From NCBI GenBank assembly GCA_030673825.1, contig JAUTCS010000124.1, positions 1 to 64,000 of the forward strand: DNA of 64,000 bases. The letters are read 5' to 3'. Both the position numbers and the translations under genes were made by a program. Below, piece by piece: positions 1 through 64,000 of the stretch; the stretch's first letter is position 1; the number at the start of each line of letters is the position of its first letter. The notes beneath the pieces were generated by a model. That model searched no databases, was not told the origin of the DNA, and worked only from the letters and a program-made list of their open reading frames with translations. Origin of the DNA: Verrucomicrobiota bacterium JB024 (GTDB lineage: Bacteria > Verrucomicrobiota > Verrucomicrobiia > Opitutales > Cerasicoccaceae).

Positions 1-1428
1 TGCGCCTTTGAGCGCAATGCCTACCACATCAAGTTCGGCGACCGTCTCAGCGGAAGTTTCCAGATCGGCCCGCGCAACCTCTTCCTGAGCTTCGGGGGCA
101 CTAAAACGCTCGCTGACATCTGGATCGTGCCCAATGCAGAAGGTCGGGTTAATAGTGGGCAAGGCTCACTGATCACGGAAAACAAGTTTGGGAACGAGAA
201 TTACGATCCTAACCAGTCGCGTATTCTTGTCGCCGCCGAGGATATGGATAGCGGTGAGGATCGTCTCTCGCGCAAACCCAGCGAAGATATCGTCACGGGT
301 AAACCGTGTGTATACGGGATCAAGTTGCTAAATAATTTGTTCTCAGGTGGGGGGCACCCACAGCGCGGTCTGGTCTATTCGCGCGTGCGTGATACAACAA
401 TTTTCTTCGGTCATAATCAGTTTGTTGGAAGCACCTATCCCTATCTAATCGAGTTTGACAGTCGGCTGGAGAGGCTTTCTCCGCAATTTCTCAGTCACCA
501 AGCTTATGTTTACGAGCAGGAGAATTTTTCAGGGCGCCTGTCCAACTTCCCCGGCTATGCCGTCGTTCCCGATCCACGTGGCCGTTTTTCCGGCCAGCAG
601 GAGGCCTTACCAATGGGACCACAAGCGGACGATCCTTCCTATAAACCCCTGGTATCTGTTACCGGTAAGGCGATGACGGCCTACGGGAAAGCGGAGATAT
701 CACCCGCACGCGACTCTCACGGTAATATGACAGCGGTTTCAGTAACGCTCGAGAACATTCATGGTGGTCTGAGAGTTCCTTTTCCCAATGATAAATCTCT
801 CAATGAAGGGCGATTGGCGTTTATTGATACAGAGTTGAAGGCCGCGCCGAAGCAGTCCATGTCCAGTATCTGGCTTATGATAATAAAGGGATTCAACGAT
901 AAAACAAGAGAGGAGCATCCTTACATTGAGGAAACCGTGTTTATGCAAAAAGTTGTACTGCAGCCTTACTGGCAACGCATTACCATTCCCCTCACTCTTC
1001 GGGATACTCAAGAGGCAAATTTGCGGTTAGTAATTAGTCCATCCTGGTGGTTCGAGCAGGATGTTATAGCGGGCAAGCAGGATGCTTTCGATTGTGGAAA
1101 CGTCCGCGTCTATCATGCCAAAGCCCCAGTCGGGCTTAATCGCGAGGGCGTGCGTTTAATGGAAGACGAAGATTTGGAGGTATGCCCCGGGATTGACCCC
1201 AGCCAGATAATTTGCTCTACCGCATTGACAGCCGACAGGACGATCAAATTTACCGTATCTGACAACAATATCCAGCCCCTACCCGGGACACGATTTCGCG
1301 TTTCCCGCGTGGCTGGTGGCGAAGGGTCACTGAATGTTGCAGACCTGATCTCGCTGTCTGAAGGGGAATGGTGCGAAGTTGTTTATACTGAAGACTCCTA
1401 TGTGATTTCTTCTGCTGGCATTCTGTAA
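1..1428 (+). CDS. Phage tail-fibre/tail-spike-like protein, 5' end cut by window
   Basis: The reading frame is open from the first base, so this is the C-terminal 475 residues of a longer protein. The last 60 residues have the pattern seen at the end of many phage tail fibres: a TADRTIKF start, then GTRFRVSR, a glycine-rich turn, a hydrophobic LN-VADL strand, EGEWCEVVY, and a short end in SAGIL. The preceding part is beta-rich with no signal for an enzyme. Known: such C-terminal modules trimerise and sit at the tip of receptor-binding fibres. Inferred: it belongs to a prophage or tail-like particle lying mostly upstream of this window. The gene is followed by about 560 bases with no gene. A secreted beta-helix protein of non-phage origin is the main alternative. 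Confidence 0.55.
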   Translation, partial: CAFERNAYHIKFGDRLSGSFQIGPRNLFLSFGGTKTLADIWIVPNAEGRVNSGQGSLITENKFGNENYDPNQSRILVAAEDMDSGEDRLSRKPSEDIVTGKPCVYGIKLLNNLFSGGGHPQRGLVYSRVRDTTIFFGHNQFVGSTYPYLIEFDSRLERLSPQFLSHQAYVYEQENFSGRLSNFPGYAVVPDPRGRFSGQQEALPMGPQADDPSYKPLVSVTGKAMTAYGKAEISPARDSHGNMTAVSVTLENIHGGLRVPFPNDKSLNEGRLAFIDTELKAAPKQSMSSIWLMIIKGFNDKTREEHPYIEETVFMQKVVLQPYWQRITIPLTLRDTQEANLRLVISPSWWFEQDVIAGKQDAFDCGNVRVYHAKAPVGLNREGVRLMEDEDLEVCPGIDPSQIICSTALTADRTIKFTVSDNNIQPLPGTRFRVSRVAGGEGSLNVADLISLSEGEWCEVVYTEDSYVISSAGIL

Positions 1429-1989
1429 CAAAAGGGACAACATCAGGGGCCACCCTTGCTGGTCTGTATTCCAAGAAAACAGCGAGACATCTCATTGCTA
1501 TTCGGCTTAGGGTAGTCGTTTGAAGGCAAGCAATATATCTGGCGCTGCATATGTAGTCCGCGAGACCACTTCAATAAATTAGAAATATTCATGCCGGCGC
1601 GAATCTCGAATCGTTTTACGCGTTCTGAGTTTTTGGCGTAGATTCGACCTGAGTTACTGCGGCGTTTCCTGATGCCCTGTCAGTCTTACTTTCATGGTGG
1701 CGCATTCGATGTGATGCGCCTGAATCATCATACCGGGTCAGTTGTGACACATCTGTCGGACGTTCTAATGGCTCCATCAGCGTCATCTTTCACATCGTCT
1801 ATGGAACTTCGAGTATTTCAGTAAGATGGACAATGATTCGACAGAGTTTTTCTTAAACAAGGAAAGCGTTTGTCAATTGGAGTTGGGCCTGACCTACTAT
1901 TAAAAAAAGAAGAACTGGGGCTACGGCTACCGGATTCATAATTGGCCGCAGTCGAACGGACAGTAGTTCCTGCTCAGTCATGGCGAATG
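1429..1989. other. Gene-free stretch
   Basis: No supportable gene is seen here. Frames are short and broken, and no strong hairpin was noticed. It separates the tail-fibre-like gene from the radC remnant. Confidence 0.5.
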
Positions 1990-2265
1990 TCACAAGCGGC
2001 GGTTTTGCTCACAGGTGAGATTCCTGAGATCGAATCTGCCCGTCGGGCTGGCGATAGCCCCGCTGGCACTGCCCAGCGCGGTCATAGTCCGGCTGGTCGG
2101 ACGGTTTTTGCGATTCAGGCTGATGCCCCAAAAGCTTTCGTGCATCGGGTATTTTTCGAGGGCACTGCGCATGTAAGCGTAGAGTGTGGCGGGCGCATTG
2201 AGCGCCTGCGTGGGAAACTCTTCCACCAGTGAATACTGAATCGAAGCTTCGTAGATTTTCATCAT
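1990..2265 (-). pseudogene. radC: Truncated RadC-like (JAB domain) protein remnant
   Basis: The 91-residue frame matches the start of RadC-type JAB proteins carried by mobile elements: an N-terminal alpha/beta part, then a strand with ISLNRKNRP, then TALGSASGAIASP. In intact family members this is followed by a VFRPA-type segment and the HNHPSG metal-binding motif. Here the sequence departs right after the ASP residues, ends in a short unrelated tail, and the HxH motif is absent. A metal-dependent activity is therefore not possible. Known: RadC-like genes commonly travel with plasmids and integrative elements. It lies about 560 bases before the relaxase on the opposite strand. Confidence 0.55.
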
Positions 2266-2675
2266 TTACCTTTCATTTCGGGTGGGCTTCCGACCCTCAA
2301 ACCTCTGAGGGTTTTGACGGGAACCCGTTCGAGCTTCGCGGTCACGACAGGTCAAGGTGGATGCGTAGCACGACCTTGAACGGTGTGGCAAGATGGGAAA
2401 AAACGGGGACGGTTCTTTTCCCAACGCCCTGGTGGCGGAAACGATAGGAAAGCTTCGGGAGTGTCCGGGGGCGACGTGAAGCCGGTCGGTTTTAGGCAGA
2501 AAAACTTTCACGAATGGTTGCGCTGTAACGACGGATTTTTTAGAAAAAACGGCGAAGTTTTCTGCTGTCGTCCGACTGGAAACGGGAATGTTTTTCCGGG
2601 CCGCGTGTGCTGGGGGCAGCACTGATGAGGCATGCGCGAGGGGCTGGCGATGGCGTGCCAACGGGTGGGTTGAAT

Positions 2676-2706
2676 TAGGGAAATCTTTCCTTCGCAAGTT
2701 TCCCTA
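2676..2706. repeat. 8-bp inverted repeat, candidate oriT hairpin
   Basis: Arms TAGGGAAA (2676-2683) and TTTCCCTA (2699-2706) are exact reverse complements around a 15-base loop. The position, about 120 bases upstream of the relaxase start, fits a relaxase-recognition hairpin. A terminator is less likely because no T-run follows. Confidence 0.45.
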
Positions 2707-2735
2707 TTTATCGGGGGGCTGGTGGGATATGATGT

Positions 2736-2749
2736 CCTTACACGTAAGG
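2736..2749. repeat. Short inverted repeat upstream of relaxase
   Basis: Arms CCTTAC and GTAAGG flank a 2-base centre. It lies 75 bases before the relaxase start and could be part of oriT or an operator for the mobilisation genes. Confidence 0.35.
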
Positions 2750-2824
2750 GGTAAGGCGTCCCGCTCAAAAAAACGCCAATGCGTTTCAAAGACTTAAAAA
2801 ATCGCGCCAGTCGCGTCACCGATC

Positions 2825-5548
2825 ATGCTCACGCCTAAAGCACAATTCAACCTCAAGAATGCGAAGCAATACTTTCGTGAACACTTGAAGGTGGGCGATT
2901 ACTACGCCGAGGATAACGCCATTCAGGGGGAATGGTTCGGCCAAGGTGCCGAGCGCTTGGGGATGCACGGTGCGGTCGGTGAGCGCGAATTCATGGAACT
3001 GTGCGAAGGCAATCATCCGCACGATGGAACGCGCCTGACGCTACGCAAAAATACGACCCGCCAAGACGGAGATCGGGAGGTGGCGAACCGGCGAATCTTC
3101 TACGACTTCACCATCAGCCCGCCCAAAAGCGTCTCGTTGATGGCGCTGTTCGAGGACAAAAGGCTCGTCAAAATCCACGACGAAGCGGTGAAAAAAGCGA
3201 TGCGGGAACTGGAAACTTTCGCCATGACCCGCGTGCGCAAAAAGGGCCAGTGCTGCGACCGCGAAACCGGCAACGTGATCGGCGCGGCCTTCCGCCACGA
3301 AACGAGCCGGGCGCTCGATCCACACCTGCATACCCACTGCGTCATCATGAACGCGACCTTCGACCCGGTGGAGAAACGTTGGAAAGCCTTGCAGAATTAC
3401 GAGATGCTGAAGGCCCAAAAGTACGTGGAAAATTACTACTACCACGAGCTGGCCAAGGGGCTGCATCGCTATGGGTATCCGATCAAAAATAATGCCCGAG
3501 ACTTCGAGCTGGAGGGGGTCTCCCCGGAGTTGATCGAGCGCTTCTCGAAGCGGCACCTAGAGATCGACGAAGGGGTGCGGCAGCACCTGTCGAACGGTGG
3601 CCGCCCGCACAACATCAAGGAGCTTCGGGCGCAAATTGCGCATGAAAATCGTGCCCGGAAAATAGTGTTCGGTTCCCCGGAAATACTGCACGAGTTGTGG
3701 CGGGCTCAGATGTCCGACGAGGAACGCGCCTCCATTGCCATCTGCAATATGTACCGTCATGAACTCAATAATCACGTGCGGATGCGCGAACTGCTGGACT
3801 GGGCTGATGCCCACCTGTTCGAGCGCAAATCCGTGGTCGAAGACTATCAGTTGAAAGCCGCCGCGCTTGCCCGTGGGCGTGGAAAAAACTTTACGCTGTC
3901 CGATCTGAACTGGCGGATAGAGCGGCGCGACTACCTGACGGATTCGAATTATCCGCACCGGATCACGACCCGCGAAGTGCGCGGCCACGAGAATTTTATC
4001 GTGACGTCGGCGCGGGAGGGGCTGGGCCGACACAACATGTTCAACTGGCAATACCGACCCTCGGACCGGGTCTCTGATGAGCAGGCCGCCGCCATCGAGC
4101 GCATCCTCAAAAGCACGGATTACGTGACGCTTTTCCGAGGCGGGGCCGGGACCGGAAAAACCTTTACCCTGAAGGAAGTTGAGCAGGGATTGCGCCAGGG
4201 CGGCTTTACGCCGGTGGTACTCGCGCCGCAACGTCAACAGGTTTTCAGCCTCCAGCAGGATGGTTTTGAAGCCCAGACCTTGGCGAAATTTCTGGCGGAA
4301 AAAACGTTGCCGGGCAATCCGGTCGTCATCCTTGACGAGGCCGGTCAAGTCGGCGGCAAGCAGATGCACGAGTTGTTCAAACTGGTGGGACCGGACGGGC
4401 GGATCATCCTCTCGGGCGACTCTCGCCAGCATGGCGCAGTCGAAGCATCGGACGCGCTCAGGGCGCTGGAGAAGCACGGCTTTGTCGAGCCCGTTGAGTT
4501 GAACACGATCCGCCGACAGGACCCGGCGTTGGGCCGGGACGAACTGGAGCGTGCCTTCATCGGGGAGTATCGCGATGTCGTGAAAGCCGCTTCCGAAGGT
4601 AAGGCGCTCGAATCCTTCGAACGTCTGGACGCCATGGATTGCGTCGAGGAACTGGACGGGGACGAACGCCGAGAGGCGCTCGCCTTTGATTACGTCGAGG
4701 CCCGAAAGGCCGGAGAAAAAACGCTCGTTGTCTCGCAGACTTGGGATGAGATTCACGCCGTCAATGCGGCGGTTCGTCAGCGCCTCAAGGAAGAGGGACT
4801 ACTCGGCAAGGATGTCCCGGTCACCCTCTACGAAGGCCGCGACTTGGACAGTGCCCAAAAGCAGGATGCACGGTATTATAGCCCCGGCGATCACGTTTAT
4901 TTTATCCGTAGATACAGACGCTTCAAGAAAGGGGAGCTGGTGCCGGTTCAGTCTGTCGATGAAAAATCCCTCACACTTTTAAAGGATGGCAAGGCGTCCG
5001 CCGTCAGCCTTAAACAGGCCGAACACTTCGTGGTGGCCCGCCCGTATGAGGCGACACTAGCGGAAGGCGACCGGCTGCAACTGAAGTTCAACGGGCGCTC
5101 CGTGGACGGTAAGCAACTGCTCAACGGCGAACTCGTCACGGTCTCGAAGATATTCAAAAACGGGCATCTGTCCGTCGTCGATGATCGCGGCATCCGCAAG
5201 ACCCTTGCGCCAAACCAACGGTTGGCGAACTTGGGTTACGCCATCACCTCCTACGGCTCTCAGGGCAAAACTGTAGATACGGTGCTCTTTAGCGATTCGC
5301 AGAATCAGGCCGCGACCAACCGCAAGCAGTGGTACGTCACCATCTCGCGGGCGCGGCGTAAGATCAAGATTTACACCGCCGACAAGGAAGCCCTGCGAGA
5401 CAACCTCCTGCGAAGCGGCGAGGAACCGCTCGCCCTCGACATGAAGGAGCAAGCCAAACAGACCCAGCCATCCCCGCGCCAAAGCATCTCGGTCACTCAC
5501 CATACGCCCAGTCGCCGTCAGGGCCGCTCGCGGGGCATCAGGATGTGA
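2825..5548 (+). CDS. MobF-family conjugative relaxase/helicase (TrwC/TraI-like)
   Basis: The 907-residue protein has the two-part layout of MobF relaxases. Residues 1 to about 300 form the TrwC relaxase domain, with the three-histidine metal site in PHLHTHC (H167, H169, H171) after an ISPPKSVSLM segment. Residues about 410-880 form a RecD/TraI-type helicase, with Walker A GGAGTGKT (K445) and a late motif SYGSQGKTVDTV followed by YVTISRARRK. Known: the enzyme nicks oriT, stays bound to the 5' end, and unwinds the strand for transfer. The start at ATG 2825 directly precedes the conserved N-terminus; no clear ribosome-binding site is visible. No type IV secretion genes are in the window, so the element looks mobilisable or incomplete here. 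Confidence 0.9.
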   Translation: MLTPKAQFNLKNAKQYFREHLKVGDYYAEDNAIQGEWFGQGAERLGMHGAVGEREFMELCEGNHPHDGTRLTLRKNTTRQDGDREVANRRIFYDFTISPPKSVSLMALFEDKRLVKIHDEAVKKAMRELETFAMTRVRKKGQCCDRETGNVIGAAFRHETSRALDPHLHTHCVIMNATFDPVEKRWKALQNYEMLKAQKYVENYYYHELAKGLHRYGYPIKNNARDFELEGVSPELIERFSKRHLEIDEGVRQHLSNGGRPHNIKELRAQIAHENRARKIVFGSPEILHELWRAQMSDEERASIAICNMYRHELNNHVRMRELLDWADAHLFERKSVVEDYQLKAAALARGRGKNFTLSDLNWRIERRDYLTDSNYPHRITTREVRGHENFIVTSAREGLGRHNMFNWQYRPSDRVSDEQAAAIERILKSTDYVTLFRGGAGTGKTFTLKEVEQGLRQGGFTPVVLAPQRQQVFSLQQDGFEAQTLAKFLAEKTLPGNPVVILDEAGQVGGKQMHELFKLVGPDGRIILSGDSRQHGAVEASDALRALEKHGFVEPVELNTIRRQDPALGRDELERAFIGEYRDVVKAASEGKALESFERLDAMDCVEELDGDERREALAFDYVEARKAGEKTLVVSQTWDEIHAVNAAVRQRLKEEGLLGKDVPVTLYEGRDLDSAQKQDARYYSPGDHVYFIRRYRRFKKGELVPVQSVDEKSLTLLKDGKASAVSLKQAEHFVVARPYEATLAEGDRLQLKFNGRSVDGKQLLNGELVTVSKIFKNGHLSVVDDRGIRKTLAPNQRLANLGYAITSYGSQGKTVDTVLFSDSQNQAATNRKQWYVTISRARRKIKIYTADKEALRDNLLRSGEEPLALDMKEQAKQTQPSPRQSISVTHHTPSRRQGRSRGIRM

Positions 5549-5595
5549 ACCCTTTCACTTTCATTCACAAACTAACCATCCAACCCATCAAAATC

Positions 5596-5979
5596 ATGAG
5601 TTCATTAAAAGAAAGAGTCGAAGCCAAGCTGAGAGAAGCCCGTGCCGATCAATCCGGTCCCGCCTACTGCGTATCTTCCCATCTGCGCTCGCAGGCGGAA
5701 GACCTGTTGCTGATTGATGAGAACGGCGAATGCTGGCAAATGCCCTGGTCGTGCCTCAAGTATAGTTCGCTCAACAAGCGCGGGGAGCACTTTCATCTCT
5801 CCTTTGAGACGCATGAGGTTTGGCTCTATGGCAAATACTTGGCGAAACTCTCTGAACCACTGGCCAAGCGCAAAATCGCCTCCATCCGAGCTTACGGCAG
5901 CGATCAGGCCCACCGAGCTTGCTCCGACCAGCCTTTTGTCGAACGGATCTCCGTTTCCGAGAAAGGGAAGCTCGATTAA
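5596..5979 (+). CDS. Small conserved protein downstream of relaxase, function unknown
   Basis: The 127-residue protein begins with a lysine/glutamate-rich helix (SSLKERVEAKLREAR) followed by a mixed alpha/beta part with many aromatic residues around MPWSCLKY. I do not recognise the family. ATG 5596 is preferred; the frame stays open to a GTG at 5545 that overlaps the relaxase stop, but those extra residues look non-coding. The close same-strand position suggests cotranscription with the relaxase and a role in mobilisation or element maintenance, which is inference only. Confidence 0.6.
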   Translation: MSSLKERVEAKLREARADQSGPAYCVSSHLRSQAEDLLLIDENGECWQMPWSCLKYSSLNKRGEHFHLSFETHEVWLYGKYLAKLSEPLAKRKIASIRAYGSDQAHRACSDQPFVERISVSEKGKLD

Positions 5980-6080
5980 GGGTGGCAAGTAGAAGCGACA
6001 AGACAATGCCTACTCTCTACCCTTTCTCAGATGTCAAATAACCTACGAAAAGTCGATGTTGAGTATCAGATATTTGTAGA

Positions 6081-6989
6081 TTAGGCCACCCTCCTACAAT
6101 GGGCTAGAGTCAAGGCATCATGGCTATTATAAAAAGTTTCAAAGTAGAATGAATGCATGATTCCATTTCCATCAGGGATCAGCATTTCTCCTTCGTTAAT
6201 CATTCCACCCTTTGCCGCTTTACAGCCAAAGACTAAGAAGGCCTCGATTGCTTGCCGACTTACAATAGGAAAGTCGGAGCGAAAGCGGGGGGAATCAATG
6301 AAGTAGCGAATGATGGGACCGCTACGGTCCTTGTGGCTAGAAGGGGGATTGGGATGTGAGCCAATGACACCAAATAATGGTGTTTCTGAATGAGTTTGTT
6401 CGATAAATCTCCAAAGTGTTGTAGAAAAGGTGTTACCATATCGTTGTTTTAAAAGACGGATCGTCTGGAAGGATATCTGACAGTCATTTGCTTCTCGAAT
6501 GAACTGATCGCCCAGAAATATAAGGTGACCAGCGGCATGATTTGCTTCAGCTTCGAGCTTAGGATGAGCTTCTGGTCTGAGTATGTAATCCTGATCCCCA
6601 TGCATGCATGCTTCATGCCATTCCAGAACCTTATGCCCTATTTCATGAGCCTCAAGCCAGCGGTGCTTGAGCGCTGGAATCGACTGGTCTATTAGGATCT
6701 TTTGCTGGTCGGGTATATACAGCGCCCTGAGGTCGAATTGCCTGACTGCCTCGAGGATACGTTTTGGCTTACGGAGAACCTGTTTACCTGCAATTCGAAG
6801 TCGGTGAGTTACTTCCTGTAGGATACCGTCGTCATCACTTCGGTAATAATTGAGGTCTAGATCAAGCAACTCACGAACATTAGGCAAGTAAAGTGGTGGT
6901 TCAGGGTTGCCTAGATCACGTAGAATACGATTAACCCGATCTTCAATTGAAGATCGGGTTTTCGGTTGCAAAATCGGTATATTATTCAC
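6081..6989 (-). CDS. ImmA/IrrE-type metallopeptidase
   Basis: A 302-residue protein with the zinc-peptidase motif HEIGH (H115, E116, H119) on a helix, and a downstream acidic helix (KLEAEANHAAGHLIF, around residues 145-157) that would supply the third zinc ligand. Known: ImmA/IrrE peptidases cleave or inactivate a partner HTH repressor, often in response to DNA damage. The partner gene lies 5 bases upstream on the same strand and encodes an HTH protein, which fits. The 130 residues after the peptidase domain are beta-rich and not recognised; they may sense a signal or be a second effector domain. It is the last gene of a four-gene minus-strand operon. Confidence 0.8.
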   Translation of the reverse strand: MNNIPILQPKTRSSIEDRVNRILRDLGNPEPPLYLPNVRELLDLDLNYYRSDDDGILQEVTHRLRIAGKQVLRKPKRILEAVRQFDLRALYIPDQQKILIDQSIPALKHRWLEAHEIGHKVLEWHEACMHGDQDYILRPEAHPKLEAEANHAAGHLIFLGDQFIREANDCQISFQTIRLLKQRYGNTFSTTLWRFIEQTHSETPLFGVIGSHPNPPSSHKDRSGPIIRYFIDSPRFRSDFPIVSRQAIEAFLVFGCKAAKGGMINEGEMLIPDGNGIMHSFYFETFYNSHDALTLAHCRRVA

Positions 6990-6994
6990 GAATT

Positions 6995-7459
6995 CTAGTC
7001 ACGATTGCCTAGTACATGAACAAATTCCTCTAATGCATTCAATTGTTCTTTTGATAGTTTTTCAAAAGATTCGGAGCGTGCGGCAAATTTCAGTCCAGCA
7101 TTACTGGTTTGAGGATCCCGTATCTGGTTAATGCCTGCCAGCTCCATTAGTTTAGAAACCGATAGTTTGTATTGATTAGCGATCTCAGACACCGTGCGAG
7201 GATCGGGAATATAAGCCAATTCATTTTCGATTCGTATGATTTCGCTAACATCTAACTCATTTTTATTGGCGAAGTCTTCGATCGACAGACCATCGCGCCG
7301 GCGCAACATGTGAACAAATCGCCCAAATACAAGACGGTTGTCCACAGTAGAATATTGTTCCTCTTCGGGCTGTGGTGTTACCCTACCGGCTGCAATTACA
7401 TTATCGTCACCGAGGGAGTCCCACCAGCGTAGACTTTTCTCGCTGAAGGTGAATTTCAT
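6995..7459 (-). CDS. Xre-family HTH regulator, partner of the ImmA-type peptidase
   Basis: The 154-residue protein has a Cro/CI-type helix-turn-helix at about residues 44-98, including LSIEDFANKNELDVSEIIRI and a following DPRTVSEIANQY helix. The C-terminal part, rich in leucine and glutamate, could be the dimerisation or peptidase-sensitive segment. Known: HTH plus ImmA pairs control mobile elements (as in ICEBs1) or work as toxin-antitoxin-like units. The gap to the peptidase gene is 5 bases, so the two are translated together. It probably represses its own operon; the operator was not identified. Confidence 0.75.
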   Translation of the reverse strand: MKFTFSEKSLRWWDSLGDDNVIAAGRVTPQPEEEQYSTVDNRLVFGRFVHMLRRRDGLSIEDFANKNELDVSEIIRIENELAYIPDPRTVSEIANQYKLSVSKLMELAGINQIRDPQTSNAGLKFAARSESFEKLSKEQLNALEEFVHVLGNRD

Positions 7460-7477
7460 GGTTATCCTTTGCTAATT

Positions 7478-8062
7478 TTAGGATATCACTTTGCTTACCT
7501 GAGCTTCTGGAAGCTCGAAGTAGCGTAAGTTTTGGCATGACGGGTCTGGTCCCAGATCAATCATGCCGAGTTTATCTCGGTAGAAGCTCTCTGCTTGAGG
7601 CAGGGAGTGAAGGCCGATACGTCCTTTTAACTCGTTGGCTAGACTGACTTTAACTGCGGCCTGAAAAAGATATGTCCCCACACGTCGATACCTCGGTTGC
7701 TGATCACCGGAAAGCCGGTTCCATGGCGCGACTGCAATATACTCCAAGTATACAATGTCTTTCCCCATCGCTCCGTTGAGCCTAGAGGTTGCATTGAAGC
7801 TTAATATCATCAGGCCCTCGACGGAGTCTCCAAGTTCAATGCAAAATGACTCGAAGGCGAAATTTCTGCGACCAATCATTTTTTGGTCCCATTGCCAATG
7901 AGCATCTTGCTGATTTGGAGAAACTCCGACTAGTCGACCAAATGCAGCGGACCACTGTCTCTTCTGATTCTCCAAATGGGTAGGCGTAATATCGTCGTGG
8001 AGCAAGGCATCCACATCTTTACCCGAGGAGACCTCAAAGAGTTGTATCGGCGTTGAGTCCAT
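7478..8062 (-). CDS. GNAT-family acetyltransferase, likely toxin of an RHH/GNAT pair
   Basis: A 194-residue protein with a GNAT core: strand YLEYIAVAPWNR (105-116), the cofactor-loop region RRVGTYLFQ (126-134), and a last helix/strand ending SFYRDKLGMIDLG. The acetyl-CoA loop is degenerate, with Y at the usual last Gly/Ala. Known: GNAT enzymes encoded after a ribbon-helix-helix protein are often toxins that acetylate aminoacyl-tRNA; others modify small molecules. The RHH gene sits only 3 bases upstream, which favours the toxin-antitoxin reading. A housekeeping acetyltransferase remains possible. Confidence 0.65.
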   Translation of the reverse strand: MDSTPIQLFEVSSGKDVDALLHDDITPTHLENQKRQWSAAFGRLVGVSPNQQDAHWQWDQKMIGRRNFAFESFCIELGDSVEGLMILSFNATSRLNGAMGKDIVYLEYIAVAPWNRLSGDQQPRYRRVGTYLFQAAVKVSLANELKGRIGLHSLPQAESFYRDKLGMIDLGPDPSCQNLRYFELPEAQVSKVIS

Positions 8063-8065
8063 GAA

Positions 8066-8272
8066 TTAGACCAATAGCAATTCGGTCTTCTCCTTCTTTT
8101 CCTCGTCTTCGATCAAGAGTTTTCCTCCCATGCTCACACGCGAACTAGCTGTTTGGTAAAGGCGAAGAGCCTGCCGGATGACACCAGTTTTACTTAGGTC
8201 CTTGATGCGACATAGCTCTTCTAGAGACTCCATTTCGCTAGGACTGAGATTTAAGGTCATAGTGCGCTTCAT
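8066..8272 (-). CDS. Ribbon-helix-helix DNA-binding protein, likely antitoxin
   Basis: The 68-residue protein starts KRTMTLNLSPSEMESLEEL and continues DLSKTGVIRQALRLYQ: a ribbon strand plus two helices, typical of RHH repressors. The tail is charged (EDEEKKEK). The start is set at ATG 8272. A longer frame from TTG 8350 exists, but that TTG is the first base of a TTGACA -35 box, so the extension is untranslated leader. Known: RHH antitoxins bind their own promoter and neutralise the toxin encoded next to them, here the GNAT protein. First gene of the minus-strand operon 8272-6081. Confidence 0.7.
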   Translation of the reverse strand: MKRTMTLNLSPSEMESLEELCRIKDLSKTGVIRQALRLYQTASSRVSMGGKLLIEDEEKKEKTELLLV

Positions 8273-8321
8273 GATACCTATGTGGTTTGGTTGTTGTTCT
8301 TTAATGGTGATTTCCTGTCCA

Positions 8322-8350
8322 ATAGTCACATAAATTAGCCGTTCTGTCAA
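8322..8350 (-). promoter_or_regulatory. Predicted promoter of the RHH/GNAT/Xre/ImmA operon
   Basis: Reading the minus strand, an exact TTGACA (8350-8345) is followed after 17 bases by GACTAT (8327-8322), a weak -10 match. It lies about 50 bases upstream of the RHH start and is back to back with a second TTGACA serving the ubiquitin-like genes. Confidence 0.5.
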
Positions 8351-8403
8351 GCAATATCCGCCCTGATTTATATATTTTGTGGCTATTTTTTAGCTAAATA
8401 ACA

Positions 8404-8431
8404 TTGACAACTGCTGAGCGTTAGGTAATTT
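8404..8431 (+). promoter_or_regulatory. Predicted promoter of the ubiquitin-like operon
   Basis: An exact TTGACA at 8404-8409 is followed after 16 bases by TAATTT (8426-8431). Transcription would begin near 8438-8440, the position of the ATG, so the mRNA may be leaderless. This agrees with the lack of a ribosome-binding site before that ATG. Confidence 0.4.
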
Positions 8432-8439
8432 TCCCTTCC

Positions 8440-9588
8440 ATGCATACTGAAAATAAAGTATCGAAACCCAAACATGAACGCGCGGGGCAGGCGGCTGGAC
8501 AAGCTGAATGTCACTGCTCTGGAGATAGTTCTGACTCCGCAAATCGGGCTGCACCCAAATGGGCAGCGAATATTAACGACGCCCCTGTCCCGTCGCCCCG
8601 TCAAAAGGTGAAGGTTCAGGTTCTCAAGGATAACGCGAACATCCCGGCTGATGAGGTCTTGGTTCGAGACCATAACTCTCTCGACGATGTTTACCTAGAT
8701 GACGATACAGTCATCGATTTGGCCGAGGGGAACACCTTTTATACAGTGACTCAGTGCCAAGCCCGTCCTAAGAAGCAGTGTTCGTCTCCGGCACGAATGA
8801 GCTACTTCGTTGACGATTGCATTGAGGTAACGCTCAATGCGAACTTCACGGGAGCAATGGTGCGGGGGCTTTTCAATCTTGATTCAGGGATTGACCTGTT
8901 TCGGGATCTAGAATCTCCAAATGATGTCCCCATCCGCGCCAAAGATTCGGCAGCTTTCGCTGATGGCCCAGTTTTCTATACCCGCGCGGCCAAGGGGCTC
9001 TTCATTGTCGTCAATAAGAAGAAATTTACGGAGACTGATGGTGTAAAACCGCAGATGACGGGACGTGAACTGGCGAAGCTAGTGATCGAAAAACCGAAGA
9101 ATCCGACCATCACACTGATCGGGGAAAACCGAAAAATCGGCCTTGATGAGACGGTTGAAATCACCTGCGGCATGGAGTTCGAAATCATTCGAGATGATGT
9201 TAAAGGAGGCTACAACAAGCCCCGCATCGAGATGGAAATCGATATTCTTCGCCAGAACGGTGCCGCGGTTGATTTCGTGGAGGGGCCACGACCAGCGATC
9301 ATTTATAGAGGAATGAAGACCCGTCATCTCGCCAAACTGGTAGATGTGCTGGTGCCTGTGCCCTCTGGGTATCCGGGACATTACATCGACTTGGCGTTTC
9401 TTCCGTCGAACTCAAATCTCTTCGGGAAAGTACCGGGCGCACGCCAAGGCCATGCCATCGTGGTTGACGGGGTTCGTTTTGAACAGGTTAGCTACCATCC
9501 ACACAATGGCGGTGGCGGCCCTGCTTGGAACTCGAATCGTCATGGCTTTCATACTTATTACGACGAGGTTTTGGCATGGTTGAACTGA
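8440..9588 (+). CDS. Tandem ubiquitin-like domains fused to an E2-like domain
   Basis: The 382-residue protein has a variable N-terminus (1-50), then three ubiquitin-like segments: about 55-105 (short), 118-183 and 186-253, and a C-terminal E2-like domain (about 261-382). The second and third segments carry the multiubiquitin pattern of a first strand, a TG helix-start and a closing strand. The E2-like part resembles the family called prokaryotic E2 family E, with YPGHYIDLAFLP and a histidine- and glycine-rich end (SYHPHNGGGGPAWN). No cysteine occurs in the E2-like region. A Gly-Gly pair (G256-G257) sits exactly between the third ubiquitin-like segment and the E2-like part, a possible cut site. 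It overlaps the JAMM-E1 gene by 13 bases. Known: such sets form bacterial ubiquitin-like conjugation systems, some antiviral. Confidence 0.8.
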   Translation: MHTENKVSKPKHERAGQAAGQAECHCSGDSSDSANRAAPKWAANINDAPVPSPRQKVKVQVLKDNANIPADEVLVRDHNSLDDVYLDDDTVIDLAEGNTFYTVTQCQARPKKQCSSPARMSYFVDDCIEVTLNANFTGAMVRGLFNLDSGIDLFRDLESPNDVPIRAKDSAAFADGPVFYTRAAKGLFIVVNKKKFTETDGVKPQMTGRELAKLVIEKPKNPTITLIGENRKIGLDETVEITCGMEFEIIRDDVKGGYNKPRIEMEIDILRQNGAAVDFVEGPRPAIIYRGMKTRHLAKLVDVLVPVPSGYPGHYIDLAFLPSNSNLFGKVPGARQGHAIVVDGVRFEQVSYHPHNGGGGPAWNSNRHGFHTYYDEVLAWLN

Positions 9589-11039
9589 TTTCTGGACGCA
9601 TCTGCCGACTGCGTATTGCTGAAGGGCAAATGCATCGGATGGAAAGAATCATCTATCATCGGTATCCGACTCGGGAATGGGGATGCTTTTTTCTGTTTGG
9701 CTACCGATCGTGTTCGTGGGGAGCCGCTTTGTCTGTGGTGGAAATATTTCCACCACAGGCAGGTGAGCTGAATCGGCAAAGCCATATTTTTGAGCCGAGC
9801 CCAGGATATATCAAACGGGCAGCACAACTGGCCATGGATACAGGGCTCTGTCTTGGTGTTGTGCATTCCCATCCAGAGGGTTGTTCGACTAGTCCGAGCC
9901 TACTGGATGATGACATGGATAGCTATTTGGCAGATACTCAAGGGGGCTATACTAAGTTTCGGCCATACCTGAGTATAATCCTTTCTAAAACCGATGACCA
10001 AGTGAGTTTTTCGGGGCGTTGTTGGCTGGATGGACAGTGGCTAGATGTAAAATCACTCGAAATCGTAGGAATCCGCCTTAAAAAGCATCTATCTTATCGG
10101 CATCACCCCTCCGAAAGAGATATTAGGGACCCTAGCCGTGAGCGTTTAGGGGATGCGTTGGGTGAAGCTTCACATGCAGCCTTGCGCTCGGCCAAAATCG
10201 GTATAGTCGGGTGCAGCGGGACTGGCTCCCCAGCATTTGAGCGTTTAGTTCGCGCTGGTGTCGGTAGTTTTGTGATAGTGGACCCGAAGCCATTTAAGGC
10301 ATCAAACTTGGAGAGGATGGCCGGAAGTTACCATCGCCACCTAGGAAAGTCTCCCGCAAAAGTCGCAATGCTTCGAGAATTGGCGAATGAAATTGATCCA
10401 TCGATCAAAGTCATGGCCATCGTTGGTAATGCACTCGACGACCTCGTCTTAGATCAACTACTCGACTGTGATATTGTTCTGAGTTGTACCGACACCAATC
10501 ATTCGCGGGCATTCCTGTCGGATATTGGATGCCATTACCTTCTCCCTGTAATCGATGTTGCGGTTGGATTTGATGGAAAAGATAGCCGGGTCAGTGAGCA
10601 GGTCGTGGAATTCGTTCTGTATGGAGGAGAATTTCCCTGCGCCCATTGCGATGAAAGGATTGATTCCTATTGGATGTCTGTTGAGCTCATGGACGAGCAG
10701 ACGAAGCAGGAGCGCCGAGAAGACGCTGCCAAGTTCGAGGGAGATGGTGCTCAGTATTGGCGAGGAGAGCCTCCCCAGCTCTTGACCGTGGGGTACCTCA
10801 CGGGGATGGTTGGAGATATGCTGGCGGGCTACACGATTGGAATGTTGACGGGATGCTTTGAGATGCCCTCTACCCGCTTTCAATTCGACATCACTATGCC
10901 CAATTTGGGTTGTGTGTCAGCTAGCCGGATAGTTGATTCTGAGTGCCATTGTGAATCTTGTCGAGGGAAGGCAGACGCAGCCGTTGCTTGGCGATCCGTT
11001 GCAAGGCCAATACATTGGCCTAGACCAGTCTTTCTATAG
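9576..11039 (+). CDS. JAMM deubiquitinase fused to E1/ThiF adenylating enzyme
   Basis: The 487-residue protein joins two activities. Residues 1-170 are a JAB/JAMM metalloprotease with an upstream glutamate (E56), HSH (97-99) and SLLD (108-111), which together form the complete zinc motif. Residues about 190-480 are an E1-type ThiF domain: nucleotide loop IGIVGCSGTGS (208-218), the aspartate in IVDPKPF, and NLER. Cysteine pairs CAHC and CESC would bind a structural zinc. Known: E1 adenylates the C-terminus of a ubiquitin-like protein; JAMM enzymes cut after its end. The start ATG 9576 overlaps the upstream gene by 13 bases and has a GAGG 8 bases before it, so translation is coupled. The catalytic cysteine cannot be assigned by eye. 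Confidence 0.85.
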   Translation: MVELISGRICRLRIAEGQMHRMERIIYHRYPTREWGCFFLFGYRSCSWGAALSVVEIFPPQAGELNRQSHIFEPSPGYIKRAAQLAMDTGLCLGVVHSHPEGCSTSPSLLDDDMDSYLADTQGGYTKFRPYLSIILSKTDDQVSFSGRCWLDGQWLDVKSLEIVGIRLKKHLSYRHHPSERDIRDPSRERLGDALGEASHAALRSAKIGIVGCSGTGSPAFERLVRAGVGSFVIVDPKPFKASNLERMAGSYHRHLGKSPAKVAMLRELANEIDPSIKVMAIVGNALDDLVLDQLLDCDIVLSCTDTNHSRAFLSDIGCHYLLPVIDVAVGFDGKDSRVSEQVVEFVLYGGEFPCAHCDERIDSYWMSVELMDEQTKQERREDAAKFEGDGAQYWRGEPPQLLTVGYLTGMVGDMLAGYTIGMLTGCFEMPSTRFQFDITMPNLGCVSASRIVDSECHCESCRGKADAAVAWRSVARPIHWPRPVFL

Positions 11040-11077
11040 CTTTCAATTATCCCACCCATCCTGGATCATGCTCACGC

Positions 11078-11833
11078 CTATCGTTTCAGGGAAAGATTTT
11101 CCAGTCGTCTGGAAAGCTCCCCTTGGAGTTGGGCGCGGCCTTCATTGTTATTCAGGTACGGGGCGTATCTATGGTGCCTTAAATCAAACGGGATATCACC
11201 AGCACTTTGCGTAATTGGCACAACGTGTTTTCCTAGTGTATGAGCGATGCCCGCCTCGTAGAAGACATTGGGGTTCCGCCCGGAGAAATCGCAAATGACG
11301 ATGTAGGAGCGAAAAATAAGGCTGAAAACATCTTGGATAACAGTGGATTCGTTCCAGATGTCATCCGCCCTGAGACAGTGGAATCCTAACGCCTCGGCTG
11401 CTGCCTTTATTGTGTCATAAACCGGGGACAATTCCGGAGTGAATGGCATCATGACCGAAATCAGGTTGGGATCAGGCGTTTGGGAGGGAACAGAAAATAC
11501 GGAAGGCGAGAATACGATGCGACGGGCTCCATCGTCGAAGCTCGAAATAAATTCTCCCCCATCGGGACAATTACGCGAAATATAGTCCAGCATCAGCGCA
11601 TAGTTTTCCGGTCGCGCATCGATCATGTCTTTGAGCATCTGAAGCGCATGGCCTTCGTAGTCCTCGTCGCCCCAGCTAAGGCTTTGGAGCAGGCGCGAAT
11701 GGCCAGAAACAACGTCGAGCATTTCTGTCAGCACACCAAGCTCGCGCCAATTGGATTCATTAAACCCCTGAACCACTTGGTTCTTAAGGGCGACAAGTTG
11801 CTTCCCGGTGGGGCGTTCTGGAATCTCAGACAT
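11078..11833 (-). CDS. TIR/deoxyribosyltransferase-like nucleotide-hydrolase-type protein
   Basis: The 251-residue protein has a helical N-terminal part and a C-terminal Rossmann-like domain with MMPFTPEL (about 128), a RADD motif (155-158), a buried strand IVICDFS, NPNVFYEAGIAH with candidate catalytic E193, and DLRHHRYAPY. Known: this family is related to nucleoside 2-deoxyribosyltransferases and TIR-like domains and is common in defence loci, where relatives act on NAD or nucleotides. It converges on the JAMM-E1 gene, 38 bases away, so it is not in that operon but may be its functional partner. ATG 11833 is chosen because the conserved protein begins there; a few upstream residues are also open. 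Confidence 0.7.
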   Translation of the reverse strand: MSEIPERPTGKQLVALKNQVVQGFNESNWRELGVLTEMLDVVSGHSRLLQSLSWGDEDYEGHALQMLKDMIDARPENYALMLDYISRNCPDGGEFISSFDDGARRIVFSPSVFSVPSQTPDPNLISVMMPFTPELSPVYDTIKAAAEALGFHCLRADDIWNESTVIQDVFSLIFRSYIVICDFSGRNPNVFYEAGIAHTLGKHVVPITQSAGDIPFDLRHHRYAPYLNNNEGRAQLQGELSRRLENLSLKR

Positions 11834-11936
11834 GTATTCTCTATTGTATATGCGTGAAATTAAAGGTCTGCCTTGTTTCAACCAGACAGGTCAATTCTTT
11901 TGATTGCTGACCATGATATGATCGTCAACTGGTTGT

Positions 11937-11963
11937 CCGCCGGATGGCGGGCATTTTTTTTTT
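11937..11963 (+). terminator. Hairpin with T-run, no upstream plus-strand gene
   Basis: CCGCC (11937-11941) pairs with GGCGG (11946-11950) over a 4-base loop, followed by ten T residues. No gene upstream on this strand would need it, so it may end a small RNA or be a relic of a lost gene. Confidence 0.4.
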
Positions 11964-12052
11964 GCGCCGCTAGGCCGGAGGGGCGATTGATCCCGGCTCA
12001 GCCACGCGCTTTGCGTGTCAATTTTCTGTCAAAGACGAGCGGTCTTGCGCTA

Positions 12053-12073
12053 TTTGATTCAGCCTGAATCAAA
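12053..12073. repeat. 21-bp perfect palindrome
   Basis: Arms TTTGATTCAG and CTGAATCAAA are exact reverse complements around one central C. Such length and perfection suggest a protein-binding or recombination site. It lies in the gap between the TIR-like gene and the minus-strand HTH gene. Confidence 0.6.
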
Positions 12074-12137
12074 ACATGCAAGTGGGGCTACGGCCATTCT
12101 GTCAGCGTTAGGGTTCAAAAACGTCCTCCCATTTGAT

Positions 12138-12617
12138 TCATTTGCTCTTGGAGCGCTGGCTCTGTGCGGCCCAGCGTTGACGGAGCTTGGCGAAGCCTGC
12201 CCGCTGCTCCTTCTCGCCAAGGTAGATCAAATGACGGAGTCGCCGTTCCCGGTAAAAGTCGATTTCATCGGGGTCCGAGAGGCTGGACAAGGTGCTCTGC
12301 ACGTCCGAGGGGAACCGCAGCAAACGCAGGATGCTGTTGAGCCGTTTACGGGCGAACCCCTCCCGTTCAGCGACTTGGGTAATCGTCAGACCCGGCGTAT
12401 CCGCCAGTTCCTTCGACCAGACTTGGGCGTAGTACATGGGGTGTCTCGGCTTGGAGCCGTTGGAGCTAATCGCCTCGCTCGGTCCCGCCAGCCGCGCAAG
12501 ATAACCGGCAGGAAGCTGGAACGGTTCGACGGCGAACGCCTCCCCCCGCCAGCGGCTTCCCGGCAGCCCAACGATGCAATTCAGTTCAAAGTTAGTTCGA
12601 CTTACCATCCCCGACAC
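12138..12617 (-). CDS. HTH-containing protein of mobile-element type
   Basis: A 159-residue protein with a central helix-turn-helix (ITQVAEREGFARKRLNSILR) followed by a basic, helical C-terminus. Known: similar small proteins are found beside recombinases on mobile elements; no recombinase is next to it here. The region around it is otherwise decayed, so the recombinase may have been lost. Function unknown beyond probable DNA binding. Confidence 0.6.
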   Translation of the reverse strand: MSGMVSRTNFELNCIVGLPGSRWRGEAFAVEPFQLPAGYLARLAGPSEAISSNGSKPRHPMYYAQVWSKELADTPGLTITQVAEREGFARKRLNSILRLLRFPSDVQSTLSSLSDPDEIDFYRERRLRHLIYLGEKEQRAGFAKLRQRWAAQSQRSKSK

Positions 12618-12864
12618 TCGACCACTTTATTTAAGCCGTTCATGCTTATAAACAATGGCTTGCGTCGCCATGTCGCCACAACCCCAAGTCCAACGAAATC
12701 CACGTAAATCTGGGGAAATCCAGAAAAAACCCCTGTTTTTGGGCAACATCTTGGGCAACTTTTTTGCAACACTCACACACTGAAACACGTAAAATAGACT
12801 TCCGCCAGAGTCAGATCTAACCATCATCGAGGTATGCCCTCTCGATCGTCCGCCTCCATTGTTG

Positions 12865-13947
12865 ATGATATTTTTGTGCCCCGATACGATCCACTTCGAG
12901 CAGGAACGATCCATCCTCGATAAGCCCAACTGCAAGCATTGGAACCTCACCGAGTCTCGACCTTTCGGGGAAACGACTGCCCTTGCCGTCCCCTCACTCA
13001 AGGCCGAGCACAAGCAACTCCCCCATCTGATGATGCGTGGCCGTAACAGGAGTTTTCAAAGCGTGTACGTGTCCCCAGCCTACCAGCCTTGATCCGAGGC
13101 CACAACGCCATCACACTGCATGGGACGAGAGAAATTCGGCAAGCATACGAAATCCTCGACCAGATACTGAGAGAGGTGTCGGTCCCCCCAGGGCCGAATC
13201 ACAGCCTACCGTCGGTTGGATGTCGGCTTCCAGTTCGAAGGGGACTTTGCTCAATACCTATCCGTACTTCGTGGCTACAAACTCCCTCATGCCCAGAAAG
13301 CCCCTTCAATCAAGGAGGGGGAATCCATTCGCTTCGAGCGAAACGGACTCCAGATAGAGTTCTACGATAAGGCTGCCCATCTGCGCCGAAAGAAGCTCTC
13401 CACCCATCCGGAGGACCGGGTCATCCGCTGCGAGATCCGTTTTATGACCAAAGGTGTGATCGGGAAGTATTTTGACCATAAGCTGTTAGAAGCCGGACCG
13501 ATCTTCACCGTCCTACGCCCGGCAGTCCAAAAAGTCCTCACAGAGTGCTTCCCTCCCTCGGCCCCCTTTAAACAGCCAAAAAATCTGTATGAGTTTCTGG
13601 CTCTGGTTTCTGAAAAAGACCGCTCACTAATCGACCTATATCTATTAACCTGCGCCAATAAGGGCAGCCGTGACCGCACAAAGCGGGAAGTACGCAAGGC
13701 TGTCGGTCAACTCATCCATGCGAGACTGGATATCGGACGATTAATCCCTGAAGACCGCTCTCCCTTTCCACTAGACATCAGGCCCATTAAGAAGCGGAAA
13801 GGTGAAACCCATATAGTCCAATCCGCCTACGATCCATTGGTAAGAAAGCTCAACCTGGAGCAATTTAAGCAGGATACCCCGATAGAGGAGGTTACGTGGG
13901 GAACCTCCATGCATCCCTTCACTCCATTGCCTGAGCCCCTCCACTAG
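12865..13947 (+). pseudogene. Phage/plasmid-type replication initiation protein, two frameshifts
   Basis: Three pieces in two frames read as one protein: CPDTIHFEQ at the start (frame of 12865), then RGHNAITLHGTREIRQAYEILDQ (frame of 13089), then YRRLDVGFQFEGDFAQYL and GLQIEFYDKAAHLRRKK to the stop at 13947 (original frame). The first shift lies near 13060-13080. The second is explained by one extra C in the run of six near 13188; with five the reading restores VPQGRITAYRRLDV. The sequence resembles Rep proteins of filamentous-phage or rolling-circle type (Phage_CRI-like). An intact copy would start replication of a small circular element. Sequencing error in homopolymers is the alternative to true decay. 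Confidence 0.6.
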
Positions 13948-13969
13948 GGCGGGGCCGCGCCCCACCTTA

Positions 13970-14072
13970 CGAGCAGCAAGCGTAGCCTAGGAACGGCTGC
14001 ATGGGGCCGGGTCAGCTTTGCTGAGAGGCCCCATGCAGAGCTTGCCGTCCGGTCCTATGGCTACGCTGCTCG
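13970..14072. repeat. Large nested hairpin after the rep remnant, candidate replication origin
   Basis: An outer stem pairs 13970-13992 with 14053-14072 (GCGTAGCC with GGCTACGC, plus CGAGCAGC with GCTGCTCG, interrupted by AA). Inside it CTGCATGGGGCC (13997-14008) pairs exactly with GGCCCCATGCAG (14027-14038), and within that TCAGC pairs with GCTGA over TTT. A smaller GGGGC/GCCCC hairpin (13951-13963) directly follows the rep stop. Known: rolling-circle and filamentous-phage replicons carry such folded origins beside rep. Confidence 0.55.
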
Positions 14073-14168
14073 GCGAGGCGGCATCGGCTAGCTCCTCCGC
14101 CCCTCCCCCGGCAACTCGCCCCGTTTCTGCGTTATATACCTTTGATAGCGGAGGGTTCCGTTATCTGA

Positions 14169-14199
14169 GACCCGGCCTGGATCGACCGCAGGCCGGGTC
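14169..14199 (+). terminator. Perfect 11-bp hairpin upstream of a small gene
   Basis: GACCCGGCCTG (14169-14179) and CAGGCCGGGTC (14189-14199) pair exactly over 9 bases. A short T-rich stretch follows. It could end transcription from rep or control the gene at 14243. Confidence 0.5.
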
Positions 14200-14242
14200 T
14201 TGTTGTCTCTGGACGTGTCGATGAACCAGAAAGGAGGCCCTC

Positions 14243-14659
14243 ATGGCAATCGTGCTGGAGGCCAACTATTGCAAGAAGCTCGGGCTGCCGGGGTACTCGT
14301 CGCACCAGTACGGGGTGACGATCCGGGCGGAGCTGGGCGACATCAACCAGGTCCCGGAGGAGTCGGAGCGGGTGTACCGACTGCTCCAATCCTCCGTCGA
14401 CCGCGAACTCCAACAAACCGGCTGGCTGCCGCAAGGCGGACAGCCGCAACCCGGTGCTGCCACGAACACCGGGTCTGCCCGATCACGGACGCCCGCCCCT
14501 CACTCCGATGACGAGGAGCCCGACGGGACCGCCCTCTGGGCCTGCTCGGACAAGCAGCGCGGGCTCATCCTCATCGGCTCCATCGGCTACGCCGTGGGGG
14601 CGGTGCGGCGCTCGCCCTTCGTCCCCGAGTACCCGGAGCGCGAACACCCCTACCGCTGA
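14243..14659 (+). CDS. Small conserved mobile-element protein, unknown function
   Basis: The 138-residue protein starts AIVLEANYCKKLGLPGYSSH and has a compact conserved N-terminal half with QVPEESERVYRLLQSSVDREL, then a low-complexity, proline- and charge-rich tail. A very strong ribosome-binding site (AAAGGAGG) lies 5 bases before ATG 14243, and a good terminator follows, so the gene looks functional although its neighbours are broken. I do not recognise a named family; the position between a Rep remnant and a DUF932 remnant suggests an accessory role in replication or plasmid maintenance. Confidence 0.7.
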   Translation: MAIVLEANYCKKLGLPGYSSHQYGVTIRAELGDINQVPEESERVYRLLQSSVDRELQQTGWLPQGGQPQPGAATNTGSARSRTPAPHSDDEEPDGTALWACSDKQRGLILIGSIGYAVGAVRRSPFVPEYPEREHPYR

Positions 14660-14690
14660 GCGGAGGGACACGTATCCGAAAATAACTACA

Positions 14691-14729
14691 GCCCCGCGTC
14701 GGTCCGTCCGGCGCGGGGCTTTTGCTTTC
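14691..14729 (+). terminator. Intrinsic terminator
   Basis: GCCCCGCG (14691-14698) pairs with CGCGGGGC (14712-14719), followed by TTTTGCTTT. It ends the small gene 14243-14659. Confidence 0.75.
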
Positions 14730-14798
14730 CCCAAACAATCCCCCCCTAACCCAACCAACCCACAACCACCAACCACCAACCGAAAGGAAACTGAAACC

Positions 14799-15213
14799 AT
14801 GATCAACACCCTGCTCGAACCTCGCCTTCACCAGCGAGATCAAGCTCGCCCGCAAGCACACCCGCTTCATCCTGCGCGACCTCGACGCTCTGGCCGGTAA
14901 CGCCGTCCAGCGCCTCCTCTCGCGCTTCGACGAACACGACCGCCGCATCGAGACCTACAAACAAACCCGCCTGCGCGACACCACCGCCCACGACCTCATC
15001 ATCCGCGCCGTGGACAAAGGCGTCTGCTCCAACCAACACATCCCCCGCATCCTCCAGGAGTGGCGCCACCCCGCCCACCCCTGCTTCCAATCCCGCACCC
15101 TCTGGTCCCTCCAGAACGCCTTCTCCGAAACCCTCAAAGGCAACCTCAACCTCCTACCCTCCAGAACCGAACAACTCCACCGCCTCCTCGACGTGCAGGC
15201 CGGGGTGAACTGA
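14799..15213 (+). pseudogene. DUF932 phage/plasmid-like protein, internally deleted
   Basis: A strong ribosome-binding site (AAAGGAA) and ATG 14799 begin MINTLL, but after six codons the sequence jumps into another frame (from 14818) that encodes NLAFTSEIKLARKHT and continues through RLLSRFDEHDRRIETYK, AHDLIIRAVDKGV and LQNAFSETLKG to the stop at 15213. That piece is the C-terminal part of DUF932 proteins, which normally have well over a hundred residues before it. The simplest reading is one deletion joining the start codon region to the C-terminal half out of frame. It has its own terminator. Known: DUF932 genes travel on plasmids and integrative elements; function unclear. Confidence 0.65.
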
Positions 15214-15271
15214 AGGGTAGCTGGAGAGAACTCCGAGCCCACCCAGGGATGCCCCCCGGAGTCGTGCATCA

Positions 15272-15308
15272 AGAAACGCCCCACCATCAAGGAGGGGCGT
15301 TTCTTTTT
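15272..15308 (+). terminator. Intrinsic terminator
   Basis: AGAAACGCCCC pairs with GGGGCGTTTCT across a short loop and runs into T residues. It marks the right end of the decayed replicon-like segment. Confidence 0.75.
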
Positions 15309-15885
15309 AGCTCGGACACAATGCATAAGTTATAAAGTTGTTCACCCATTCCATTGTTCATCGGTCTTTGTCCATGCCATCGAAATCATTGAATAGTTAG
15401 TCGATAAACTTGGAATAGACAGTCATTTCGCCGAGGGCTTGAGTTCTGGAACTTTTTTATAAATGGCGGAAGACTCATCCCGAGAAAGGGGTTTCGTGTT
15501 GATAGCGATTCCCTCGGATTCGTCGCGATAATGTGGCAAAGAGCCTTTACCGGAGACAACCAAGAGTGCCAAAAGGTATCGCCGCACCCTGAACACCAAG
15601 TCCGCCACGCTCTTCATGTATTTTTACGTGAATACTCCTATCCCGAAAACTATCAACAGTAGAGAGGCGATGCGTATTCAGTCTGCGAAACGTATACGAA
15701 CGATGATATTTATATATAAACCATCAACCAGCGTCGCACTTACAGGCGGCATGTGGATGAGAGAGGGCTGACTTGAAGTTCCACGCATAGGCGAATGCGC
15801 GGTCTCCCTGCCCGCCCTACACCCTACCGCTACGCTTCTTCAATCCATTCTTCACCTCATTACGGCAGATAAAAACAACGATGCC
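15309..15885. other. Gene-poor junction between accessory region and glycan locus
   Basis: Nothing recognisable. A 64-residue minus-strand frame (15423-15617) is weakly possible but has no family resemblance. The boundary between the mobile DNA and the glycan-utilisation genes falls here. Confidence 0.45.
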
Positions 15886-18800
15886 CTATTCCTCCACAAC
15901 CAGTAGAGAGCAGAGTCGAAGATTATCTACTAGGAAAGAACCCATGCTGCTGTTGGTGCTGGCGCTGTACAACCGCAGCCCATTGACCTTACCGAGATCA
16001 ACTCGAAAGGGTACATCACTAAATGTCTGCGTCTGCCCGCCCTCGTCGGTGAGCCGAATCTGGTAGACGTCTCCGCTGCCGGAGAGATCGTCAATCGTCA
16101 CCTCAACTCGATACCAACTATCTGGCGCCAACTCCGTCAAAGTGGCAATGCCGGAGTCGGTGTAATTCGCCAGGTAATGCGCCCCACTGCCGTCCTGATA
16201 ATCGAACATCAGGCAGTTTCCGTCAGTGCCGTCTTCGTTGAGTGAAAAAGCCGGAGAAAGATCGCTCTGGGACGAGGTTGGGACTTTGACATCAAAGACA
16301 ACAATCATCGCTTCGTTTTTATCTCCACCAGAAAAGGTATATGCCAACCCAGTATCCATGCCGTATGCAGACGAAGTATCAGTGTATGAGAATCCGGCTT
16401 CACTTAACCAAGGAAACGGCGAATGCTCCAGTAAGGTATCCGCCGAAATTCCGGCGCCTACATTTCCTTCGAGTGCACACGTACTCATCTCGTAACTGTC
16501 AGCGTGAGCCGTTTCATTGATCCTCACATTATCAACGATAACGGACCCCATCCTCGAACTGTCGGAATTGTTCCAGATATCTAATCGGGCCAACTCGCCA
16601 ATATTCATGCGAAATGGGATGTTTGCAGCAATCATCGTCGCCCCATCTTCAGGCTGAACGCAAACCGTGAAGCGGTCGTTCTGTCCCGTGAAACGCGGCA
16701 CGACCATTTCTATGCGATGCCAGACACCGGCCGCCAGAGGTATCCCCAGAGAATGCACGCCGCTGTTGCTCTGATACGCCAATTCATAGCCCCCCTGCCC
16801 ATCCGGATAATGCAAGAGCAAAAAGCTTCCGCGGTTACCCGCATTGTCGGCGTAACCTGCGTTTAACTGCAAGTCGGTGCCGGTCGGGTCGGGTATCTTG
16901 AAATCAAAGGTCGCCGCATGAATGTCAGAGAAGGGATGATCCATCAACTCATAGCCGATGCCTGCACCGATGCCTGCGCTTGTCGTTTGGTCGTAATAGA
17001 GCACGGGAGAGGACCCCAGCCATGGTATCGGTGAGCTTTCCGCGGAGAGCTCTACACCGACCATCGGATGCGATTGATTTCCCAGCGGAATCCAATCGCC
17101 TGCGGCTCCCATGTCGTTCGCAGGCGTTTTGCTTACTCGCACATTGGCAATTTGGAAGCTGCCAGTGGCCGCACTGCCCGTGTTGTTGACGAAACTTATG
17201 CTGCCCAGATTGCTAAGATTAAGCCGGAAAGGCAGATGGTAAGCGACGCGGGTCTCATTGGCCTCATTGGTTACCAGCAGGCTGTACTGGTCGCTGCCCT
17301 GAGAGATCGGATGGATGAGCATTTCAACACGCAGCCATTCTCCCATTGCCACCGGAATCCCCAAGAGAGTGGTACCGCTGTTGAGCTGGTTTCCAATGCC
17401 ATGACCGCCGGATCCGTCATCGACCCACAGGCGCAGAAAAGCGCCCCCAGCGCCGTTGGCGTCCTTGACGACCAAGCTGATGTTCTGGTTATTGTCGCCA
17501 CTATCCAGCACCTGGTAATCGAAAGCGATCGATAATGGCTCCAAGCCCGCAAAAGGCTCATAAAGGTCATACCGCACGCCGGCACCGATACCATAGTTGG
17601 ACGAGGTATCGGTGACCGTCATGCTGGCCTCATCGGAAAGCCATGGAAAAGGCGAGTCGTGAGTCGAGGTGGTAACTGTGACTCCACTTCCAATCCCACC
17701 AACCATGACAGGTCCGTCCAACGCCAACATGGCATCCCATGGTCCGTTTTCAATGTTATGATGAAAGAAAGGGCCGACCGCGTAGGCCGCCGGACTGATG
17801 GCTGTATTACCTCGCAAGGTCAAGCCGTCGACAGATTCCACGACAATCCCATAACCCGTTCCGGCATCAGCGACTGGCAAGGGGTCATTCACCGCAACGG
17901 GCGGCGCCCACATGTAATCTGTCACGATATTGTCTGCCAAGGTCAGACCATTAACTCCGCGTACAATGAGGGCCGTGTTCTGGGAATCCATAATCACGTT
18001 ATTGGCAATGGTAATATTTTTCTGAATGTAATTTGCCTTATAGTCGCCACCCTGGCGCACGATGATCGGTGCCTGTTCAATCGGATTTCGCCCGCATGCA
18101 CTATGGGTCAGCGTATTGTTTATGATTTGTGCGTCCTCCACATAGGGGCCTGCCCCCCAATACCGGGAGTGCCCGCCTAGGCTGATCCCACTACCATGCG
18201 TGTTTTGAGCGATGCAATCCTGCAGGACAATGTCCGGCGATTGCAGGCGAAACCCACGAGCCAGCGACCCGTTCACCGACACACGGCGAACCCGCCCGCC
18301 CTCGCTCAAGTAGCCCTCGATCATTGTGATCGTGTCGGAGGTAATGGTAATTGGCTGATCGAGCGTCAGGCGCTGCACTGTGATGGTCGCACCATATGCC
18401 AGGCTGGCCGCATCCCCTCCATGCCAGGGATCTTCGTCCAAATCGGCCAGACAGTCATTCTCATCGATGGTATAATTTTCGACATTCTCGACCGCGGTCA
18501 CATAACGTTCACCGATGAGTTCCATGGTCTCATGATCGTAGAAGTACATTTTCAGCGGCGTGCCGGCGTTGATCTCCTCTTTGGCCCGGTAATTAATCTT
18601 GCTCGAAATAATGGAGGTGGGCGACTCCGCCTTAACCAGGCGATTCAAGAACATGTATATGTTGACCCCATCATCGCCGAGATAGTTCAACGAGCAGTCT
18701 TCAATAATCGGCCCCCATCTGGAGTTATGCACATTGATCCCGTCCGCGTTGCAGGCCATCAGGCGGTTCGTTCCGGGGCGACGATCGATCACGCATCGAC

Positions 18801-19644
18801 GGAAGGTCAACCGACCACTGTCGTAACCAGCCACAATCCCGATGAACGGGCTGGAATACAGGGTGATATCTTCCAGCGTCACGTTTTCCCCGCCAGAAAT
18901 ACGGATGGCACGGGCAATACGCGGAAAGATCGCGATCAAATCCCCCGCCTCAAGACCGGAGTCTCCGACAGTCACTCCATAGAATCCGTTAAAACTGACA
19001 ATGTAATCTCCGTTGCCATCGACCGTGTTCCAATTAAAAGTCAGATAATAGCCGCAGACATCGGGCTTGAGTTCCCGGCTGACCGGGTCAAAGGCGGCTC
19101 CCCTCCACTTGCCACCCTCAAGCAGTTCTGCGGCGGGTTGCTCATAGCCACTGTCAAGATCGACATGAATCGTGTTATTCGTCGTATCAATGCTCGTGAC
19201 AACCCCTTGAATGAAGGGCAGAGGATCCCAATCCAGAGTCAGATTGCGCAGCGTCGTGTTCTTACATCTATTGAGGACCATGGCCGAGCGTGCGTTCTCC
19301 AGCCAGAGTGTCGAGCCTTGGAAGTCGATCGTTATCCCGTCAAGATTTTGAAACGCAACGTGCGTCGGATTTCCTAAGCCCGTAATCAGGGTATTGAATC
19401 GATAATCACCTTTCGGAACACTGATGTCAGTGATTCCATTTGCGATCTCACTTTCAACATACTCAATCATCGCAGCGCCTGCCTCGCGCTGCATTTGCTT
19501 ATCCGTGGCGCTCCACGATGCCATCGGCTCGGGATAGGGCTGAGCGACGAGCGAACTCACGACGATATAGTAAACAACCAGCAATGCTGAGAGAGTGCGC
19601 GCATGGCGCGATGAAACCAGGTGGGAAACAAGCGTATTTTTCAT
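15886..19644 (-). CDS. Secreted right-handed beta-helix protein with three C-terminal repeats
   Basis: A 1252-residue protein beginning with a signal peptide (hydrophobic LSALLVVYYIVVSSLVAQ). Residues about 60-640 are a parallel beta-helix with rungs such as NADGINVHNSRWGPIIEDC and NYLGDDGVNIY, where paired aspartates are candidate catalytic residues. The stretch LTLDWDPLPFIQGVV recalls GH110-type alpha-galactosidases, but the assignment is tentative. After about residue 660 a module of some 205 residues occurs three times, each starting with a SP-F/I-PWL motif (near 662, 870 and 1074) and ending in an N-VR strand; these look like jelly-roll carbohydrate-binding domains. ATG 19644 gives the signal peptide. 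Likely cuts or binds a glycan outside the cell. Confidence 0.7.
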   Translation of the reverse strand: MKNTLVSHLVSSRHARTLSALLVVYYIVVSSLVAQPYPEPMASWSATDKQMQREAGAAMIEYVESEIANGITDISVPKGDYRFNTLITGLGNPTHVAFQNLDGITIDFQGSTLWLENARSAMVLNRCKNTTLRNLTLDWDPLPFIQGVVTSIDTTNNTIHVDLDSGYEQPAAELLEGGKWRGAAFDPVSRELKPDVCGYYLTFNWNTVDGNGDYIVSFNGFYGVTVGDSGLEAGDLIAIFPRIARAIRISGGENVTLEDITLYSSPFIGIVAGYDSGRLTFRRCVIDRRPGTNRLMACNADGINVHNSRWGPIIEDCSLNYLGDDGVNIYMFLNRLVKAESPTSIISSKINYRAKEEINAGTPLKMYFYDHETMELIGERYVTAVENVENYTIDENDCLADLDEDPWHGGDAASLAYGATITVQRLTLDQPITITSDTITMIEGYLSEGGRVRRVSVNGSLARGFRLQSPDIVLQDCIAQNTHGSGISLGGHSRYWGAGPYVEDAQIINNTLTHSACGRNPIEQAPIIVRQGGDYKANYIQKNITIANNVIMDSQNTALIVRGVNGLTLADNIVTDYMWAPPVAVNDPLPVADAGTGYGIVVESVDGLTLRGNTAISPAAYAVGPFFHHNIENGPWDAMLALDGPVMVGGIGSGVTVTTSTHDSPFPWLSDEASMTVTDTSSNYGIGAGVRYDLYEPFAGLEPLSIAFDYQVLDSGDNNQNISLVVKDANGAGGAFLRLWVDDGSGGHGIGNQLNSGTTLLGIPVAMGEWLRVEMLIHPISQGSDQYSLLVTNEANETRVAYHLPFRLNLSNLGSISFVNNTGSAATGSFQIANVRVSKTPANDMGAAGDWIPLGNQSHPMVGVELSAESSPIPWLGSSPVLYYDQTTSAGIGAGIGYELMDHPFSDIHAATFDFKIPDPTGTDLQLNAGYADNAGNRGSFLLLHYPDGQGGYELAYQSNSGVHSLGIPLAAGVWHRIEMVVPRFTGQNDRFTVCVQPEDGATMIAANIPFRMNIGELARLDIWNNSDSSRMGSVIVDNVRINETAHADSYEMSTCALEGNVGAGISADTLLEHSPFPWLSEAGFSYTDTSSAYGMDTGLAYTFSGGDKNEAMIVVFDVKVPTSSQSDLSPAFSLNEDGTDGNCLMFDYQDGSGAHYLANYTDSGIATLTELAPDSWYRVEVTIDDLSGSGDVYQIRLTDEGGQTQTFSDVPFRVDLGKVNGLRLYSASTNSSMGSFLVDNLRLCSLLVVEE

Positions 19645-19913
19645 GGTAATGAATGGGGGATTCACGAGTAAGATTCATCCCCAGGCAGCCGGAACATTGA
19701 TCCGCTTCTGAGACTGAAAACAACGAATGAGACTCTGGCATGTCAGGTCATTCGAGATACGACTCTGGACAGGGGGGCTTACATGCGAGGAGGTATGCGA
19801 ATGTTTTGGGGGATATGAATAAAATAAATGAGTGTGCCTAAGATTGGGAAAACATGTGAGGCTCTTAACATTTGCCTGCGCATGTCTGGCGCCATACATG
19901 CCTTTCCTCGCGG

Positions 19914-21725
19914 TCAGGCATAGGCATTTGAGGTATGCTTACTGATCAGTGTTCGTGCAGCACTCAGGCTGACGGGGGTTTTGATGGTCAGACGAGGACG
20001 AAAAACCGACACGGAAAATGTTTTGTCGTAAAAATAATTCAGCCCGATATCGAGCAAACGGTCTAGAACTTCCCTATTTATATTTAGGGAATCGCTCGCT
20101 TTAAAATAGCCATCATTGGCAGATTTTCGAAATAGCCACAAGGGCTCGTCCCGATCGAATCTCGGCACGAGCAAGAAGATGTCATGACTATAAATCTCCA
20201 CGGCTCCGCCAAAGACGGTGACGGGGGCACGGTCGCTCAGGCAATAGGCCAGGCTGGGATGCTCCGGGTCCAGGGCTTGCTTGAAACGCACGTGATCCTC
20301 ATGCGAGGGCTTTCCCCATATGCGTTCTGCCAGGAAGCGCAGCATGCCCGCTTTCAGTTGCACTTGTTTTTCCAGGAAGCGCGCATCGCCATAAAGATTG
20401 TGCATACAATCTTCATCGGCGCTCAGATCGTACAACTGACACCATGCTTCACGTGTATCGTAAACGAGTTTCCAGTGCTGGCAGACAATACTCCGGGCGA
20501 ACGTGTCTTCACAAATCTGGGGGCGGTCTGCAGCAGGCCATGCGCTTGAACACGCCAAGCCGGGGGCAAGACTCTCACCATCCAGGCCACCCGGAGCTGG
20601 CACATTGGCCATCTCGCAGAGCGTGGGGAACAGGTCCACCAACTCAACCGGAGCATCGCACTGCGGAGAAGGCTTCTTTTCACAGGGTGCGGGCTTGATG
20701 ATTAACGGAACTTTGACGATCTCCTCGGATGAGACGCCGTTGATTTTATCATACAGGCCGCGGTAGCCCGCTTCATCCCCGTGGTCAGAGGTGAAGACAA
20801 TAATGGTAGTGTCGTATAATCCACCACTCTTAAGACCCTCGACAAATCGGCCGATCTCATGATCGATCAACTCGATATTTTTGTAATAGGTATCGACGAT
20901 GAACCGAAAATCGTTTTCTCCCACATTATAAATAGATGTTCCGTGGGCATAATCCTGAAAAATGTGTTCTGGCAGGCAGGACAACACCTCGACATCAGGA
21001 TATGCAGGAAGTTTCAATCCAGCGGGGTCTAGCCGATCGAACCACTCCTTGGGTAGCGTCGTGGGGTAATGCGGCCGATCGTAACTGAGCCACATGAAGA
21101 AGGGAGTCTCTGAGTCCTCGTCTAGAAATGCCAATGCCTGATCTGTGGTCCAGTACTCGAGCGAGTCCCGAGTTTCGGTCACATCGGATGCCTGTGAATG
21201 CCTCAGCATCCAAAAACTATCCGTGGACGCGCTTGAGGGAAAGCCTGGGTTTCGTCCACGAGGGTTGTGCCCGTGCTGCTGATCGGTCGGCCAAGGAATA
21301 CCCTTCCCTTTGCAGTAAGCCCGGTAATGGTTGCCCAGCGGCCTTGCCAGGTCTTCGTCCTCGGGAAGAGTTGGAGCTGCAACGTCAAAGTCCCACCGGG
21401 CAGCACTCATACAAAGCGTGTGAAACTTCCCAAAGGCTCCAGTCCTGTAGCCTTCCAGCTTGAAGCTTCGCTGTATCAGAGGCGTTGCAATAGGCAACTC
21501 ACCGTTGAATCCGTATTGATGGTTGGTTGCGCAGTACTGCCCGGAGAACATGGAGGCCCGTGAGGGCATGCAAATGGAGTTGTTACAGCGAGCCTGGGTG
21601 AAAATTACACCATCCTGTGCCAGCTTATCGAGATGGGGAGTCTGCACATTGGGATTCCCCATATAACTCAGGCAGCGGGCATTCCATTGGTCCGCTTGAA
21701 TGATAACAACAGAGGGTTTTCTCAT
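19914..21725 (-). CDS. Sulfatase, formylglycine type
   Basis: The 603-residue protein carries the sulfatase signature at C52-M-P-S-R56, where the cysteine is matured to formylglycine, followed by ASMFSGQY. An early aspartate in IQADQWN and a later DHGDEAG fit the calcium site. No signal peptide is visible, so it may act in the cytoplasm or leave by another route. It lies 33 bases after the GH2 gene on the same strand and is probably cotranscribed, removing sulfate from the oligosaccharide that the GH2 enzyme cleaves. Substrate position cannot be read from sequence. Confidence 0.85.
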   Translation of the reverse strand: MRKPSVVIIQADQWNARCLSYMGNPNVQTPHLDKLAQDGVIFTQARCNNSICMPSRASMFSGQYCATNHQYGFNGELPIATPLIQRSFKLEGYRTGAFGKFHTLCMSAARWDFDVAAPTLPEDEDLARPLGNHYRAYCKGKGIPWPTDQQHGHNPRGRNPGFPSSASTDSFWMLRHSQASDVTETRDSLEYWTTDQALAFLDEDSETPFFMWLSYDRPHYPTTLPKEWFDRLDPAGLKLPAYPDVEVLSCLPEHIFQDYAHGTSIYNVGENDFRFIVDTYYKNIELIDHEIGRFVEGLKSGGLYDTTIIVFTSDHGDEAGYRGLYDKINGVSSEEIVKVPLIIKPAPCEKKPSPQCDAPVELVDLFPTLCEMANVPAPGGLDGESLAPGLACSSAWPAADRPQICEDTFARSIVCQHWKLVYDTREAWCQLYDLSADEDCMHNLYGDARFLEKQVQLKAGMLRFLAERIWGKPSHEDHVRFKQALDPEHPSLAYCLSDRAPVTVFGGAVEIYSHDIFLLVPRFDRDEPLWLFRKSANDGYFKASDSLNINREVLDRLLDIGLNYFYDKTFSVSVFRPRLTIKTPVSLSAARTLISKHTSNAYA

Positions 21726-21758
21726 GACAGGTACTTGATAGTTATCCGGCAGAATAGC

Positions 21759-24700
21759 TCAGTGTATCTCATAGACTTCTATGCCGAAAAGAATGGCCTG
21801 GTTGGCTGCGATACGCGGGAAATGGAGCGTCAGCAGCGGCTCTATGACGGTTACCTCATAGCTTCGTCGCAGGGCGTGATGGGCACCCCCGGACTTATTC
21901 CAGATGTCCAGGTTCGATTCGACAGTTTCACCGTTGACCGCCACGTCGAATAGCCGCCAGCCACGGCAATCCGTCGCGCCGCCGACGCCGAACCACGGTT
22001 CAGAGAAATAGCAGACGATCCGATAGCGTCCTGGGCCGGTCCGGAAATGATACTTAAGCTGCTCCCGACCGAAGCGGTAATGGCGGTAAACTCCCGGCAG
22101 ACCACTGCCGCGAACCGGCGTAATCGTTTCGCCCCGGCTGGCCAGATCGTCGGGAATATTATCGAAGCGGCAAGCCCAGCTTTCCCAGCCCGTATTGGCA
22201 TTAATACTCCACGGCTTGTCCGCCTCCCACACCCTGCCGCTGGGGTCCCGATAATCAGTATCCGAGCCGCAGTTAATGCGAAACAATGCTCGAGCGTATT
22301 GCTCGTCAAGATCCCGCGGCTTTCCGATCCAGGCTTCCAGACTCGTGTCAACCGGCAGATGATCGAGAACAATCAAGTCCTCCGCCACCACATGACCATT
22401 CTGACGGGCGACGGCATGGAGAACTCCTGTTTCAGGTTCGACAGATTGCCATTCGAAGTGACTTCCCCTTCCGGGGTTTCGACGCACGCCCAGCGAGCAC
22501 TTGCCCACTCCGTTGAAGAGTTCGACCTCATCGCAGTTACTGTATATAGAGATGCAGCGAGCTCCCGGATTAGCCCATCGATACGGCCATGAATGCGAAA
22601 CAATGTAGACCATCGGATCACAGGTCGCATCCACGTAGTTTGCACGGAAGAGATAGTACAGGTCAGAGGGCTGATGCCAGGCCGTGACCAACCCTTTGTT
22701 GTTTATCGGACCGATTTTTCCATTGCCGGGGCCTTCGTAGTTTTCGGCAGTGCGTCCTGGATTGGGAAAACTGTTAAAAACCCAGTGAAAATGGCCGATG
22801 GCTTTGTTGCGCGCTTCCTCGGCGAGGCGGATTTTGGTTTCGATCGAGTAACAGGCCCAACTCTCACTGCGGTCATTTTCATTGCCGACATAAGGAATCT
22901 CGGTGTGAACGCCAAATGCCCGCCAAACGCCGTATTCTCCGACCAGTTGACAACTAGGCAAGTCATAGTCGTGGCAGTTTCCGCCGTAGGTTCCGCTCCA
23001 CTCCTGCGGCACATTCCAATCCGCCCCCTTGCCCCCGTTACATGTCGTAGTCAGTCTCCAGGCTGGACTCGTCGGGTCTAACTCACGGATAAGGTCACGC
23101 ATCTCCCGGGCGAAATCATCGGGAAGGGCTGACTCGTTCTGCAACCCCCACAAGATGATGGAAGGATGATTGCGACGCTCCTTCACCCACTCGGTAACGA
23201 TACGCCTGTGATTGGCTCTAAAGCGCTTATTATCGACCCAGATATGCGAACCGATCTGGGTCCAGCAAAGGATTCCTGCTTTGTCCCAGTGATCATAATA
23301 GCGCAAGCTGTGGGGATGGTGCGCGTCTCGAAATGCATTAAAACCCGCGGCTTTTATCATAGCTACATCCGCGTCAATCTGCTGGCTGGTGAAAGCATGA
23401 TCGCAACCGAGCAAATTTTCGTACTCGCACGTGCCGTTGAGAAAAACCGGCTTGCCGTTCAGCCTGAGCACACGCACATCATCGGGAGAAAGAACGTCAC
23501 CTTCGGCGGCGGGCAGAGGCTCGTATGTGGGGCGTGCGAGATTGAGTGGTTTTTGCGAGCTCCAGTCCGGCCCGCGAATGCCAAAGCAGGTCTCGCTGCG
23601 TTCCCACAATTTGCCCTCCGGCGAACGCAGTTCAATGGTCAGACGGTGGAGGTAGGGATCAATGTCCCGCCAACGATGCGGATGCAAAATTGCCGGAATA
23701 TCCCACTTTAATTCCAGTCTCCCCGCCTCTAGCTTCAGGCTCTTCTGCCATTGGTGAAAAAAGATGGTGCCTCCGTCGTTCAGGACCTCGCAGAACAACT
23801 CCGCCTCTACACCTTTGACTGAATCCAGGCAAATCGATGCCTGCAGCAGGGCCTGGTCTTCCGCATGGCTATTGGCGCGCTGCTCGACCACCACTCCCAT
23901 AGGGGCCAGCCGAACAGGTGTTTCGTCCGCGCACTCCAGAATGTTGGTCAGGCCGTTGTTGGCCTCCGTCCGTTCCACCATTCCGCTGGAGATAATTTTT
24001 CCGTGCCGGGATGCGCAGAAGGTATTATGATCGGCATCAGGCTTCAGGATCTTCGGCCACTCCACCCACCGCAGGCCGAAGGTTGTTTCCGTTTCATGGC
24101 TCAATTCGCCGTCCACATAGACCCGCGTTATTGCCAAATGCAGATCAGGACTCTCCGGGGACCAGAGCATAGGCTCCGCGATCGCCTCATAGGTGAAGTT
24201 GACAGCCGCTGGGTTATCATCGCCGAGCAATCTCTGTTCAGATTCGCGCAAACATGAGCCCACCGGTGAGAATAATTGCTGGCGTACAATAATCTCATGC
24301 GCGTGACCCTCTGGATTGAGTAAGGTTACCCGACTGGCCACCAAAGCCCGTTCATCTGAGACTTCCGGCGTCAACATATGCACGCCAAATGGCTCGATGC
24401 GGACGGGCCCGCAAAACTCAAGCCAGACAGGTCTGCTTATGCCAAATGGCTGGGTTCCCTCGGTGTTGGGCGCCCCCCAGCATCCTCCACAGACGAAGGG
24501 CAGATCGTCGATCCCCTCTGGATGGTGAGCCCGCACTGCCAGTAGATTTTCGCCCGGCTGGAGGGCCGGAGTAAGGTCCACCATAAATGTCGTCCTCCCC
24601 CCGACATGCGCCCCGCAGTGCCGACCGTTCAGATAAACATCGGCGTAGCTGCCCACTCCTTCAAAATAAGCGTAGACACGCTCATTCGCTCGATCGGGCT

Positions 24701-24959
24701 CCCATGTAATGAGCGTCTGATACCAGGCCGTCCCGTGCTGGTTGCCGTGACTCAATACCCGATAGCCGTGATAATCGTCCCAGTTGTGGGGGACGTGAAC
24801 CGTTTTCCAGCGTTCGCCCGTACCTCTTTTTCTCGCATGGCATGAGTCATCCGAGAGGATAGTATTCCAGTGCACCAACTGCCGCCGGTTGATCTTCCGG
24901 CATTGAGTGCTCGTGGCGGTTGTCGCCGGTATCGGGGCCAATAGTTCTGACTCAGACAT
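21759..24959 (-). CDS. Glycoside hydrolase family 2 enzyme with malectin-like C-terminus
   Basis: A 1066-residue GH2 protein: N-terminal sugar-binding jelly-roll (WYQTLITW, YLNGRHCGAHVGG), immunoglobulin-like strands, then a TIM barrel with acid/base E609 in LWGLQNES and candidate nucleophile E675 in LVGEYGVW. The last 170 residues (from ALFRINCGSDTDY to FGIEVYEIH) resemble a malectin-type carbohydrate-binding domain. Known GH2 activities include beta-galactosidase, beta-glucuronidase and beta-mannosidase; I cannot choose between them. No signal peptide is seen. A copy of the palindromic operator motif lies 42 bases upstream, and the sulfatase gene follows. Confidence 0.85.
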   Translation of the reverse strand: MSESELLAPIPATTATSTQCRKINRRQLVHWNTILSDDSCHARKRGTGERWKTVHVPHNWDDYHGYRVLSHGNQHGTAWYQTLITWEPDRANERVYAYFEGVGSYADVYLNGRHCGAHVGGRTTFMVDLTPALQPGENLLAVRAHHPEGIDDLPFVCGGCWGAPNTEGTQPFGISRPVWLEFCGPVRIEPFGVHMLTPEVSDERALVASRVTLLNPEGHAHEIIVRQQLFSPVGSCLRESEQRLLGDDNPAAVNFTYEAIAEPMLWSPESPDLHLAITRVYVDGELSHETETTFGLRWVEWPKILKPDADHNTFCASRHGKIISSGMVERTEANNGLTNILECADETPVRLAPMGVVVEQRANSHAEDQALLQASICLDSVKGVEAELFCEVLNDGGTIFFHQWQKSLKLEAGRLELKWDIPAILHPHRWRDIDPYLHRLTIELRSPEGKLWERSETCFGIRGPDWSSQKPLNLARPTYEPLPAAEGDVLSPDDVRVLRLNGKPVFLNGTCEYENLLGCDHAFTSQQIDADVAMIKAAGFNAFRDAHHPHSLRYYDHWDKAGILCWTQIGSHIWVDNKRFRANHRRIVTEWVKERRNHPSIILWGLQNESALPDDFAREMRDLIRELDPTSPAWRLTTTCNGGKGADWNVPQEWSGTYGGNCHDYDLPSCQLVGEYGVWRAFGVHTEIPYVGNENDRSESWACYSIETKIRLAEEARNKAIGHFHWVFNSFPNPGRTAENYEGPGNGKIGPINNKGLVTAWHQPSDLYYLFRANYVDATCDPMVYIVSHSWPYRWANPGARCISIYSNCDEVELFNGVGKCSLGVRRNPGRGSHFEWQSVEPETGVLHAVARQNGHVVAEDLIVLDHLPVDTSLEAWIGKPRDLDEQYARALFRINCGSDTDYRDPSGRVWEADKPWSINANTGWESWACRFDNIPDDLASRGETITPVRGSGLPGVYRHYRFGREQLKYHFRTGPGRYRIVCYFSEPWFGVGGATDCRGWRLFDVAVNGETVESNLDIWNKSGGAHHALRRSYEVTVIEPLLTLHFPRIAANQAILFGIEVYEIH

Positions 24960-25000
24960 AGTATGATCCTAGCCACGAATGGCAAATGTCCAAGGGCAGC

Positions 25001-25022
25001 CTGACTAACCGGAATGAGTCAG
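25001..25022. promoter_or_regulatory. Operator-like palindrome upstream of GH2 gene (site A)
   Basis: Outer arms CTGACT and AGTCAG are exact. The 16-base core at 25004-25019, ACTAACCGGAATGAGT, matches 12 of 16 positions of site D and is the most diverged of five copies in the window. Confidence 0.55.
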
Positions 25023-25124
25023 GCCTCCGGACGTGAAACAATGGGGCAAAGCGGCTTCGGGTATAACCAGAAGGCCGACACTTTTGCCTAAAAGCCTTTA
25101 TCCCGTTAGCAGCAGCTAGCAGGC

Positions 25125-26033
25125 TTACTTGTCCGCGTTGCGGCGAAACAAGCGTAGCGAAAGCAGTCCGACGGAAGCAATCCCCAGCACCAGTGAAATA
25201 CTGGAAGACTCAGGAATCGCCGTCTGACGGATGTTTTCGACTTCGGCAGCGGACAATGCTCCCGACGAGCCACTGCTGCTGCCGTAGATACGCAGGTCAT
25301 ACAGGTTGCTGTCGATGATCGCACGGTTGTTGGCCGCCGTTCCGGCGTTATACGAGTTACCCAGAACGATGGTGGATGTATCGCCCATGGCCAGGCCAGC
25401 TATAGTACCGACACTTCCCGAGGCATTGCCAAGATAGGTTGCGGCTACCGTTTCAGATCCGAAATAGAACTTAACGGCATCTTCAAATGTGCTCTGGGTC
25501 GAGTCGATGGTCATGGCGAAATAAACCCAGCCCTGATTGAGCATGTTATAGGTGCCGCTGTCTTTGCGGCTCGCTACTCCGCCCAGATTGTTCTGCACTC
25601 TGAGATAGTCATTGTTCAGATAAATCTGCATCTGGTCGCTACCATCGCCGTTGGAGATGGACAGGAGCCGTCCGCCGTTCTGGGAAGCATGCATGTTAAT
25701 CCATCCGGTCACGGTATAGGAGGTCATTCCATCAAAGACCGAGCCGGTAGAGGTGTTGTAACCACGTATACCGTATTGGACGGTGGCTGCACCATCATAG
25801 AGCGAGATGCCGGTGCCGCCAACACCTTCACCCTCGGCACTCCATGTCAGGCCCTGTCCGGTCAAATCCACACCGTTGGAGCCGGAGTCGTTAATGGTCG
25901 TGACTGAGGTTCCGGCGGGGCCGTCATTCAGGTTGTAATGAACCAGCAAGGTTTGTGAGTGAACTGCCGTTGCGCTAAGTGTAAAAAGGGCAATGGCCGG
26001 AATAATGAGACGAGTGTTTGGGATAACTTTCAT
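25125..26033 (-). CDS. Secreted LamG-type protein with PEP-CTERM-like tail
   Basis: A 302-residue protein with a signal peptide (IIPAIALFTLSATAVHSQ), a concanavalin/LamG-like beta sandwich (residues about 25-260), and a C-terminal sorting tail: PES, a hydrophobic segment SLVLGIASVGLLSL, and basic RLFRRNADK. Known: PEP-CTERM tails are cut and processed by exosortase; the third motif residue here is S rather than P. It is divergent from the LacI gene with the operator between them. Probably a surface glycan-binding protein. Confidence 0.75.
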   Translation of the reverse strand: MKVIPNTRLIIPAIALFTLSATAVHSQTLLVHYNLNDGPAGTSVTTINDSGSNGVDLTGQGLTWSAEGEGVGGTGISLYDGAATVQYGIRGYNTSTGSVFDGMTSYTVTGWINMHASQNGGRLLSISNGDGSDQMQIYLNNDYLRVQNNLGGVASRKDSGTYNMLNQGWVYFAMTIDSTQSTFEDAVKFYFGSETVAATYLGNASGSVGTIAGLAMGDTSTIVLGNSYNAGTAANNRAIIDSNLYDLRIYGSSSGSSGALSAAEVENIRQTAIPESSSISLVLGIASVGLLSLRLFRRNADK

Positions 26034-26080
26034 GGGCAGACATTATCCTTATAACGAGCCTTCGTATCAAAATATTGTTT

Positions 26081-26096
26081 ACTCATCAAGATGAGC
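26081..26096. promoter_or_regulatory. Operator-like palindrome beside the LacI gene (site B)
   Basis: ACTCATCAAGATGAGC: CTCATC and GATGAG are exact reverse complements over AA. It lies 36 bases before the LacI start and 47 bases before the divergent LamG gene, directly after a TTGTTT that could be the -35 element of the LacI promoter. Confidence 0.7.
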
Positions 26097-26132
26097 CAAT
26101 AGACTGATTTATACCTCAATCTATCTCCGTCG

Positions 26133-27182
26133 ATGGCCAACCAACGTACCATAGCCAAAATTGCCGGTGTTAATCAGGCCACCGTATCGTTAGCATTGCG
26201 TAACGATCCCTCGATCCCACTCAAGACCCGGGAACGCATCCGTCAGATCGCAGAAGAGATCGGTTACCGTCCCAATAATTATGTGTCCTCACTGATGTCG
26301 CAGATCCGCTCGGGCCGGCCACCACAGGATAAAGGTTGTATCGCTGTTGTCGTCAGCGGGCATAAGCCTGCCCCAGACAAATCAGGCGGAGGGCTGGGGC
26401 CCCTGATTTACCAGCAGCAGTATCAGGGGATGTACCAGCGTGCCGTGGAGCTCGGTTTCAAAACGGAATTTTTCTTTCTCCTGGATTCCGGCATCAGCAT
26501 GAAGCGTGTCGATGGGATTTTGAAAGCCCGCGGCATCAATGGCATGGTACTCGGAGCCCCCAATACGAACGAAGCCGACGCAACCGAGCTGTCTCTGAAT
26601 TCGCTCGCCGTTGCCACAATTGCTTATACGTGGACAGGAATCGACGTGGACCGGGTTACTTCCCACCACCGCCACAACGTTAAGATCGCGTACAACCAAC
26701 TGCTTAAGCGGGGGTTCAAGCGCATCGGCATGTGCCTGTCACCGGGAGCGGCCATGGGAGTGGATACCAACTGGCGTGCCGGCTATCTGATTGAGCGGGA
26801 AAACACGCCAACGCGCTATCAAATCCCGCTATTTGTCGGACGGCCTGACCAAACTCCGAAGGCGAAGTTTACCGATTGGCTCAACAAGTGGAAGCCAGAA
26901 GCCATCGTATCCATTCTGGGGCATGAAAAGCTGTGGCTGGATGAATTGAAAATCTCCGTACCCGACGATTTGTCTGTGGTATGCATCAATCGGCTCCCCA
27001 ACAGCGAGTTTTCAGGCGTGCAGGAAAATCACGAAACGATTGGGGCAGCCGCTATCGATCTGGTCGCCACTCAGCTGATTCACAACGAATTCGGCCTGCC
27101 CAAACATCCCAAGCTTATTCTGTTTGAAGGCACGTGGGTGGAGGGAAAAACCATAGGGAAGCCCCCACGCCGCCGGAAATAA
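26133..27182 (+). CDS. LacI-family transcriptional regulator
   Basis: A 349-residue protein with an N-terminal LacI helix-turn-helix (RTIAKIAGVNQATVSLALR) and hinge (IGYRPNNYVSSL), then a periplasmic-binding-protein-like sensor domain (KGCIAVVVSG through PDDLSVVCINRL). Known: it represses sugar genes until a glycan breakdown product binds. The operator motif lies just upstream of its own start and recurs before four other transcription units, so it is the best candidate master regulator of the 20-39 kb locus, with autoregulation. Ends convergent with the GH71-like gene. Confidence 0.9.
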   Translation: MANQRTIAKIAGVNQATVSLALRNDPSIPLKTRERIRQIAEEIGYRPNNYVSSLMSQIRSGRPPQDKGCIAVVVSGHKPAPDKSGGGLGPLIYQQQYQGMYQRAVELGFKTEFFFLLDSGISMKRVDGILKARGINGMVLGAPNTNEADATELSLNSLAVATIAYTWTGIDVDRVTSHHRHNVKIAYNQLLKRGFKRIGMCLSPGAAMGVDTNWRAGYLIERENTPTRYQIPLFVGRPDQTPKAKFTDWLNKWKPEAIVSILGHEKLWLDELKISVPDDLSVVCINRLPNSEFSGVQENHETIGAAAIDLVATQLIHNEFGLPKHPKLILFEGTWVEGKTIGKPPRRRK

Positions 27183-27267
27183 TGGCAAGTGCAGCCTACG
27201 TAAGAGGCAGAAATTTACCGAATAAAACCAACGGCGTGGGGTTCTCCTTAGGACGGAGGAGTTGGAC

Positions 27268-29511
27268 TTAAGGCTGAGATGCCAGCACCCCCGAATGGTA
27301 AAGCAGGTTCTGGTATTCGATCTCGTCGAGGACAACATGATTGCCCTTTCCGCTGACAACCGATTCTCCGTCACGAACGAGTTCGAACTCGGGAGTAAAG
27401 GTTTCGTCTTCCGGCAACGGCACCTTAAACGACACAATACCGGCTTCGGCTTGCTTGCGGTGGACTTCGTCCCCCACACGGATGATGAGTTCCCCGGGCT
27501 CCTTGAGAAAGGCGAGCAGGGCGATCTGGTTATGTGGCCCCATTTCCGGCCCCCCGTGTTGCTGTACCAACCTCCACTTGCTGCCATGCTTCGGCTCCAG
27601 TTCGGTGTGATGGATACGATAGCTGTAGTAGAGAACATCGCGGATAATCTCCGGCTGTTGCCCCGTTTTGAACCACTGGATATAGTAGGTATTCAGATCA
27701 TGCAGGGCATAACCAATACGCGTGGAGGGAGCCATGGCCTGCTCGGAGTAATCCGACCAAGTGTTTAATATGGCCCAGTCCGCATCACCTTCAATGGCTG
27801 CCTTCCAGGTGTCCATCAGGGTATCGAAATTGGCAGACTCCCAGTAGATTTGAGACCGGGTGCGCACATCATGCGAAGCTATGGGGGCCGACAAAATATT
27901 CGCATAGGGTCGGGCCTTGTCCAGCCAGCCGTATTCCCCCGGTGAACGGGGACCCCAGTGCGTAAGGACATACGAAAACGACCCGAACTCTTCAACCGGG
28001 GCGGTCGAGTTCAACTGAGACAGAAACGCCGTGCGGATTCCGCGCTTTTCCAGATCGGCCATTTCCTGCTTCCAGAACTCAGCTGGCCATTGCTCCGGGC
28101 GCCACTTGCTAAAAAGCATGCGTCCGTCCTCGGTGCGGTACACGCCGGGCGCTTCGTTGAGGCGGGTGAAAATGTCGGATTCGGAATATTTCTGGCTACT
28201 CTCCTCACCAGGAAAAATAGAGGGGATGACCTTGAAATTAGGGTCCACCAATGGAGCAGCATCCACGGCGGCGAAGGAAATGGTATTGAAGAATTTCTGC
28301 CCGCCCCGGTTGGTGGGATAGGAAAAGAAGTCCGTGATGAAGCCGTCCAGGCCCATGGCATCGGCGATACGGACTTCATCCTCGGCGGCGCGCAGTTTTT
28401 CCTCCTCAACACTCAGGCCTGATTCCATCGGAGGGCGTGGCAGTGGGGTGTAGAGTATTTTGGTTCCTGCATCCGTGCGGCGCGGGTCTACCGCCACAGA
28501 CGGGTTGAGGGTCTTCAGGGCATAATAGCCAAGGCCAGGGTCGTCCGAGCTCCAGCGCGAGCTGTAAATTTCATAAAAATAGGCAAAGACCTTCTTCTTG
28601 CTTTGATGCAAGACCTCAAGCGGCTCCTGCTTGAAGGGCAGCCACGCCGTACGGTCGGCATCGACTTGGCCCGCCATGAGGATGTTGTCCACTGCCCAGG
28701 TCCCCACGCGCTTATTACCGCCCATGCTGGTAAATGAGAGTTTCACAGGCGTCCCGGACGGAAGCAGCTTTACCTCCCCGAGTTCCATCGGATTATTGAC
28801 CTTGTTCTCGTCAAACAAAACGACACGTGCAATACATTCAGCATCCACGATCACGCCGATGCGATACCAATTACCGGGCGTAAGCGGACGATATAGCCAC
28901 GCTTGCTGCCCCTCGTATTCCTCGATGATGACGCCGTTGTCGGTGCGCAAGCGGATGGAGAGTCCATTGCCGTCAGCATCGGTCAACTCGACGAAGAGGC
29001 CGGGGCCGTCGATGTCGTCAGCGGTCTCGCCCAGGCGAAAGTCAAACCCGAGGTATACCTCGCCATCCGGCGGCGGGGTAAACGTCGTACTGAAGCCGAC
29101 GCCCTCCCCCGTCTCCTCGCTCTTGTCACTCAGGAGCAAGCCCTTGCCGGTGACTTTGTTGTCGCGGAAGGCTGACTCCGCCGATTCCGCCAAGCTCACG
29201 TCAATACCCGGTGTGAGATCATTATCGAGCACCCAGGGATAGGGCGGCACGTCTCCGGCCAGATACTCGTCGAAATGCTCCACCGGGAGGTTTTCCACGG
29301 TACGCAGTTCGGCGATTTGCTCAGGCTGCTCGTCAGCCTGAGGTGAGGGGGAGGCATCGGACAGTGTGTTGGCGGCGGTTGCGGAAGGAGCCTTCGCCTG
29401 AGCGGCCTCAGATGACGAGGACTTGGACGATTCAGAACAAGCCACGAGCAGGCTGCTTATCAGACCGCAAAGAGCAAATTTACAAAAGGGATGGAGAGGT
29501 TTTTTGAACAT
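27268..29511 (-). CDS. Lipoprotein with GH71-like glycosidase domain
   Basis: A 747-residue protein with a lipoprotein signal (LVAC, lipid cysteine C25), a serine- and alanine-rich linker, a jelly-roll domain (about 70-270), and a TIM-barrel-like catalytic part starting KKVFAYFYEIYSSRW with DGFITDFF and a closing ILNTWSDYSEQ. These features are like GH71 and related GH99-type endo-glycosidases, which use acidic residues on these strands. Known GH71 members cut alpha-1,3-glucan; here the substrate is probably another glycan. It is anchored to a membrane, probably outer-membrane facing. It follows the esterase gene by 39 bases, likely one operon under operator site C. Confidence 0.7.
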   Translation of the reverse strand: MFKKPLHPFCKFALCGLISSLLVACSESSKSSSSEAAQAKAPSATAANTLSDASPSPQADEQPEQIAELRTVENLPVEHFDEYLAGDVPPYPWVLDNDLTPGIDVSLAESAESAFRDNKVTGKGLLLSDKSEETGEGVGFSTTFTPPPDGEVYLGFDFRLGETADDIDGPGLFVELTDADGNGLSIRLRTDNGVIIEEYEGQQAWLYRPLTPGNWYRIGVIVDAECIARVVLFDENKVNNPMELGEVKLLPSGTPVKLSFTSMGGNKRVGTWAVDNILMAGQVDADRTAWLPFKQEPLEVLHQSKKKVFAYFYEIYSSRWSSDDPGLGYYALKTLNPSVAVDPRRTDAGTKILYTPLPRPPMESGLSVEEEKLRAAEDEVRIADAMGLDGFITDFFSYPTNRGGQKFFNTISFAAVDAAPLVDPNFKVIPSIFPGEESSQKYSESDIFTRLNEAPGVYRTEDGRMLFSKWRPEQWPAEFWKQEMADLEKRGIRTAFLSQLNSTAPVEEFGSFSYVLTHWGPRSPGEYGWLDKARPYANILSAPIASHDVRTRSQIYWESANFDTLMDTWKAAIEGDADWAILNTWSDYSEQAMAPSTRIGYALHDLNTYYIQWFKTGQQPEIIRDVLYYSYRIHHTELEPKHGSKWRLVQQHGGPEMGPHNQIALLAFLKEPGELIIRVGDEVHRKQAEAGIVSFKVPLPEDETFTPEFELVRDGESVVSGKGNHVVLDEIEYQNLLYHSGVLASQP

Positions 29512-29550
29512 AAGGTGTAGGGCATTATCGATGCAGGAGATCGAGGATTA

Positions 29551-31104
29551 TTAATCGGTCCATGAGTCGGTACGAAAGGGGGCAGCCGGCAGTCCGCTCT
29601 CGCTAAACAGGATTGGATGGGGGCCCGCTCGCCAAGCGTATCGCAGGGCGAGCGGCTCAGAAACGACGGAACTGCTCACATGAATTTTACCATCGACGAG
29701 TCTGGCTTGCGCAGGGTGAAACACATGGTCTTTGCCGGCGATCTCAAAGGCTCCCCAAGTGTCCGGTGAGTCCATTAACACGATGTTTTCATCGCTCTCA
29801 AGCTGTACCAGCATGGTCTCGCCGTCCTGCCTGGCTGAAAGGATCCGCGGGCCATAAGCGGGGATGTCCTCCTCAAAGATCTCCGCTCGGATCACACGCA
29901 GGACGCGGTCGGCGAACGCTTGTTTGTTGGTGGGATGAACATCCGTCCCGTCGCTCAAGTCGATGGTGACAACGAGAAAGGTGTCCGGCATCTGTTGAGC
30001 GGCCTTTGCCTGAGCCTCACGTAGAACAGGCCACCAACGTGTGTCATCCTTTCCAAAAGGGGGTAATTGGACAATGACAAAGGGTACATCCTTGTTTGCG
30101 GCTTGCTCTCGCCAGTCACGGATCAATCCGCGCAACAAGCTGTTATACTCATCGGGGAATCTCGCATTCGCCTCCCCCTGGTACCAGATGATGGCACACA
30201 CGGCATAGCCCAGAACCGGCTGAGCCATGGCATTATAGAGGCCTGACGGCATGTTAGAACTTCCCGGCCCACCCGTGGGCTTGCGCGGCATTGCCTCCTT
30301 AAAGGGAGCTCCTGTCTTCTCGGCCTGCGCTTTGGCTTGTTTCCAAGCCTCCATTTTCCGAGTGTAATTTTCCATCTTTTGCGGATAAGCCGCTACCGTT
30401 TCATTCCAACGCTGCATGATCGCATCAAACGAATCATCCATCGAAAGCGCTTCCTGGCTCATCCAAGATCCGATACGCGTACCTCCCTTGGTGCAGTTAA
30501 TCAATCCCTGCGGCACATGACTTTCATCGTATAACTCGCGCGCGAAGAAGTAACCAATGGCTGTAAATTTCTCCACCGTGGTAGGGCTACAAACCATCCA
30601 CATCCCTTTCGGTTCGTCCCGAGGTTTATGGGTGGCCCTCGGCATGACCTTAAATTGGCGTATCTGCGGATGGGTTGCGGTCGCTTTCACATGCTCAAAA
30701 TCATCTGCCAAGCGCACCGGGCGCTCCATGTTTGACTGGCCCCCACACAGCCAAACGTCTCCCACCAGAACATCCCGGCTCGTCACCGTCCCCCGATCAC
30801 TGGTGAAAACAAGATCGCCCGACTCCCCTGCTTCCATCGCGGGTAACTCCACACGCCAACGACCCTGTTCATCGGCGGTGGCCTCGGTCGAGTTGCCGTC
30901 AAACGTCACGCGGACGACTTCTCCAGGCTCGGCCTCCCCCCACACAGGGACAGGACAGCCACGCTGCAAGACGGCATGATCGCCGAACAACGGGCTCGGC
31001 TCCGGTTTAGCCTGGGATACTGCCGTCGTGGCCAGCAAGGCGAGCATCAACAAAGACGAAACGCTGGACAATGGCCTCAAGGATGTTGCTGTTAGTAAAT
31101 GCAT
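29551..31104 (-). CDS. Secreted sialate-O-acetylesterase-type SGNH esterase
   Basis: A 517-residue protein with a signal peptide ending VSQA. After LFGDHAVLQRG and an immunoglobulin-like domain comes the SGNH block I in LCGGQSNME (nucleophile S124), block III in ICAIIWYQGEAN, and a late DGTDVHP with the catalytic His. Known: this family removes O-acetyl groups from sialic acids or plant and algal polysaccharides. The gene heads an operon with the GH71-like lipoprotein, and operator site C lies 80 bases upstream. Confidence 0.85.
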   Translation of the reverse strand: MHLLTATSLRPLSSVSSLLMLALLATTAVSQAKPEPSPLFGDHAVLQRGCPVPVWGEAEPGEVVRVTFDGNSTEATADEQGRWRVELPAMEAGESGDLVFTSDRGTVTSRDVLVGDVWLCGGQSNMERPVRLADDFEHVKATATHPQIRQFKVMPRATHKPRDEPKGMWMVCSPTTVEKFTAIGYFFARELYDESHVPQGLINCTKGGTRIGSWMSQEALSMDDSFDAIMQRWNETVAAYPQKMENYTRKMEAWKQAKAQAEKTGAPFKEAMPRKPTGGPGSSNMPSGLYNAMAQPVLGYAVCAIIWYQGEANARFPDEYNSLLRGLIRDWREQAANKDVPFVIVQLPPFGKDDTRWWPVLREAQAKAAQQMPDTFLVVTIDLSDGTDVHPTNKQAFADRVLRVIRAEIFEEDIPAYGPRILSARQDGETMLVQLESDENIVLMDSPDTWGAFEIAGKDHVFHPAQARLVDGKIHVSSSVVSEPLALRYAWRAGPHPILFSESGLPAAPFRTDSWTD

Positions 31105-31184
31105 GATGAATGAATGTTGGGCGACGGCTTTCAGGGCGGCTTAGGCATCCTTTGCCGGACTGTGTCGGGGTTCCAATCCCTCCC

Positions 31185-31204
31185 TGGCTAATCACGATGA
31201 GCCA
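31185..31204. promoter_or_regulatory. Operator-like palindrome upstream of esterase operon (site C)
   Basis: TGGCTAATCACGATGAGCCA is a near-perfect 20-bp palindrome. Its core (31187-31202) aligns with the sites at 26081, 35483 and 37207. Confidence 0.7.
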
Positions 31205-31239
31205 GTAAATCGCTTTTCATAAAAAGCCGCCCGCATGGA

Positions 31240-31968
31240 TCAGGGAGCGCGGGCTGGAATGGGCTTGAATAGGTACTCGGGAATGACAAAGGCAGAAAGC
31301 CCGTTGTCATCCGGCATGGAGGGAACAGGCGTTACCGCCGTGTCCTGAAGAATCATAAAATACCGGTATTGGGGCCGTAACAGGATATTTGTCGTGAACT
31401 TGACCCGATTGTCTGAATCCCGGAACCCGGCTACCTGGATGTTTGTGTGAGCCCCTTTGCCATGCCGTTGCGGCACGACAACTTCACCTGGATTGAGAAG
31501 GAACATTTCGTCCTCGAGCTTTATGCCCACCTTATAGGGAACAAAGCTGCAGACGATCATGCTGCCGACGGGAAAATCCACCCGGCTGTCGCTGATGCTT
31601 TTCATGTAATAGGCGCTTCCGCCCTTGGGAGTGACGATCACCAGGCTGCTGTCAGGTGCCAGCTTATCCGCCGGCAAGCTGGCCACGGGCAGGTAGGGAG
31701 GGGCGCCTGGTTCCAGGCTGTCGTTTTTGCGGTAAAGCGTGAGGTCTTGGCCCGCAGCCAAGGTGTAGTATGGGGAGGGCTTTCCAAACTCAATGGAGGC
31801 AGGAACCGCTTCACCATCCGACAGGCAGTACAGCCCATTGACCGTTTCGGGCCAGCCGACAAGCCGGTACTGGCCGCCATGCAGCCCGGCGGCGGCTGTC
31901 AGGCAGAAAATGGAGAGTATAACTCGTAGAATTATCATGGCAACGGGCAGGTTAAACATCGTCTTCAT
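31240..31968 (-). CDS. Secreted protein of unknown function, Verrucomicrobial type
   Basis: About 240 residues, with an N-terminal hydrophobic signal (MIILRVILSIFCLTAAAG) and a beta-rich body (LPADKLAPDSSLVIVTPKGG, FTTNILLRPQYRYFMIL). It resembles uncharacterised Verrucomicrobial proteins often placed next to prepilin-type genes; no catalytic motif is seen. The start is uncertain: ATG 31968 overlaps the upstream gene by 17 bases, and ATG 31959 by 8. Either way the overlap shows translation coupling with the large prepilin-like gene. It could be a minor subunit or chaperone for a surface export or pilus-like system. Confidence 0.6.
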   Translation of the reverse strand: MKTMFNLPVAMIILRVILSIFCLTAAAGLHGGQYRLVGWPETVNGLYCLSDGEAVPASIEFGKPSPYYTLAAGQDLTLYRKNDSLEPGAPPYLPVASLPADKLAPDSSLVIVTPKGGSAYYMKSISDSRVDFPVGSMIVCSFVPYKVGIKLEDEMFLLNPGEVVVPQRHGKGAHTNIQVAGFRDSDNRVKFTTNILLRPQYRYFMILQDTAVTPVPSMPDDNGLSAFVIPEYLFKPIPARAP

Positions 31969-34900
31969 CCAGCCAGCGAAAGTTGACCACCCTGAAGCGT
32001 CGGCCAGCGGCGGGGTCATTCGGATCGATCCCCTCCGGCGTGCGCTGCACGAGGGCCTCGCACCAGGTGCGGCTCTCTACCTGGCCGGTAAGCGGGTTCA
32101 CAGCATCCCCATAGCAACGGATGGTGAAAGTATCTGAGCGAACCGTCATCAGCGGTGCCAGGGCGGCGAGGATATCCGTTTGCGAAAGGAAGCCCGGAGC
32201 GTCGGTGGAAAAATAGCCGTAGCTGTTTTCCCGGTATTTGGGAGCCAGACCGTCGTAGGTCTGGTCTGTGCGAATTGCCCCCTGGTCGATAATTCCCAGC
32301 GGTTCCTCTACGCCGGTGGCAAAGGCCGCCGTCACCGCGGAGCCGAGGCTCTCCTGGTAATCCGCCTGGCGCAGGTCTTCGTTAATATCCGGCAGACCGT
32401 CGCCATTGACATCCACATGGTCAATGGCCGCCTGTAAGGTGCCTTTGAGCCGGGTGTCGTGCTGGTCAACCAGCACGTGCAGCCGGGCATTACCGCCGGG
32501 AGCTGTGTCGGGGCTTGCCACCGGGTCTTTGTCCGTGAGGGTGCGGTTAACAAAACTGGCCACCGAGGGGAAGGGGCCACGCAGCTTCACCTGCTCGACG
32601 ATTCGCTCCGCCAGGGTCTCGAGTTCGTCGTCGCTGAGGCTGCGGAAGCCGCTCCACATGCGCGGAATCTTGCTCGTGTCGGTATTGTTGCCGATGTCCC
32701 CGCTGTGGTAGTCCTCAAAGGCCCAGTTGGTGATGCGGGGAAAAATATTGTCGAGCGTCTCCCCGGCGGCATCCGGATCATCGACGATATCGGAGAGGCC
32801 ACCCAACACCGCGCGCCAGGCAGCAACCGACGTGGAGTTGACATTGAAGGCCCCATCCACCGCGAGAAACCCGGCAGCCTCATCGCGGTCAAGAATGGCG
32901 TCCACGTCGGGCTGGTTATCCGGGTTTAAAAAGCCGGGAACGATGCGCGCGTTGGGAAACGGTGCCGACCAGTCCGTGGTGCCGGCGGGAATGGACGAAA
33001 AGAAATACTGGTCCCACAACGCCTCGTTCACCCGGTAGGTGTAGTCGGCGGCATTGAGGGGCATGAACATATTGGCCCACGAATTGCCGACGACGTAAGT
33101 CGGGATGGTATAGTCCTGGGCGTTGCCGTTCGATCCCAGATACAGGGTGCTGCGCAGGTTCGCGTGGCGGAGGTCCCCGAGGGAAAAGATGTTCTCACGC
33201 GGCACCGAGAAAAGCACCACCTCGTGCTCGCCATCCTCACGGATCGAACGACCGGCAAAGGCGGCATCGTCATCGCTCGAATTATAGGTGATGCTATTTG
33301 AGCCCATCGCGGTATTGACGAATCCGCCGCTGAGCCAATTCCCGCCTCCATTCCAAAACGTATAGGCAACGCTCTCATCGCCGGGATTTTTATGGGATCG
33401 GTAATTAAAATCCGCCAGCAATCGCCAACCATATCCGCCGGAGCTCCGCGGCAACAGGGTCCGCGCGCCGCCAACGCGGACGCCGATGGGGATATCCGGG
33501 ATCGTATCTCTGCTTTGTACGCCACTGGCAACGGTGCCTGAGCCCTCTTGCGTGATACCGCCGATGTAAGCCTCCCCACCATTGGGCGTCACCGCATACA
33601 CGTTCAGGGACACCTTCCCGCCGCAGGCAATGGCCATGGTGTAGGGTGCGGGAGGATTCGCAGGATTCGTTTCGTCGATCAGATCCTCCCGCTCAAAGAT
33701 ACCGTCAGGATAGGTGAGATGCGGTGGCGAGTTGGCATTGTCGTTTTTGAAATTTCGGGTCAGGGGGATCATGAGATAACCGGTGGACTCACGATAGCCC
33801 GGTGCCATGACCCTGGCTTCGTCAGGCATGTTTGAGGCATTGTAGAATCCGCCGATCGCGAAATTATTCTCGGCCTGCATGCTGAGGACCTTGACCTCGC
33901 CCGGTGCGAAGCCGATGGGCTCCTTTGTCATGTAGCGGACATAACGTGTGGTCGTGCCTGTCGCGGCTGATACGTTCTCCTTCACAAAGAAGCGATTGAC
34001 GCTGCCATCCTTGCTCAGTGTGAACCGCAAATGGTTTTTGGGCAACTCGGGCAGGTTGTTGCTCTCGAAGATATAATCGGCGGGAGCGATCGCGACGTCG
34101 TAAGGGTTATGCAAGACCACCGCGGTCCAGATGATGGCATGCAACTGATAGTTGGTCGTGCTGGCGATCGGTTGAAAATAGAAGCCGTAGGCCATGTCGT
34201 CAGCCAACAGGACAGGATAGATGCCCTGAGCGGTATCGGTTTGGCCGCGCACGCTGATGGAGTTTCCGCTGACTTCATTCTTGAGCCCGTAGTAGGACTT
34301 GAGCAACTCCCACCGGGGGGCGGGCTTGTCGTCGCCGGAATCGTCGAACAACTTCCCGGCGAGGGGCTGATCGTCGAGGCCGCGGGTGAGGTCGGTTTTG
34401 AGCCCACCCTGAAGCGCGTTCGTAAGTAGCCCGGCAGAGCTAAGGGCGTAGTCGTGAAAGCCTGACTTAACCATACTCGGGGCGTTCGCAGAGGCGTTGC
34501 GGTCGATCAATTCGAAAAGACCTCGGGATGAGGCCCGCCTCAAACTGTTGCGGTCCTGTTCATCGTCATAGTCCAGCCCCGCTGCGATCTCAAGGATCGA
34601 GGGGTTGACCTTCTGAATGGCGTGAAGCCGGTTAAAGGTTTCCTCGGCACTCGGGTGGGCAGCCAGTTCGTCGGACGATTCGATCATGTTGAGCTTGGCC
34701 TTAAGTCCTTCGTCGCCGACCCAGTATGCGTAGTGACCGAAAATGTCTCCGCTCCCTCCGGCGATCTCAACTTTCTGCGCGCTAACCGCAAAGGCGTTGT
34801 TATTGCCCCTGGCATTGTCGTTGTCGGCCGTTTCGTCCCCGATGAGCACCACGGTGTCTCCAGACCAGGGACGAGTATGCCAGTCGGACATGTTCGCACC

Positions 34901-35353
34901 AGTCTCTTCGGGGGCACCAGAAACCAGCCAGCCCAAGAACTGCATGTCACCGGTCCCGTTGGCCACGGGCTCATTGGACCACACCCCCGTGAGATACCCT
35001 TTCCCCTCAGCGGGCTTACCCTGCGAGGTACTGAGATCCGTCAAGATATCCGCACGGGCCGTGCTACGCTGGTCCGGCCCGGCCATATTTTGCAGCTCGC
35101 CGATGGCGATATTCAAGGCCAGCAAGGCGTTTTGCTCTGACAGGTTTTTATATTGGTAGGTTTGTGTCGTGGCCAATTCGACCCGCGCCAATGTGGCGAT
35201 GCCCATAATCAGGAGGCAAACAAACCCCATCAATGCCAGCGCAACCACAAGAGCGAATCCACCCGTGGCATAGCCGTTCAGTCCGCAGGCTGGAGACGTC
35301 TTGGCTCGGGCGGGTTGGGCGCGTCTATCTCGATGGGGCAAGGAGACTGTCAT
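31952..35353 (-). CDS. Large prepilin-like protein, Verru_Chthon cassette A type
   Basis: A 1133-residue protein with a basic leader, a type IV prepilin-like cleavage region and hydrophobic helix (GFALVVALALMGFVCLLIMG), then a coiled start (LSEQNALLALNIAIGELQ) and a very long beta-rich body with no enzymatic motif. The glutamate normally at position 5 of pilins is not present. This layout is that of the Verru_Chthon cassette protein A / PilX-like family of Verrucomicrobia. Known: such proteins are thought to belong to pseudopilus-type secretion assemblies. It is coupled with the following small secreted-protein gene; operator site D lies 130 bases upstream, tying it to the LacI regulon. Confidence 0.65.
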   Translation of the reverse strand: MTVSLPHRDRRAQPARAKTSPACGLNGYATGGFALVVALALMGFVCLLIMGIATLARVELATTQTYQYKNLSEQNALLALNIAIGELQNMAGPDQRSTARADILTDLSTSQGKPAEGKGYLTGVWSNEPVANGTGDMQFLGWLVSGAPEETGANMSDWHTRPWSGDTVVLIGDETADNDNARGNNNAFAVSAQKVEIAGGSGDIFGHYAYWVGDEGLKAKLNMIESSDELAAHPSAEETFNRLHAIQKVNPSILEIAAGLDYDDEQDRNSLRRASSRGLFELIDRNASANAPSMVKSGFHDYALSSAGLLTNALQGGLKTDLTRGLDDQPLAGKLFDDSGDDKPAPRWELLKSYYGLKNEVSGNSISVRGQTDTAQGIYPVLLADDMAYGFYFQPIASTTNYQLHAIIWTAVVLHNPYDVAIAPADYIFESNNLPELPKNHLRFTLSKDGSVNRFFVKENVSAATGTTTRYVRYMTKEPIGFAPGEVKVLSMQAENNFAIGGFYNASNMPDEARVMAPGYRESTGYLMIPLTRNFKNDNANSPPHLTYPDGIFEREDLIDETNPANPPAPYTMAIACGGKVSLNVYAVTPNGGEAYIGGITQEGSGTVASGVQSRDTIPDIPIGVRVGGARTLLPRSSGGYGWRLLADFNYRSHKNPGDESVAYTFWNGGGNWLSGGFVNTAMGSNSITYNSSDDDAAFAGRSIREDGEHEVVLFSVPRENIFSLGDLRHANLRSTLYLGSNGNAQDYTIPTYVVGNSWANMFMPLNAADYTYRVNEALWDQYFFSSIPAGTTDWSAPFPNARIVPGFLNPDNQPDVDAILDRDEAAGFLAVDGAFNVNSTSVAAWRAVLGGLSDIVDDPDAAGETLDNIFPRITNWAFEDYHSGDIGNNTDTSKIPRMWSGFRSLSDDELETLAERIVEQVKLRGPFPSVASFVNRTLTDKDPVASPDTAPGGNARLHVLVDQHDTRLKGTLQAAIDHVDVNGDGLPDINEDLRQADYQESLGSAVTAAFATGVEEPLGIIDQGAIRTDQTYDGLAPKYRENSYGYFSTDAPGFLSQTDILAALAPLMTVRSDTFTIRCYGDAVNPLTGQVESRTWCEALVQRTPEGIDPNDPAAGRRFRVVNFRWLDEDDV

Positions 35354-35482
35354 CGTATTGTAGGGGTGGGGAATTGGGCTCGTGTACGGTCTCTTCGAGC
35401 CCAGACATAAGCATGCATTGGTGGGGCGAATGGGTATGCATAAAAAGTAGAATCATATCGTTCAAATGACAAATCGCGTCCC

Positions 35483-35498
35483 ACTAATCACGATGAGT
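35483..35498. promoter_or_regulatory. Operator-like palindrome upstream of prepilin operon (site D)
   Basis: ACTAATCACGATGAGT: same motif as sites B, C and E. It is 130 bases upstream of the prepilin-like start and just beyond the end of a sulfatase gene, so it should serve the former. Confidence 0.65.
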
Positions 35499-35546
35499 CA
35501 TTACACTATTTATCGGGTCAAGTGTATATAATCTCCAAATGGGCAG

Positions 35547-37136
35547 TTACTTATGTTCGCCCAGCGGATGCTGTGCGCTCTGAAACCATGCATCATGGAG
35601 GGTTATAAGCTCATCCATTTTATTCGATTGTCCACCTGCCAGGTTGCTGGTTTCGGTGGTATCTTCGCTCAAATCATAAAGCTCCCATAGACTTCCGGGG
35701 TTTTGGACCAACTTCCAGGGCCAATCAATCAGGGCTTTGCCCTCGTGCCATTCGAAAAAGAGCGGTCCGCGAGGGGGGCACGCGTTATCGAAAAGAAGGG
35801 GAGCGAAGCTTTCGCCCTCCAGCGAAGCCACGGTCTCGCCGTTGACGGTCGGCGGGTAGGCTGCGTCGGCCAGGTCAATAAACGTCGCCATGAAATCCAC
35901 GAGGTGCCCGGGCTGGTGGACGAGGCGGCCAGGGTTCACGATACCGCCGGGCCAGTAGGCGATCAGCGGGGTGCGAATGCCTCCTTCGTAGCTGTAGGTT
36001 TTAAAATAACGAAAAGGGGTATTGGCCACGTTCGCCCAGTTCGAGCGCAGAGAGGCGTAGCGCTCCTGACCTCCGATGGGGACAGAGGTGTCGCCGCGCA
36101 CGGTAAACTCCGCGCTGGCACCGTTATCCGAACAAAACAGGATCAGGGTGTCCTTCTCGACACCCAGTGTTTTTAGCCGCTCCAGAATACGTCCAATATT
36201 CTGATCCACCCGGTCGATCATCGCGGCGTAGACCTGCATCCGACGGGCCTCTTCCTTCTTTTGCCGCGTGCTGAGCCTATCCCACGGGACATAGGTGGGA
36301 AGACTTAGCGGAGCGGTTTCCGGGTCGATCAGTCCGCAGGCGACTTGTCGCTGATAGCGGGCAGTGCGGATGGCGTCGTAGCCGGCTTTATAGACACCCT
36401 CGTACTTGGCGATATCTTGTGGCCATGCCATGAGAGGGTCGTGCGGTGCCGTGAAGGCCAGATAGAGGAAGAACGGTTTATCACCGCCAGCGTAGTGGTC
36501 AAGGTATTCGAGGGCCTTGTCCGTAAATGCATCGGTGGTGTAAAAGCCTGGTGGGAAATAGTCCTGGTGCTCCGGGTCTAGGGTGTTGAATTCCAGACTG
36601 TCGTCCACCCAGGTTCGCGGGCTACCTTTTTGGGCGGGCGCGGGTTCGTCGGGACGCTGCAAGCCCGGATTGAAATGATTACAGGCTCCGTCCCGCAGCC
36701 CGTAGTAGTGGTCGAATCCGCGATCATAGAGATTGTCCAAGCCGTGGTGTTTGCCGGAGGCTAGTGTAACATAGCCAGCGCTCTTAAGCACCTCTCCCAA
36801 TGTCGTTGCATGCTGGATTCTGGCAGGTTGCGTACCGGTGCCGGTACGCTGTGCATAGACCCCGGTGAGTAGGCAACTGCGGGACGTAAAGCACTTGGAT
36901 GTGTTGTAGAAATTCGTGAAACGCAAGCCCTGGTCCGCCAGTCGATCCAGATTGGGGGTCTGGATCTCGCCACCATAAGCTCCGATGTCTGACCAGCCCA
37001 TGTCGTCAACCATGATCAGTATAATGTTTGGACGGACCGTTTGCTCCGATTCCCCGGACGTCAAGCCCTGGCTCTCTGCCCTCAGGCAAATGTAGGGGAA
37101 AAGAAGTAGAAGGCCGGCTGCGACTATTTTGCTCAT
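35547..37136 (-). CDS. Secreted sulfatase with atypical CFTSR active site
   Basis: A 529-residue protein with a signal peptide (KIVAAGLLLLFPYICLRAES), the metal-binding start IILIMVDDMGWSDIG, and the signature C82-F-T-S-R86 followed by SCLLTG. The usual proline of the C-x-P-x-R signature is replaced by threonine. The rest is normal for arylsulfatases: GKHHGLDN, CSDNGAS, GGIRTPLIAYWPG. ATG 37136 is chosen because it begins the signal peptide. It is divergent from another sulfatase gene, and operator site E lies between. Likely removes sulfate esters from polysaccharide in the periplasm. Confidence 0.85.
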   Translation of the reverse strand: MSKIVAAGLLLLFPYICLRAESQGLTSGESEQTVRPNIILIMVDDMGWSDIGAYGGEIQTPNLDRLADQGLRFTNFYNTSKCFTSRSCLLTGVYAQRTGTGTQPARIQHATTLGEVLKSAGYVTLASGKHHGLDNLYDRGFDHYYGLRDGACNHFNPGLQRPDEPAPAQKGSPRTWVDDSLEFNTLDPEHQDYFPPGFYTTDAFTDKALEYLDHYAGGDKPFFLYLAFTAPHDPLMAWPQDIAKYEGVYKAGYDAIRTARYQRQVACGLIDPETAPLSLPTYVPWDRLSTRQKKEEARRMQVYAAMIDRVDQNIGRILERLKTLGVEKDTLILFCSDNGASAEFTVRGDTSVPIGGQERYASLRSNWANVANTPFRYFKTYSYEGGIRTPLIAYWPGGIVNPGRLVHQPGHLVDFMATFIDLADAAYPPTVNGETVASLEGESFAPLLFDNACPPRGPLFFEWHEGKALIDWPWKLVQNPGSLWELYDLSEDTTETSNLAGGQSNKMDELITLHDAWFQSAQHPLGEHK

Positions 37137-37206
37137 TATACGTTTAAATTGTGAGTGTAAGAGAGCCATGGACAAGCACTGAGGTTTTACGGCAGCCATC
37201 AAATAT

Positions 37207-37222
37207 ACTCATCGCGATGAAC
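37207..37222. promoter_or_regulatory. Operator-like palindrome between divergent sulfatase genes (site E)
   Basis: ACTCATCGCGATGAAC, with the inner TCATCGCGATGA an exact palindrome. It is 70 bases from one sulfatase start and 52 from the other and could control both. Confidence 0.7.
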
Positions 37223-37274
37223 GGAGCGGAAATATACCTTGGCCAAAGAGGCCACGACATTCTTAATAGGCATA

Positions 37275-38765
37275 ATGAAGACCATCTTCGTGCTTTTCGA
37301 TTCGCTGAATCGGCATTCGCTCCCCCCGTATGGTGGATCAGTGGTCGCCCCCAACTTCGAACGTCTGGCCCGGCAGTGCGTCCTTTTCGACAACGCCTAC
37401 GTGTGCAGCATGCCGTGTATTCCAGCCCGACGGGATATGCACACCGGTCGGCCGAATTTCCTTCATCGCTCGTGGGGGCCACTGGAGCCGTTCGACGACT
37501 CCATGCCGGCGATGCTCAAAAGCGCCGGCGTCTATACGCACCTGATCAGCGATCACTTCCACTACTGGGAGGAAGGGGGCGCCAGTTATCACACAAAGTA
37601 TAATTCCTGGGAGTGCATCCGCGGGCAGCAGGGCGATCCCTGGGTACCGCAGGTACGCAACCCCGAGCCGATCGATGGGCCGGCCTTGCGTGAAGAGGGA
37701 TTAACACTTCCGGGAGGCAGCGTACGCCAGGACACCGTTAACCGTCAGTTCATACGCGAAGCCGACCAGTGGCCCATCTCGCAGGTATTTTCCCAGGCGG
37801 AAAAATTCCTCGAACATAACCATCGCGAGGACAACTGGTTTTTGAAGATCGAGACCTTTGACCCGCATGAGCCGTTCTATGTCCCTCACAATTACAAGGA
37901 TCTTTACCCTGAACATTTCAGTCAATATGCAGGCCGCGATCTGGATTGGCCCCCCTATCGGCAGGTCAAGGAATCGCCAGATGAAGTCGAGCACATCCGC
38001 TATACCTACGATGCGCTGGTGTCCATGTGCGACGAGAAGCTGGGCGACCTGCTGGACTGGATGGATCGCCACCAGATGTGGGACGACACCCAGTTGATTG
38101 TTGCCACCGACCACGGCTTTCTTTTGGGAGAACACGACTCTTGGGCGAAGTGCTGGACCCCGTTCTATAACGAGATTGCCCGTACCCCGTTTTTCATCTG
38201 GGACCCGCGCTGTCGCAAGCGAAACGAGCGTCGCAATGCGCTGGTGCAGCCGTCAATCGACATCGTCCCGACCGTTTTAAAATTTTTCGGACTCGAACCA
38301 ACCACGCGCATGACTGGCTGCGACCTGGCCGCAACGGTCGCTGACGACACACCGGTGCGCGAGACAGGGGTGTTTGGGATGTTCGGCTCCCATGTCAATA
38401 TCACCGACGGGCGTTATGTGTACATGCGCGGCAACCCCGAAGGTCAGCCCAATCAACCGCTTTACGACTACACACTCATGCCTGCCAATATGCGGACGCC
38501 TTTTCCTCACTGGCGTTTTGCGGAGCCGCTGGAGTCTGCCACCTTCGATTTTACGCAGGGTTGCCATGTCATGAAACTGCGCGCGCCGATGAGTCCGGAC
38601 AAACGATTCGAAACACGGCTCTACGATCTGGAGACTGATCCCGGACAGGAAAAACCGATACAGAATGGAGCCGTTGAGTCCAACCTGCTAGCCTCACTCA
38701 AGGCTCACTTAGTAGAGCTCGACGCGCCCTCCGAGCAGTGGGAGCGGCTGGGACTAGCCCGATAA
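37275..38765 (+). CDS. Sulfatase, formylglycine type
   Basis: A 496-residue protein with the start KTIFVLFDSLNRHSLPPYGG and the sulfatase signature C48-I-P-A-R52, then RDMHTGR. A later VATDHGFLLGEHDSW supplies metal ligands. No signal peptide is visible, in contrast to its divergent neighbour, so the pair may act in different compartments. ATG 37275 is used because the conserved protein begins there. Operator site E lies in the 138-base gap. Confidence 0.85.
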   Translation: MKTIFVLFDSLNRHSLPPYGGSVVAPNFERLARQCVLFDNAYVCSMPCIPARRDMHTGRPNFLHRSWGPLEPFDDSMPAMLKSAGVYTHLISDHFHYWEEGGASYHTKYNSWECIRGQQGDPWVPQVRNPEPIDGPALREEGLTLPGGSVRQDTVNRQFIREADQWPISQVFSQAEKFLEHNHREDNWFLKIETFDPHEPFYVPHNYKDLYPEHFSQYAGRDLDWPPYRQVKESPDEVEHIRYTYDALVSMCDEKLGDLLDWMDRHQMWDDTQLIVATDHGFLLGEHDSWAKCWTPFYNEIARTPFFIWDPRCRKRNERRNALVQPSIDIVPTVLKFFGLEPTTRMTGCDLAATVADDTPVRETGVFGMFGSHVNITDGRYVYMRGNPEGQPNQPLYDYTLMPANMRTPFPHWRFAEPLESATFDFTQGCHVMKLRAPMSPDKRFETRLYDLETDPGQEKPIQNGAVESNLLASLKAHLVELDAPSEQWERLGLAR

Positions 38766-38778
38766 ACTCAAGCAGGTA

Positions 38779-39084
38779 TTACCCAGCCTTGCGCCTCTCA
38801 TTTACCGCACTGCCGCCACAGACGATGACGCCTATCCAGCTCAAGTAGTAGCCATTGCGCCAGAAGCGTTCGTTTCTCAGGAGCTCGGAGTAGCGCGTTT
38901 CGATGCGGTCCACCTGGGCCTCGCCCGTGCCGATGAAGCCGTGCACGAGGCCCTCGGCAAAACCGCTCCAGCCGCCGTAATACCGCTCGAACTCCTCGAC
39001 CTCGTCCTGGGCTTTCCCATGGAAATACCACGTCGCCACGAGCACGAGGAGCGACACCCACCAGAGCTTGCCTAGCCGCTTCAT
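38779..39084 (-). CDS. Small membrane protein, unknown function
   Basis: 101 residues with one N-terminal membrane segment (WWVSLLVLVATWYF), a charged helical middle, and a second weaker hydrophobic stretch (YYLSWIGVIVCGGSA). Start ATG 39084 overlaps the stop of the upstream gene by 4 bases, so the two are translated together. Not recognised. Confidence 0.55.
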   Translation of the reverse strand: MKRLGKLWWVSLLVLVATWYFHGKAQDEVEEFERYYGGWSGFAEGLVHGFIGTGEAQVDRIETRYSELLRNERFWRNGYYLSWIGVIVCGGSAVNERRKAG

Positions 39085-39716
39085 GGCGCGGTTGAGGGCA
39101 CGCCCTGTGTCGCCACAAAGTACTGAAGCTCCTCCCACGATTGAAACCCGTACATCTGTGCCAACGCATGGCACTGACGGCGCATCTCCTGCTCCAGCTC
39201 CGCGCTCTGATAGTAGCGTTCGTATGCGATGACCGTCACCAACAACTCGCTCAAGGGAGGCGAAATGTTGCGCTTGAGCTGCTCGCGAAGATAGCCCTCA
39301 CTCGTGGAGCGTGGCTCGAAAAACCAATACTGCATATCCCGGATCACGAGCGCGTCTTCGCCCAAGACGGGCACCGAACGATTCTCGACGATGGACAACC
39401 GGAATTGCTCCGGGGCAACTTCGGCAAAAGCCTCTTTTGTCGTGTAGGCGTTGTAGGCGGAGTAAAGGTTGACCACGAATAGAGCTGATGGAAGAGCCGT
39501 CAGAAACAGAAGAACCAACAGCAAGCTGACGCAAAACTTGGGCAACGACGATTTCAGCGGGAACCGCTTGCGAGCGTCCTTGAGCGCTTTGATCCCAACG
39601 AGCAGAATCGCGAGAATGCCCACCTCGACCCCGGCGTTAGCCAAGTAGAGGTGCCAGTCAAAAGCCCCGGGAAAGAGATTATTTCCTCTCCACGCATACA
39701 GCCAGAAGGCAAGCAC
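39081..39716 (-). CDS. Membrane protein, probably the C-terminal part of a GYF-domain protein
   Basis: 211 residues from GTG 39716 with membrane segments at VEVGILAILLVGIKAL and FCVSLLLVLLFLTALPSALFV, followed by a soluble part with many aromatic residues. The frame stays open upstream through another membrane segment (AFIIAAAILVLAFWLYAW) and a glycine/threonine-rich linker (GGVAPTGSATTVPFW), with no good start codon, until it overlaps the end of the GYF-domain gene at 39764-40024. The natural reading is one protein, GYF domain plus membrane part, split by a single-base shift near 39846. Confidence 0.5.
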   Translation of the reverse strand: MLAFWLYAWRGNNLFPGAFDWHLYLANAGVEVGILAILLVGIKALKDARKRFPLKSSLPKFCVSLLLVLLFLTALPSALFVVNLYSAYNAYTTKEAFAEVAPEQFRLSIVENRSVPVLGEDALVIRDMQYWFFEPRSTSEGYLREQLKRNISPPLSELLVTVIAYERYYQSAELEQEMRRQCHALAQMYGFQSWEELQYFVATQGVPSTAP

Positions 39717-39763
39717 GAGAATCGCAGCGGCGATGATGAATGCATTTGGCCAACGGGCAACGT

Positions 39764-40024
39764 TTACTGCCCAAAAGGGTACCGTCGTGGCAGATCCCGT
39801 AGGCGCAACTCCCCCGAGGACCGGCGAAGACCGAGCGCGAGTTTTCCCGGGTACATTGATGGCTCGCAGAGCGGTTTCCAGTCGTCGCTCTCCGCGATAC
39901 CCACGTAAACGTCGCCCGAGATCAGGCCCGCGGCGACCATCTGCTTGAGCTTTGCCAGCGTGAATGGGCCGATGGCATTGTCGCCATCCGCATAGTAGTA
40001 AACTGCGTCCTTATCCCAAGGCAT
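39764..40024 (-). CDS. GYF_2-domain protein, probably frameshifted
   Basis: 86 residues beginning PWDKDAVYYYADGDNAIGPF with the GYF_2 (DUF4339) pattern continuing TLAKLKQMVAAGLISGD and DDWKPL. Known: GYF_2 domains are N-terminal protein-interaction modules usually followed by a linker and membrane segments. Here the last 25 residues turn arginine-rich after PGK, whereas the alternative frame gives a typical linker into the membrane protein downstream. The frame probably breaks at the AAAA run near 39846. Confidence 0.6.
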   Translation of the reverse strand: MPWDKDAVYYYADGDNAIGPFTLAKLKQMVAAGLISGDVYVGIAESDDWKPLCEPSMYPGKLALGLRRSSGELRLRDLPRRYPFGQ

Positions 40025-40042
40025 CGTGATGGCGCGTTGAGG

Positions 40043-40195
40043 TCAGTTTCCAAAGATGCCGTCGCCCCCGCAATAGGAGCAGGGGTTGCGGCCTTGCCAG
40101 CCGGTACCATTGCAGTGGATGCATTTCACCCCCGCCGCCAGCGCAATACCGGCAAGGGTGAGTCCGAGGATGATCAGCAGGGTCTTTTTCTTCAT
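40043..40195 (-). CDS. Tiny secreted or anchored protein with two CxxCxGxG motifs
   Basis: 50 residues: a hydrophobic N-terminal helix (LLIILGLTLAGIALAAG), then CIHCNGTG and CSYCGGDG, the DnaJ-type zinc-binding repeats. With only two motifs it could bind one zinc ion. Start ATG 40195 removes an unlikely leader. It heads a minus-strand set with the GYF and membrane genes. Function unknown. Confidence 0.6.
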   Translation of the reverse strand: MKKKTLLIILGLTLAGIALAAGVKCIHCNGTGWQGRNPCSYCGGDGIFGN

Positions 40196-40311
40196 GGCAG
40201 GATGGGGTTTCGTTGATCCGCTCAATTGTGTGCGAATTGCCTAAGTGGCGACACCAGACCCAGTGATCACAGGTAACAAAATCAAGCCATTTCCCCTATG
40301 ATCGCAGGTAT

Positions 40312-40581
40312 ATGAATTCTGTTACCCGAGTCGGCACGCGCTTGCGCGAATTACGTAAACGCCACGGACTGACTCAGCAGGAGCTGGCGGAGCTGGCCGA
40401 CTTCAACCAGAACTTCGTCCAGCAAATCGAGGCCGGGCGTAAAAAGGAGATCTGGGTCTCCACCGTCGAACGCCTCGCCGCCGCCTTCTGCCTGGAGCTC
40501 CACGAGTTCCTCGCCCCCGAACTGCCCGCCAAAACCAAGCTAGCCAAGAAAGTCGTCAGTAGCCGCGTGCATCGGCGGTAG
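40312..40581 (+). CDS. Xre-family HTH regulator
   Basis: An 89-residue single-domain protein: GTRLRELRKRHGLTQQELAELADFNQNFVQQIEAGRK is a standard Cro/CI helix-turn-helix, then a helix and a basic tail. It is divergent from the small membrane-gene set across a 116-base gap and may regulate it; this is inference. Confidence 0.8.
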   Translation: MNSVTRVGTRLRELRKRHGLTQQELAELADFNQNFVQQIEAGRKKEIWVSTVERLAAAFCLELHEFLAPELPAKTKLAKKVVSSRVHRR

Positions 40582-41222
40582 GTTCGCTTGTCCCAGGATC
40601 AAACCCGCCCCCGAAGGGTTTTCGCACCCCATAGGGACAAATGCCCACTATGGGAGGGGGGGGAGCAACACCCCATCCACTTCAACCCCTCTCGCAAGGT
40701 GACAAACCGTCAAAAAGGGGTCTCAGAGGTGTCGTACACCCTCAAACCCAAGCCCATCTATCCCGTTCAATCTCTTTTCAAGGAGTGATTCCAACCCACG
40801 ATATATGCCAAAGTGGGTCCATGCTCGCAGGGCACACGGAGACACAGCCTCGCCAGCAGGTCACTTTTACCAACGACTTAAACAACTCAAGCACCAGCGA
40901 CCACCATCTCCGCAAGGTGTAAAACCCACTCGACGCGGGGGTACCTCGCTCCACCTAACCTCAAACCAACGTCCAATAAAAATAGGGAAAAATCATGCAA
41001 GACAGGATATCAAGAAACGTCGATCCAACAAAGATCGCTTCGCGTTAGGAGTCGCACGGCAGTCTTTGTCTTTCTATCTCCTAGATAGAGGCCTTGATAC
41101 CTCAAGTTCAACATCCACGACTGGGTTGACTGTTTGTCTAAATCAAGGGAGTGAGAACCTATTATCGAAATATCAAGGGGTAAAAACCGCTTTATCGACC
41201 GCAAGCTTTCGCCCTTATAGAG
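40582..41222. other. Gene-free stretch
   Basis: No supportable gene. A plus-strand frame at 40805-41323 is basic, low in structure, and overlaps the DeoR gene end, so it was not called. Codon pattern is erratic; this may be decayed coding DNA. Confidence 0.45.
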
Positions 41223-42014
41223 CTAGAAATGGTGTAGACGCGGCCTATCAACATGCACAATATTCACCCCCTGGTCGCGCATTTCGTTTTCCACCAACGA
41301 GAGACCTGGCGGGCGATCCGTGATGAGCGTATCAATTCTTTTGACTCCGCAAACCCGGCACATGGCTCGTCGGCCAAGTTTGCTCTGGTCGGCAAGAATG
41401 ATCGCACGATCGCTGCGCTCAATCATCCGGCGCTCCGTTTCGACGATGGGCTCGGAGGTGTTGTAGAGGCCATCGCCGGCAATTCCACCAACGGAAAGAA
41501 AAGCCCAGTCGGCATGATAAAAGTCCAGGCTGTGAAGCGTGCCGGGCCCGGTCAACATGTTGGACCCGTGCTGGATTTTTCCGCCAGTCAAGTAGACTTC
41601 CCAACCAGAGTAGCGCGCAGCGGCATCATCGAGATATGCCGAAAGCCGTAGGGAATTCGTCACGATGCGTAATGGCAGGCAGGGCAGGTGAAAGCAAATG
41701 TGGTAAGTAGTCGTTCCTCCGTCGATAAAGACAACATCCCCCGCCCGCAGCAGTCCGCAGGCTTTTTTGGCGATGGCAGATTTCGCTTCGGAGTGCTGCA
41801 CCTCGCGGAGATTGAAAGGCACATTTCCCTCCTTGCGCACGCTCTGAATGCCCCCGCGGATACGCTCAATCGCTCCGCTCTCGGCCAGTTCGTCAAAGTC
41901 GCGCCGGATAGTCGCACGGCTCGCTTGCGTCGCCTGCATCGCTCGCTCCTGATAAAGCAGCCCCCGCTCCCCCACCAAACTCAGGAGGCGTTCATGTCGC
42001 TCGGGCTTGTTCAT
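41223..42014 (-). CDS. DeoR-family transcriptional regulator
   Basis: 263 residues: N-terminal winged HTH (RHERLLSLVGERGLL ... ASRATIRRDFDELAESGAI), then the DeoR sugar-phosphate sensor domain with IDGGTTTYHI, IVTNSLRL, GG-rich AFLSVGGI and ADQSKLGRRA. Known: these repressors respond to phosphorylated sugars. It is divergent from the isomerase-epimerase operon, and three short direct repeats lie in the gap. ATG 42014 matches the usual family start; a longer frame to 42044 overlaps one of the repeats. Confidence 0.85.
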   Translation of the reverse strand: MNKPERHERLLSLVGERGLLYQERAMQATQASRATIRRDFDELAESGAIERIRGGIQSVRKEGNVPFNLREVQHSEAKSAIAKKACGLLRAGDVVFIDGGTTTYHICFHLPCLPLRIVTNSLRLSAYLDDAAARYSGWEVYLTGGKIQHGSNMLTGPGTLHSLDFYHADWAFLSVGGIAGDGLYNTSEPIVETERRMIERSDRAIILADQSKLGRRAMCRVCGVKRIDTLITDRPPGLSLVENEMRDQGVNIVHVDRPRLHHF

Positions 42015-42036
42015 CGCTGCACCAAATAGATCATAA

Positions 42037-42086
42037 AAGCTCATATTTTTGAATCAAAAAAGCTCAACAAAATTCACAATAGCTCG
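42037..42086. promoter_or_regulatory. Direct repeats, candidate DeoR operator
   Basis: AAAGCTCA occurs at 42037-42044 and 42059-42066, and ATAGCTCG at 42079-42086. Spacings of 22 and 20 bases place them on about the same helix face. DeoR-family proteins often bind direct repeats near their own start. Confidence 0.5.
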
Positions 42087-42118
42087 TTCGTCAGCATTGT
42101 TTCTGTTGATTTGGACCC

Positions 42119-43786
42119 ATGAAACTTCGACTCGGCATCAAATCAGACCCGGTCAACTACCGTTATTCTTTTCCGTGGCTTTTCCGCCTCATGGCCGAGA
42201 CCGGTGCCACGTCGTTGCAGTTCGGTTCCTTCTTCGAAATGTACCAGTTGCCGGATGCGTGGTTCCTGGAACTGCGCCGGCAAGCTGAGGACCACGGCGT
42301 CAGCATAGACAGTTGCTTCACTGCGCACCGCGAGCTGGGGGGCTTTTTCCGCGAAGACGCGGCCTGGGCCCTGGTAGCGCGACGGAATTTCGAGCGCTTC
42401 ATCGAAATTGCCGCCCTGCTCGGAGCGCGGGCCGTCGGCTCGAATCCGGGCGCCGTGCCGCGGGACCTGATGGGGCTCAAGCCGCAGGGCCTGCGCCGTT
42501 ACCTCGAGCACATGAAAGCCCTAATGCACATCGCGCACGACCGGGGCATCGAGTGGCTGACCATCGAACCGATGTCCTGCCTAGCCGAGCCGCCCACCCT
42601 GCCCTCGGAGATTGCGGAGATGGCCGGGGAACTGGCCGCGTATCACGAAAACAACGTGACCAGTACCGCGAAAGTCGGCTATTGCTCGGACATTTCTCAC
42701 GGCTACTGGAATGCCGACCGCAGCACATGCGTGAGCCATCTTGACCTCTTCCAGGCCGCCCTGCCCTGGCTTTACGAGGTCCACCTCAAAAATACCGACC
42801 GGGACTATGATTCGACCTTCGGTTTTGAGCCGGATAATGTCGCCAAAGGCATCATCGATGCCGCGTTCTTCCGACAGCTGATTGAGGATAACGCGGATAC
42901 GATTCCCGTCGACACGCTGCACTGCTACCTGGAAATCGGCGGGCCCAAGCTGGGCCGGGATTACTCCGACCACCGACTCGACGCCCAACTGCGCGAATCC
43001 TTAACCTATCTCCGGGAACACTTCATGCGGGAGTCCGCGCCTTCTGCCGAGATTGACGCCCGCACGCCCGTCACCGTCCCCCCCTCTACAGACAGAGTGC
43101 AGATTTCTCCCTCCATGATGTGCGTCGATCAGCTCAACTTCGAGCACGCGCTGCGGCAAGTCGAGACGCTGGGCGTGGACATGCTCCACATGGACATCAT
43201 GGACGGCCATTACGTCCCCAATATGCCCATGGGCCTGTCGATGGTCGCCGAGTTATCCAGGAAAACCGCCCTCCCCATCGACGTTCACCTCATGGTGCAG
43301 GACAACGATTTCTTCATCGGTCAGCTGGCCGGACTCGCGATCAGCCAGATTTCCATCCACGCCGAGTCCAGCCGCCACCTGGACCGCTCGCTGGAGGCGA
43401 TCCGCAACCTCGGGGCTCGGGCGGGGCTGGCCATCAATCCCGCGACTCCGCTGGAAACCCTGGAGTACGCACTGGAGCGGCTCGACTACGTTCTCATCAT
43501 GACCGTCAATCCCGGCTTCGCGGGACAGAAGCTCACCCCGGCCTCGCTGCGCAAGATCGCCGACTGCCGCCGGTACCTAGACGCCCACGGATACAATCAC
43601 CTGCCCATCCAGGTCGATGGCAACGTCTCCTTCGCCAACATCCCCAGCATGGTAGCCGCCGGTGCGAGCAATCTCGTCGCGGGGACCAGCAGCATCTTTA
43701 ACCGGGACGCCAGTTGGAGAGAAAACCTGGTCAGGATCAAGAGTGCCATCGCCGAAGGCCAACGCCCGTTGGCGCGGACCGCCTGA
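42119..43786 (+). CDS. Fused TIM-barrel sugar isomerase and ribulose-phosphate-3-epimerase-like enzyme
   Basis: 555 residues in two complete domains. Residues 1-300 are a xylose-isomerase-like TIM barrel (start KLRLGIKSDP, IEPMSCLAEPP, YEVHLKNTDRDY) like sugar-phosphate isomerase/epimerases. Residues 325-540 are a ribulose-phosphate-3-epimerase barrel: ISPSMMC, HMDIMDGHYVPN, DVHLMV, MTVNPGFAGQK, QVDGNV and AGTSSIF, with all metal ligands present. Known: the second type swaps carbon-3 of ketose phosphates, including allulose-6-phosphate. Fusion suggests consecutive steps on one phosphorylated sugar. First gene of an operon with two dehydrogenases and a kinase. Confidence 0.8.
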   Translation: MKLRLGIKSDPVNYRYSFPWLFRLMAETGATSLQFGSFFEMYQLPDAWFLELRRQAEDHGVSIDSCFTAHRELGGFFREDAAWALVARRNFERFIEIAALLGARAVGSNPGAVPRDLMGLKPQGLRRYLEHMKALMHIAHDRGIEWLTIEPMSCLAEPPTLPSEIAEMAGELAAYHENNVTSTAKVGYCSDISHGYWNADRSTCVSHLDLFQAALPWLYEVHLKNTDRDYDSTFGFEPDNVAKGIIDAAFFRQLIEDNADTIPVDTLHCYLEIGGPKLGRDYSDHRLDAQLRESLTYLREHFMRESAPSAEIDARTPVTVPPSTDRVQISPSMMCVDQLNFEHALRQVETLGVDMLHMDIMDGHYVPNMPMGLSMVAELSRKTALPIDVHLMVQDNDFFIGQLAGLAISQISIHAESSRHLDRSLEAIRNLGARAGLAINPATPLETLEYALERLDYVLIMTVNPGFAGQKLTPASLRKIADCRRYLDAHGYNHLPIQVDGNVSFANIPSMVAAGASNLVAGTSSIFNRDASWRENLVRIKSAIAEGQRPLARTA

Positions 43787-43856
43787 CAAGCCGCCGCCTC
43801 GCCATGGCAACCCGGCTCCCGCGCGGCATCACACACAACCCTCCCGCCATCAAAAG

Positions 43857-44963
43857 ATGACCAGAAATCTCGTTTACATACTCGATCAACCCGGTGGCCG
43901 TTTCACTGCGACCGAGGAGATCCTTCCTCCACCCGGACCGGGCGAGATCCTCATCCGCGTGCGGCGGACCTCGGTCTGCCAGTCGGATGTCGTCATTTAC
44001 GAGGCCGGCCTGCCGCGCATCCGCTCCTGGCCCGCCGTGATCCTGCACGAGGTGAGTGCCACGGTGGAAGCTGTCGGCGCAGGCGTGACAACGTTTGCCC
44101 CGGGCGACCTGGTCGGCCTGGGCTGCGACATCCCTTGCGGAGACCGCGCCTGCATCTACTGCGGCGATCATGGTTCGGGCGACTGGACCTACTGCCCGCA
44201 CACCCAGGCCACCGGTCACGAGTTCCCGGGCTTCGCCCGCACACACGCCATCCTGCCGGACTGGTTCGTGGCCCTCGGCCCCATCGTCAGATTCGATCCC
44301 GGCACCGACCCCGACCACGCCTGCCAGCTTGAACCGCTTGCCTGCTGCCTGGAGGGGATGACCCGGGTCAACCATTGCATCGAGAACCGCGTCGTCGTGC
44401 TGATTGGAGCCGGTTCACAGAGCACCTACGCACTTCAATGCGCCCTGGCGATGGGCGCGCGCAAGGTCATCCTCGTCAACCGCGGACGTGAACGCCTGGA
44501 GCGCGTTCTGCAGGACTTCGGCGACGAGCGCGTGGTCGGCGTCGCCTGGGACGACGAGGTGGTCAAAAACGTGCTCGCCGCCAGCCGCCCCTTCAACGAA
44601 CCGCACTTTGTCATGATCAACGTGCCCGCCGAAGCCGGGTACCGACTGGCCACCCAATTGCTCGGTTACGGAACCGTGCTCGACGCCCATGCCGGCGTGA
44701 AGGGAGCGGGCGGCAAGCCGCGCATCGCGCACGACGTGGACCTGAACAACGACATCCACTACAAGCTCCAGTGCTACCAGGCCACCCACGGCTCCAGCAT
44801 GCATGGCATCGGACTGGCTCATGCCATGATCAATGGCCGCAAACTGCCGCTGCTCGACCGCATGACGAACGGAACGGAGCGCTTCCCTCACACCCAGATC
44901 CGGGAAGCCATCAGCCGCGCCGCCGACAAAGACTCCCTTAAGGTCATCATCAACTGGGACTAA
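43857..44963 (+). CDS. Zinc-dependent medium-chain dehydrogenase (polyol/sugar type)
   Basis: 368 residues with a catalytic-zinc region (TSVCQSDV, ILHEVSATVEAV), four structural-zinc cysteines (CDIPCGDRACIYCG and a later C), and a nucleotide-binding loop VVLIGAGSQSTYALQCA. It resembles L-sorbose-1-phosphate reductase-like proteins, but the match is loose. It lies 70 bases after the isomerase-epimerase gene, same strand. ATG 43857 is selected because residues upstream look non-coding. Likely oxidises a polyol or reduces a ketose with NAD(P). Confidence 0.75.
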   Translation: MTRNLVYILDQPGGRFTATEEILPPPGPGEILIRVRRTSVCQSDVVIYEAGLPRIRSWPAVILHEVSATVEAVGAGVTTFAPGDLVGLGCDIPCGDRACIYCGDHGSGDWTYCPHTQATGHEFPGFARTHAILPDWFVALGPIVRFDPGTDPDHACQLEPLACCLEGMTRVNHCIENRVVVLIGAGSQSTYALQCALAMGARKVILVNRGRERLERVLQDFGDERVVGVAWDDEVVKNVLAASRPFNEPHFVMINVPAEAGYRLATQLLGYGTVLDAHAGVKGAGGKPRIAHDVDLNNDIHYKLQCYQATHGSSMHGIGLAHAMINGRKLPLLDRMTNGTERFPHTQIREAISRAADKDSLKVIINWD

Positions 44964-45024
44964 GACCCAGCCTCCCGCCCACCTCTGTTTCCCTTAACCT
45001 CGCCTTTTTTCACCGTACCACTCC

Positions 45025-46080
45025 ATGAAAGCTCTCGTCCTTGAAGCCGACCGGCAACTCGTTTACACAGAGAATCACCCGATGCCGACAGCGCCGGATG
45101 AGCGCCCGACGGCGCTGATAAAAATCGCTGCCTGCGGTATCTGCGGCTCGGACATCCCCCGGGGGTTCGGCGGCAAGGCCTACTTCTACCCCCTGGTCAT
45201 GGGCCATGAATTCAGCGGGATCGTCGAGGAGCCAGTGGCGGGTGGACGCTTCCGCCAGGGCGAGCGCGTGGCGGTGTTCCCACTCATCCCCAAACACATG
45301 CACACCGACCCGGCCAACCAGACGGGCAACTACGCGCAATCCCGCGAGTACGACTACTACGGTTCCCGGCGCGATGGCGCCTTCGCGCAATACCTTCGCA
45401 TCCCGGAGTGGAACCTCTTCCCCGTGCCGGATCACGTGGACCTCCTGCACGCCTCCATGACCGAACCCGCCGCCGTCGCCCTCCATGCCGTGCGCAAGCT
45501 GCGCGTGATCGCTGGCAGCGACGCGGCCGTGCTCGGCGCAGGCCCCATCGGCAACATGGCAGCCCAGTGGCTGCGCATCCACGGGTGCGGGCGGGTGTTC
45601 GTCGTCGATGTCGAGCCGCGCAAGCTGGCGCTGGCGGAGGAAATGGGGTTCGTGCCGGTCAATGCCACCCAGGGAGATCCGGTTGCGGCCATTCTCGATG
45701 CCACCGATGGCGCGGGCGTCCAGTGCAGCATCGAGGCCTGCGGCCTTCCGGTCACGTTCCTCCAGGCAGTTCGGCTCGCGGGTATGTTCGGCGAGGTGGT
45801 CTTCATGGGTAATATCGCAGGCGAGTTCAAGATCGGCGAAAAGGACTTCTCCAACATCCTGCGCAAAGAGCTGACCATTCACGGCACCTGGAACAGCAAG
45901 ATCACCCCCACCGGCGCCGACGACTGGTCCACCGTGCTCAAATACCTCGACCGCGAGTTGATCGTAGCCCCGCTGATCACGGACAAACTCCCGCTCTCGG
46001 CAGGCCCGGCTATCTTCGATGACCTCGTGAACCGCCGCCACACTCACAACAAGGTGATCTTCGATGTCTTGAACAGTTAA
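45025..46080 (+). CDS. Galactitol-1-phosphate/sorbitol dehydrogenase-like enzyme lacking structural-zinc cysteines
   Basis: 351 residues of the medium-chain dehydrogenase family: catalytic-zinc ligands in ACGICGSD and MGHEFSG, GSRRDGAFAQYL, and the nucleotide loop AAVLGAGPIGNMA. The part that normally holds four cysteines for structural zinc (here KHMHTDPANQTGNYAQS) contains none. Relatives oxidise galactitol-1-phosphate or sorbitol. Gene follows the other dehydrogenase by 61 bases; a PfkB kinase gene follows. Confidence 0.8.
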   Translation: MKALVLEADRQLVYTENHPMPTAPDERPTALIKIAACGICGSDIPRGFGGKAYFYPLVMGHEFSGIVEEPVAGGRFRQGERVAVFPLIPKHMHTDPANQTGNYAQSREYDYYGSRRDGAFAQYLRIPEWNLFPVPDHVDLLHASMTEPAAVALHAVRKLRVIAGSDAAVLGAGPIGNMAAQWLRIHGCGRVFVVDVEPRKLALAEEMGFVPVNATQGDPVAAILDATDGAGVQCSIEACGLPVTFLQAVRLAGMFGEVVFMGNIAGEFKIGEKDFSNILRKELTIHGTWNSKITPTGADDWSTVLKYLDRELIVAPLITDKLPLSAGPAIFDDLVNRRHTHNKVIFDVLNS

Positions 46081-46120
46081 GCCCACCGAACGGACGCGAG
46101 AGATCAGCGCCTTCAGCCTG

Positions 46121-47032
46121 ATGCGGAACATCATTACCATCCTCGGCAGCTCGAACCTGGATTACGGTATCAAACTGCCGCGATTACCGGGCCAAGGGGA
46201 AAGTGTGACGGGTGGCCATTTTTTTCACTCTTTTGGCGGCAAAGGTGCCAACCAAGCCGTGGCGGTGTCCCGGGCCGGGCACAAGGCCCGCTTCATGACC
46301 GCCCTCGGCCCGGAAGCGATCAATGATGCCATGCTGGATTCCTTCCAGAGTAACGGACTGGAGCTCAGCCACATTTACCGAGACAGAACAATCCATACCG
46401 GCACAGCTGTCATCATGGTAGGGGAAGAGGGCAAAAACTATCTGGGGGTCGATGCTGGCGCAAATCACTGTCTGTCTCCAAACTGGGTGCGTGAGCATGA
46501 GATTGCATTTATTGACTGTGCCCGACTAGTCCTGCAATTGGAGATTCCAATCGAGGTGAATGCCGCCGCGATCCAAATCGCACGCTCCCACGGGGTACCG
46601 ATCCAGCTCAACTTCGCTCCTTACGATCCACAAGCGACCAGACTACTCAAAGACATTGATTGCCTCATCGTCAATGAAGTCGAAGCCCGGCAACTAACGG
46701 GACAGGCGGTCCTCGGCCCGGAATCGGCCCTCGCGGCAATCCGGCACCTACGCATGCTCGGCCCCCACACAGTCATCATAACCCTGGGACATCAAGGGGT
46801 AACAGCGGGTGAGGGAGACCATTTCCTCTACGAGCCTGCGTTGCCGGTGAACGTTGTGGACACAACGGCAGCAGGAGATACCTTTTGCGGATATCTGGCA
46901 GCCACCATAGCCAACGGCACCCCTTTGGCTGAGGCCGTCCGCTGGGCGAACCGTGCAGCTGCCTTGGCGGTAACAAAGCCCGGAGCGCAAGACTCCATCC
47001 CCGCTCGCGACTCGGTCAACTTCCTCTTCTGA
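46121..47032 (+). CDS. PfkB/ribokinase-family sugar kinase
   Basis: 303 residues: ILGSSNLDYGIKLPRLPGQGE at the start, FGGKGANQAVAVSRAG substrate/nucleotide motif, and VDTTAAGDTFCGYLA, the anion hole with catalytic aspartate (the usual G is A). Known: ribokinases phosphorylate pentoses and related sugars. Last gene of the plus-strand set started by the isomerase-epimerase; its phosphorylated product could be the DeoR effector and the epimerase substrate. Confidence 0.85.
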   Translation: MRNIITILGSSNLDYGIKLPRLPGQGESVTGGHFFHSFGGKGANQAVAVSRAGHKARFMTALGPEAINDAMLDSFQSNGLELSHIYRDRTIHTGTAVIMVGEEGKNYLGVDAGANHCLSPNWVREHEIAFIDCARLVLQLEIPIEVNAAAIQIARSHGVPIQLNFAPYDPQATRLLKDIDCLIVNEVEARQLTGQAVLGPESALAAIRHLRMLGPHTVIITLGHQGVTAGEGDHFLYEPALPVNVVDTTAAGDTFCGYLAATIANGTPLAEAVRWANRAAALAVTKPGAQDSIPARDSVNFLF

Positions 47033-47095
47033 TTCGGGGCACCCCGCCCCAGGAGAAAAGGCTACAGCGTACAGCCCTGTTTTCTTACCAGTCAC

Positions 47096-47761
47096 TCATT
47101 GGTCGTACTTCGGGTCGCCCAGCGGCTCGTCCTCATCACTCGTCTTGTAGGCCGGTGAGTCACGGGTGATTTGGGCACGGGTCAGTTCACTGACGTTGCT
47201 CGTATTGACATGACCATCGACAAACAGGGCATTTACTCGCCCCCGGTGAGGCTTGGGCGTTATTTCCGCCAAGGCCAACTTTGCGCTGCCATAGGTCAGC
47301 CACCGGTTATCCGACTTCATACTTGAGAGTTCGATGGCATAGATGTGATCGGAGGGGGCTGTCAGCGTGCCGTACTTCAGGCCACTCTCAGGCGACAGGT
47401 ACGAGTTGAAAGCGTACTTCCATTTATCAACGGGACATCCATAGACCGCTTTCAACTCGGACGGCCTCGTCAGGTCACTGTCGAGGTAGGGAGCCAGAAT
47501 GGCATGGGTATTCGCCGGGAAGTTCGCCTTGGGGAAGTCTCCGTTATGATCGTTGACATATAAGAGGACGGCCCCTCCCCACTGGCGCATATGCGCGGCA
47601 CACCTGGTCGTCTCCGCCGACTCCCTGAACTTCGCTATCGCCGGGAGCAGAATGAGCGCGAGAATCCCTATAATGACAAGCACGACCAGCAGCTCAACCA
47701 GCGTAAATGCCCACCGATGAAGGCATCTGTCGGCACGAGACTCGGAGAAGGGGTATTTCAT
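47096..47761 (-). CDS. Pseudopilin with H-X9-DG C-terminus
   Basis: 221 residues with a prepilin leader and helix (AFTLVELLVVLVIIGILALILLP), TTRCAAHMRQWGGAVLLY, and a later GRVNALFVDGHVNTSN, the H-X9-DG ending common in Planctomycetes and Verrucomicrobia pseudopilins. Known: role in secretion or surface display; many copies per genome. Sits at the end of a minus-strand set of secreted proteins. Confidence 0.8.
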   Translation of the reverse strand: MKYPFSESRADRCLHRWAFTLVELLVVLVIIGILALILLPAIAKFRESAETTRCAAHMRQWGGAVLLYVNDHNGDFPKANFPANTHAILAPYLDSDLTRPSELKAVYGCPVDKWKYAFNSYLSPESGLKYGTLTAPSDHIYAIELSSMKSDNRWLTYGSAKLALAEITPKPHRGRVNALFVDGHVNTSNVSELTRAQITRDSPAYKTSDEDEPLGDPKYDQ

Positions 47762-47788
47762 AATGACTCCTGGACGGGCTAAAAGGTG

Positions 47789-48403
47789 TTATTCGATCTT
47801 CAGGTTATCGTAGATTCCATTCCAAGGATTGCCCCCCCAGCCATAGACTCCCCAGTGGAACTTGTCGTCCCCATCGGCAAGCCGGGTGCCTGTCACCGTG
47901 GCGACAGCGACGACCACCCCGTTCACCTCCAGCGAAATCTGGCTCTTCGGTTTCAGCAGGTCGTAGCGGAGGGTAACCCGGTTCCATTCGCCGATCTTGA
48001 TGGTCCCGCCGGGCGCCACCAGTTTGGCTTTTTCTCCGTTATTCAGTGCGAGAACGGCATTGAGCTGGACGCCCTTTCCATGCCCGGTGATCCGGATGTT
48101 TCCACTGTCAAACGCAGCATAGATCATCGTACCCGGCTCTCTCGGCAGGAAATCGAATTCAACACAACCGGCAACCGGAGCAATGATAAAGGCCCCGCTC
48201 TCATCCTTACTGGCATAGCTGAGGCGGCCCGCCTTCTCCAAAAGCACCCCTGGGCCCGTCACACCGGTATCGACTTTTTTGGCCTGCCAGGTGTTGACCG
48301 GGTCCTGCCCGGTATCCGAGGTAAAACCGTTATCGAAGCTGACAGTCCATCCATACCCGGCAAGGCTGGAAAGACACAGGAGCAGAATGGTCGTTTTATA
48401 CAT
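47789..48403 (-). CDS. Secreted LamG-like/jelly-roll protein
   Basis: 204 residues: signal peptide (KTTILLLCLSSLAGYGW), then a beta-sandwich with CVEFDFLPREPG, NRVTLRYDLLKPKSQISLEVNG and an end in WNGIYDNLKIE, typical of concanavalin-like carbohydrate-binding folds. Located 27 bases before the pseudopilin gene and 11 bases after the large secreted protein gene; one operon. Confidence 0.6.
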   Translation of the reverse strand: MYKTTILLLCLSSLAGYGWTVSFDNGFTSDTGQDPVNTWQAKKVDTGVTGPGVLLEKAGRLSYASKDESGAFIIAPVAGCVEFDFLPREPGTMIYAAFDSGNIRITGHGKGVQLNAVLALNNGEKAKLVAPGGTIKIGEWNRVTLRYDLLKPKSQISLEVNGVVVAVATVTGTRLADGDDKFHWGVYGWGGNPWNGIYDNLKIE

Positions 48404-48414
48404 GGGGTTCAGAT

Positions 48415-51400
48415 CTAGAGTTTAGGGGTTGGTGAAGTTGAGAGAGGCTCGAGCATGAGCCCCAAATGCCCTCCATGGGGTAGGTCCACACGGTACACCG
48501 TTGACATGTCGCCAGCGACGGAGATTTGCCGGAGCGCGGACGCCGGCAAGGCTTCCCCATCCAGTCGTACCTCCTGCACTCCCCCACGTGTGGCGAAATC
48601 CACAGTGAGGGGCTGCGCGGACTCCAGCTCAACGCTCAATATCCCATCGGCCGCCGAGTAGTCGCTGCGCACCAGGCGGGCGGGCTCCCAATTGACGAGA
48701 TACACGCCGGTCTCATGTCCGCTGTAGGCACCCAGCATCCCGCTGTTCAGATAGGACGGCAGCTCACGCCTGCTGTTTTTAAGCCAGACCCGCATATCCT
48801 CCTCCAAGTCCTCCGCCGGCCAGTCCTTCAAGCGGCTGCGCATCGTGATATGGGCACCGGGACGACTTTTATTAAAAGGCATTTCCCGCCAGTCGGAGAA
48901 GTATTCATCCATGATCTCCGACTGATAAGTGTAGAAGAATTCAGGGGAGAGCATTTCCAGATAGAAATCGTACATCTCCGGCATTTCGCCCACCCATGCC
49001 AGTAGCATGGCGGCATGATCCAGACCATTCGGTCGGCCAAGGCCCGCCTTCTCAATCGCAGGACCATCCTCGGCAAATCCGACACCATACAGCTCCGGAT
49101 CGCGGTTGTCCGGATCGAGATACTCGGGCATGGCCATGCGCAGGGCCGTGGCGGCTCCGATCTTGGCGCGCAGATAAGCCAGACGCTCGTAATCTTCCTG
49201 CTCGCCCAGCACCTCCGCCATGCGCTCCATCGCTACGACGCCGGCATAGGCAATGGTGTCCATATCGATCGCCCCGTATTTGATCGCTTCGCGCGAGGTT
49301 GTCTCCGGCACCGCCCAGTCGTTGAGCACTTCAAAGATACGCAGCGAGTCCATCACCCGGGGCCACAGCCGGCGGACCGTCTCCCAGTCGCCCGAATACT
49401 TCGCATACAGATACAGCGAGTACGCCGACTGTCCCACACACGAGTTCGGGTCACCGTACATCACAGGGCGCGCCTTGGGGTCCACCCACCCGCTCACGTA
49501 ATAGGGAGCCTTGCTGAAGCGTTCCTCACGGTAAACCCAGGATGCATTGGAATAGAACCGGTCTACCACCGAGCGGGCCGTGTCCAGCAGTTGCTCGCGG
49601 GCCGGCTCGCTCAGGTAGCTTCCCCCCAGCAAGCCCTGAGTCCAGCGCTTGACAATGGACAAGCGCCACGGCTCGAAGTCCTTTGGCTGTATGGCGACCG
49701 CTGCGCCGATCTCCGTCTCAACCGCCGCGTACTCCTCTTCAAACTCCGGGCGTCGCGGGAAGGCCGCGTGCCAGGCATTGAAGCGCGGCAAGGAATAGTG
49801 CAGGCGGTCACCTCGTTCCCAGCGCCACGGCCCAAAGGGTGTGGCGATGTCCGAGGAGACGGCGAGCGCATCGCCCGCGGGAATGCCTTCCCAACCCAGC
49901 AGGTCCTTCGCCAGGCTGAAGATAGGCGGGATCGGAGCGTAGTCGGGCGCTTGCCATTGAGGATCGCCCCACCGCTCGTAGCGGAACACGTCCAACACTT
50001 TCACCTCCTCGGCCTCCACGCGGTAATACTCGCGGCATTCGATCGGGTACGTTCGCAACATCCGTGCTAATAAGCGGGCGCGATCAGCGACGTTACCCGT
50101 CTCCCAATGATCATTGAGCAGGCCGTAAAAGGCGGTGCTGACTCCCCACCGGCCTTGCGGCAGCTCCAGCCCGGCAGCCGTCCACTTGATCGCCCCGGCA
50201 GCGTCGCCAGTCATCAGCACGGCAACCGCCTTATCCCCCCAAAAGGTGGGCTCGCCGTCCTCGATTCCCCAGATGGCGACAATCCAGGGCTCACGCAGAT
50301 GGCGAATCGTCTGAGGCTTGGTGAGGAGGCCCTCGCTCGTCAGAACAGCAGACGGTCCCACCCTGCGCACGCCCCCCTTCCCATTGTCAGCCAGCTTCTG
50401 GAAGCGCCCTTCTTCCTCATCGGGGGCGCCGCTGCGCACCGGGAGATTTCCGGCCCCACGCGAGCTCAAGTGCAGGTTAACGGGGGAATCGACGAGGAAG
50501 CCGGGCGCGAGGATCCCATAGTAATACCTCGCCACTTGGCCCGTTTCCAAGGTGCGATCCATCACCATCGTCGTCCAATTTATATGAATCCGCTCATTCT
50601 CATGATCCGACTGCCGGAGCTTCACCTTCCAGGCGGCATCGGCACGCCCGGTGTCGTCGAGTTGCTGGCCGTCGGTCCAGAGGTCGAAATCCTGCCTCCG
50701 GTGCAGGTTCTCGGCATTGGCCGTGTAGGCGCGGAACCACGAGCTGCCCGCCAGTTCAGTCAGCAATCCATTATAGGTCGAGTTTCCAAAACGGCCAGCC
50801 GTCTGGTAGCTCATCCCTTCCGTCCATGTTTCACCATCCACCTCTATCACCGGAAAATTCAGCTCGGGCAAAGGCGACCACACATTCTCATCCACCCACG
50901 GCTCCACCGGATTCACATCATCCAGCCGCACCGGGATGCTCGGATCGTCGCTGCCGACGTAGAGCTGCTCCAGGTGCTGCGCATGAGGCTCGAAGCCGTA
51001 ATTGGCGACCGGGACCAGCGAGGCCAGTGAAACCTCATAGTCATGAGTGCCCGCTTGGACATTCAGCGGCGGGAAGTCGAACGTCATCCGCCCCTTGCCG
51101 ATGGTAACCCACGCGCTGACTTTCGTCGGCGTTTTAGCCGTGATGGTCAGACGCAGATTTTTCTGATGGGGCTGCAAGGGCTTTTCAATGAATGACCAGT
51201 TGTCAGGACCGTAAACGGCCTCTCCAATCCCTGCAAATCCTCCCCAAGGCATCGCCCCCTGTCCTGCATAGGTTTCGAGGACGTGGATCTTCAACGTTTC
51301 AACTTCCAGATCAACCGGCACCGCCTGGATGACTCCGTGCTCGTTTTTCAACTCGACGACAAAGCGTTCCTCTCCGTTCACCGAGATGAGTAGCTTCTTC

Positions 51401-51723
51401 GGCAGCGACCAGTTCCCATAGCCGCCCTGAAGAAAAGCCAGCTGCGAAATGTGCCTCGGCTTTTTAAAGCGGATGCTCGTATCGCTGCCCTTGAGCGGCC
51501 GGAGAAAGGTGGTGGTTTTGGTCTTTCCGTCCAGAAGCCCTTTCGTGGAGCGTTCCTGGTCGCCAGAAGATGTCTTGATCTCTTCGATTTCATCCGGCGC
51601 CCATCCCACCCATCGAAGCGGAGGTTTGGACTCCGCCTCGATGACCGGCAGGTTTGTCATGTCCGCCCGCACACTGAGCAGACAAAGGAAGGAGGCCGAA
51701 AGCCAGGACAGCTTCTTCATCAT
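48415..51723 (-). CDS. Large secreted (alpha/alpha)-toroid glycan-active protein
   Basis: 1102 residues. A signal peptide (KKLSWLSASFLCLLSVRA) precedes beta-sandwich domains (to about residue 500) and then an all-helical toroid of the kind found in many glycosidases and lyases (SQ-rich repeats such as GQSAYSLYLYAKYSGDWETVRRLWP, GAIDMDTIAYAGVVAMERMAEVLG, NGLDHAAMLLAWVGEMPE). The last 100 residues return to beta. I cannot name the family; an enzyme acting on uronate- or rhamnose-containing glycans is plausible from the fold and setting. ATG 51723 is used; another ATG is adjacent at 51720. Confidence 0.55.
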   Translation of the reverse strand: MMKKLSWLSASFLCLLSVRADMTNLPVIEAESKPPLRWVGWAPDEIEEIKTSSGDQERSTKGLLDGKTKTTTFLRPLKGSDTSIRFKKPRHISQLAFLQGGYGNWSLPKKLLISVNGEERFVVELKNEHGVIQAVPVDLEVETLKIHVLETYAGQGAMPWGGFAGIGEAVYGPDNWSFIEKPLQPHQKNLRLTITAKTPTKVSAWVTIGKGRMTFDFPPLNVQAGTHDYEVSLASLVPVANYGFEPHAQHLEQLYVGSDDPSIPVRLDDVNPVEPWVDENVWSPLPELNFPVIEVDGETWTEGMSYQTAGRFGNSTYNGLLTELAGSSWFRAYTANAENLHRRQDFDLWTDGQQLDDTGRADAAWKVKLRQSDHENERIHINWTTMVMDRTLETGQVARYYYGILAPGFLVDSPVNLHLSSRGAGNLPVRSGAPDEEEGRFQKLADNGKGGVRRVGPSAVLTSEGLLTKPQTIRHLREPWIVAIWGIEDGEPTFWGDKAVAVLMTGDAAGAIKWTAAGLELPQGRWGVSTAFYGLLNDHWETGNVADRARLLARMLRTYPIECREYYRVEAEEVKVLDVFRYERWGDPQWQAPDYAPIPPIFSLAKDLLGWEGIPAGDALAVSSDIATPFGPWRWERGDRLHYSLPRFNAWHAAFPRRPEFEEEYAAVETEIGAAVAIQPKDFEPWRLSIVKRWTQGLLGGSYLSEPAREQLLDTARSVVDRFYSNASWVYREERFSKAPYYVSGWVDPKARPVMYGDPNSCVGQSAYSLYLYAKYSGDWETVRRLWPRVMDSLRIFEVLNDWAVPETTSREAIKYGAIDMDTIAYAGVVAMERMAEVLGEQEDYERLAYLRAKIGAATALRMAMPEYLDPDNRDPELYGVGFAEDGPAIEKAGLGRPNGLDHAAMLLAWVGEMPEMYDFYLEMLSPEFFYTYQSEIMDEYFSDWREMPFNKSRPGAHITMRSRLKDWPAEDLEEDMRVWLKNSRRELPSYLNSGMLGAYSGHETGVYLVNWEPARLVRSDYSAADGILSVELESAQPLTVDFATRGGVQEVRLDGEALPASALRQISVAGDMSTVYRVDLPHGGHLGLMLEPLSTSPTPKL

Positions 51724-51768
51724 AACAACTGGTCGATATGGGCTGGTCATTATTCTAAATCTTACAGC

Positions 51769-52575
51769 TTAGTCACGCAAGACACGGCCACGCCGCAAAG
51801 CAACAACCGCAGGGATCAGGATCAGCCCCCAGGCCAGCGACGAGACTTCGGGGATCGCTGTGACTCTCACATTTTGCAGGTAGCCGTTCAACAGGTTCTT
51901 CGCCGTGGCCGACACACCGGCAGAGGAGGCATTCGAGCCGAGATAGAGCTGCGTGTCCAGGAATGTGCCGCTCCCTGTGCCCGAGTAAGTTGACGATATT
52001 GCCGTCTGCTCGACACCATCGACCCAGAGCGTGATATGTCCCTCCGCCGTGCTGTCCGCGTTGTTAATGACAACTTTGTACTCATGCCACACGTCAAGAG
52101 TGGACACACTGAAGTAAGCCTGTCCCCAGCCACCTTCCACACGATGTGAAATTCGGATCTCCCCCGAATCACGCCGTAGATAAATAGCGAAGCCCCCAAT
52201 CGCGTTGTGATCATAGTTGGATTGGAGAATGCGCTGGCTGTCGGTGCTTGAGGCGGAGCCGGTGGCCTGCATCGACCATTCGAACTGAAGCGCTTCATAA
52301 GATGAAACCACCATGTCGTTCGCCCGGAGCCATCCCTGCGAGCCGTTAAAATAAGCGCTCGTTGTGGTGCCGCCAGCCGGATTGTAGTTTTCGGTCGATA
52401 CGGTGACACCGGTCCCTCCTGTCAGCGTGTTTCCATTGCCAGAGGAATCCGTCGTTAAACTTGCCTGGTCGAGAAATTCCCATTCGGCCAGAACAGCGGC
52501 ATGCACAGAAGCTGCCGACAGTGACACGAGGAGCGAGGTAAGAGTGGTCCACAGGACCTTCATTTTAATATTCAT
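51769..52575 (-). CDS. Secreted LamG-type protein with PEP-CTERM-like tail
   Basis: 268 residues: signal peptide (TSLLVSLSAASVHAA), a LamG-like beta-sandwich (AEWEFLDQASLTTDSSGNGNTL to LYLGSNASS), and a sorting tail IPEVSSLAWGLILIPAVVALRRGR. As in the protein at 25125-26033, the motif third residue is not proline (here V). First gene of the minus-strand set 52575-47096, divergent from a LacI gene. Confidence 0.75.
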   Translation of the reverse strand: MNIKMKVLWTTLTSLLVSLSAASVHAAVLAEWEFLDQASLTTDSSGNGNTLTGGTGVTVSTENYNPAGGTTTSAYFNGSQGWLRANDMVVSSYEALQFEWSMQATGSASSTDSQRILQSNYDHNAIGGFAIYLRRDSGEIRISHRVEGGWGQAYFSVSTLDVWHEYKVVINNADSTAEGHITLWVDGVEQTAISSTYSGTGSGTFLDTQLYLGSNASSAGVSATAKNLLNGYLQNVRVTAIPEVSSLAWGLILIPAVVALRRGRVLRD

Positions 52576-52600
52576 GTGCGATTAGGTTTAGGGGGTTATT

Positions 52601-52620
52601 AGCTTTCACACAGTAAAGCT
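52601..52620. promoter_or_regulatory. Inverted repeat between divergent genes, possible operator
   Basis: AGCTTT and AAAGCT arms enclose eight bases, and CACAG/CTGTG overlaps it (52609-52623). It lies between the PEP-CTERM gene and the LacI gene starting at 52689. It is unlike the operator of the first locus. Confidence 0.3.
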
Positions 52621-52688
52621 GTGCGGGGATGTCATTAGGATCGCAGTTAGAATGAACTATATTCTTGCAAAGGTATCAATCTCGGCCA

Positions 52689-53783
52689 ATGACAACAGTT
52701 GCCATGCGAGTCAGCCTACGAGCCATAGCCGCCGAGACCGGCTTGAACGTATCCACGGTTTCCCGGGCGCTGCGCAACAGTTCGCGTGTCAATGCGGAGA
52801 CCCGTCTCATGGTTCAGGAGGTCGCTGAAAAGCTCGGTTACATCCGGGACCCGCTGCTGGCCGCGGCGATGACATTCGCGCGAAAGCCGGATAAGCCCGT
52901 GTACCGCGAGACCATCGCTTTTTTAACTTTCTCCGACAAGAATGACTACACGAAAACCCCATGGCTGCGAGGCGTGCATACCGGCGTCTCCGAGCAGGCC
53001 GCCAAGATGGGGTATTCGATCGAACATTGCCGGATCTCGTCCCAGCCTGAGCGTCAGTTCGCGCTCGGGCGACAACTACTCGCCCGGGGGATACGCGGCT
53101 GCATTGTCTATCCGACGACTCCCGACCTTGAGCAGCGTACGGTTTCCATCAACATGAATTGGGACCAGATCGCGGGGGTCGAGATCGGCCACGCGCTGGT
53201 ATCACCGGTTCTGCCATGCGTAATCCGCAACCAGGCGGACGACATGCAGATGATGCTCTCGAACCTGCATAAGCGCGGCTACCGCCGGATCGGCCTGGCC
53301 GTGAGCCGGGCTGACGAGGAGAAGCGCCGCTGGGCCGTGCACTCGGCGTGCATGCTATTCTCCTGGCAACACGCAGAGGTCAGCTATTCCGCTATCTTCG
53401 CCGGGGAAGACAACTATACCCGGGATTCATTTCTGCGCTGGTTGAACCGGGAACATCCTGATGTCTTGATTATCAACGGCCCCGGCGTGCTCCAATGGCT
53501 TTCCCAGGCAGGGATAGCCGTCCCGCACGATATCGGCCTGTGCCGGATCGACTCCGATACGACCGCGAAGGAGAGCGGTCTTGTTGTGGACTATGTTCGC
53601 TTTGGCACGACCGCCGTGAACCAACTAGTCATGACGCTAGAGCGAGCCAGCACCGTGCCAACGGCGACGGAAAGCCCGGGCGCACTGACGCTGAGCCTGC
53701 CTAGCACATGGCATGAGGGTGAAACACTGCGGGCTCCCGCGCAGATGAAAGTCAGGAGCAAGCGCCAGTCGCGAAAAGCCTGA
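52689..53783 (+). CDS. LacI-family transcriptional regulator
   Basis: 364 residues with HTH VSLRAIAAETGLNVSTVSRALR, hinge LGYIRDPLLAAAM, and a sugar-binding sensor domain (ETIAFLTFSD, VPHDIGLCRIDSD). ATG 52689 fits the family start. It is followed 10 bases later by a second LacI gene, a tandem layout that suggests duplication and division of labour. Confidence 0.9.
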   Translation: MTTVAMRVSLRAIAAETGLNVSTVSRALRNSSRVNAETRLMVQEVAEKLGYIRDPLLAAAMTFARKPDKPVYRETIAFLTFSDKNDYTKTPWLRGVHTGVSEQAAKMGYSIEHCRISSQPERQFALGRQLLARGIRGCIVYPTTPDLEQRTVSINMNWDQIAGVEIGHALVSPVLPCVIRNQADDMQMMLSNLHKRGYRRIGLAVSRADEEKRRWAVHSACMLFSWQHAEVSYSAIFAGEDNYTRDSFLRWLNREHPDVLIINGPGVLQWLSQAGIAVPHDIGLCRIDSDTTAKESGLVVDYVRFGTTAVNQLVMTLERASTVPTATESPGALTLSLPSTWHEGETLRAPAQMKVRSKRQSRKA

Positions 53784-53793
53784 CGCCAGCCAC

Positions 53794-54894
53794 ATGACTT
53801 CGAGAAGCCATATGCAAGCTCCCCGTCAAGAACTTCCCCACCGCACGACGATGACCGACATCGCCTCCGAGGTAGGCTGCTCGCTGATGACGGTCTCGCG
53901 GGCTCTGCGGGGAGCCCCCAGGGTCGCCGATTCCACCCGCCAGCACATCATCGCCACCGCGATCAAGCTCGGCTATCGTCCCGATCCGGAAGTCAGCCGT
54001 CTCATGGGGCACCTGCGCCTGAATCGAACCGCACAGCCCGAGACTATCGCCTGGATCACGTCCGAGTCCACCCGCGACGGTTGGCAAGATTCTCCCGCCT
54101 ATACCGAGCTTTACACCGGCGCGCAAGCCCATGCTCACAGTATCGGTTTTCAACTACAGCCTTACTGGCTCAAGGAGAAAAACATGACCGCTAAACGCCT
54201 CGGCAGCATTCTGCGCAATCGCGGCATTCGCGGTGTCATCGTCGGTCCTCAGCCCCAATCCTGTACGGTGATTCCCAATCTGGGTTGGGAGCACTTCGCC
54301 GCCGCCACCTGCGGATTTTCGCTTCAGGAGCCGCGCCTGCATCGCGCCTGCAGCCAGCAGTACCAGGCACTCTCCCTGGCTTGGGATGAACTGAGGAAAC
54401 GCGGTTACCGGCGGATCGGGTTTGCCCTTTCCGTCGAATCCAACCTGCGCACGGAGGGCATGTGGCTGTCCAGCTTCCTCGCCCGGCAATCCACCCCCTC
54501 CCCCACCCGCTTCGACATTATTCCACCGCTCGTGCTCGAACAGTGGGACGACCGGCGTTTCCTCGCCTGGTTTCACCAGCATCGCCCGGATGCCCTCATC
54601 GGCTGGTCGGACGCCGCGGAACTTTTACGCAAAAACGGCATCCCCATCCCGCAAACGTGCGCGTATGCGCTGATCAACACAGCCGGGCTCGCCTCCCCCG
54701 CTGCCGGAGTCAACCACCACATGGATGCCCTCGGAGCTGCTGCGGTTGACCTCGTGGCGGAGCAACTGCACCACCACCGCTACGGGCTCCCGGCCATTCC
54801 CAAGATCGTGATGGTCGAATGTTCCTGGAGCGACGGACCGGATGTCCCCCGGCGCCTTGAGCACAAGCCCGGCAGGCGTAGAACCGGGAAATAA
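53794..54894 (+). CDS. LacI-family transcriptional regulator (second of tandem pair)
   Basis: 366 residues: HTH TMTDIASEVGCSLMTVSRALRG, hinge LGYRPDPEVSRLMGHLR, sensor domain ETIAWITSES onward. Similar in length and layout to its neighbour but clearly diverged. A perfect 17-bp palindrome, a good LacI-type operator, lies 64 bases after its stop and ahead of the next enzyme gene. Confidence 0.9.
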   Translation: MTSRSHMQAPRQELPHRTTMTDIASEVGCSLMTVSRALRGAPRVADSTRQHIIATAIKLGYRPDPEVSRLMGHLRLNRTAQPETIAWITSESTRDGWQDSPAYTELYTGAQAHAHSIGFQLQPYWLKEKNMTAKRLGSILRNRGIRGVIVGPQPQSCTVIPNLGWEHFAAATCGFSLQEPRLHRACSQQYQALSLAWDELRKRGYRRIGFALSVESNLRTEGMWLSSFLARQSTPSPTRFDIIPPLVLEQWDDRRFLAWFHQHRPDALIGWSDAAELLRKNGIPIPQTCAYALINTAGLASPAAGVNHHMDALGAAAVDLVAEQLHHHRYGLPAIPKIVMVECSWSDGPDVPRRLEHKPGRRRTGK

Positions 54895-54957
54895 CGCCGG
54901 AAGATTCCGATCAGGGGGAGACTGCGTGCTGCCCCGATGGCTTCATTCTCCAGACGA

Positions 54958-54974
54958 TGCGTTAGGCTAACGCA
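54958..54974. promoter_or_regulatory. 17-bp perfect palindrome, candidate LacI operator
   Basis: TGCGTTAGGCTAACGCA: 8-base exact arms around one G. It lies 50 bases before the start of the toroid enzyme gene at 55024 and immediately after two LacI genes. Confidence 0.6.
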
Positions 54975-55023
54975 CTGTGATGGTTGCCCTCGGCCGAGAG
55001 CAAGGCGTTTGTTGTCATGTAAT

Positions 55024-57309
55024 ATGTCAGACTCTCCTTCGACGACTGCACTGGAACTTATCGCGCGGTGGGCACGTGCCGCGGAAGGCGACTGGAGCCA
55101 GTTCCCCTCCCGCTCCGGTCAGCCGCCGATGGGAATCTACAGCACCGGCTACAACGGATGGGGCGTGCAGACCCAGCAAAAATATGCCGCCACCCTCGCG
55201 ACCCTGGCCTGCCTGGGTGACGAGATTGATTTTCCGCACACAGACTGGGCGCTGCAGCGCGCGCTCGCGGCCCTGCGCTTCAACCTCGCCACCCATCACA
55301 CCGGTCACCTGGCCTGCACGGACAACACAAAATGGGGCCACACCTGGATCAGCGCGCTGGGCACCGAGCGCATGATGTTCGCGCTGCGGCTCCTGGAGCC
55401 GCACCTGTCCGACGCCGACCAGGCAACTATCCGCAAGCTACTGTGCAGCGAAGCCGACTGGCTGCTGACTGATTACCGCGACCGACGGCTCGAAACACGC
55501 ATCAGCGCCACCCTCTGGGAACACGAGCATGGCAACCATCCAGAGTCCAATATCTGGAACGGCTCCCTGCTCTGGCGGGCCTCGGTTCTTTACCCCGATC
55601 ATCCGCACGCGGCCGATTGGCAGGAGCGGGCCCACACCTTTCTCATCAATGGAGTCAGCATTCCCGATGATGCCGATGACCCGCGGATCGTCTCGGGAAA
55701 GCCCGTCTGCGAGCGCCACATCGGCGCAAACTTTTTCCCGCACTACGCGCTGGATCACCACGGCTATCTGAACGTCGGCTACATGGTCATCTGTCTGAGC
55801 AATGCGGCGTTCCTTCACAACGACCTGAAAGCCCTCGGCCTCCCCGCCCCCGAAAGTCTCTACCATCATCAGCAGGATCTGTGGGAAGTCGTGCGAAACA
55901 TGATTTTCGACGACGGTCGCCTCATCCGCATCGGCGGCGACACCAGGATCCGCTACGCGTATTGCCAGGAATACCTGATGCCGGCCATTCTCTACGCCGC
56001 CGACCGATTCGCAGACCACGAGGCTCTCGCGTTCATCCCACGTCAGTTGGAGCATGTCCGCCATGAGGCGGAAATCTCCGCCGACGGCAGCTTCTTCGGG
56101 GAACGCCTCGCGGAACTGCGCCAGCAAAGCCCCCTCTATTTTGGCCGTCTGGAGTCCGACCGTTCCTGCGCCGCCGCAATGGTGGCCACGTTCTGGCCCC
56201 ATGATCGAACCGCATCAACAACAGCGGTCCCCGGCATCTCCCCGCGTACCACCCTCTGGATCGAGGAGGCGCACGGCGCCGCTCTGCACCGTAGTCCGAC
56301 CCGCGTGGCATCCTTCTCCTGGCGGGCGATCAACCTCGCCCAAGGACTGTGCCTGCCACCGGATGACGGCGACATGGCGGAATGGGAGTATAACCTGGCC
56401 GGGCACATTGAGTTCTGCCATCACCCGCATCAGTATTACTCCCAAAAGAAGTTTCACCGGCGGATACATTCGCACCGGATTGATAGGATCGACGGCGGCT
56501 TCATCACAATGGGCTCGATTTATGAAGGTGTAAACCTGGAGCTTTCCGAGAGCTGGGCGGGGACAGACTCTGCCCGGCACTTCATGGTGTTTGCCGCCCT
56601 TCCCGACGACCACACCGTGGTCGGTATGCAGTTTTGCCGCATGGGGGATCGCCGCGGGTATGTCTCCGCGGTCAAAGGCATGCACCTGTCACTCCCGAAC
56701 GACCTCTATAACAACTTCCAGCGCCGGATCACGAACAGCGCCGGAGAAAGTATCCTGCGCAGTCCTCCGGATGAGAGCGGGTTCCTTCCTCTGGAGGGCA
56801 ATTGGATCAACATCGAAGACCGCGTCGGGGCCATCGGCTTGTATGGCGGAAAGTCGCTGGTCTTCCACCGCGCACACCACCGTCGGGCAGGCGTCATGCG
56901 CTCCCTCTACGTCGATCAGATATGCTGGCCCGGCCTCGCCGGCCCCCGCAAATACGAAGCCGGGGAACTCATCATCGACGCCGGATGGATGGCGCTGTCG
57001 TCCGTCAGCGCGGAAGGCACCCGTCAGTTGGCCGCCTCTAATCCGGCCGGGCAGACCTTGGTCCAGACAGGACTGGCGATCAAAGATGTCCGCCTCGCAC
57101 GCGTCACCGGCTGGGACGGAAACAGCTATCTACTGGCGGCAAACTTTGGCACCCGTGACATTGCCATCCAGACATCAGATGTGCATGCGAACATCGATAC
57201 GCTGAAGGATCTGGTGTCCGGAATAGAAGTCGGTGACCGAATCGAACTCGTACCCGAAACGGTGAAGCTGTTCCTCCTGCTGCCCGCGACTGTCTCGCTC
57301 AACCGCTAA
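55024..57309 (+). CDS. Cytoplasmic toroid hydrolase/lyase-like enzyme
   Basis: 761 residues without a signal peptide. The first 350 residues are helical (WVQTQQKYAATLATLACL-like repeats, NHPESNIWNGSLLWRASVLYP, LDHHGYLNVGYMV), the rest beta-sandwich (WIEEAHGAALHRS, HRRIHSHRIDRIDGGF, VVGMQFCRMGDRRGYVS). This two-part form matches heparinase II/III-like lyases and GH154-type glucuronidases, with many candidate His/Tyr residues. A precise family cannot be given. ATG 55024 begins after a palindrome at 54958. Neighbouring dehydrogenases and isomerase suggest it releases an acidic sugar. Confidence 0.55.
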   Translation: MSDSPSTTALELIARWARAAEGDWSQFPSRSGQPPMGIYSTGYNGWGVQTQQKYAATLATLACLGDEIDFPHTDWALQRALAALRFNLATHHTGHLACTDNTKWGHTWISALGTERMMFALRLLEPHLSDADQATIRKLLCSEADWLLTDYRDRRLETRISATLWEHEHGNHPESNIWNGSLLWRASVLYPDHPHAADWQERAHTFLINGVSIPDDADDPRIVSGKPVCERHIGANFFPHYALDHHGYLNVGYMVICLSNAAFLHNDLKALGLPAPESLYHHQQDLWEVVRNMIFDDGRLIRIGGDTRIRYAYCQEYLMPAILYAADRFADHEALAFIPRQLEHVRHEAEISADGSFFGERLAELRQQSPLYFGRLESDRSCAAAMVATFWPHDRTASTTAVPGISPRTTLWIEEAHGAALHRSPTRVASFSWRAINLAQGLCLPPDDGDMAEWEYNLAGHIEFCHHPHQYYSQKKFHRRIHSHRIDRIDGGFITMGSIYEGVNLELSESWAGTDSARHFMVFAALPDDHTVVGMQFCRMGDRRGYVSAVKGMHLSLPNDLYNNFQRRITNSAGESILRSPPDESGFLPLEGNWINIEDRVGAIGLYGGKSLVFHRAHHRRAGVMRSLYVDQICWPGLAGPRKYEAGELIIDAGWMALSSVSAEGTRQLAASNPAGQTLVQTGLAIKDVRLARVTGWDGNSYLLAANFGTRDIAIQTSDVHANIDTLKDLVSGIEVGDRIELVPETVKLFLLLPATVSLNR

Positions 57310-57317
57310 TACCGACC

Positions 57318-58349
57318 ATGAGGTCTCACCCAACACCCCGCGTCGCGGCAGTTGTTTCTGCGTTCGAGCAGAGGCATTTCTTTCCGGATGGTCTCGCCAG
57401 CGACGCCCATGGGCAGGGAATACCGATGATCGCCGTTCATGATCCCGCAGAAGTCGAACATCGTTGGCCGCAGTTCCTAGCAGAGAGCCAACCGTCCGTC
57501 ATTATCGGCGGATGGGATATGCCTCCGCTTCCTCCACGCAGTGCGCTCCCCGCCTCGATTTCGCCTCTCCCACATTATCTGTGCTATCTGGCGGGCAGCG
57601 TTCGCGGAAAGGTTCCCCGAGACTGGATCGAGCACGGGCTGGTTGTCAGCAATTGGGGCGGCTCCATCAGCCATGTTGTGGCGGAGTCAGCGCTGATGAT
57701 GATCCTCTCAGCCCTGCGTTGCGTGGCAGACAGCCAGCACCGCCTGCACCGCCCGACAGAAGATTGGCGGCACGCATCCCGCCCGGAGCGGAGCCTTTTC
57801 CACCGCCGCGTCGGCATCCATGGCTTCGGGAAAGTCGCGCAATCTCTCATGCCCCTTCTCAAACCCTTCAACGTTCGCGTGCGCACCTACGCGCCCGGCA
57901 CTCCGGATTCTGTCCTGAGCAAATGTGACGTGGAAGCATGCCGCTCGCTGCCTGAGTTGTTTGAATGGTCGGAGGTGTTCGCCGAAGCCGCCCCGCTCAA
58001 TCCACAGACACAAGGAGTCGTCGATGCCAAGCTCTTGCGCCTGCTTCCGCCCGGTGCTGTCTTCGTCAACATAGGCCGCGGCCAAATCGTGATCGAAGAC
58101 GACCTACTCCAGGTGGCAAAGGAGCGAAACCTGCGGTTGGCTTTGGATGTTTTCGAGACAGAGCCGCTTCCCGCGGACTCGCCTCTGCGAAAAAGCACAG
58201 ATATCCTGCTCATGCCTCACCAGGCCGGCCCGACGCTGGATCGTTGCCGCGACGCCGGCACCTTTGCCCTTCAGCAAGTCTCACATTTCCTGAGCGGAAA
58301 CCGTCCCGAGTCAGCGATCGACCTGGCCGCGTGGGATTCGATTACCTAA
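57318..58349 (+). CDS. D-isomer-specific 2-hydroxyacid dehydrogenase
   Basis: 343 residues: nucleotide loop VGIHGFGKVAQSL, catalytic arginine in VNIGRGQIV, acidic residue in DVFETEPLP, and histidine in LMPHQAGPT. This is a complete active-site set. Known: reduces 2-keto acids or oxidises D-hydroxy acids with NAD(P). Gap to the toroid enzyme gene is 8 bases, so cotranscribed. It may handle a keto acid or sugar acid from the same glycan. Confidence 0.85.
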   Translation: MRSHPTPRVAAVVSAFEQRHFFPDGLASDAHGQGIPMIAVHDPAEVEHRWPQFLAESQPSVIIGGWDMPPLPPRSALPASISPLPHYLCYLAGSVRGKVPRDWIEHGLVVSNWGGSISHVVAESALMMILSALRCVADSQHRLHRPTEDWRHASRPERSLFHRRVGIHGFGKVAQSLMPLLKPFNVRVRTYAPGTPDSVLSKCDVEACRSLPELFEWSEVFAEAAPLNPQTQGVVDAKLLRLLPPGAVFVNIGRGQIVIEDDLLQVAKERNLRLALDVFETEPLPADSPLRKSTDILLMPHQAGPTLDRCRDAGTFALQQVSHFLSGNRPESAIDLAAWDSIT

Positions 58350-58440
58350 CCGATACTTCATAAAATGGAGAAGATTCCTGGGCATATTTTTCCAATTTAT
58401 GGTCATGGTCATTTCACCCCAAACTTGTAAGATATAAGCT

Positions 58441-59283
58441 ATGAGACTTGGAGCCCCACCCCCTCCCTACGATGACGATCCGGACCGCTGGATCGCAATC
58501 GTAAAGGCGCTGAACTACTCAGCCGTTTACTCGCCCCTGAGCTACTCTCCGGAGCTGAAGAGCGACACGATTGAGGCCTTCCGAAAGGCGGCTGAGGATG
58601 CCGACCTGGTCATTGCCGAGGTCGGTGCCTGGTCGAACCCACTCGATCCCGATTCTGAGAAAGCCGCAGCCGCGATGGAAAAGTGCATCCACTCCCTGGC
58701 CCTGGCCGAACAAATCGGCGCTCGGTGCTGCGTGAATATCGTCGGCTCCCGCAATCCGAACAAATGGAGCGGCCCGCATCCGGATAATTTCTCCCGCGAG
58801 ACGTTCGATCTCATCGTCGAAAGTACCCGCAAGATCATCGATGCGGTCAACCCCAAGCGCAGTTACTACGCCCTCGAAACCATGCCGTGGATTTTCCCAT
58901 CCACCCCCGATCAATACCTCGACCTGCTCAAGGCGATTGATCGCCCGGCCATGGCCGTCCACCTGGACCCGGTTAATATGATCAACTGCCCTGAAAGAGT
59001 CTTTAATTCCGGAGCGCTCATTCGCGAGAGTTTCTCCAAGCTGGGCCTCTACATTAAAAGCTGCCACGCCAAGGACATCATCTTGCAGGAGAAGTTGACC
59101 GTGCACCTCGACGAGTGCATGCCCGGCACGGGCGTACTGGATTATCCGACCTTTCTCCGTGAGCTGTCCAAGCTCGACCCCAACACTCCGCTCATGCTCG
59201 AGCATCTTCCCCTTGATCAATACCCGCAGGCCGCCGCCAACATCCGGGCAATCGCGGCCACATGTAACCTGAACATAAAATAG
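58441..59283 (+). CDS. Sugar-phosphate isomerase/epimerase, TIM barrel
   Basis: 280 residues of xylose-isomerase-like fold: RLGAPPPPYDDDPDRWI, NIVGSRNPNKWSGPHPDNFSRE, ALETMPWIFPSTPDQ, AVHLDPVNMIN, KSCHAKDII and LMLEHLP. His, Asp and Glu residues along the barrel ends fit a divalent-metal site. Same strand as, and 92 bases after, the dehydrogenase; 13 bases before the next dehydrogenase. Confidence 0.75.
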   Translation: MRLGAPPPPYDDDPDRWIAIVKALNYSAVYSPLSYSPELKSDTIEAFRKAAEDADLVIAEVGAWSNPLDPDSEKAAAAMEKCIHSLALAEQIGARCCVNIVGSRNPNKWSGPHPDNFSRETFDLIVESTRKIIDAVNPKRSYYALETMPWIFPSTPDQYLDLLKAIDRPAMAVHLDPVNMINCPERVFNSGALIRESFSKLGLYIKSCHAKDIILQEKLTVHLDECMPGTGVLDYPTFLRELSKLDPNTPLMLEHLPLDQYPQAAANIRAIAATCNLNIK

Positions 59284-59296
59284 ACTGGCATCCCCC

Positions 59297-60271
59297 ATGA
59301 AACAAATCTTCATCACCGCCCATAGACAGGCCGAGCTACTCGCCGATGTGCCTGCCTTTGAGAAACCCATCGGCACCGCGAATATCCGAGGCCGTACAAT
59401 AGTCAGCCTCGTCAGCCCAGGCACAGAACTCAACTTTGCCTTCCTGACCAACGATGGCTTCCCCAAAGGGGTTGGCTATGCCTGCGTCCAGGAAGTGACC
59501 GAAGTCGGCGAAGCGGTTGTCGGCTTTCAGCCCGGAGACATCATCTTTAGTTGCGGAGGGCATTCCGAGTACCACGAATTACCCGCTGCCCAATGCTGCA
59601 AACTACCGGAAGGGATGAAACCGGAAGTCGCTGTCTTCGCCCGGCTGATGGGGGTCAGCATGACCACCCTCAACACCACCACCGCCCACCCGCCGGCCAA
59701 GGTGCTCGTGACCGGACTCGGCCCTGTCGGCAACCTGGCCGCGCAGATTTTCAGCCGTTGCGGTTACGACGTCACCGCCTCCGATCCCTCAGAGGCGCGC
59801 TGCCAGATGGCCCGCCAGGTCGGCTTGCCAGATGTGCGCACCCAGCTCGCCGCCGCTGATGACCTCAAGGGGAAGGTCTGCCTACACCTCGAGTGCGCCG
59901 GGCATGAGCGTGCCGTCCTGGACGGTTGCAGACTGATGCGACGCAAGGGCGAGTGCGTGATGGTCGGCGTCCCCTGGAGCAAGCGAGCAGACCTCCAGGC
60001 CTTCGATATCCTCCATGCCGTCTTCCACAACTACGTGACTCTGCGCAGCGGCTGGGAGTGGGAAATCCCGCGTCAGGAGGAAATGTACAAGCTCCACTCG
60101 ATCATCGAGAATTACCGGGCAGCGCTCAAATGGCTACATGAGGGCAGTATCAAAGTCGATGGCCTGGCCACCTCCTTTTCCCCCGCCGACTGCCAGGAGG
60201 CGTACAGCAAGCTCGAGGACCAGAGCCTGGAAACGCCCACCGCGATCTTCGATTGGCGAAAGCTCCCGTGA
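59297..60271 (+). CDS. Medium-chain dehydrogenase without classical zinc ligands
   Basis: 324 residues: start KQIFITAHRQAELLAD, SPGTELNFAF, a GYACVQEVTEVGEAVVGFQPGD domain and nucleotide loop KVLVTGLGPVGNLAAQI. The usual C-GxD and GHE zinc motifs are missing, so it is of the SPGTE subclass of zinc-type dehydrogenases. Gene lies in a run of catabolic genes; substrate is probably a sugar or inositol-like polyol. Confidence 0.7.
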   Translation: MKQIFITAHRQAELLADVPAFEKPIGTANIRGRTIVSLVSPGTELNFAFLTNDGFPKGVGYACVQEVTEVGEAVVGFQPGDIIFSCGGHSEYHELPAAQCCKLPEGMKPEVAVFARLMGVSMTTLNTTTAHPPAKVLVTGLGPVGNLAAQIFSRCGYDVTASDPSEARCQMARQVGLPDVRTQLAAADDLKGKVCLHLECAGHERAVLDGCRLMRRKGECVMVGVPWSKRADLQAFDILHAVFHNYVTLRSGWEWEIPRQEEMYKLHSIIENYRAALKWLHEGSIKVDGLATSFSPADCQEAYSKLEDQSLETPTAIFDWRKLP

Positions 60272-60326
60272 GTCTTTGCTGACCGCCCCCACCCTGACCG
60301 CATAACCGAACCCTGCATTGCTTAAC

Positions 60327-61445
60327 ATGGATCGAGAAACAGAGGCACCGATACTCGAGGATCGACTGTTCGCGCGCGGACTGATTTCAGCCGGCCACGG
60401 CGACGCGTTGGCCCGCTTCCGAAAAAAACTGGAGCGCAAAGAAGCGATTACCTACGCTGCCATCGGCGGTTCGATCACGCAGGGCGCGGCCGCCTCCGAT
60501 GATAAAAGGACAGCCTACGGTCCGCGCTTCACGGCCTGGCTCAATCAGCACACAGCCTGCAGTTTCATCAATGCCGGCGTAGGGGCGACCACCAGCATGT
60601 TCGGCGCGTTTCGCGCGCAGCAGGAGATGCTCTGCCAGGCGCCGGACATCATCACAGTCGAATTCGCAGTCAACGACACCATTAACCCCGACATCGAAGC
60701 CTCTTACGAAGCCTTGGTACGCCAGTGTGTCGAGTCCCCGGCCAAGCCCTTGGTCATCCTGATATTCACCATGCGCCGGGAGGGCACCAACCTCCAGGAC
60801 AAGCACATCCCCATCGGCAAACACTACGGCCTTCCGATGCTATCCTACCGCGATGCGCTTTACCCGGAAATCACCGTGGGGAAGCTCGCGTGGCGGCCCC
60901 TCTCCCCCGACGAGGTCCACCCCAACGACCGCGGCCACGCCTTTATCGCCGGCATGCTGGAATATTATATCGAGCATGCCAAAGCTCTGGAAGGCATCCA
61001 GACCTTACCGGAGTTGCTCCATCCCGGTGCCGTCAAATACCTGGGAGGAAGCGTCATCGACGCCTCCCGTATGGACCTGCTGAAAAACTTGGGCTGGCAC
61101 CAGTATGACCATGGTCAGGGCTATATCGGCTACGAGTCCGACAAGCCCGGCGCCAGCCTGAGAGTGAAAATCAAAGGCGGAACGCTGCTCATCGGTTACG
61201 TCAAGTATGCCGGAGACTTTGGCAGAGTCAGCGTTAAGGTTAACGGGAACAAGTTCTGTGAACTCGATGGCTTCTACGAAAAGCCCGAAATACAACAGTG
61301 GGCAGGCGGACATACGGTGTTAGCTGCTCTGGCGGATGCCCCCGCCGGGACGGAACACCTCGTCGATATCGAATTGCTCGACATGCGACACCCGCGCAGC
61401 CATGGCCAACGTTTTCGGATCGGCTACTTTCTGGCCGCGCAATGA
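60327..61445 (+). CDS. SGNH/GDSL-family esterase with C-terminal beta domain
   Basis: 372 residues: block I GGSITQGAAASDD (S49), block II/III in NAGVGATTS and VEFAVNDT, and catalytic D/H in DEVHPNDRGH. The last 120 residues form an extra beta domain (ASLRVKIKGGTLLIGYVKY). No signal peptide, so probably intracellular deacylase of imported oligosaccharides. ATG 60327 is preferred to an upstream TTG. Confidence 0.8.
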   Translation: MDRETEAPILEDRLFARGLISAGHGDALARFRKKLERKEAITYAAIGGSITQGAAASDDKRTAYGPRFTAWLNQHTACSFINAGVGATTSMFGAFRAQQEMLCQAPDIITVEFAVNDTINPDIEASYEALVRQCVESPAKPLVILIFTMRREGTNLQDKHIPIGKHYGLPMLSYRDALYPEITVGKLAWRPLSPDEVHPNDRGHAFIAGMLEYYIEHAKALEGIQTLPELLHPGAVKYLGGSVIDASRMDLLKNLGWHQYDHGQGYIGYESDKPGASLRVKIKGGTLLIGYVKYAGDFGRVSVKVNGNKFCELDGFYEKPEIQQWAGGHTVLAALADAPAGTEHLVDIELLDMRHPRSHGQRFRIGYFLAAQ

Positions 61446-61497
61446 GAGCACTTACGAGGATGGCTGGTGTACGGGCTTCTGTACTCTCGCAAAGAAC

Positions 61498-62397
61498 TTA
61501 TCGCCGCCGGTCGCTCCCTGCTTTTGCAAACGCGCGCGGCGAGCAGCCCACTTGCCGGCGAAAGCACGTGGAGAAGTAGTTGCTGTCAGTAAAACCACAG
61601 GCCAGGGCGACTTCACAAACCCGCAGGCGCTTTCCTTTTGAATCATGCAGTAAGTCTCGTGCCCGGTGAATACGCGACCGCAACACATAGGCGACCGGGC
61701 TCATCCCAAACCTGGCCCGAAACTCACGGTAAAATGTCCGCTCCGACATGCCCGCCCGTTGCGCCATATCGCTCACACAGACAGGTTTGTCCAAGTTCTT
61801 GGCGATCCAGCTCGCCACGGCATCGACAGGCGCACGATCCGGCTTCTCCGCTCGCACGGCTGACTGACGTCCCTTCCGAAAACTTCGCGCGATGAGGCCG
61901 ACGATCAGCGTCAGGTAGGCTTCGGCGATCAAGGCGTTCTCCGCCGTGTCATAGCGCAACTCATCTTCCATCCGCGCGATCCATTCGTTGACCTGCTCCA
62001 GTTCTGTATCCGTAAGCTGGATACGCTCACGCCCGTTCGGCTTTCGCCAGCGGGCCGACCGCGTGTCGATCAATTCGTCGAAACCAGGGATGTCGCGCAG
62101 TTGACGTTCAAGGCGCAGCATAACCTCCCGGTGGATATGGATGTTGACGAGGTTTAATCCGCATGTGCGCTCATATCCGTGCGAGCGGCGGCTGTTGATC
62201 ACCATCACATCTCCGGCGCCGATTTGTCGCCTGAAGCTCCCTGTCACATGGATCGCCTTGCCTGACAGGACCACCACGATCTCACAAAACTCATGCCGGT
62301 GCAGTTGATAGTCCGCCTGCTGCGGCATCCGGTTAATCATCACACGCGCACGACGCTGGCCAAAGAAGCTCTTGCGGTTTAGCACGACCCTAGGCAT
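61498..62397 (-). CDS. AraC-family transcriptional regulator
   Basis: 299 residues: cupin-type sensor at the N-terminus (YQLHRHEFCEIVVVLSGKAIHVTG) and double HTH at the C-terminus (VCVSDMAQRAGMSERTFYREFRARFGMSP ... VCEVALACGFTDSNYFSTCFRRQVG). Typical of sugar activators. It is divergent from the GH78 gene across 71 bases and probably activates it. Confidence 0.9.
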   Translation of the reverse strand: MPRVVLNRKSFFGQRRARVMINRMPQQADYQLHRHEFCEIVVVLSGKAIHVTGSFRRQIGAGDVMVINSRRSHGYERTCGLNLVNIHIHREVMLRLERQLRDIPGFDELIDTRSARWRKPNGRERIQLTDTELEQVNEWIARMEDELRYDTAENALIAEAYLTLIVGLIARSFRKGRQSAVRAEKPDRAPVDAVASWIAKNLDKPVCVSDMAQRAGMSERTFYREFRARFGMSPVAYVLRSRIHRARDLLHDSKGKRLRVCEVALACGFTDSNYFSTCFRRQVGCSPRAFAKAGSDRRR

Positions 62398-62468
62398 GGC
62401 GGGATAACAAAGTATTTTGGCAGTATTCTTAAGCCATGGTCAATCCCCGTTTTGATACAATAGCGCGC

Positions 62469-64000
62469 ATGATTTTACCGCACCCACTCCCCGGCCCCGC
62501 TACCTGGATCGCCGCTGCCCACGGCGGTGGCAAGTGCAGCCCGGCGTCCGCCCCTTATCTGCGTAAAAGCTTCCAGCTGGACGCTCCCGTCTCCTGCGCG
62601 GAACTCACGGTCACCGCCCTCGGGCTCTATGAGTGCGAGATCAATGGGCGCGCGGTGGGCGATCTGGTGCTCGCACCCGGATGGACCGACTATCGCAAGC
62701 GGGTTTACTGCCAGTCTTACGACGTGACTTCCCTCCTCGTCCCCGGTGAGAATGTGCTCGGAGCCATTTTGGGTGAAGGGTGGTTTTGCGGGCGTGTTGG
62801 CTGGTTCGGGCGCCAGATTTACGGCGACCGGCCTCGCCTCCTCGCGCGGCTGGATATCACGCTTGAGAGCGGCAATACTCTGACCATCGCCACCGGCCCA
62901 GACTGGAAGGTCACCCGGGGACCGATTCTCGAAAACGAAATCCTGGACGGCGAAATTTACGATGCCCGCCAGGAGCTGCACGGCTGGGCCAGTCCGGGCT
63001 ACAACGACTCCCACTGGATGCCCGTCACGCCGGTCGATGCACCCATAGGACTGGTCATCGAACCCTCGCCCGGACCCGGTGTAAAGCGTCACGAGACTTT
63101 CACGGGGAAGGTGAGTCAAGGCACGGATGAGCGCGACGACGATGTCCGGCTATTCGACTTTGGTCAGAACCTGGCTGGCCGCGTACGCATCCGCGTCCGG
63201 GCAAGAGCCGGCACCACGCTGCACATCCGGCACGCGGAAATCCTCACCCCCGAGGGCAAGCCCTACTACGAGAATCTGCGCACCGCCGATGCCACCGACT
63301 GCTACACCTGCCGCGGCGAAGGCCTGGAAACCTGGGAACCCCGCTTCACCTTCCACGGCTTCCGCTATGCCGAAGTCACAGGGCTCCAAGCCTGCGACGT
63401 GCTTGAGGCCGAAGCCGTCGCGCTTTACTCGGACATGGCGGCCACGGGCCACTTCGCCTGTTCCAACCCGCTGCTGAACCAACTCCAGCACAACATAGCC
63501 TGGGGCCAAAAAGGAAACTTTCTGGACGTGCCGACCGACTGCCCCCAGCGCGACGAACGTCTGGGCTGGACCGGCGACGCGCAGGTGTTTGTGCGCACGG
63601 CCGCCTTTAACCACGACGTGCAGGGCTTCTTCCACAAATGGATGCAGGATCTGCGCGACGCCCAGGCCGAAACCGGAGCTGTTCCTGCCGTTGCTCCGGA
63701 CCCGACGCTGGGCCAGAGTATCAGCATCGGAGAGGGCGACAACAAGACCGACGGCGGTCCCGCCTGGTCTGACGCCCACCTCATCTGTCCATGGACGATC
63801 TATCTGTGCTACGGAGACAAGGTCATCCTCTCGGACCACTACGACGCCATGAGCGCCTGGATCGACTATCAGGGGCAGAACTGGTGTCTTGACAATATCC
63901 GCGCGCACCCGGCTCTCGGGTGCTGGCCCGGCTTTGGCGATTGGCTGGCCTTTGACGGCATCAGAGGTTCCCGTAAAGGCCGTACACCGACGGACCTCAT
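62469..64000 (+). CDS. GH78 alpha-L-rhamnosidase, 3' end cut by window
   Basis: The frame runs from ATG 62469 to the window edge (510 residues seen). N-terminal jelly-roll domains (YLRKSFQLDAPVSCAEL, LYECEINGRAVGD, LAPGWTDYRKRVYC, WMPVTPV) lead to a helical toroid start at FLDVPTDCPQRDERLGWTGD, the GH78 region holding candidate catalytic acids. Known: removes terminal rhamnose from oligosaccharides. No signal peptide is seen. A TACAAT at 62456-62461 lies 7 bases before the ATG, so the mRNA may be nearly leaderless. Regulated probably by the AraC protein. Confidence 0.9.
   Translation, partial: MILPHPLPGPATWIAAAHGGGKCSPASAPYLRKSFQLDAPVSCAELTVTALGLYECEINGRAVGDLVLAPGWTDYRKRVYCQSYDVTSLLVPGENVLGAILGEGWFCGRVGWFGRQIYGDRPRLLARLDITLESGNTLTIATGPDWKVTRGPILENEILDGEIYDARQELHGWASPGYNDSHWMPVTPVDAPIGLVIEPSPGPGVKRHETFTGKVSQGTDERDDDVRLFDFGQNLAGRVRIRVRARAGTTLHIRHAEILTPEGKPYYENLRTADATDCYTCRGEGLETWEPRFTFHGFRYAEVTGLQACDVLEAEAVALYSDMAATGHFACSNPLLNQLQHNIAWGQKGNFLDVPTDCPQRDERLGWTGDAQVFVRTAAFNHDVQGFFHKWMQDLRDAQAETGAVPAVAPDPTLGQSISIGEGDNKTDGGPAWSDAHLICPWTIYLCYGDKVILSDHYDAMSAWIDYQGQNWCLDNIRAHPALGCWPGFGDWLAFDGIRGSRKGRTPTDL

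Follow-up and report, generated by a model that had tools for sequence, protein, structure and literature searches.

We analysed the first 64,000 nucleotides of contig JAUTCS010000124.1 (the window), which belongs to Verrucomicrobiota bacterium JB024. Here, a gene for a DeoR-family regulator lies divergent from a gene that encodes two fused barrels, and two zinc dehydrogenase genes (ADH1 and ADH2) and a PfkB kinase gene follow in the direction of the fusion (Table 1). The operon with two polyol-type dehydrogenases and a PfkB kinase that the initial annotation described is therefore present. Its complete two-barrel fusion is likewise borne out by an open reading frame that is uninterrupted over 555 codons and by two Pfam domains. 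These are AP_endonuc_2 at residues 22-259 (1.1e-15, profile positions 1-220 of 249) and Ribul_P_3_epim at residues 329-524 (1.5e-61, profile positions 2-196 of 198). In an alignment of 16 fusions, E150, D191, H222 and E272 of the N-terminal barrel (N-barrel) and H357, D359, H390 and D500 of the C-terminal barrel (C-barrel) are invariant. By analogy with the families, we take these eight residues to be metal ligands or catalytic. K224, K277 and R280 of the N-barrel are likewise invariant, and may form a phosphate site beside its metal site. The fusion alignment and trees exclude one frame-broken copy (L055) and one cut by a contig end (L086).

Table 1. Features of the cassette in the window
Feature	Position	Strand	Remarks
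DeoR-family regulator	41223..42044	-	Divergent from the fusion
Isomerase/epimerase fusion	42119..43786	+	555 aa, stop within coordinates; from ORF and Pfam
N-barrel, ~residues 1-302	42119..43024	+	AP_endonuc_2 fold, EryC-like; proposed L-ketose-1-phosphate 3-epimerase
Linker, ~residues 303-325	43025..43093	+	Length and sequence vary among fusions in the alignment
C-barrel, ~residues 326-545	43094..43753	+	RPE superfamily, AlsE-type signatures; proposed D-ketose-phosphate 3-epimerase
ADH1, zinc dehydrogenase	43851..44963	+	MDR superfamily; proposed ketose(-1-phosphate) reductase
ADH2, zinc dehydrogenase	45025..46080	+	Related to GatD; proposed polyol-phosphate dehydrogenase
PfkB kinase, ribokinase-like	46121..47032	+	283.1 bits, just under the ribokinase cut-off of 299.65

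The joining of two complete TIM barrels in one gene is real. Independent assemblies carry the same fusion, including a single-contig genome (G094), two Cerasicoccus genomes (80% identity) and Planctomycetota. Since the fusion recurs in this way and split versions also exist, we can rule out an assembly artefact that joined two genes, which had been named as the event that would overturn the finding. Cerasicoccus belongs to the Puniceicoccales of the Verrucomicrobiota, and the fusion host is a marine-type bacterium. All 16 fused N-barrels in our tree lie on one side of a 100/99 branch; on phylogenetic grounds, the fusion is shown to have a single origin.

In a sample of 372 genomes from the order, at least nine, including the source genome, carry a full-length fusion (65-100% identity), and at least four have an N-barrel without fusion. 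The matches listed for these genomes also include a frame-broken fusion in one further genome (G258), and nothing beyond an Rpe-level match in three members of the source genus (G020, G039 and G054). A conserved-peptide scan of 84,980 species genomes returned 12 loci; the fusions include those of a Blastopirellula sp., a Planctomycetota bacterium and an uncultured Pirellulaceae, and the N-barrel of Spirochaeta sp. UBA2779 is unfused. With the N-barrel as query, matches at E 1e-30 or better occurred in 6 of 288 genomes of the source phylum, 4 of 246 around the Blastopirellula genome and 6 of 198 around the Spirochaeta genome, the central genome being counted each time. Because match counts are low across phyla, we describe the N-barrel and the fusion as sparse but widespread. 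Plasmid records contained no N-barrel match.

We compared 33 stretches of DNA including the window, 29 of which contain an N-barrel. These 29 loci do not represent 29 independent events, since several stretches come from metagenome-assembled genomes and some of the genomes are closely related (G242 and G258, for instance, belong to one genus). The barrels are fused in 18 loci (one frame-broken, one cut by a contig end), are separate nearby genes in eight, and are divided between the ends of two contigs in one (genome G310); the second barrel is absent from the remaining two (L038 and L087). The barrels are therefore fused or co-located in 27 of 29 loci, and the search for separate-gene versions in similar operons that the initial annotation suggested was successful. 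In split loci, the RPE-like gene is often transcribed divergently from the ADH1, ADH2, N-barrel and RhaA genes (L056 and L059). A DeoR gene occurs in 17 of the 29 stretches and on the second contig of G310. A ribose-type ABC transporter adjoins the cassette of a Spirochaeta (L039), and L038 carries the ATPase of such a transporter (41% identity). The barrel pair and the same dehydrogenases co-occur in three bacterial phyla.

A single-sequence PDB search with the window's N-barrel gave nothing significant, the best match being D-tagatose 3-epimerase (E 0.072). A profile of 27 N-barrels found an uncharacterised "putative xylose isomerase" (3qxb, 6.7e-8) as its best PDB match, and also matched EryC (4k3z, 9.8e-7). 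The latter structure is deposited under the old name D-erythrulose 4-phosphate dehydrogenase. D-tagatose 3-epimerase is absent from the profile's 10 PDB matches, and we reject it as an identity for the N-barrel. Similarity of the profile to D-xylose isomerases in the PDB was not significant (E 0.84-0.85). Judged by these comparisons, the N-barrel does not belong to the xylose isomerases, and "xylose-isomerase-like" names its fold only.

As references for EryC, we used the copy in the Rhizobium johnstonii erythritol locus and four relatives. The genes of that locus are ordered kinase, dehydrogenase, TIM barrel, two regulators, TpiA2-like and RpiB-like. In a control set of 287 sequences, the N-barrel profile matched all five EryC proteins, one of which was present in two readings; no other control, UlaE and FrlC included, was matched at E 10. 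In hhalign comparisons with single sequences, the five EryC proteins reached 95.6-96.8%, and six others reached 6.0% (UlaE), 1.0% (FrlC) and 0.3-1.1% (four further controls), so that we also reject a UlaE- or FrlC-type epimerase. The similarity of the N-barrel and EryC profiles extends over the full length, and the alignment pairs E150 (in EPMS), D191 and H194 (in DI-x-HG), H222 and E272. The relationship is nonetheless remote, at 22% identity (hhalign). In the reverse search, an EryC profile matched 7 of the 27 N-barrels, with the window's copy not among them, and BLAST with this copy against EryC found nothing at 1e-3. The erythritol-locus partners TpiA2 and RpiB had no tblastn match at 1e-5 in the 33 stretches.

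By profile comparison, EryC is the best characterised relative of the N-barrel. It is described as D-erythrulose 1-phosphate 3-epimerase, which converts D- to L-erythrulose-1-phosphate (PMC10733421), and also as a tetrulose-4-phosphate racemase (PMC5992420). Because the EryC reaction is a C3 epimerisation of a ketose-1-phosphate, we propose that the N-barrel may perform like chemistry on a ketose-1-phosphate longer than a tetrulose.

The C-barrel just passes the NCBIfam Rpe model (TIGR01163, 213.5 versus a cut-off of 212.6) and fails the AlsE model (NF007266, 185.3 versus 271). The former result carries no weight, because the Rpe model gives 212.4 even for E. coli AlsE, and 319.6 for E. coli Rpe. 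Overall, the C-barrel is 40% identical to E. coli Rpe and 36% identical to AlsE. A tree with 49 rows, from which SgcE, one Rhizobium row and L061 were removed for their long branches, contains an Rpe clade (15 rows, 100/97) that includes the source genome's own Rpe, an AlsE clade (4 rows, 96/81), a clade of separate-gene cassette copies (9 rows, 99/99) and a core of fused copies (13 rows, 94/100). These clades stand apart, and the deeper joins are weak. In this tree, the C-barrel falls outside both the Rpe clade and the clade of known AlsE proteins, and the fused and separate cassette copies form no supported sister grouping.

We also compared loop and active-site letters. Among 25 cassette C-barrels, AGQ is present in 24, as in AlsE (L039 has SG instead), the terminal phosphate loop is of the five-letter, GTSS type in all, also as in AlsE, MC occurs in all, and GGQ in none. 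The four AlsE-clade rows agree with these signatures. In the Rpe clade, 13 of 15 rows have G in the GxGGQ position, 14 have DGG, and the loop is four letters long in 12; the remaining rows differ or were not read at these positions. We infer that the AlsE-type letters set the specificity of the C-barrel, and have moderate confidence that it is a hexulose-phosphate-type epimerase. A housekeeping-type Rpe, 38% identical to the C-barrel, is encoded on another contig of the source genome. Despite its slightly higher identity to Rpe, the C-barrel is not a plain Rpe, as it lies outside that clade and has other signatures. Neither enzymatic label of the initial annotation is therefore retained: the supposed xylose-isomerase-type isomerase has an epimerase, EryC, as its best characterised relative, and the supposed ribulose-phosphate epimerase has AlsE-type signatures.

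ADH1 occurs in 18 of the 29 stretches with an N-barrel, and the 17 copies other than the window's share 69-85% identity with it. In two Planctomycetota genomes (G620 and G621), it is on another contig, and a genome-level check found it in six of seven genomes tested, with G622 lacking it. In four of the Spirochaete-centred loci (L088-L091), the place of ADH1 is taken by a different MDR protein (22-28%). One ADH1 gene in two pieces (L057) was left out of trees and profiles. ADH1, an MDR enzyme, has no close relative that is characterised, its best PDB match being at 4e-18. Its identity to SorE is 22%, and SorE scores below a Rhizobium MDR protein and GatD, so that we reject a SorE-type ketose-1-phosphate reductase by homology. 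Because ADH1 is not a SorE relative, the role of ketose(-1-phosphate) reductase that we propose for it is without homology support.

ADH2 has relatives in 27 of the 29 loci, and is absent from L086, where the contig ends, and from L087. Its nearest relative among those tested is GatD (34% identity over 298 residues), which is also its best PDB match (4a2c, 5e-49) and scores 284 bits in profile comparison. On the GatD model NF007642, ADH2 scores 194.6 bits and fails the cut-off of 550. GatD oxidises the carbinol distant from the phosphate, giving a D-ketose-6-phosphate.

An L-rhamnose isomerase (RhaA) belongs to the cassette in 9 of the 29 loci. It was missed initially because it is absent from the window. 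Cassette RhaA proteins are 59-63% identical to E. coli RhaA, and the one tested against NCBIfam (L034) passes both RhaA cut-offs (651.3 versus 572 and 612.3 versus 584.95). In a tree with 21 rows, they form their own 100/99 clade, which spans fused (G104, G095, G242, G258, G360 and G094) and separate-gene loci (G050 and G055). Of 12 RhaA genes taken from other places in the genomes, ten lie outside this clade and two, extra copies of G055 and G360, lie inside it. A further RhaA gene outside the cassette is present in eight of the nine genomes whose cassette includes RhaA. The cassette RhaA proteins have clade-specific residues, on which we base no claim about specificity. A RhaA gene in two pieces (L033) was left out of trees and profiles. 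We did not find a cassette RhaA in the assembled source genome. Its RhaA fragments sit at the ends of contigs, and the fragment included in the tree falls in the other clade, so it seems that the window's operon either lost its RhaA or keeps it unassembled, with PfkB in its place.

The PfkB gene occupies the position that RhaA, or an FGGY kinase plus RhaA, has in relatives. It occurs only in the window (1 of 33 stretches and 1 of 29 N-barrel loci), and we do not regard it as a core member of the cassette. The initial suggestion of a route for a rare polyol or ketose holds in outline, as a catabolic cassette is the best reading, but PfkB is not part of what the loci share. A RhaB-like FGGY kinase is found in two loci that are close relatives (L050 and L055); that of L050 is 38% identical to RhaB and scores below both NCBIfam rhamnulokinase cut-offs (440.5 versus 527.95 and 381 versus 639). 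We recognised a PfkB or FGGY kinase in these 3 of 29 loci and none in the other 26. No RhaD homologue was found in the 33 stretches.

The fusion very probably comprises two working epimerase-type barrels that serve one pathway. That both are ketose-phosphate 3-epimerase-type barrels, with the bifunctional protein catalysing two separate steps of one catabolic cassette, is suggested by their relatives, and we rate this at somewhat less than an even chance. A pair of C3 epimerases and a pair of polyol dehydrogenases, together with an L-sugar isomerase and a rhamnulokinase-like kinase, would make sense as one set if an L-ketose has to become a D-ketose phosphate. A switch of this general form, for a hexose or a pentose, is a tentative reading that could well be correct but that we do not favor over its negation. 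The occurrence of the barrel pair with the same dehydrogenases in three phyla points to an undescribed route from an L-sugar to fructose phosphate.

From gene content and kinship, we infer the reactions, substrate, step order and point of phosphorylation as follows. Where present, the RhaA paralogue would convert an L-aldose to an L-ketose, which would be phosphorylated at C1 by the RhaB-like FGGY kinase (in the two relatives), by PfkB (in the window) or, in the other loci, by a kinase not recognised in them. The N-barrel would then invert C3 of the L-ketose-1-phosphate by EryC chemistry, and ADH1 would reduce C2 to give a polyol phosphate. ADH2, as a GatD relative, would oxidise the distal carbinol, and the product, read from the other end, would be a D-ketose-6-phosphate. 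Finally, the C-barrel would invert C3 of this D-ketose phosphate to yield a sugar phosphate of central metabolism. Reading the polyol phosphate from its other end would exchange L for D, and the C3 epimerisations before and after would correct C3 and C4.

In the hexose case, L-mannose would pass through L-fructose, L-fructose-1-phosphate, L-psicose-1-phosphate, allitol phosphate and D-allulose-6-phosphate to D-fructose-6-phosphate. Allitol phosphate, which is pseudo-symmetric, would probably be an intermediate of the route. The three stereocentres of L-fructose would undergo one inversion each. The N-barrel would act on C3, the C-barrel on C4 (after renumbering) and the dehydrogenase pair on C5 (then C2). 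Such an enantiomer switch, with both epimerases on one polypeptide, would need two C3 epimerisations and one reduction/oxidation pair, with no carbon-carbon cleavage and no net use of redox cofactor. In this specific form, from L-mannose or L-fructose to D-fructose-6-phosphate, we consider it speculative and rather unlikely. L-mannose is rare in nature, which counts against the route, as do the remote likeness to EryC, the recognition of a kinase in 3 of 29 loci and the window's lack of a cassette RhaA. The loci L088-L091, with their different MDR protein and no RhaA found, also count against it, and so does the fact that the C-barrel is not nearer to AlsE than to Rpe by overall identity. The conversion of allitol to D-allulose by an alcohol dehydrogenase is described for the free sugar (PMC9083112).

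The substrate order described for L-rhamnose isomerase is L-rhamnose, L-lyxose, L-mannose, D-ribose and D-allose, and the L. rhamnosus enzyme acts on L-lyxose and L-mannose at 28% and 16% of its rate on L-rhamnose (PMC10908623). Because L-lyxose and L-mannose are both accepted, pentose and hexose versions of the switch are both possible. The pentose version is the nearest rival to the hexose route. It would lead from L-lyxose or L-xylulose via L-xylulose-1-phosphate to L-ribulose-1-phosphate (N-barrel), and via ribitol phosphate and D-ribulose-5-phosphate to D-xylulose-5-phosphate (C-barrel). The position of L-lyxose as second-best isomerase substrate (PMC10908623), the annotation of E. coli RhaT as a rhamnose/lyxose symporter, the ribokinase-like kinase of the window and the C-barrel score just over the Rpe cut-off all fit this version. 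However, the source genome has a separate housekeeping Rpe within the Rpe clade, whereas the C-barrel is outside it and has AlsE-type loop signatures, and we regard the pentose version as unlikely. The same Rpe and the same signatures argue against a view along the lines of the initial annotation, in which an isomerase and a ribulose-phosphate epimerase would channel a pentulose made from a polyol to the pentose phosphate pathway. Although the Pfam and NCBIfam names agree with that view, the N-barrel's relation to EryC does not, and we find it improbable.

Phosphorylation could instead come late. In the Agrobacterium galactitol pathway, which is of this free-sugar type, the kinase acts late. 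By analogy with galactitol or L-sorbose catabolism, the N-barrel would be a free-ketose 3-epimerase, the dehydrogenases would act on free polyols, and the kinase would come last before the C-barrel. The kinase is indeed the last gene of the window's operon, and D-tagatose 3-epimerase tops the single-sequence PDB search, albeit without significance. Against this order, the N-barrel profile matches a sugar-phosphate epimerase and not D-tagatose 3-epimerase among its 10 matches, and ADH2 is nearest to a polyol-phosphate enzyme, so that late phosphorylation seems doubtful to us. The kinship with EryC could also mean that the N-barrel acts on tetruloses as a true analogue of EryC, in a cassette that degrades a tetritol. 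This would be very surprising, given that the 33 stretches have no TpiA2 or RpiB homologue at 1e-5 and that the association with RhaA fits C5 or C6 sugars.

In the literature that we searched, which leaves most subscription journals outside and so does not prove absence from print, we found no description of the fusion or cassette, nor of the proposed intermediates and enzyme names. The parts belong to known enzyme families, and the cassette is a variant of the sugar-phosphate epimerase/dehydrogenase type of catabolic cassette; the enantiomer switch would be a new pathway. If the hexose route is correct, bacteria own a complete path from an L-hexose to D-fructose-6-phosphate, and the cassette would supply rare-sugar synthesis with naturally occurring ketose-1-phosphate 3-epimerases and with an allitol-phosphate dehydrogenase. 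It would also give a function to conserved genes automatically annotated as "xylose isomerase", "Rpe" and "alcohol dehydrogenase". The prediction is narrow, and is testable with a few purified proteins. Even without a substrate, the barrels offer a clear Rosetta-stone example, being fused in one clade and encoded by separate genes of the same cassette elsewhere.

Each part of the cassette can be set beside a known system. The N-barrel shares with EryC a full-length profile similarity (290 columns), the EPMS and D-x-x-HG motifs and the E-D-H-E metal positions, but is only 22% identical, is fused to a second barrel and lacks TpiA2 and RpiB neighbours. The C-barrel shares superfamily, fold and catalytic residues with Rpe, but not its 100/97 clade or its loop signatures. 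With AlsE it has in common MC, G(F/Y)AGQ, DG followed by a non-G and the five-letter terminal phosphate loop, although the two form separate clades, the NF007266 cut-off is failed and no AlsK or RpiB homologue is beside the C-barrel. The L-rhamnose pathway is echoed by a cassette RhaA that passes the RhaA cut-offs and by the RhaB-like kinase of L050; unlike that pathway, the cassette has no RhaD nearby, and its RhaA is a distinct paralogous clade. GatD (galactitol-1-phosphate 5-dehydrogenase) is the nearest tested relative of ADH2, yet ADH2 is far below the GatD cut-off.

In the L-sorbose pathway, which provides the precedent for the end swap, SorE and SorD convert L-sorbose-1-phosphate via D-glucitol-6-phosphate to D-fructose-6-phosphate. 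SorD is annotated as an SDR protein whereas ADH2 is an MDR protein, ADH1 is not a SorE relative, and the sor operon, whose gene functions are given in PMC2831201, has no epimerases, unlike the cassette. Despite these differences, the proposed route would follow the same logic as the L-sorbose pathway, in that one end of the molecule is reduced and the other end is oxidised.

The family of the fusion's N-terminal barrel has other partners: at one compared locus, L087, a gene resembling class II ketose-bisphosphate aldolases adjoins the N-barrel gene and takes the place of the dehydrogenases. In a metagenome-assembled genome (MAG), the fusion gene of L055 is interrupted by a frame change, and apart from this its N and C halves are readable. 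On the C-barrel side, four loci (L128, L017, L018 and L026) form a side clade of the Rpe superfamily with 100/100 support in the tree. In Parabacteroides, genes of this side clade adjoin those for a TarI-type cytidylyltransferase and a CDP-glycerol glycerophosphotransferase.

The window's own genome carries two partial L-rhamnose isomerase genes, which are perhaps a single gene split through assembly. The C127 piece groups with the non-cassette RhaA clade in the tree. We also noticed second copies of cassette-type RhaA outside the cassette in two genomes, G360 (L120, on G360:C77) and G055 (L118, on G055:C183).

Several other genes in the window are listed in the table. The 1111-aa protein had no match in a Pfam search at 1e-3.

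Coordinates of the loci and genes discussed
Feature	Location	Strand	Remarks
Fusion gene with frame change	L055:7501-9178	-	G258, MAG
N-barrel gene (45%) and aldolase-like neighbour	L087:2333-4218	-	
Rpe-superfamily side-clade member	L128:1992-2657		
Partial L-rhamnose isomerase gene (L067)	G000:C127:3-869		At or near contig end
Partial L-rhamnose isomerase gene (L068)	G000:C152:4217-4714		At or near contig end
Third gene, sulfatase-like in appearance	window:19917-21725		First residues judged by eye
Two divergent sulfatase genes	window:35547-38765		A few kilobases upstream of operon
Gene for 1111-aa protein	window:48415-51750	-	
Two neighbouring genes, LacI-type regulator-like in appearance	window:52665-54894	+	First residues judged by eye
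Separate sugar phosphate isomerase/epimerase and Rpe-like genes	L130:282-2639		Rhizobium johnstonii pRL12

The Rhizobium locus has its Rpe-like gene two genes from the sugar phosphate isomerase/epimerase gene, and genes for a Gfo/Idh protein, a ROK kinase and an ABC transporter are also present. A comparison by hhalign does not relate its isomerase to the N-barrel (1.1%). In make-up this locus is like that of the fusion, but its barrels are unfused.
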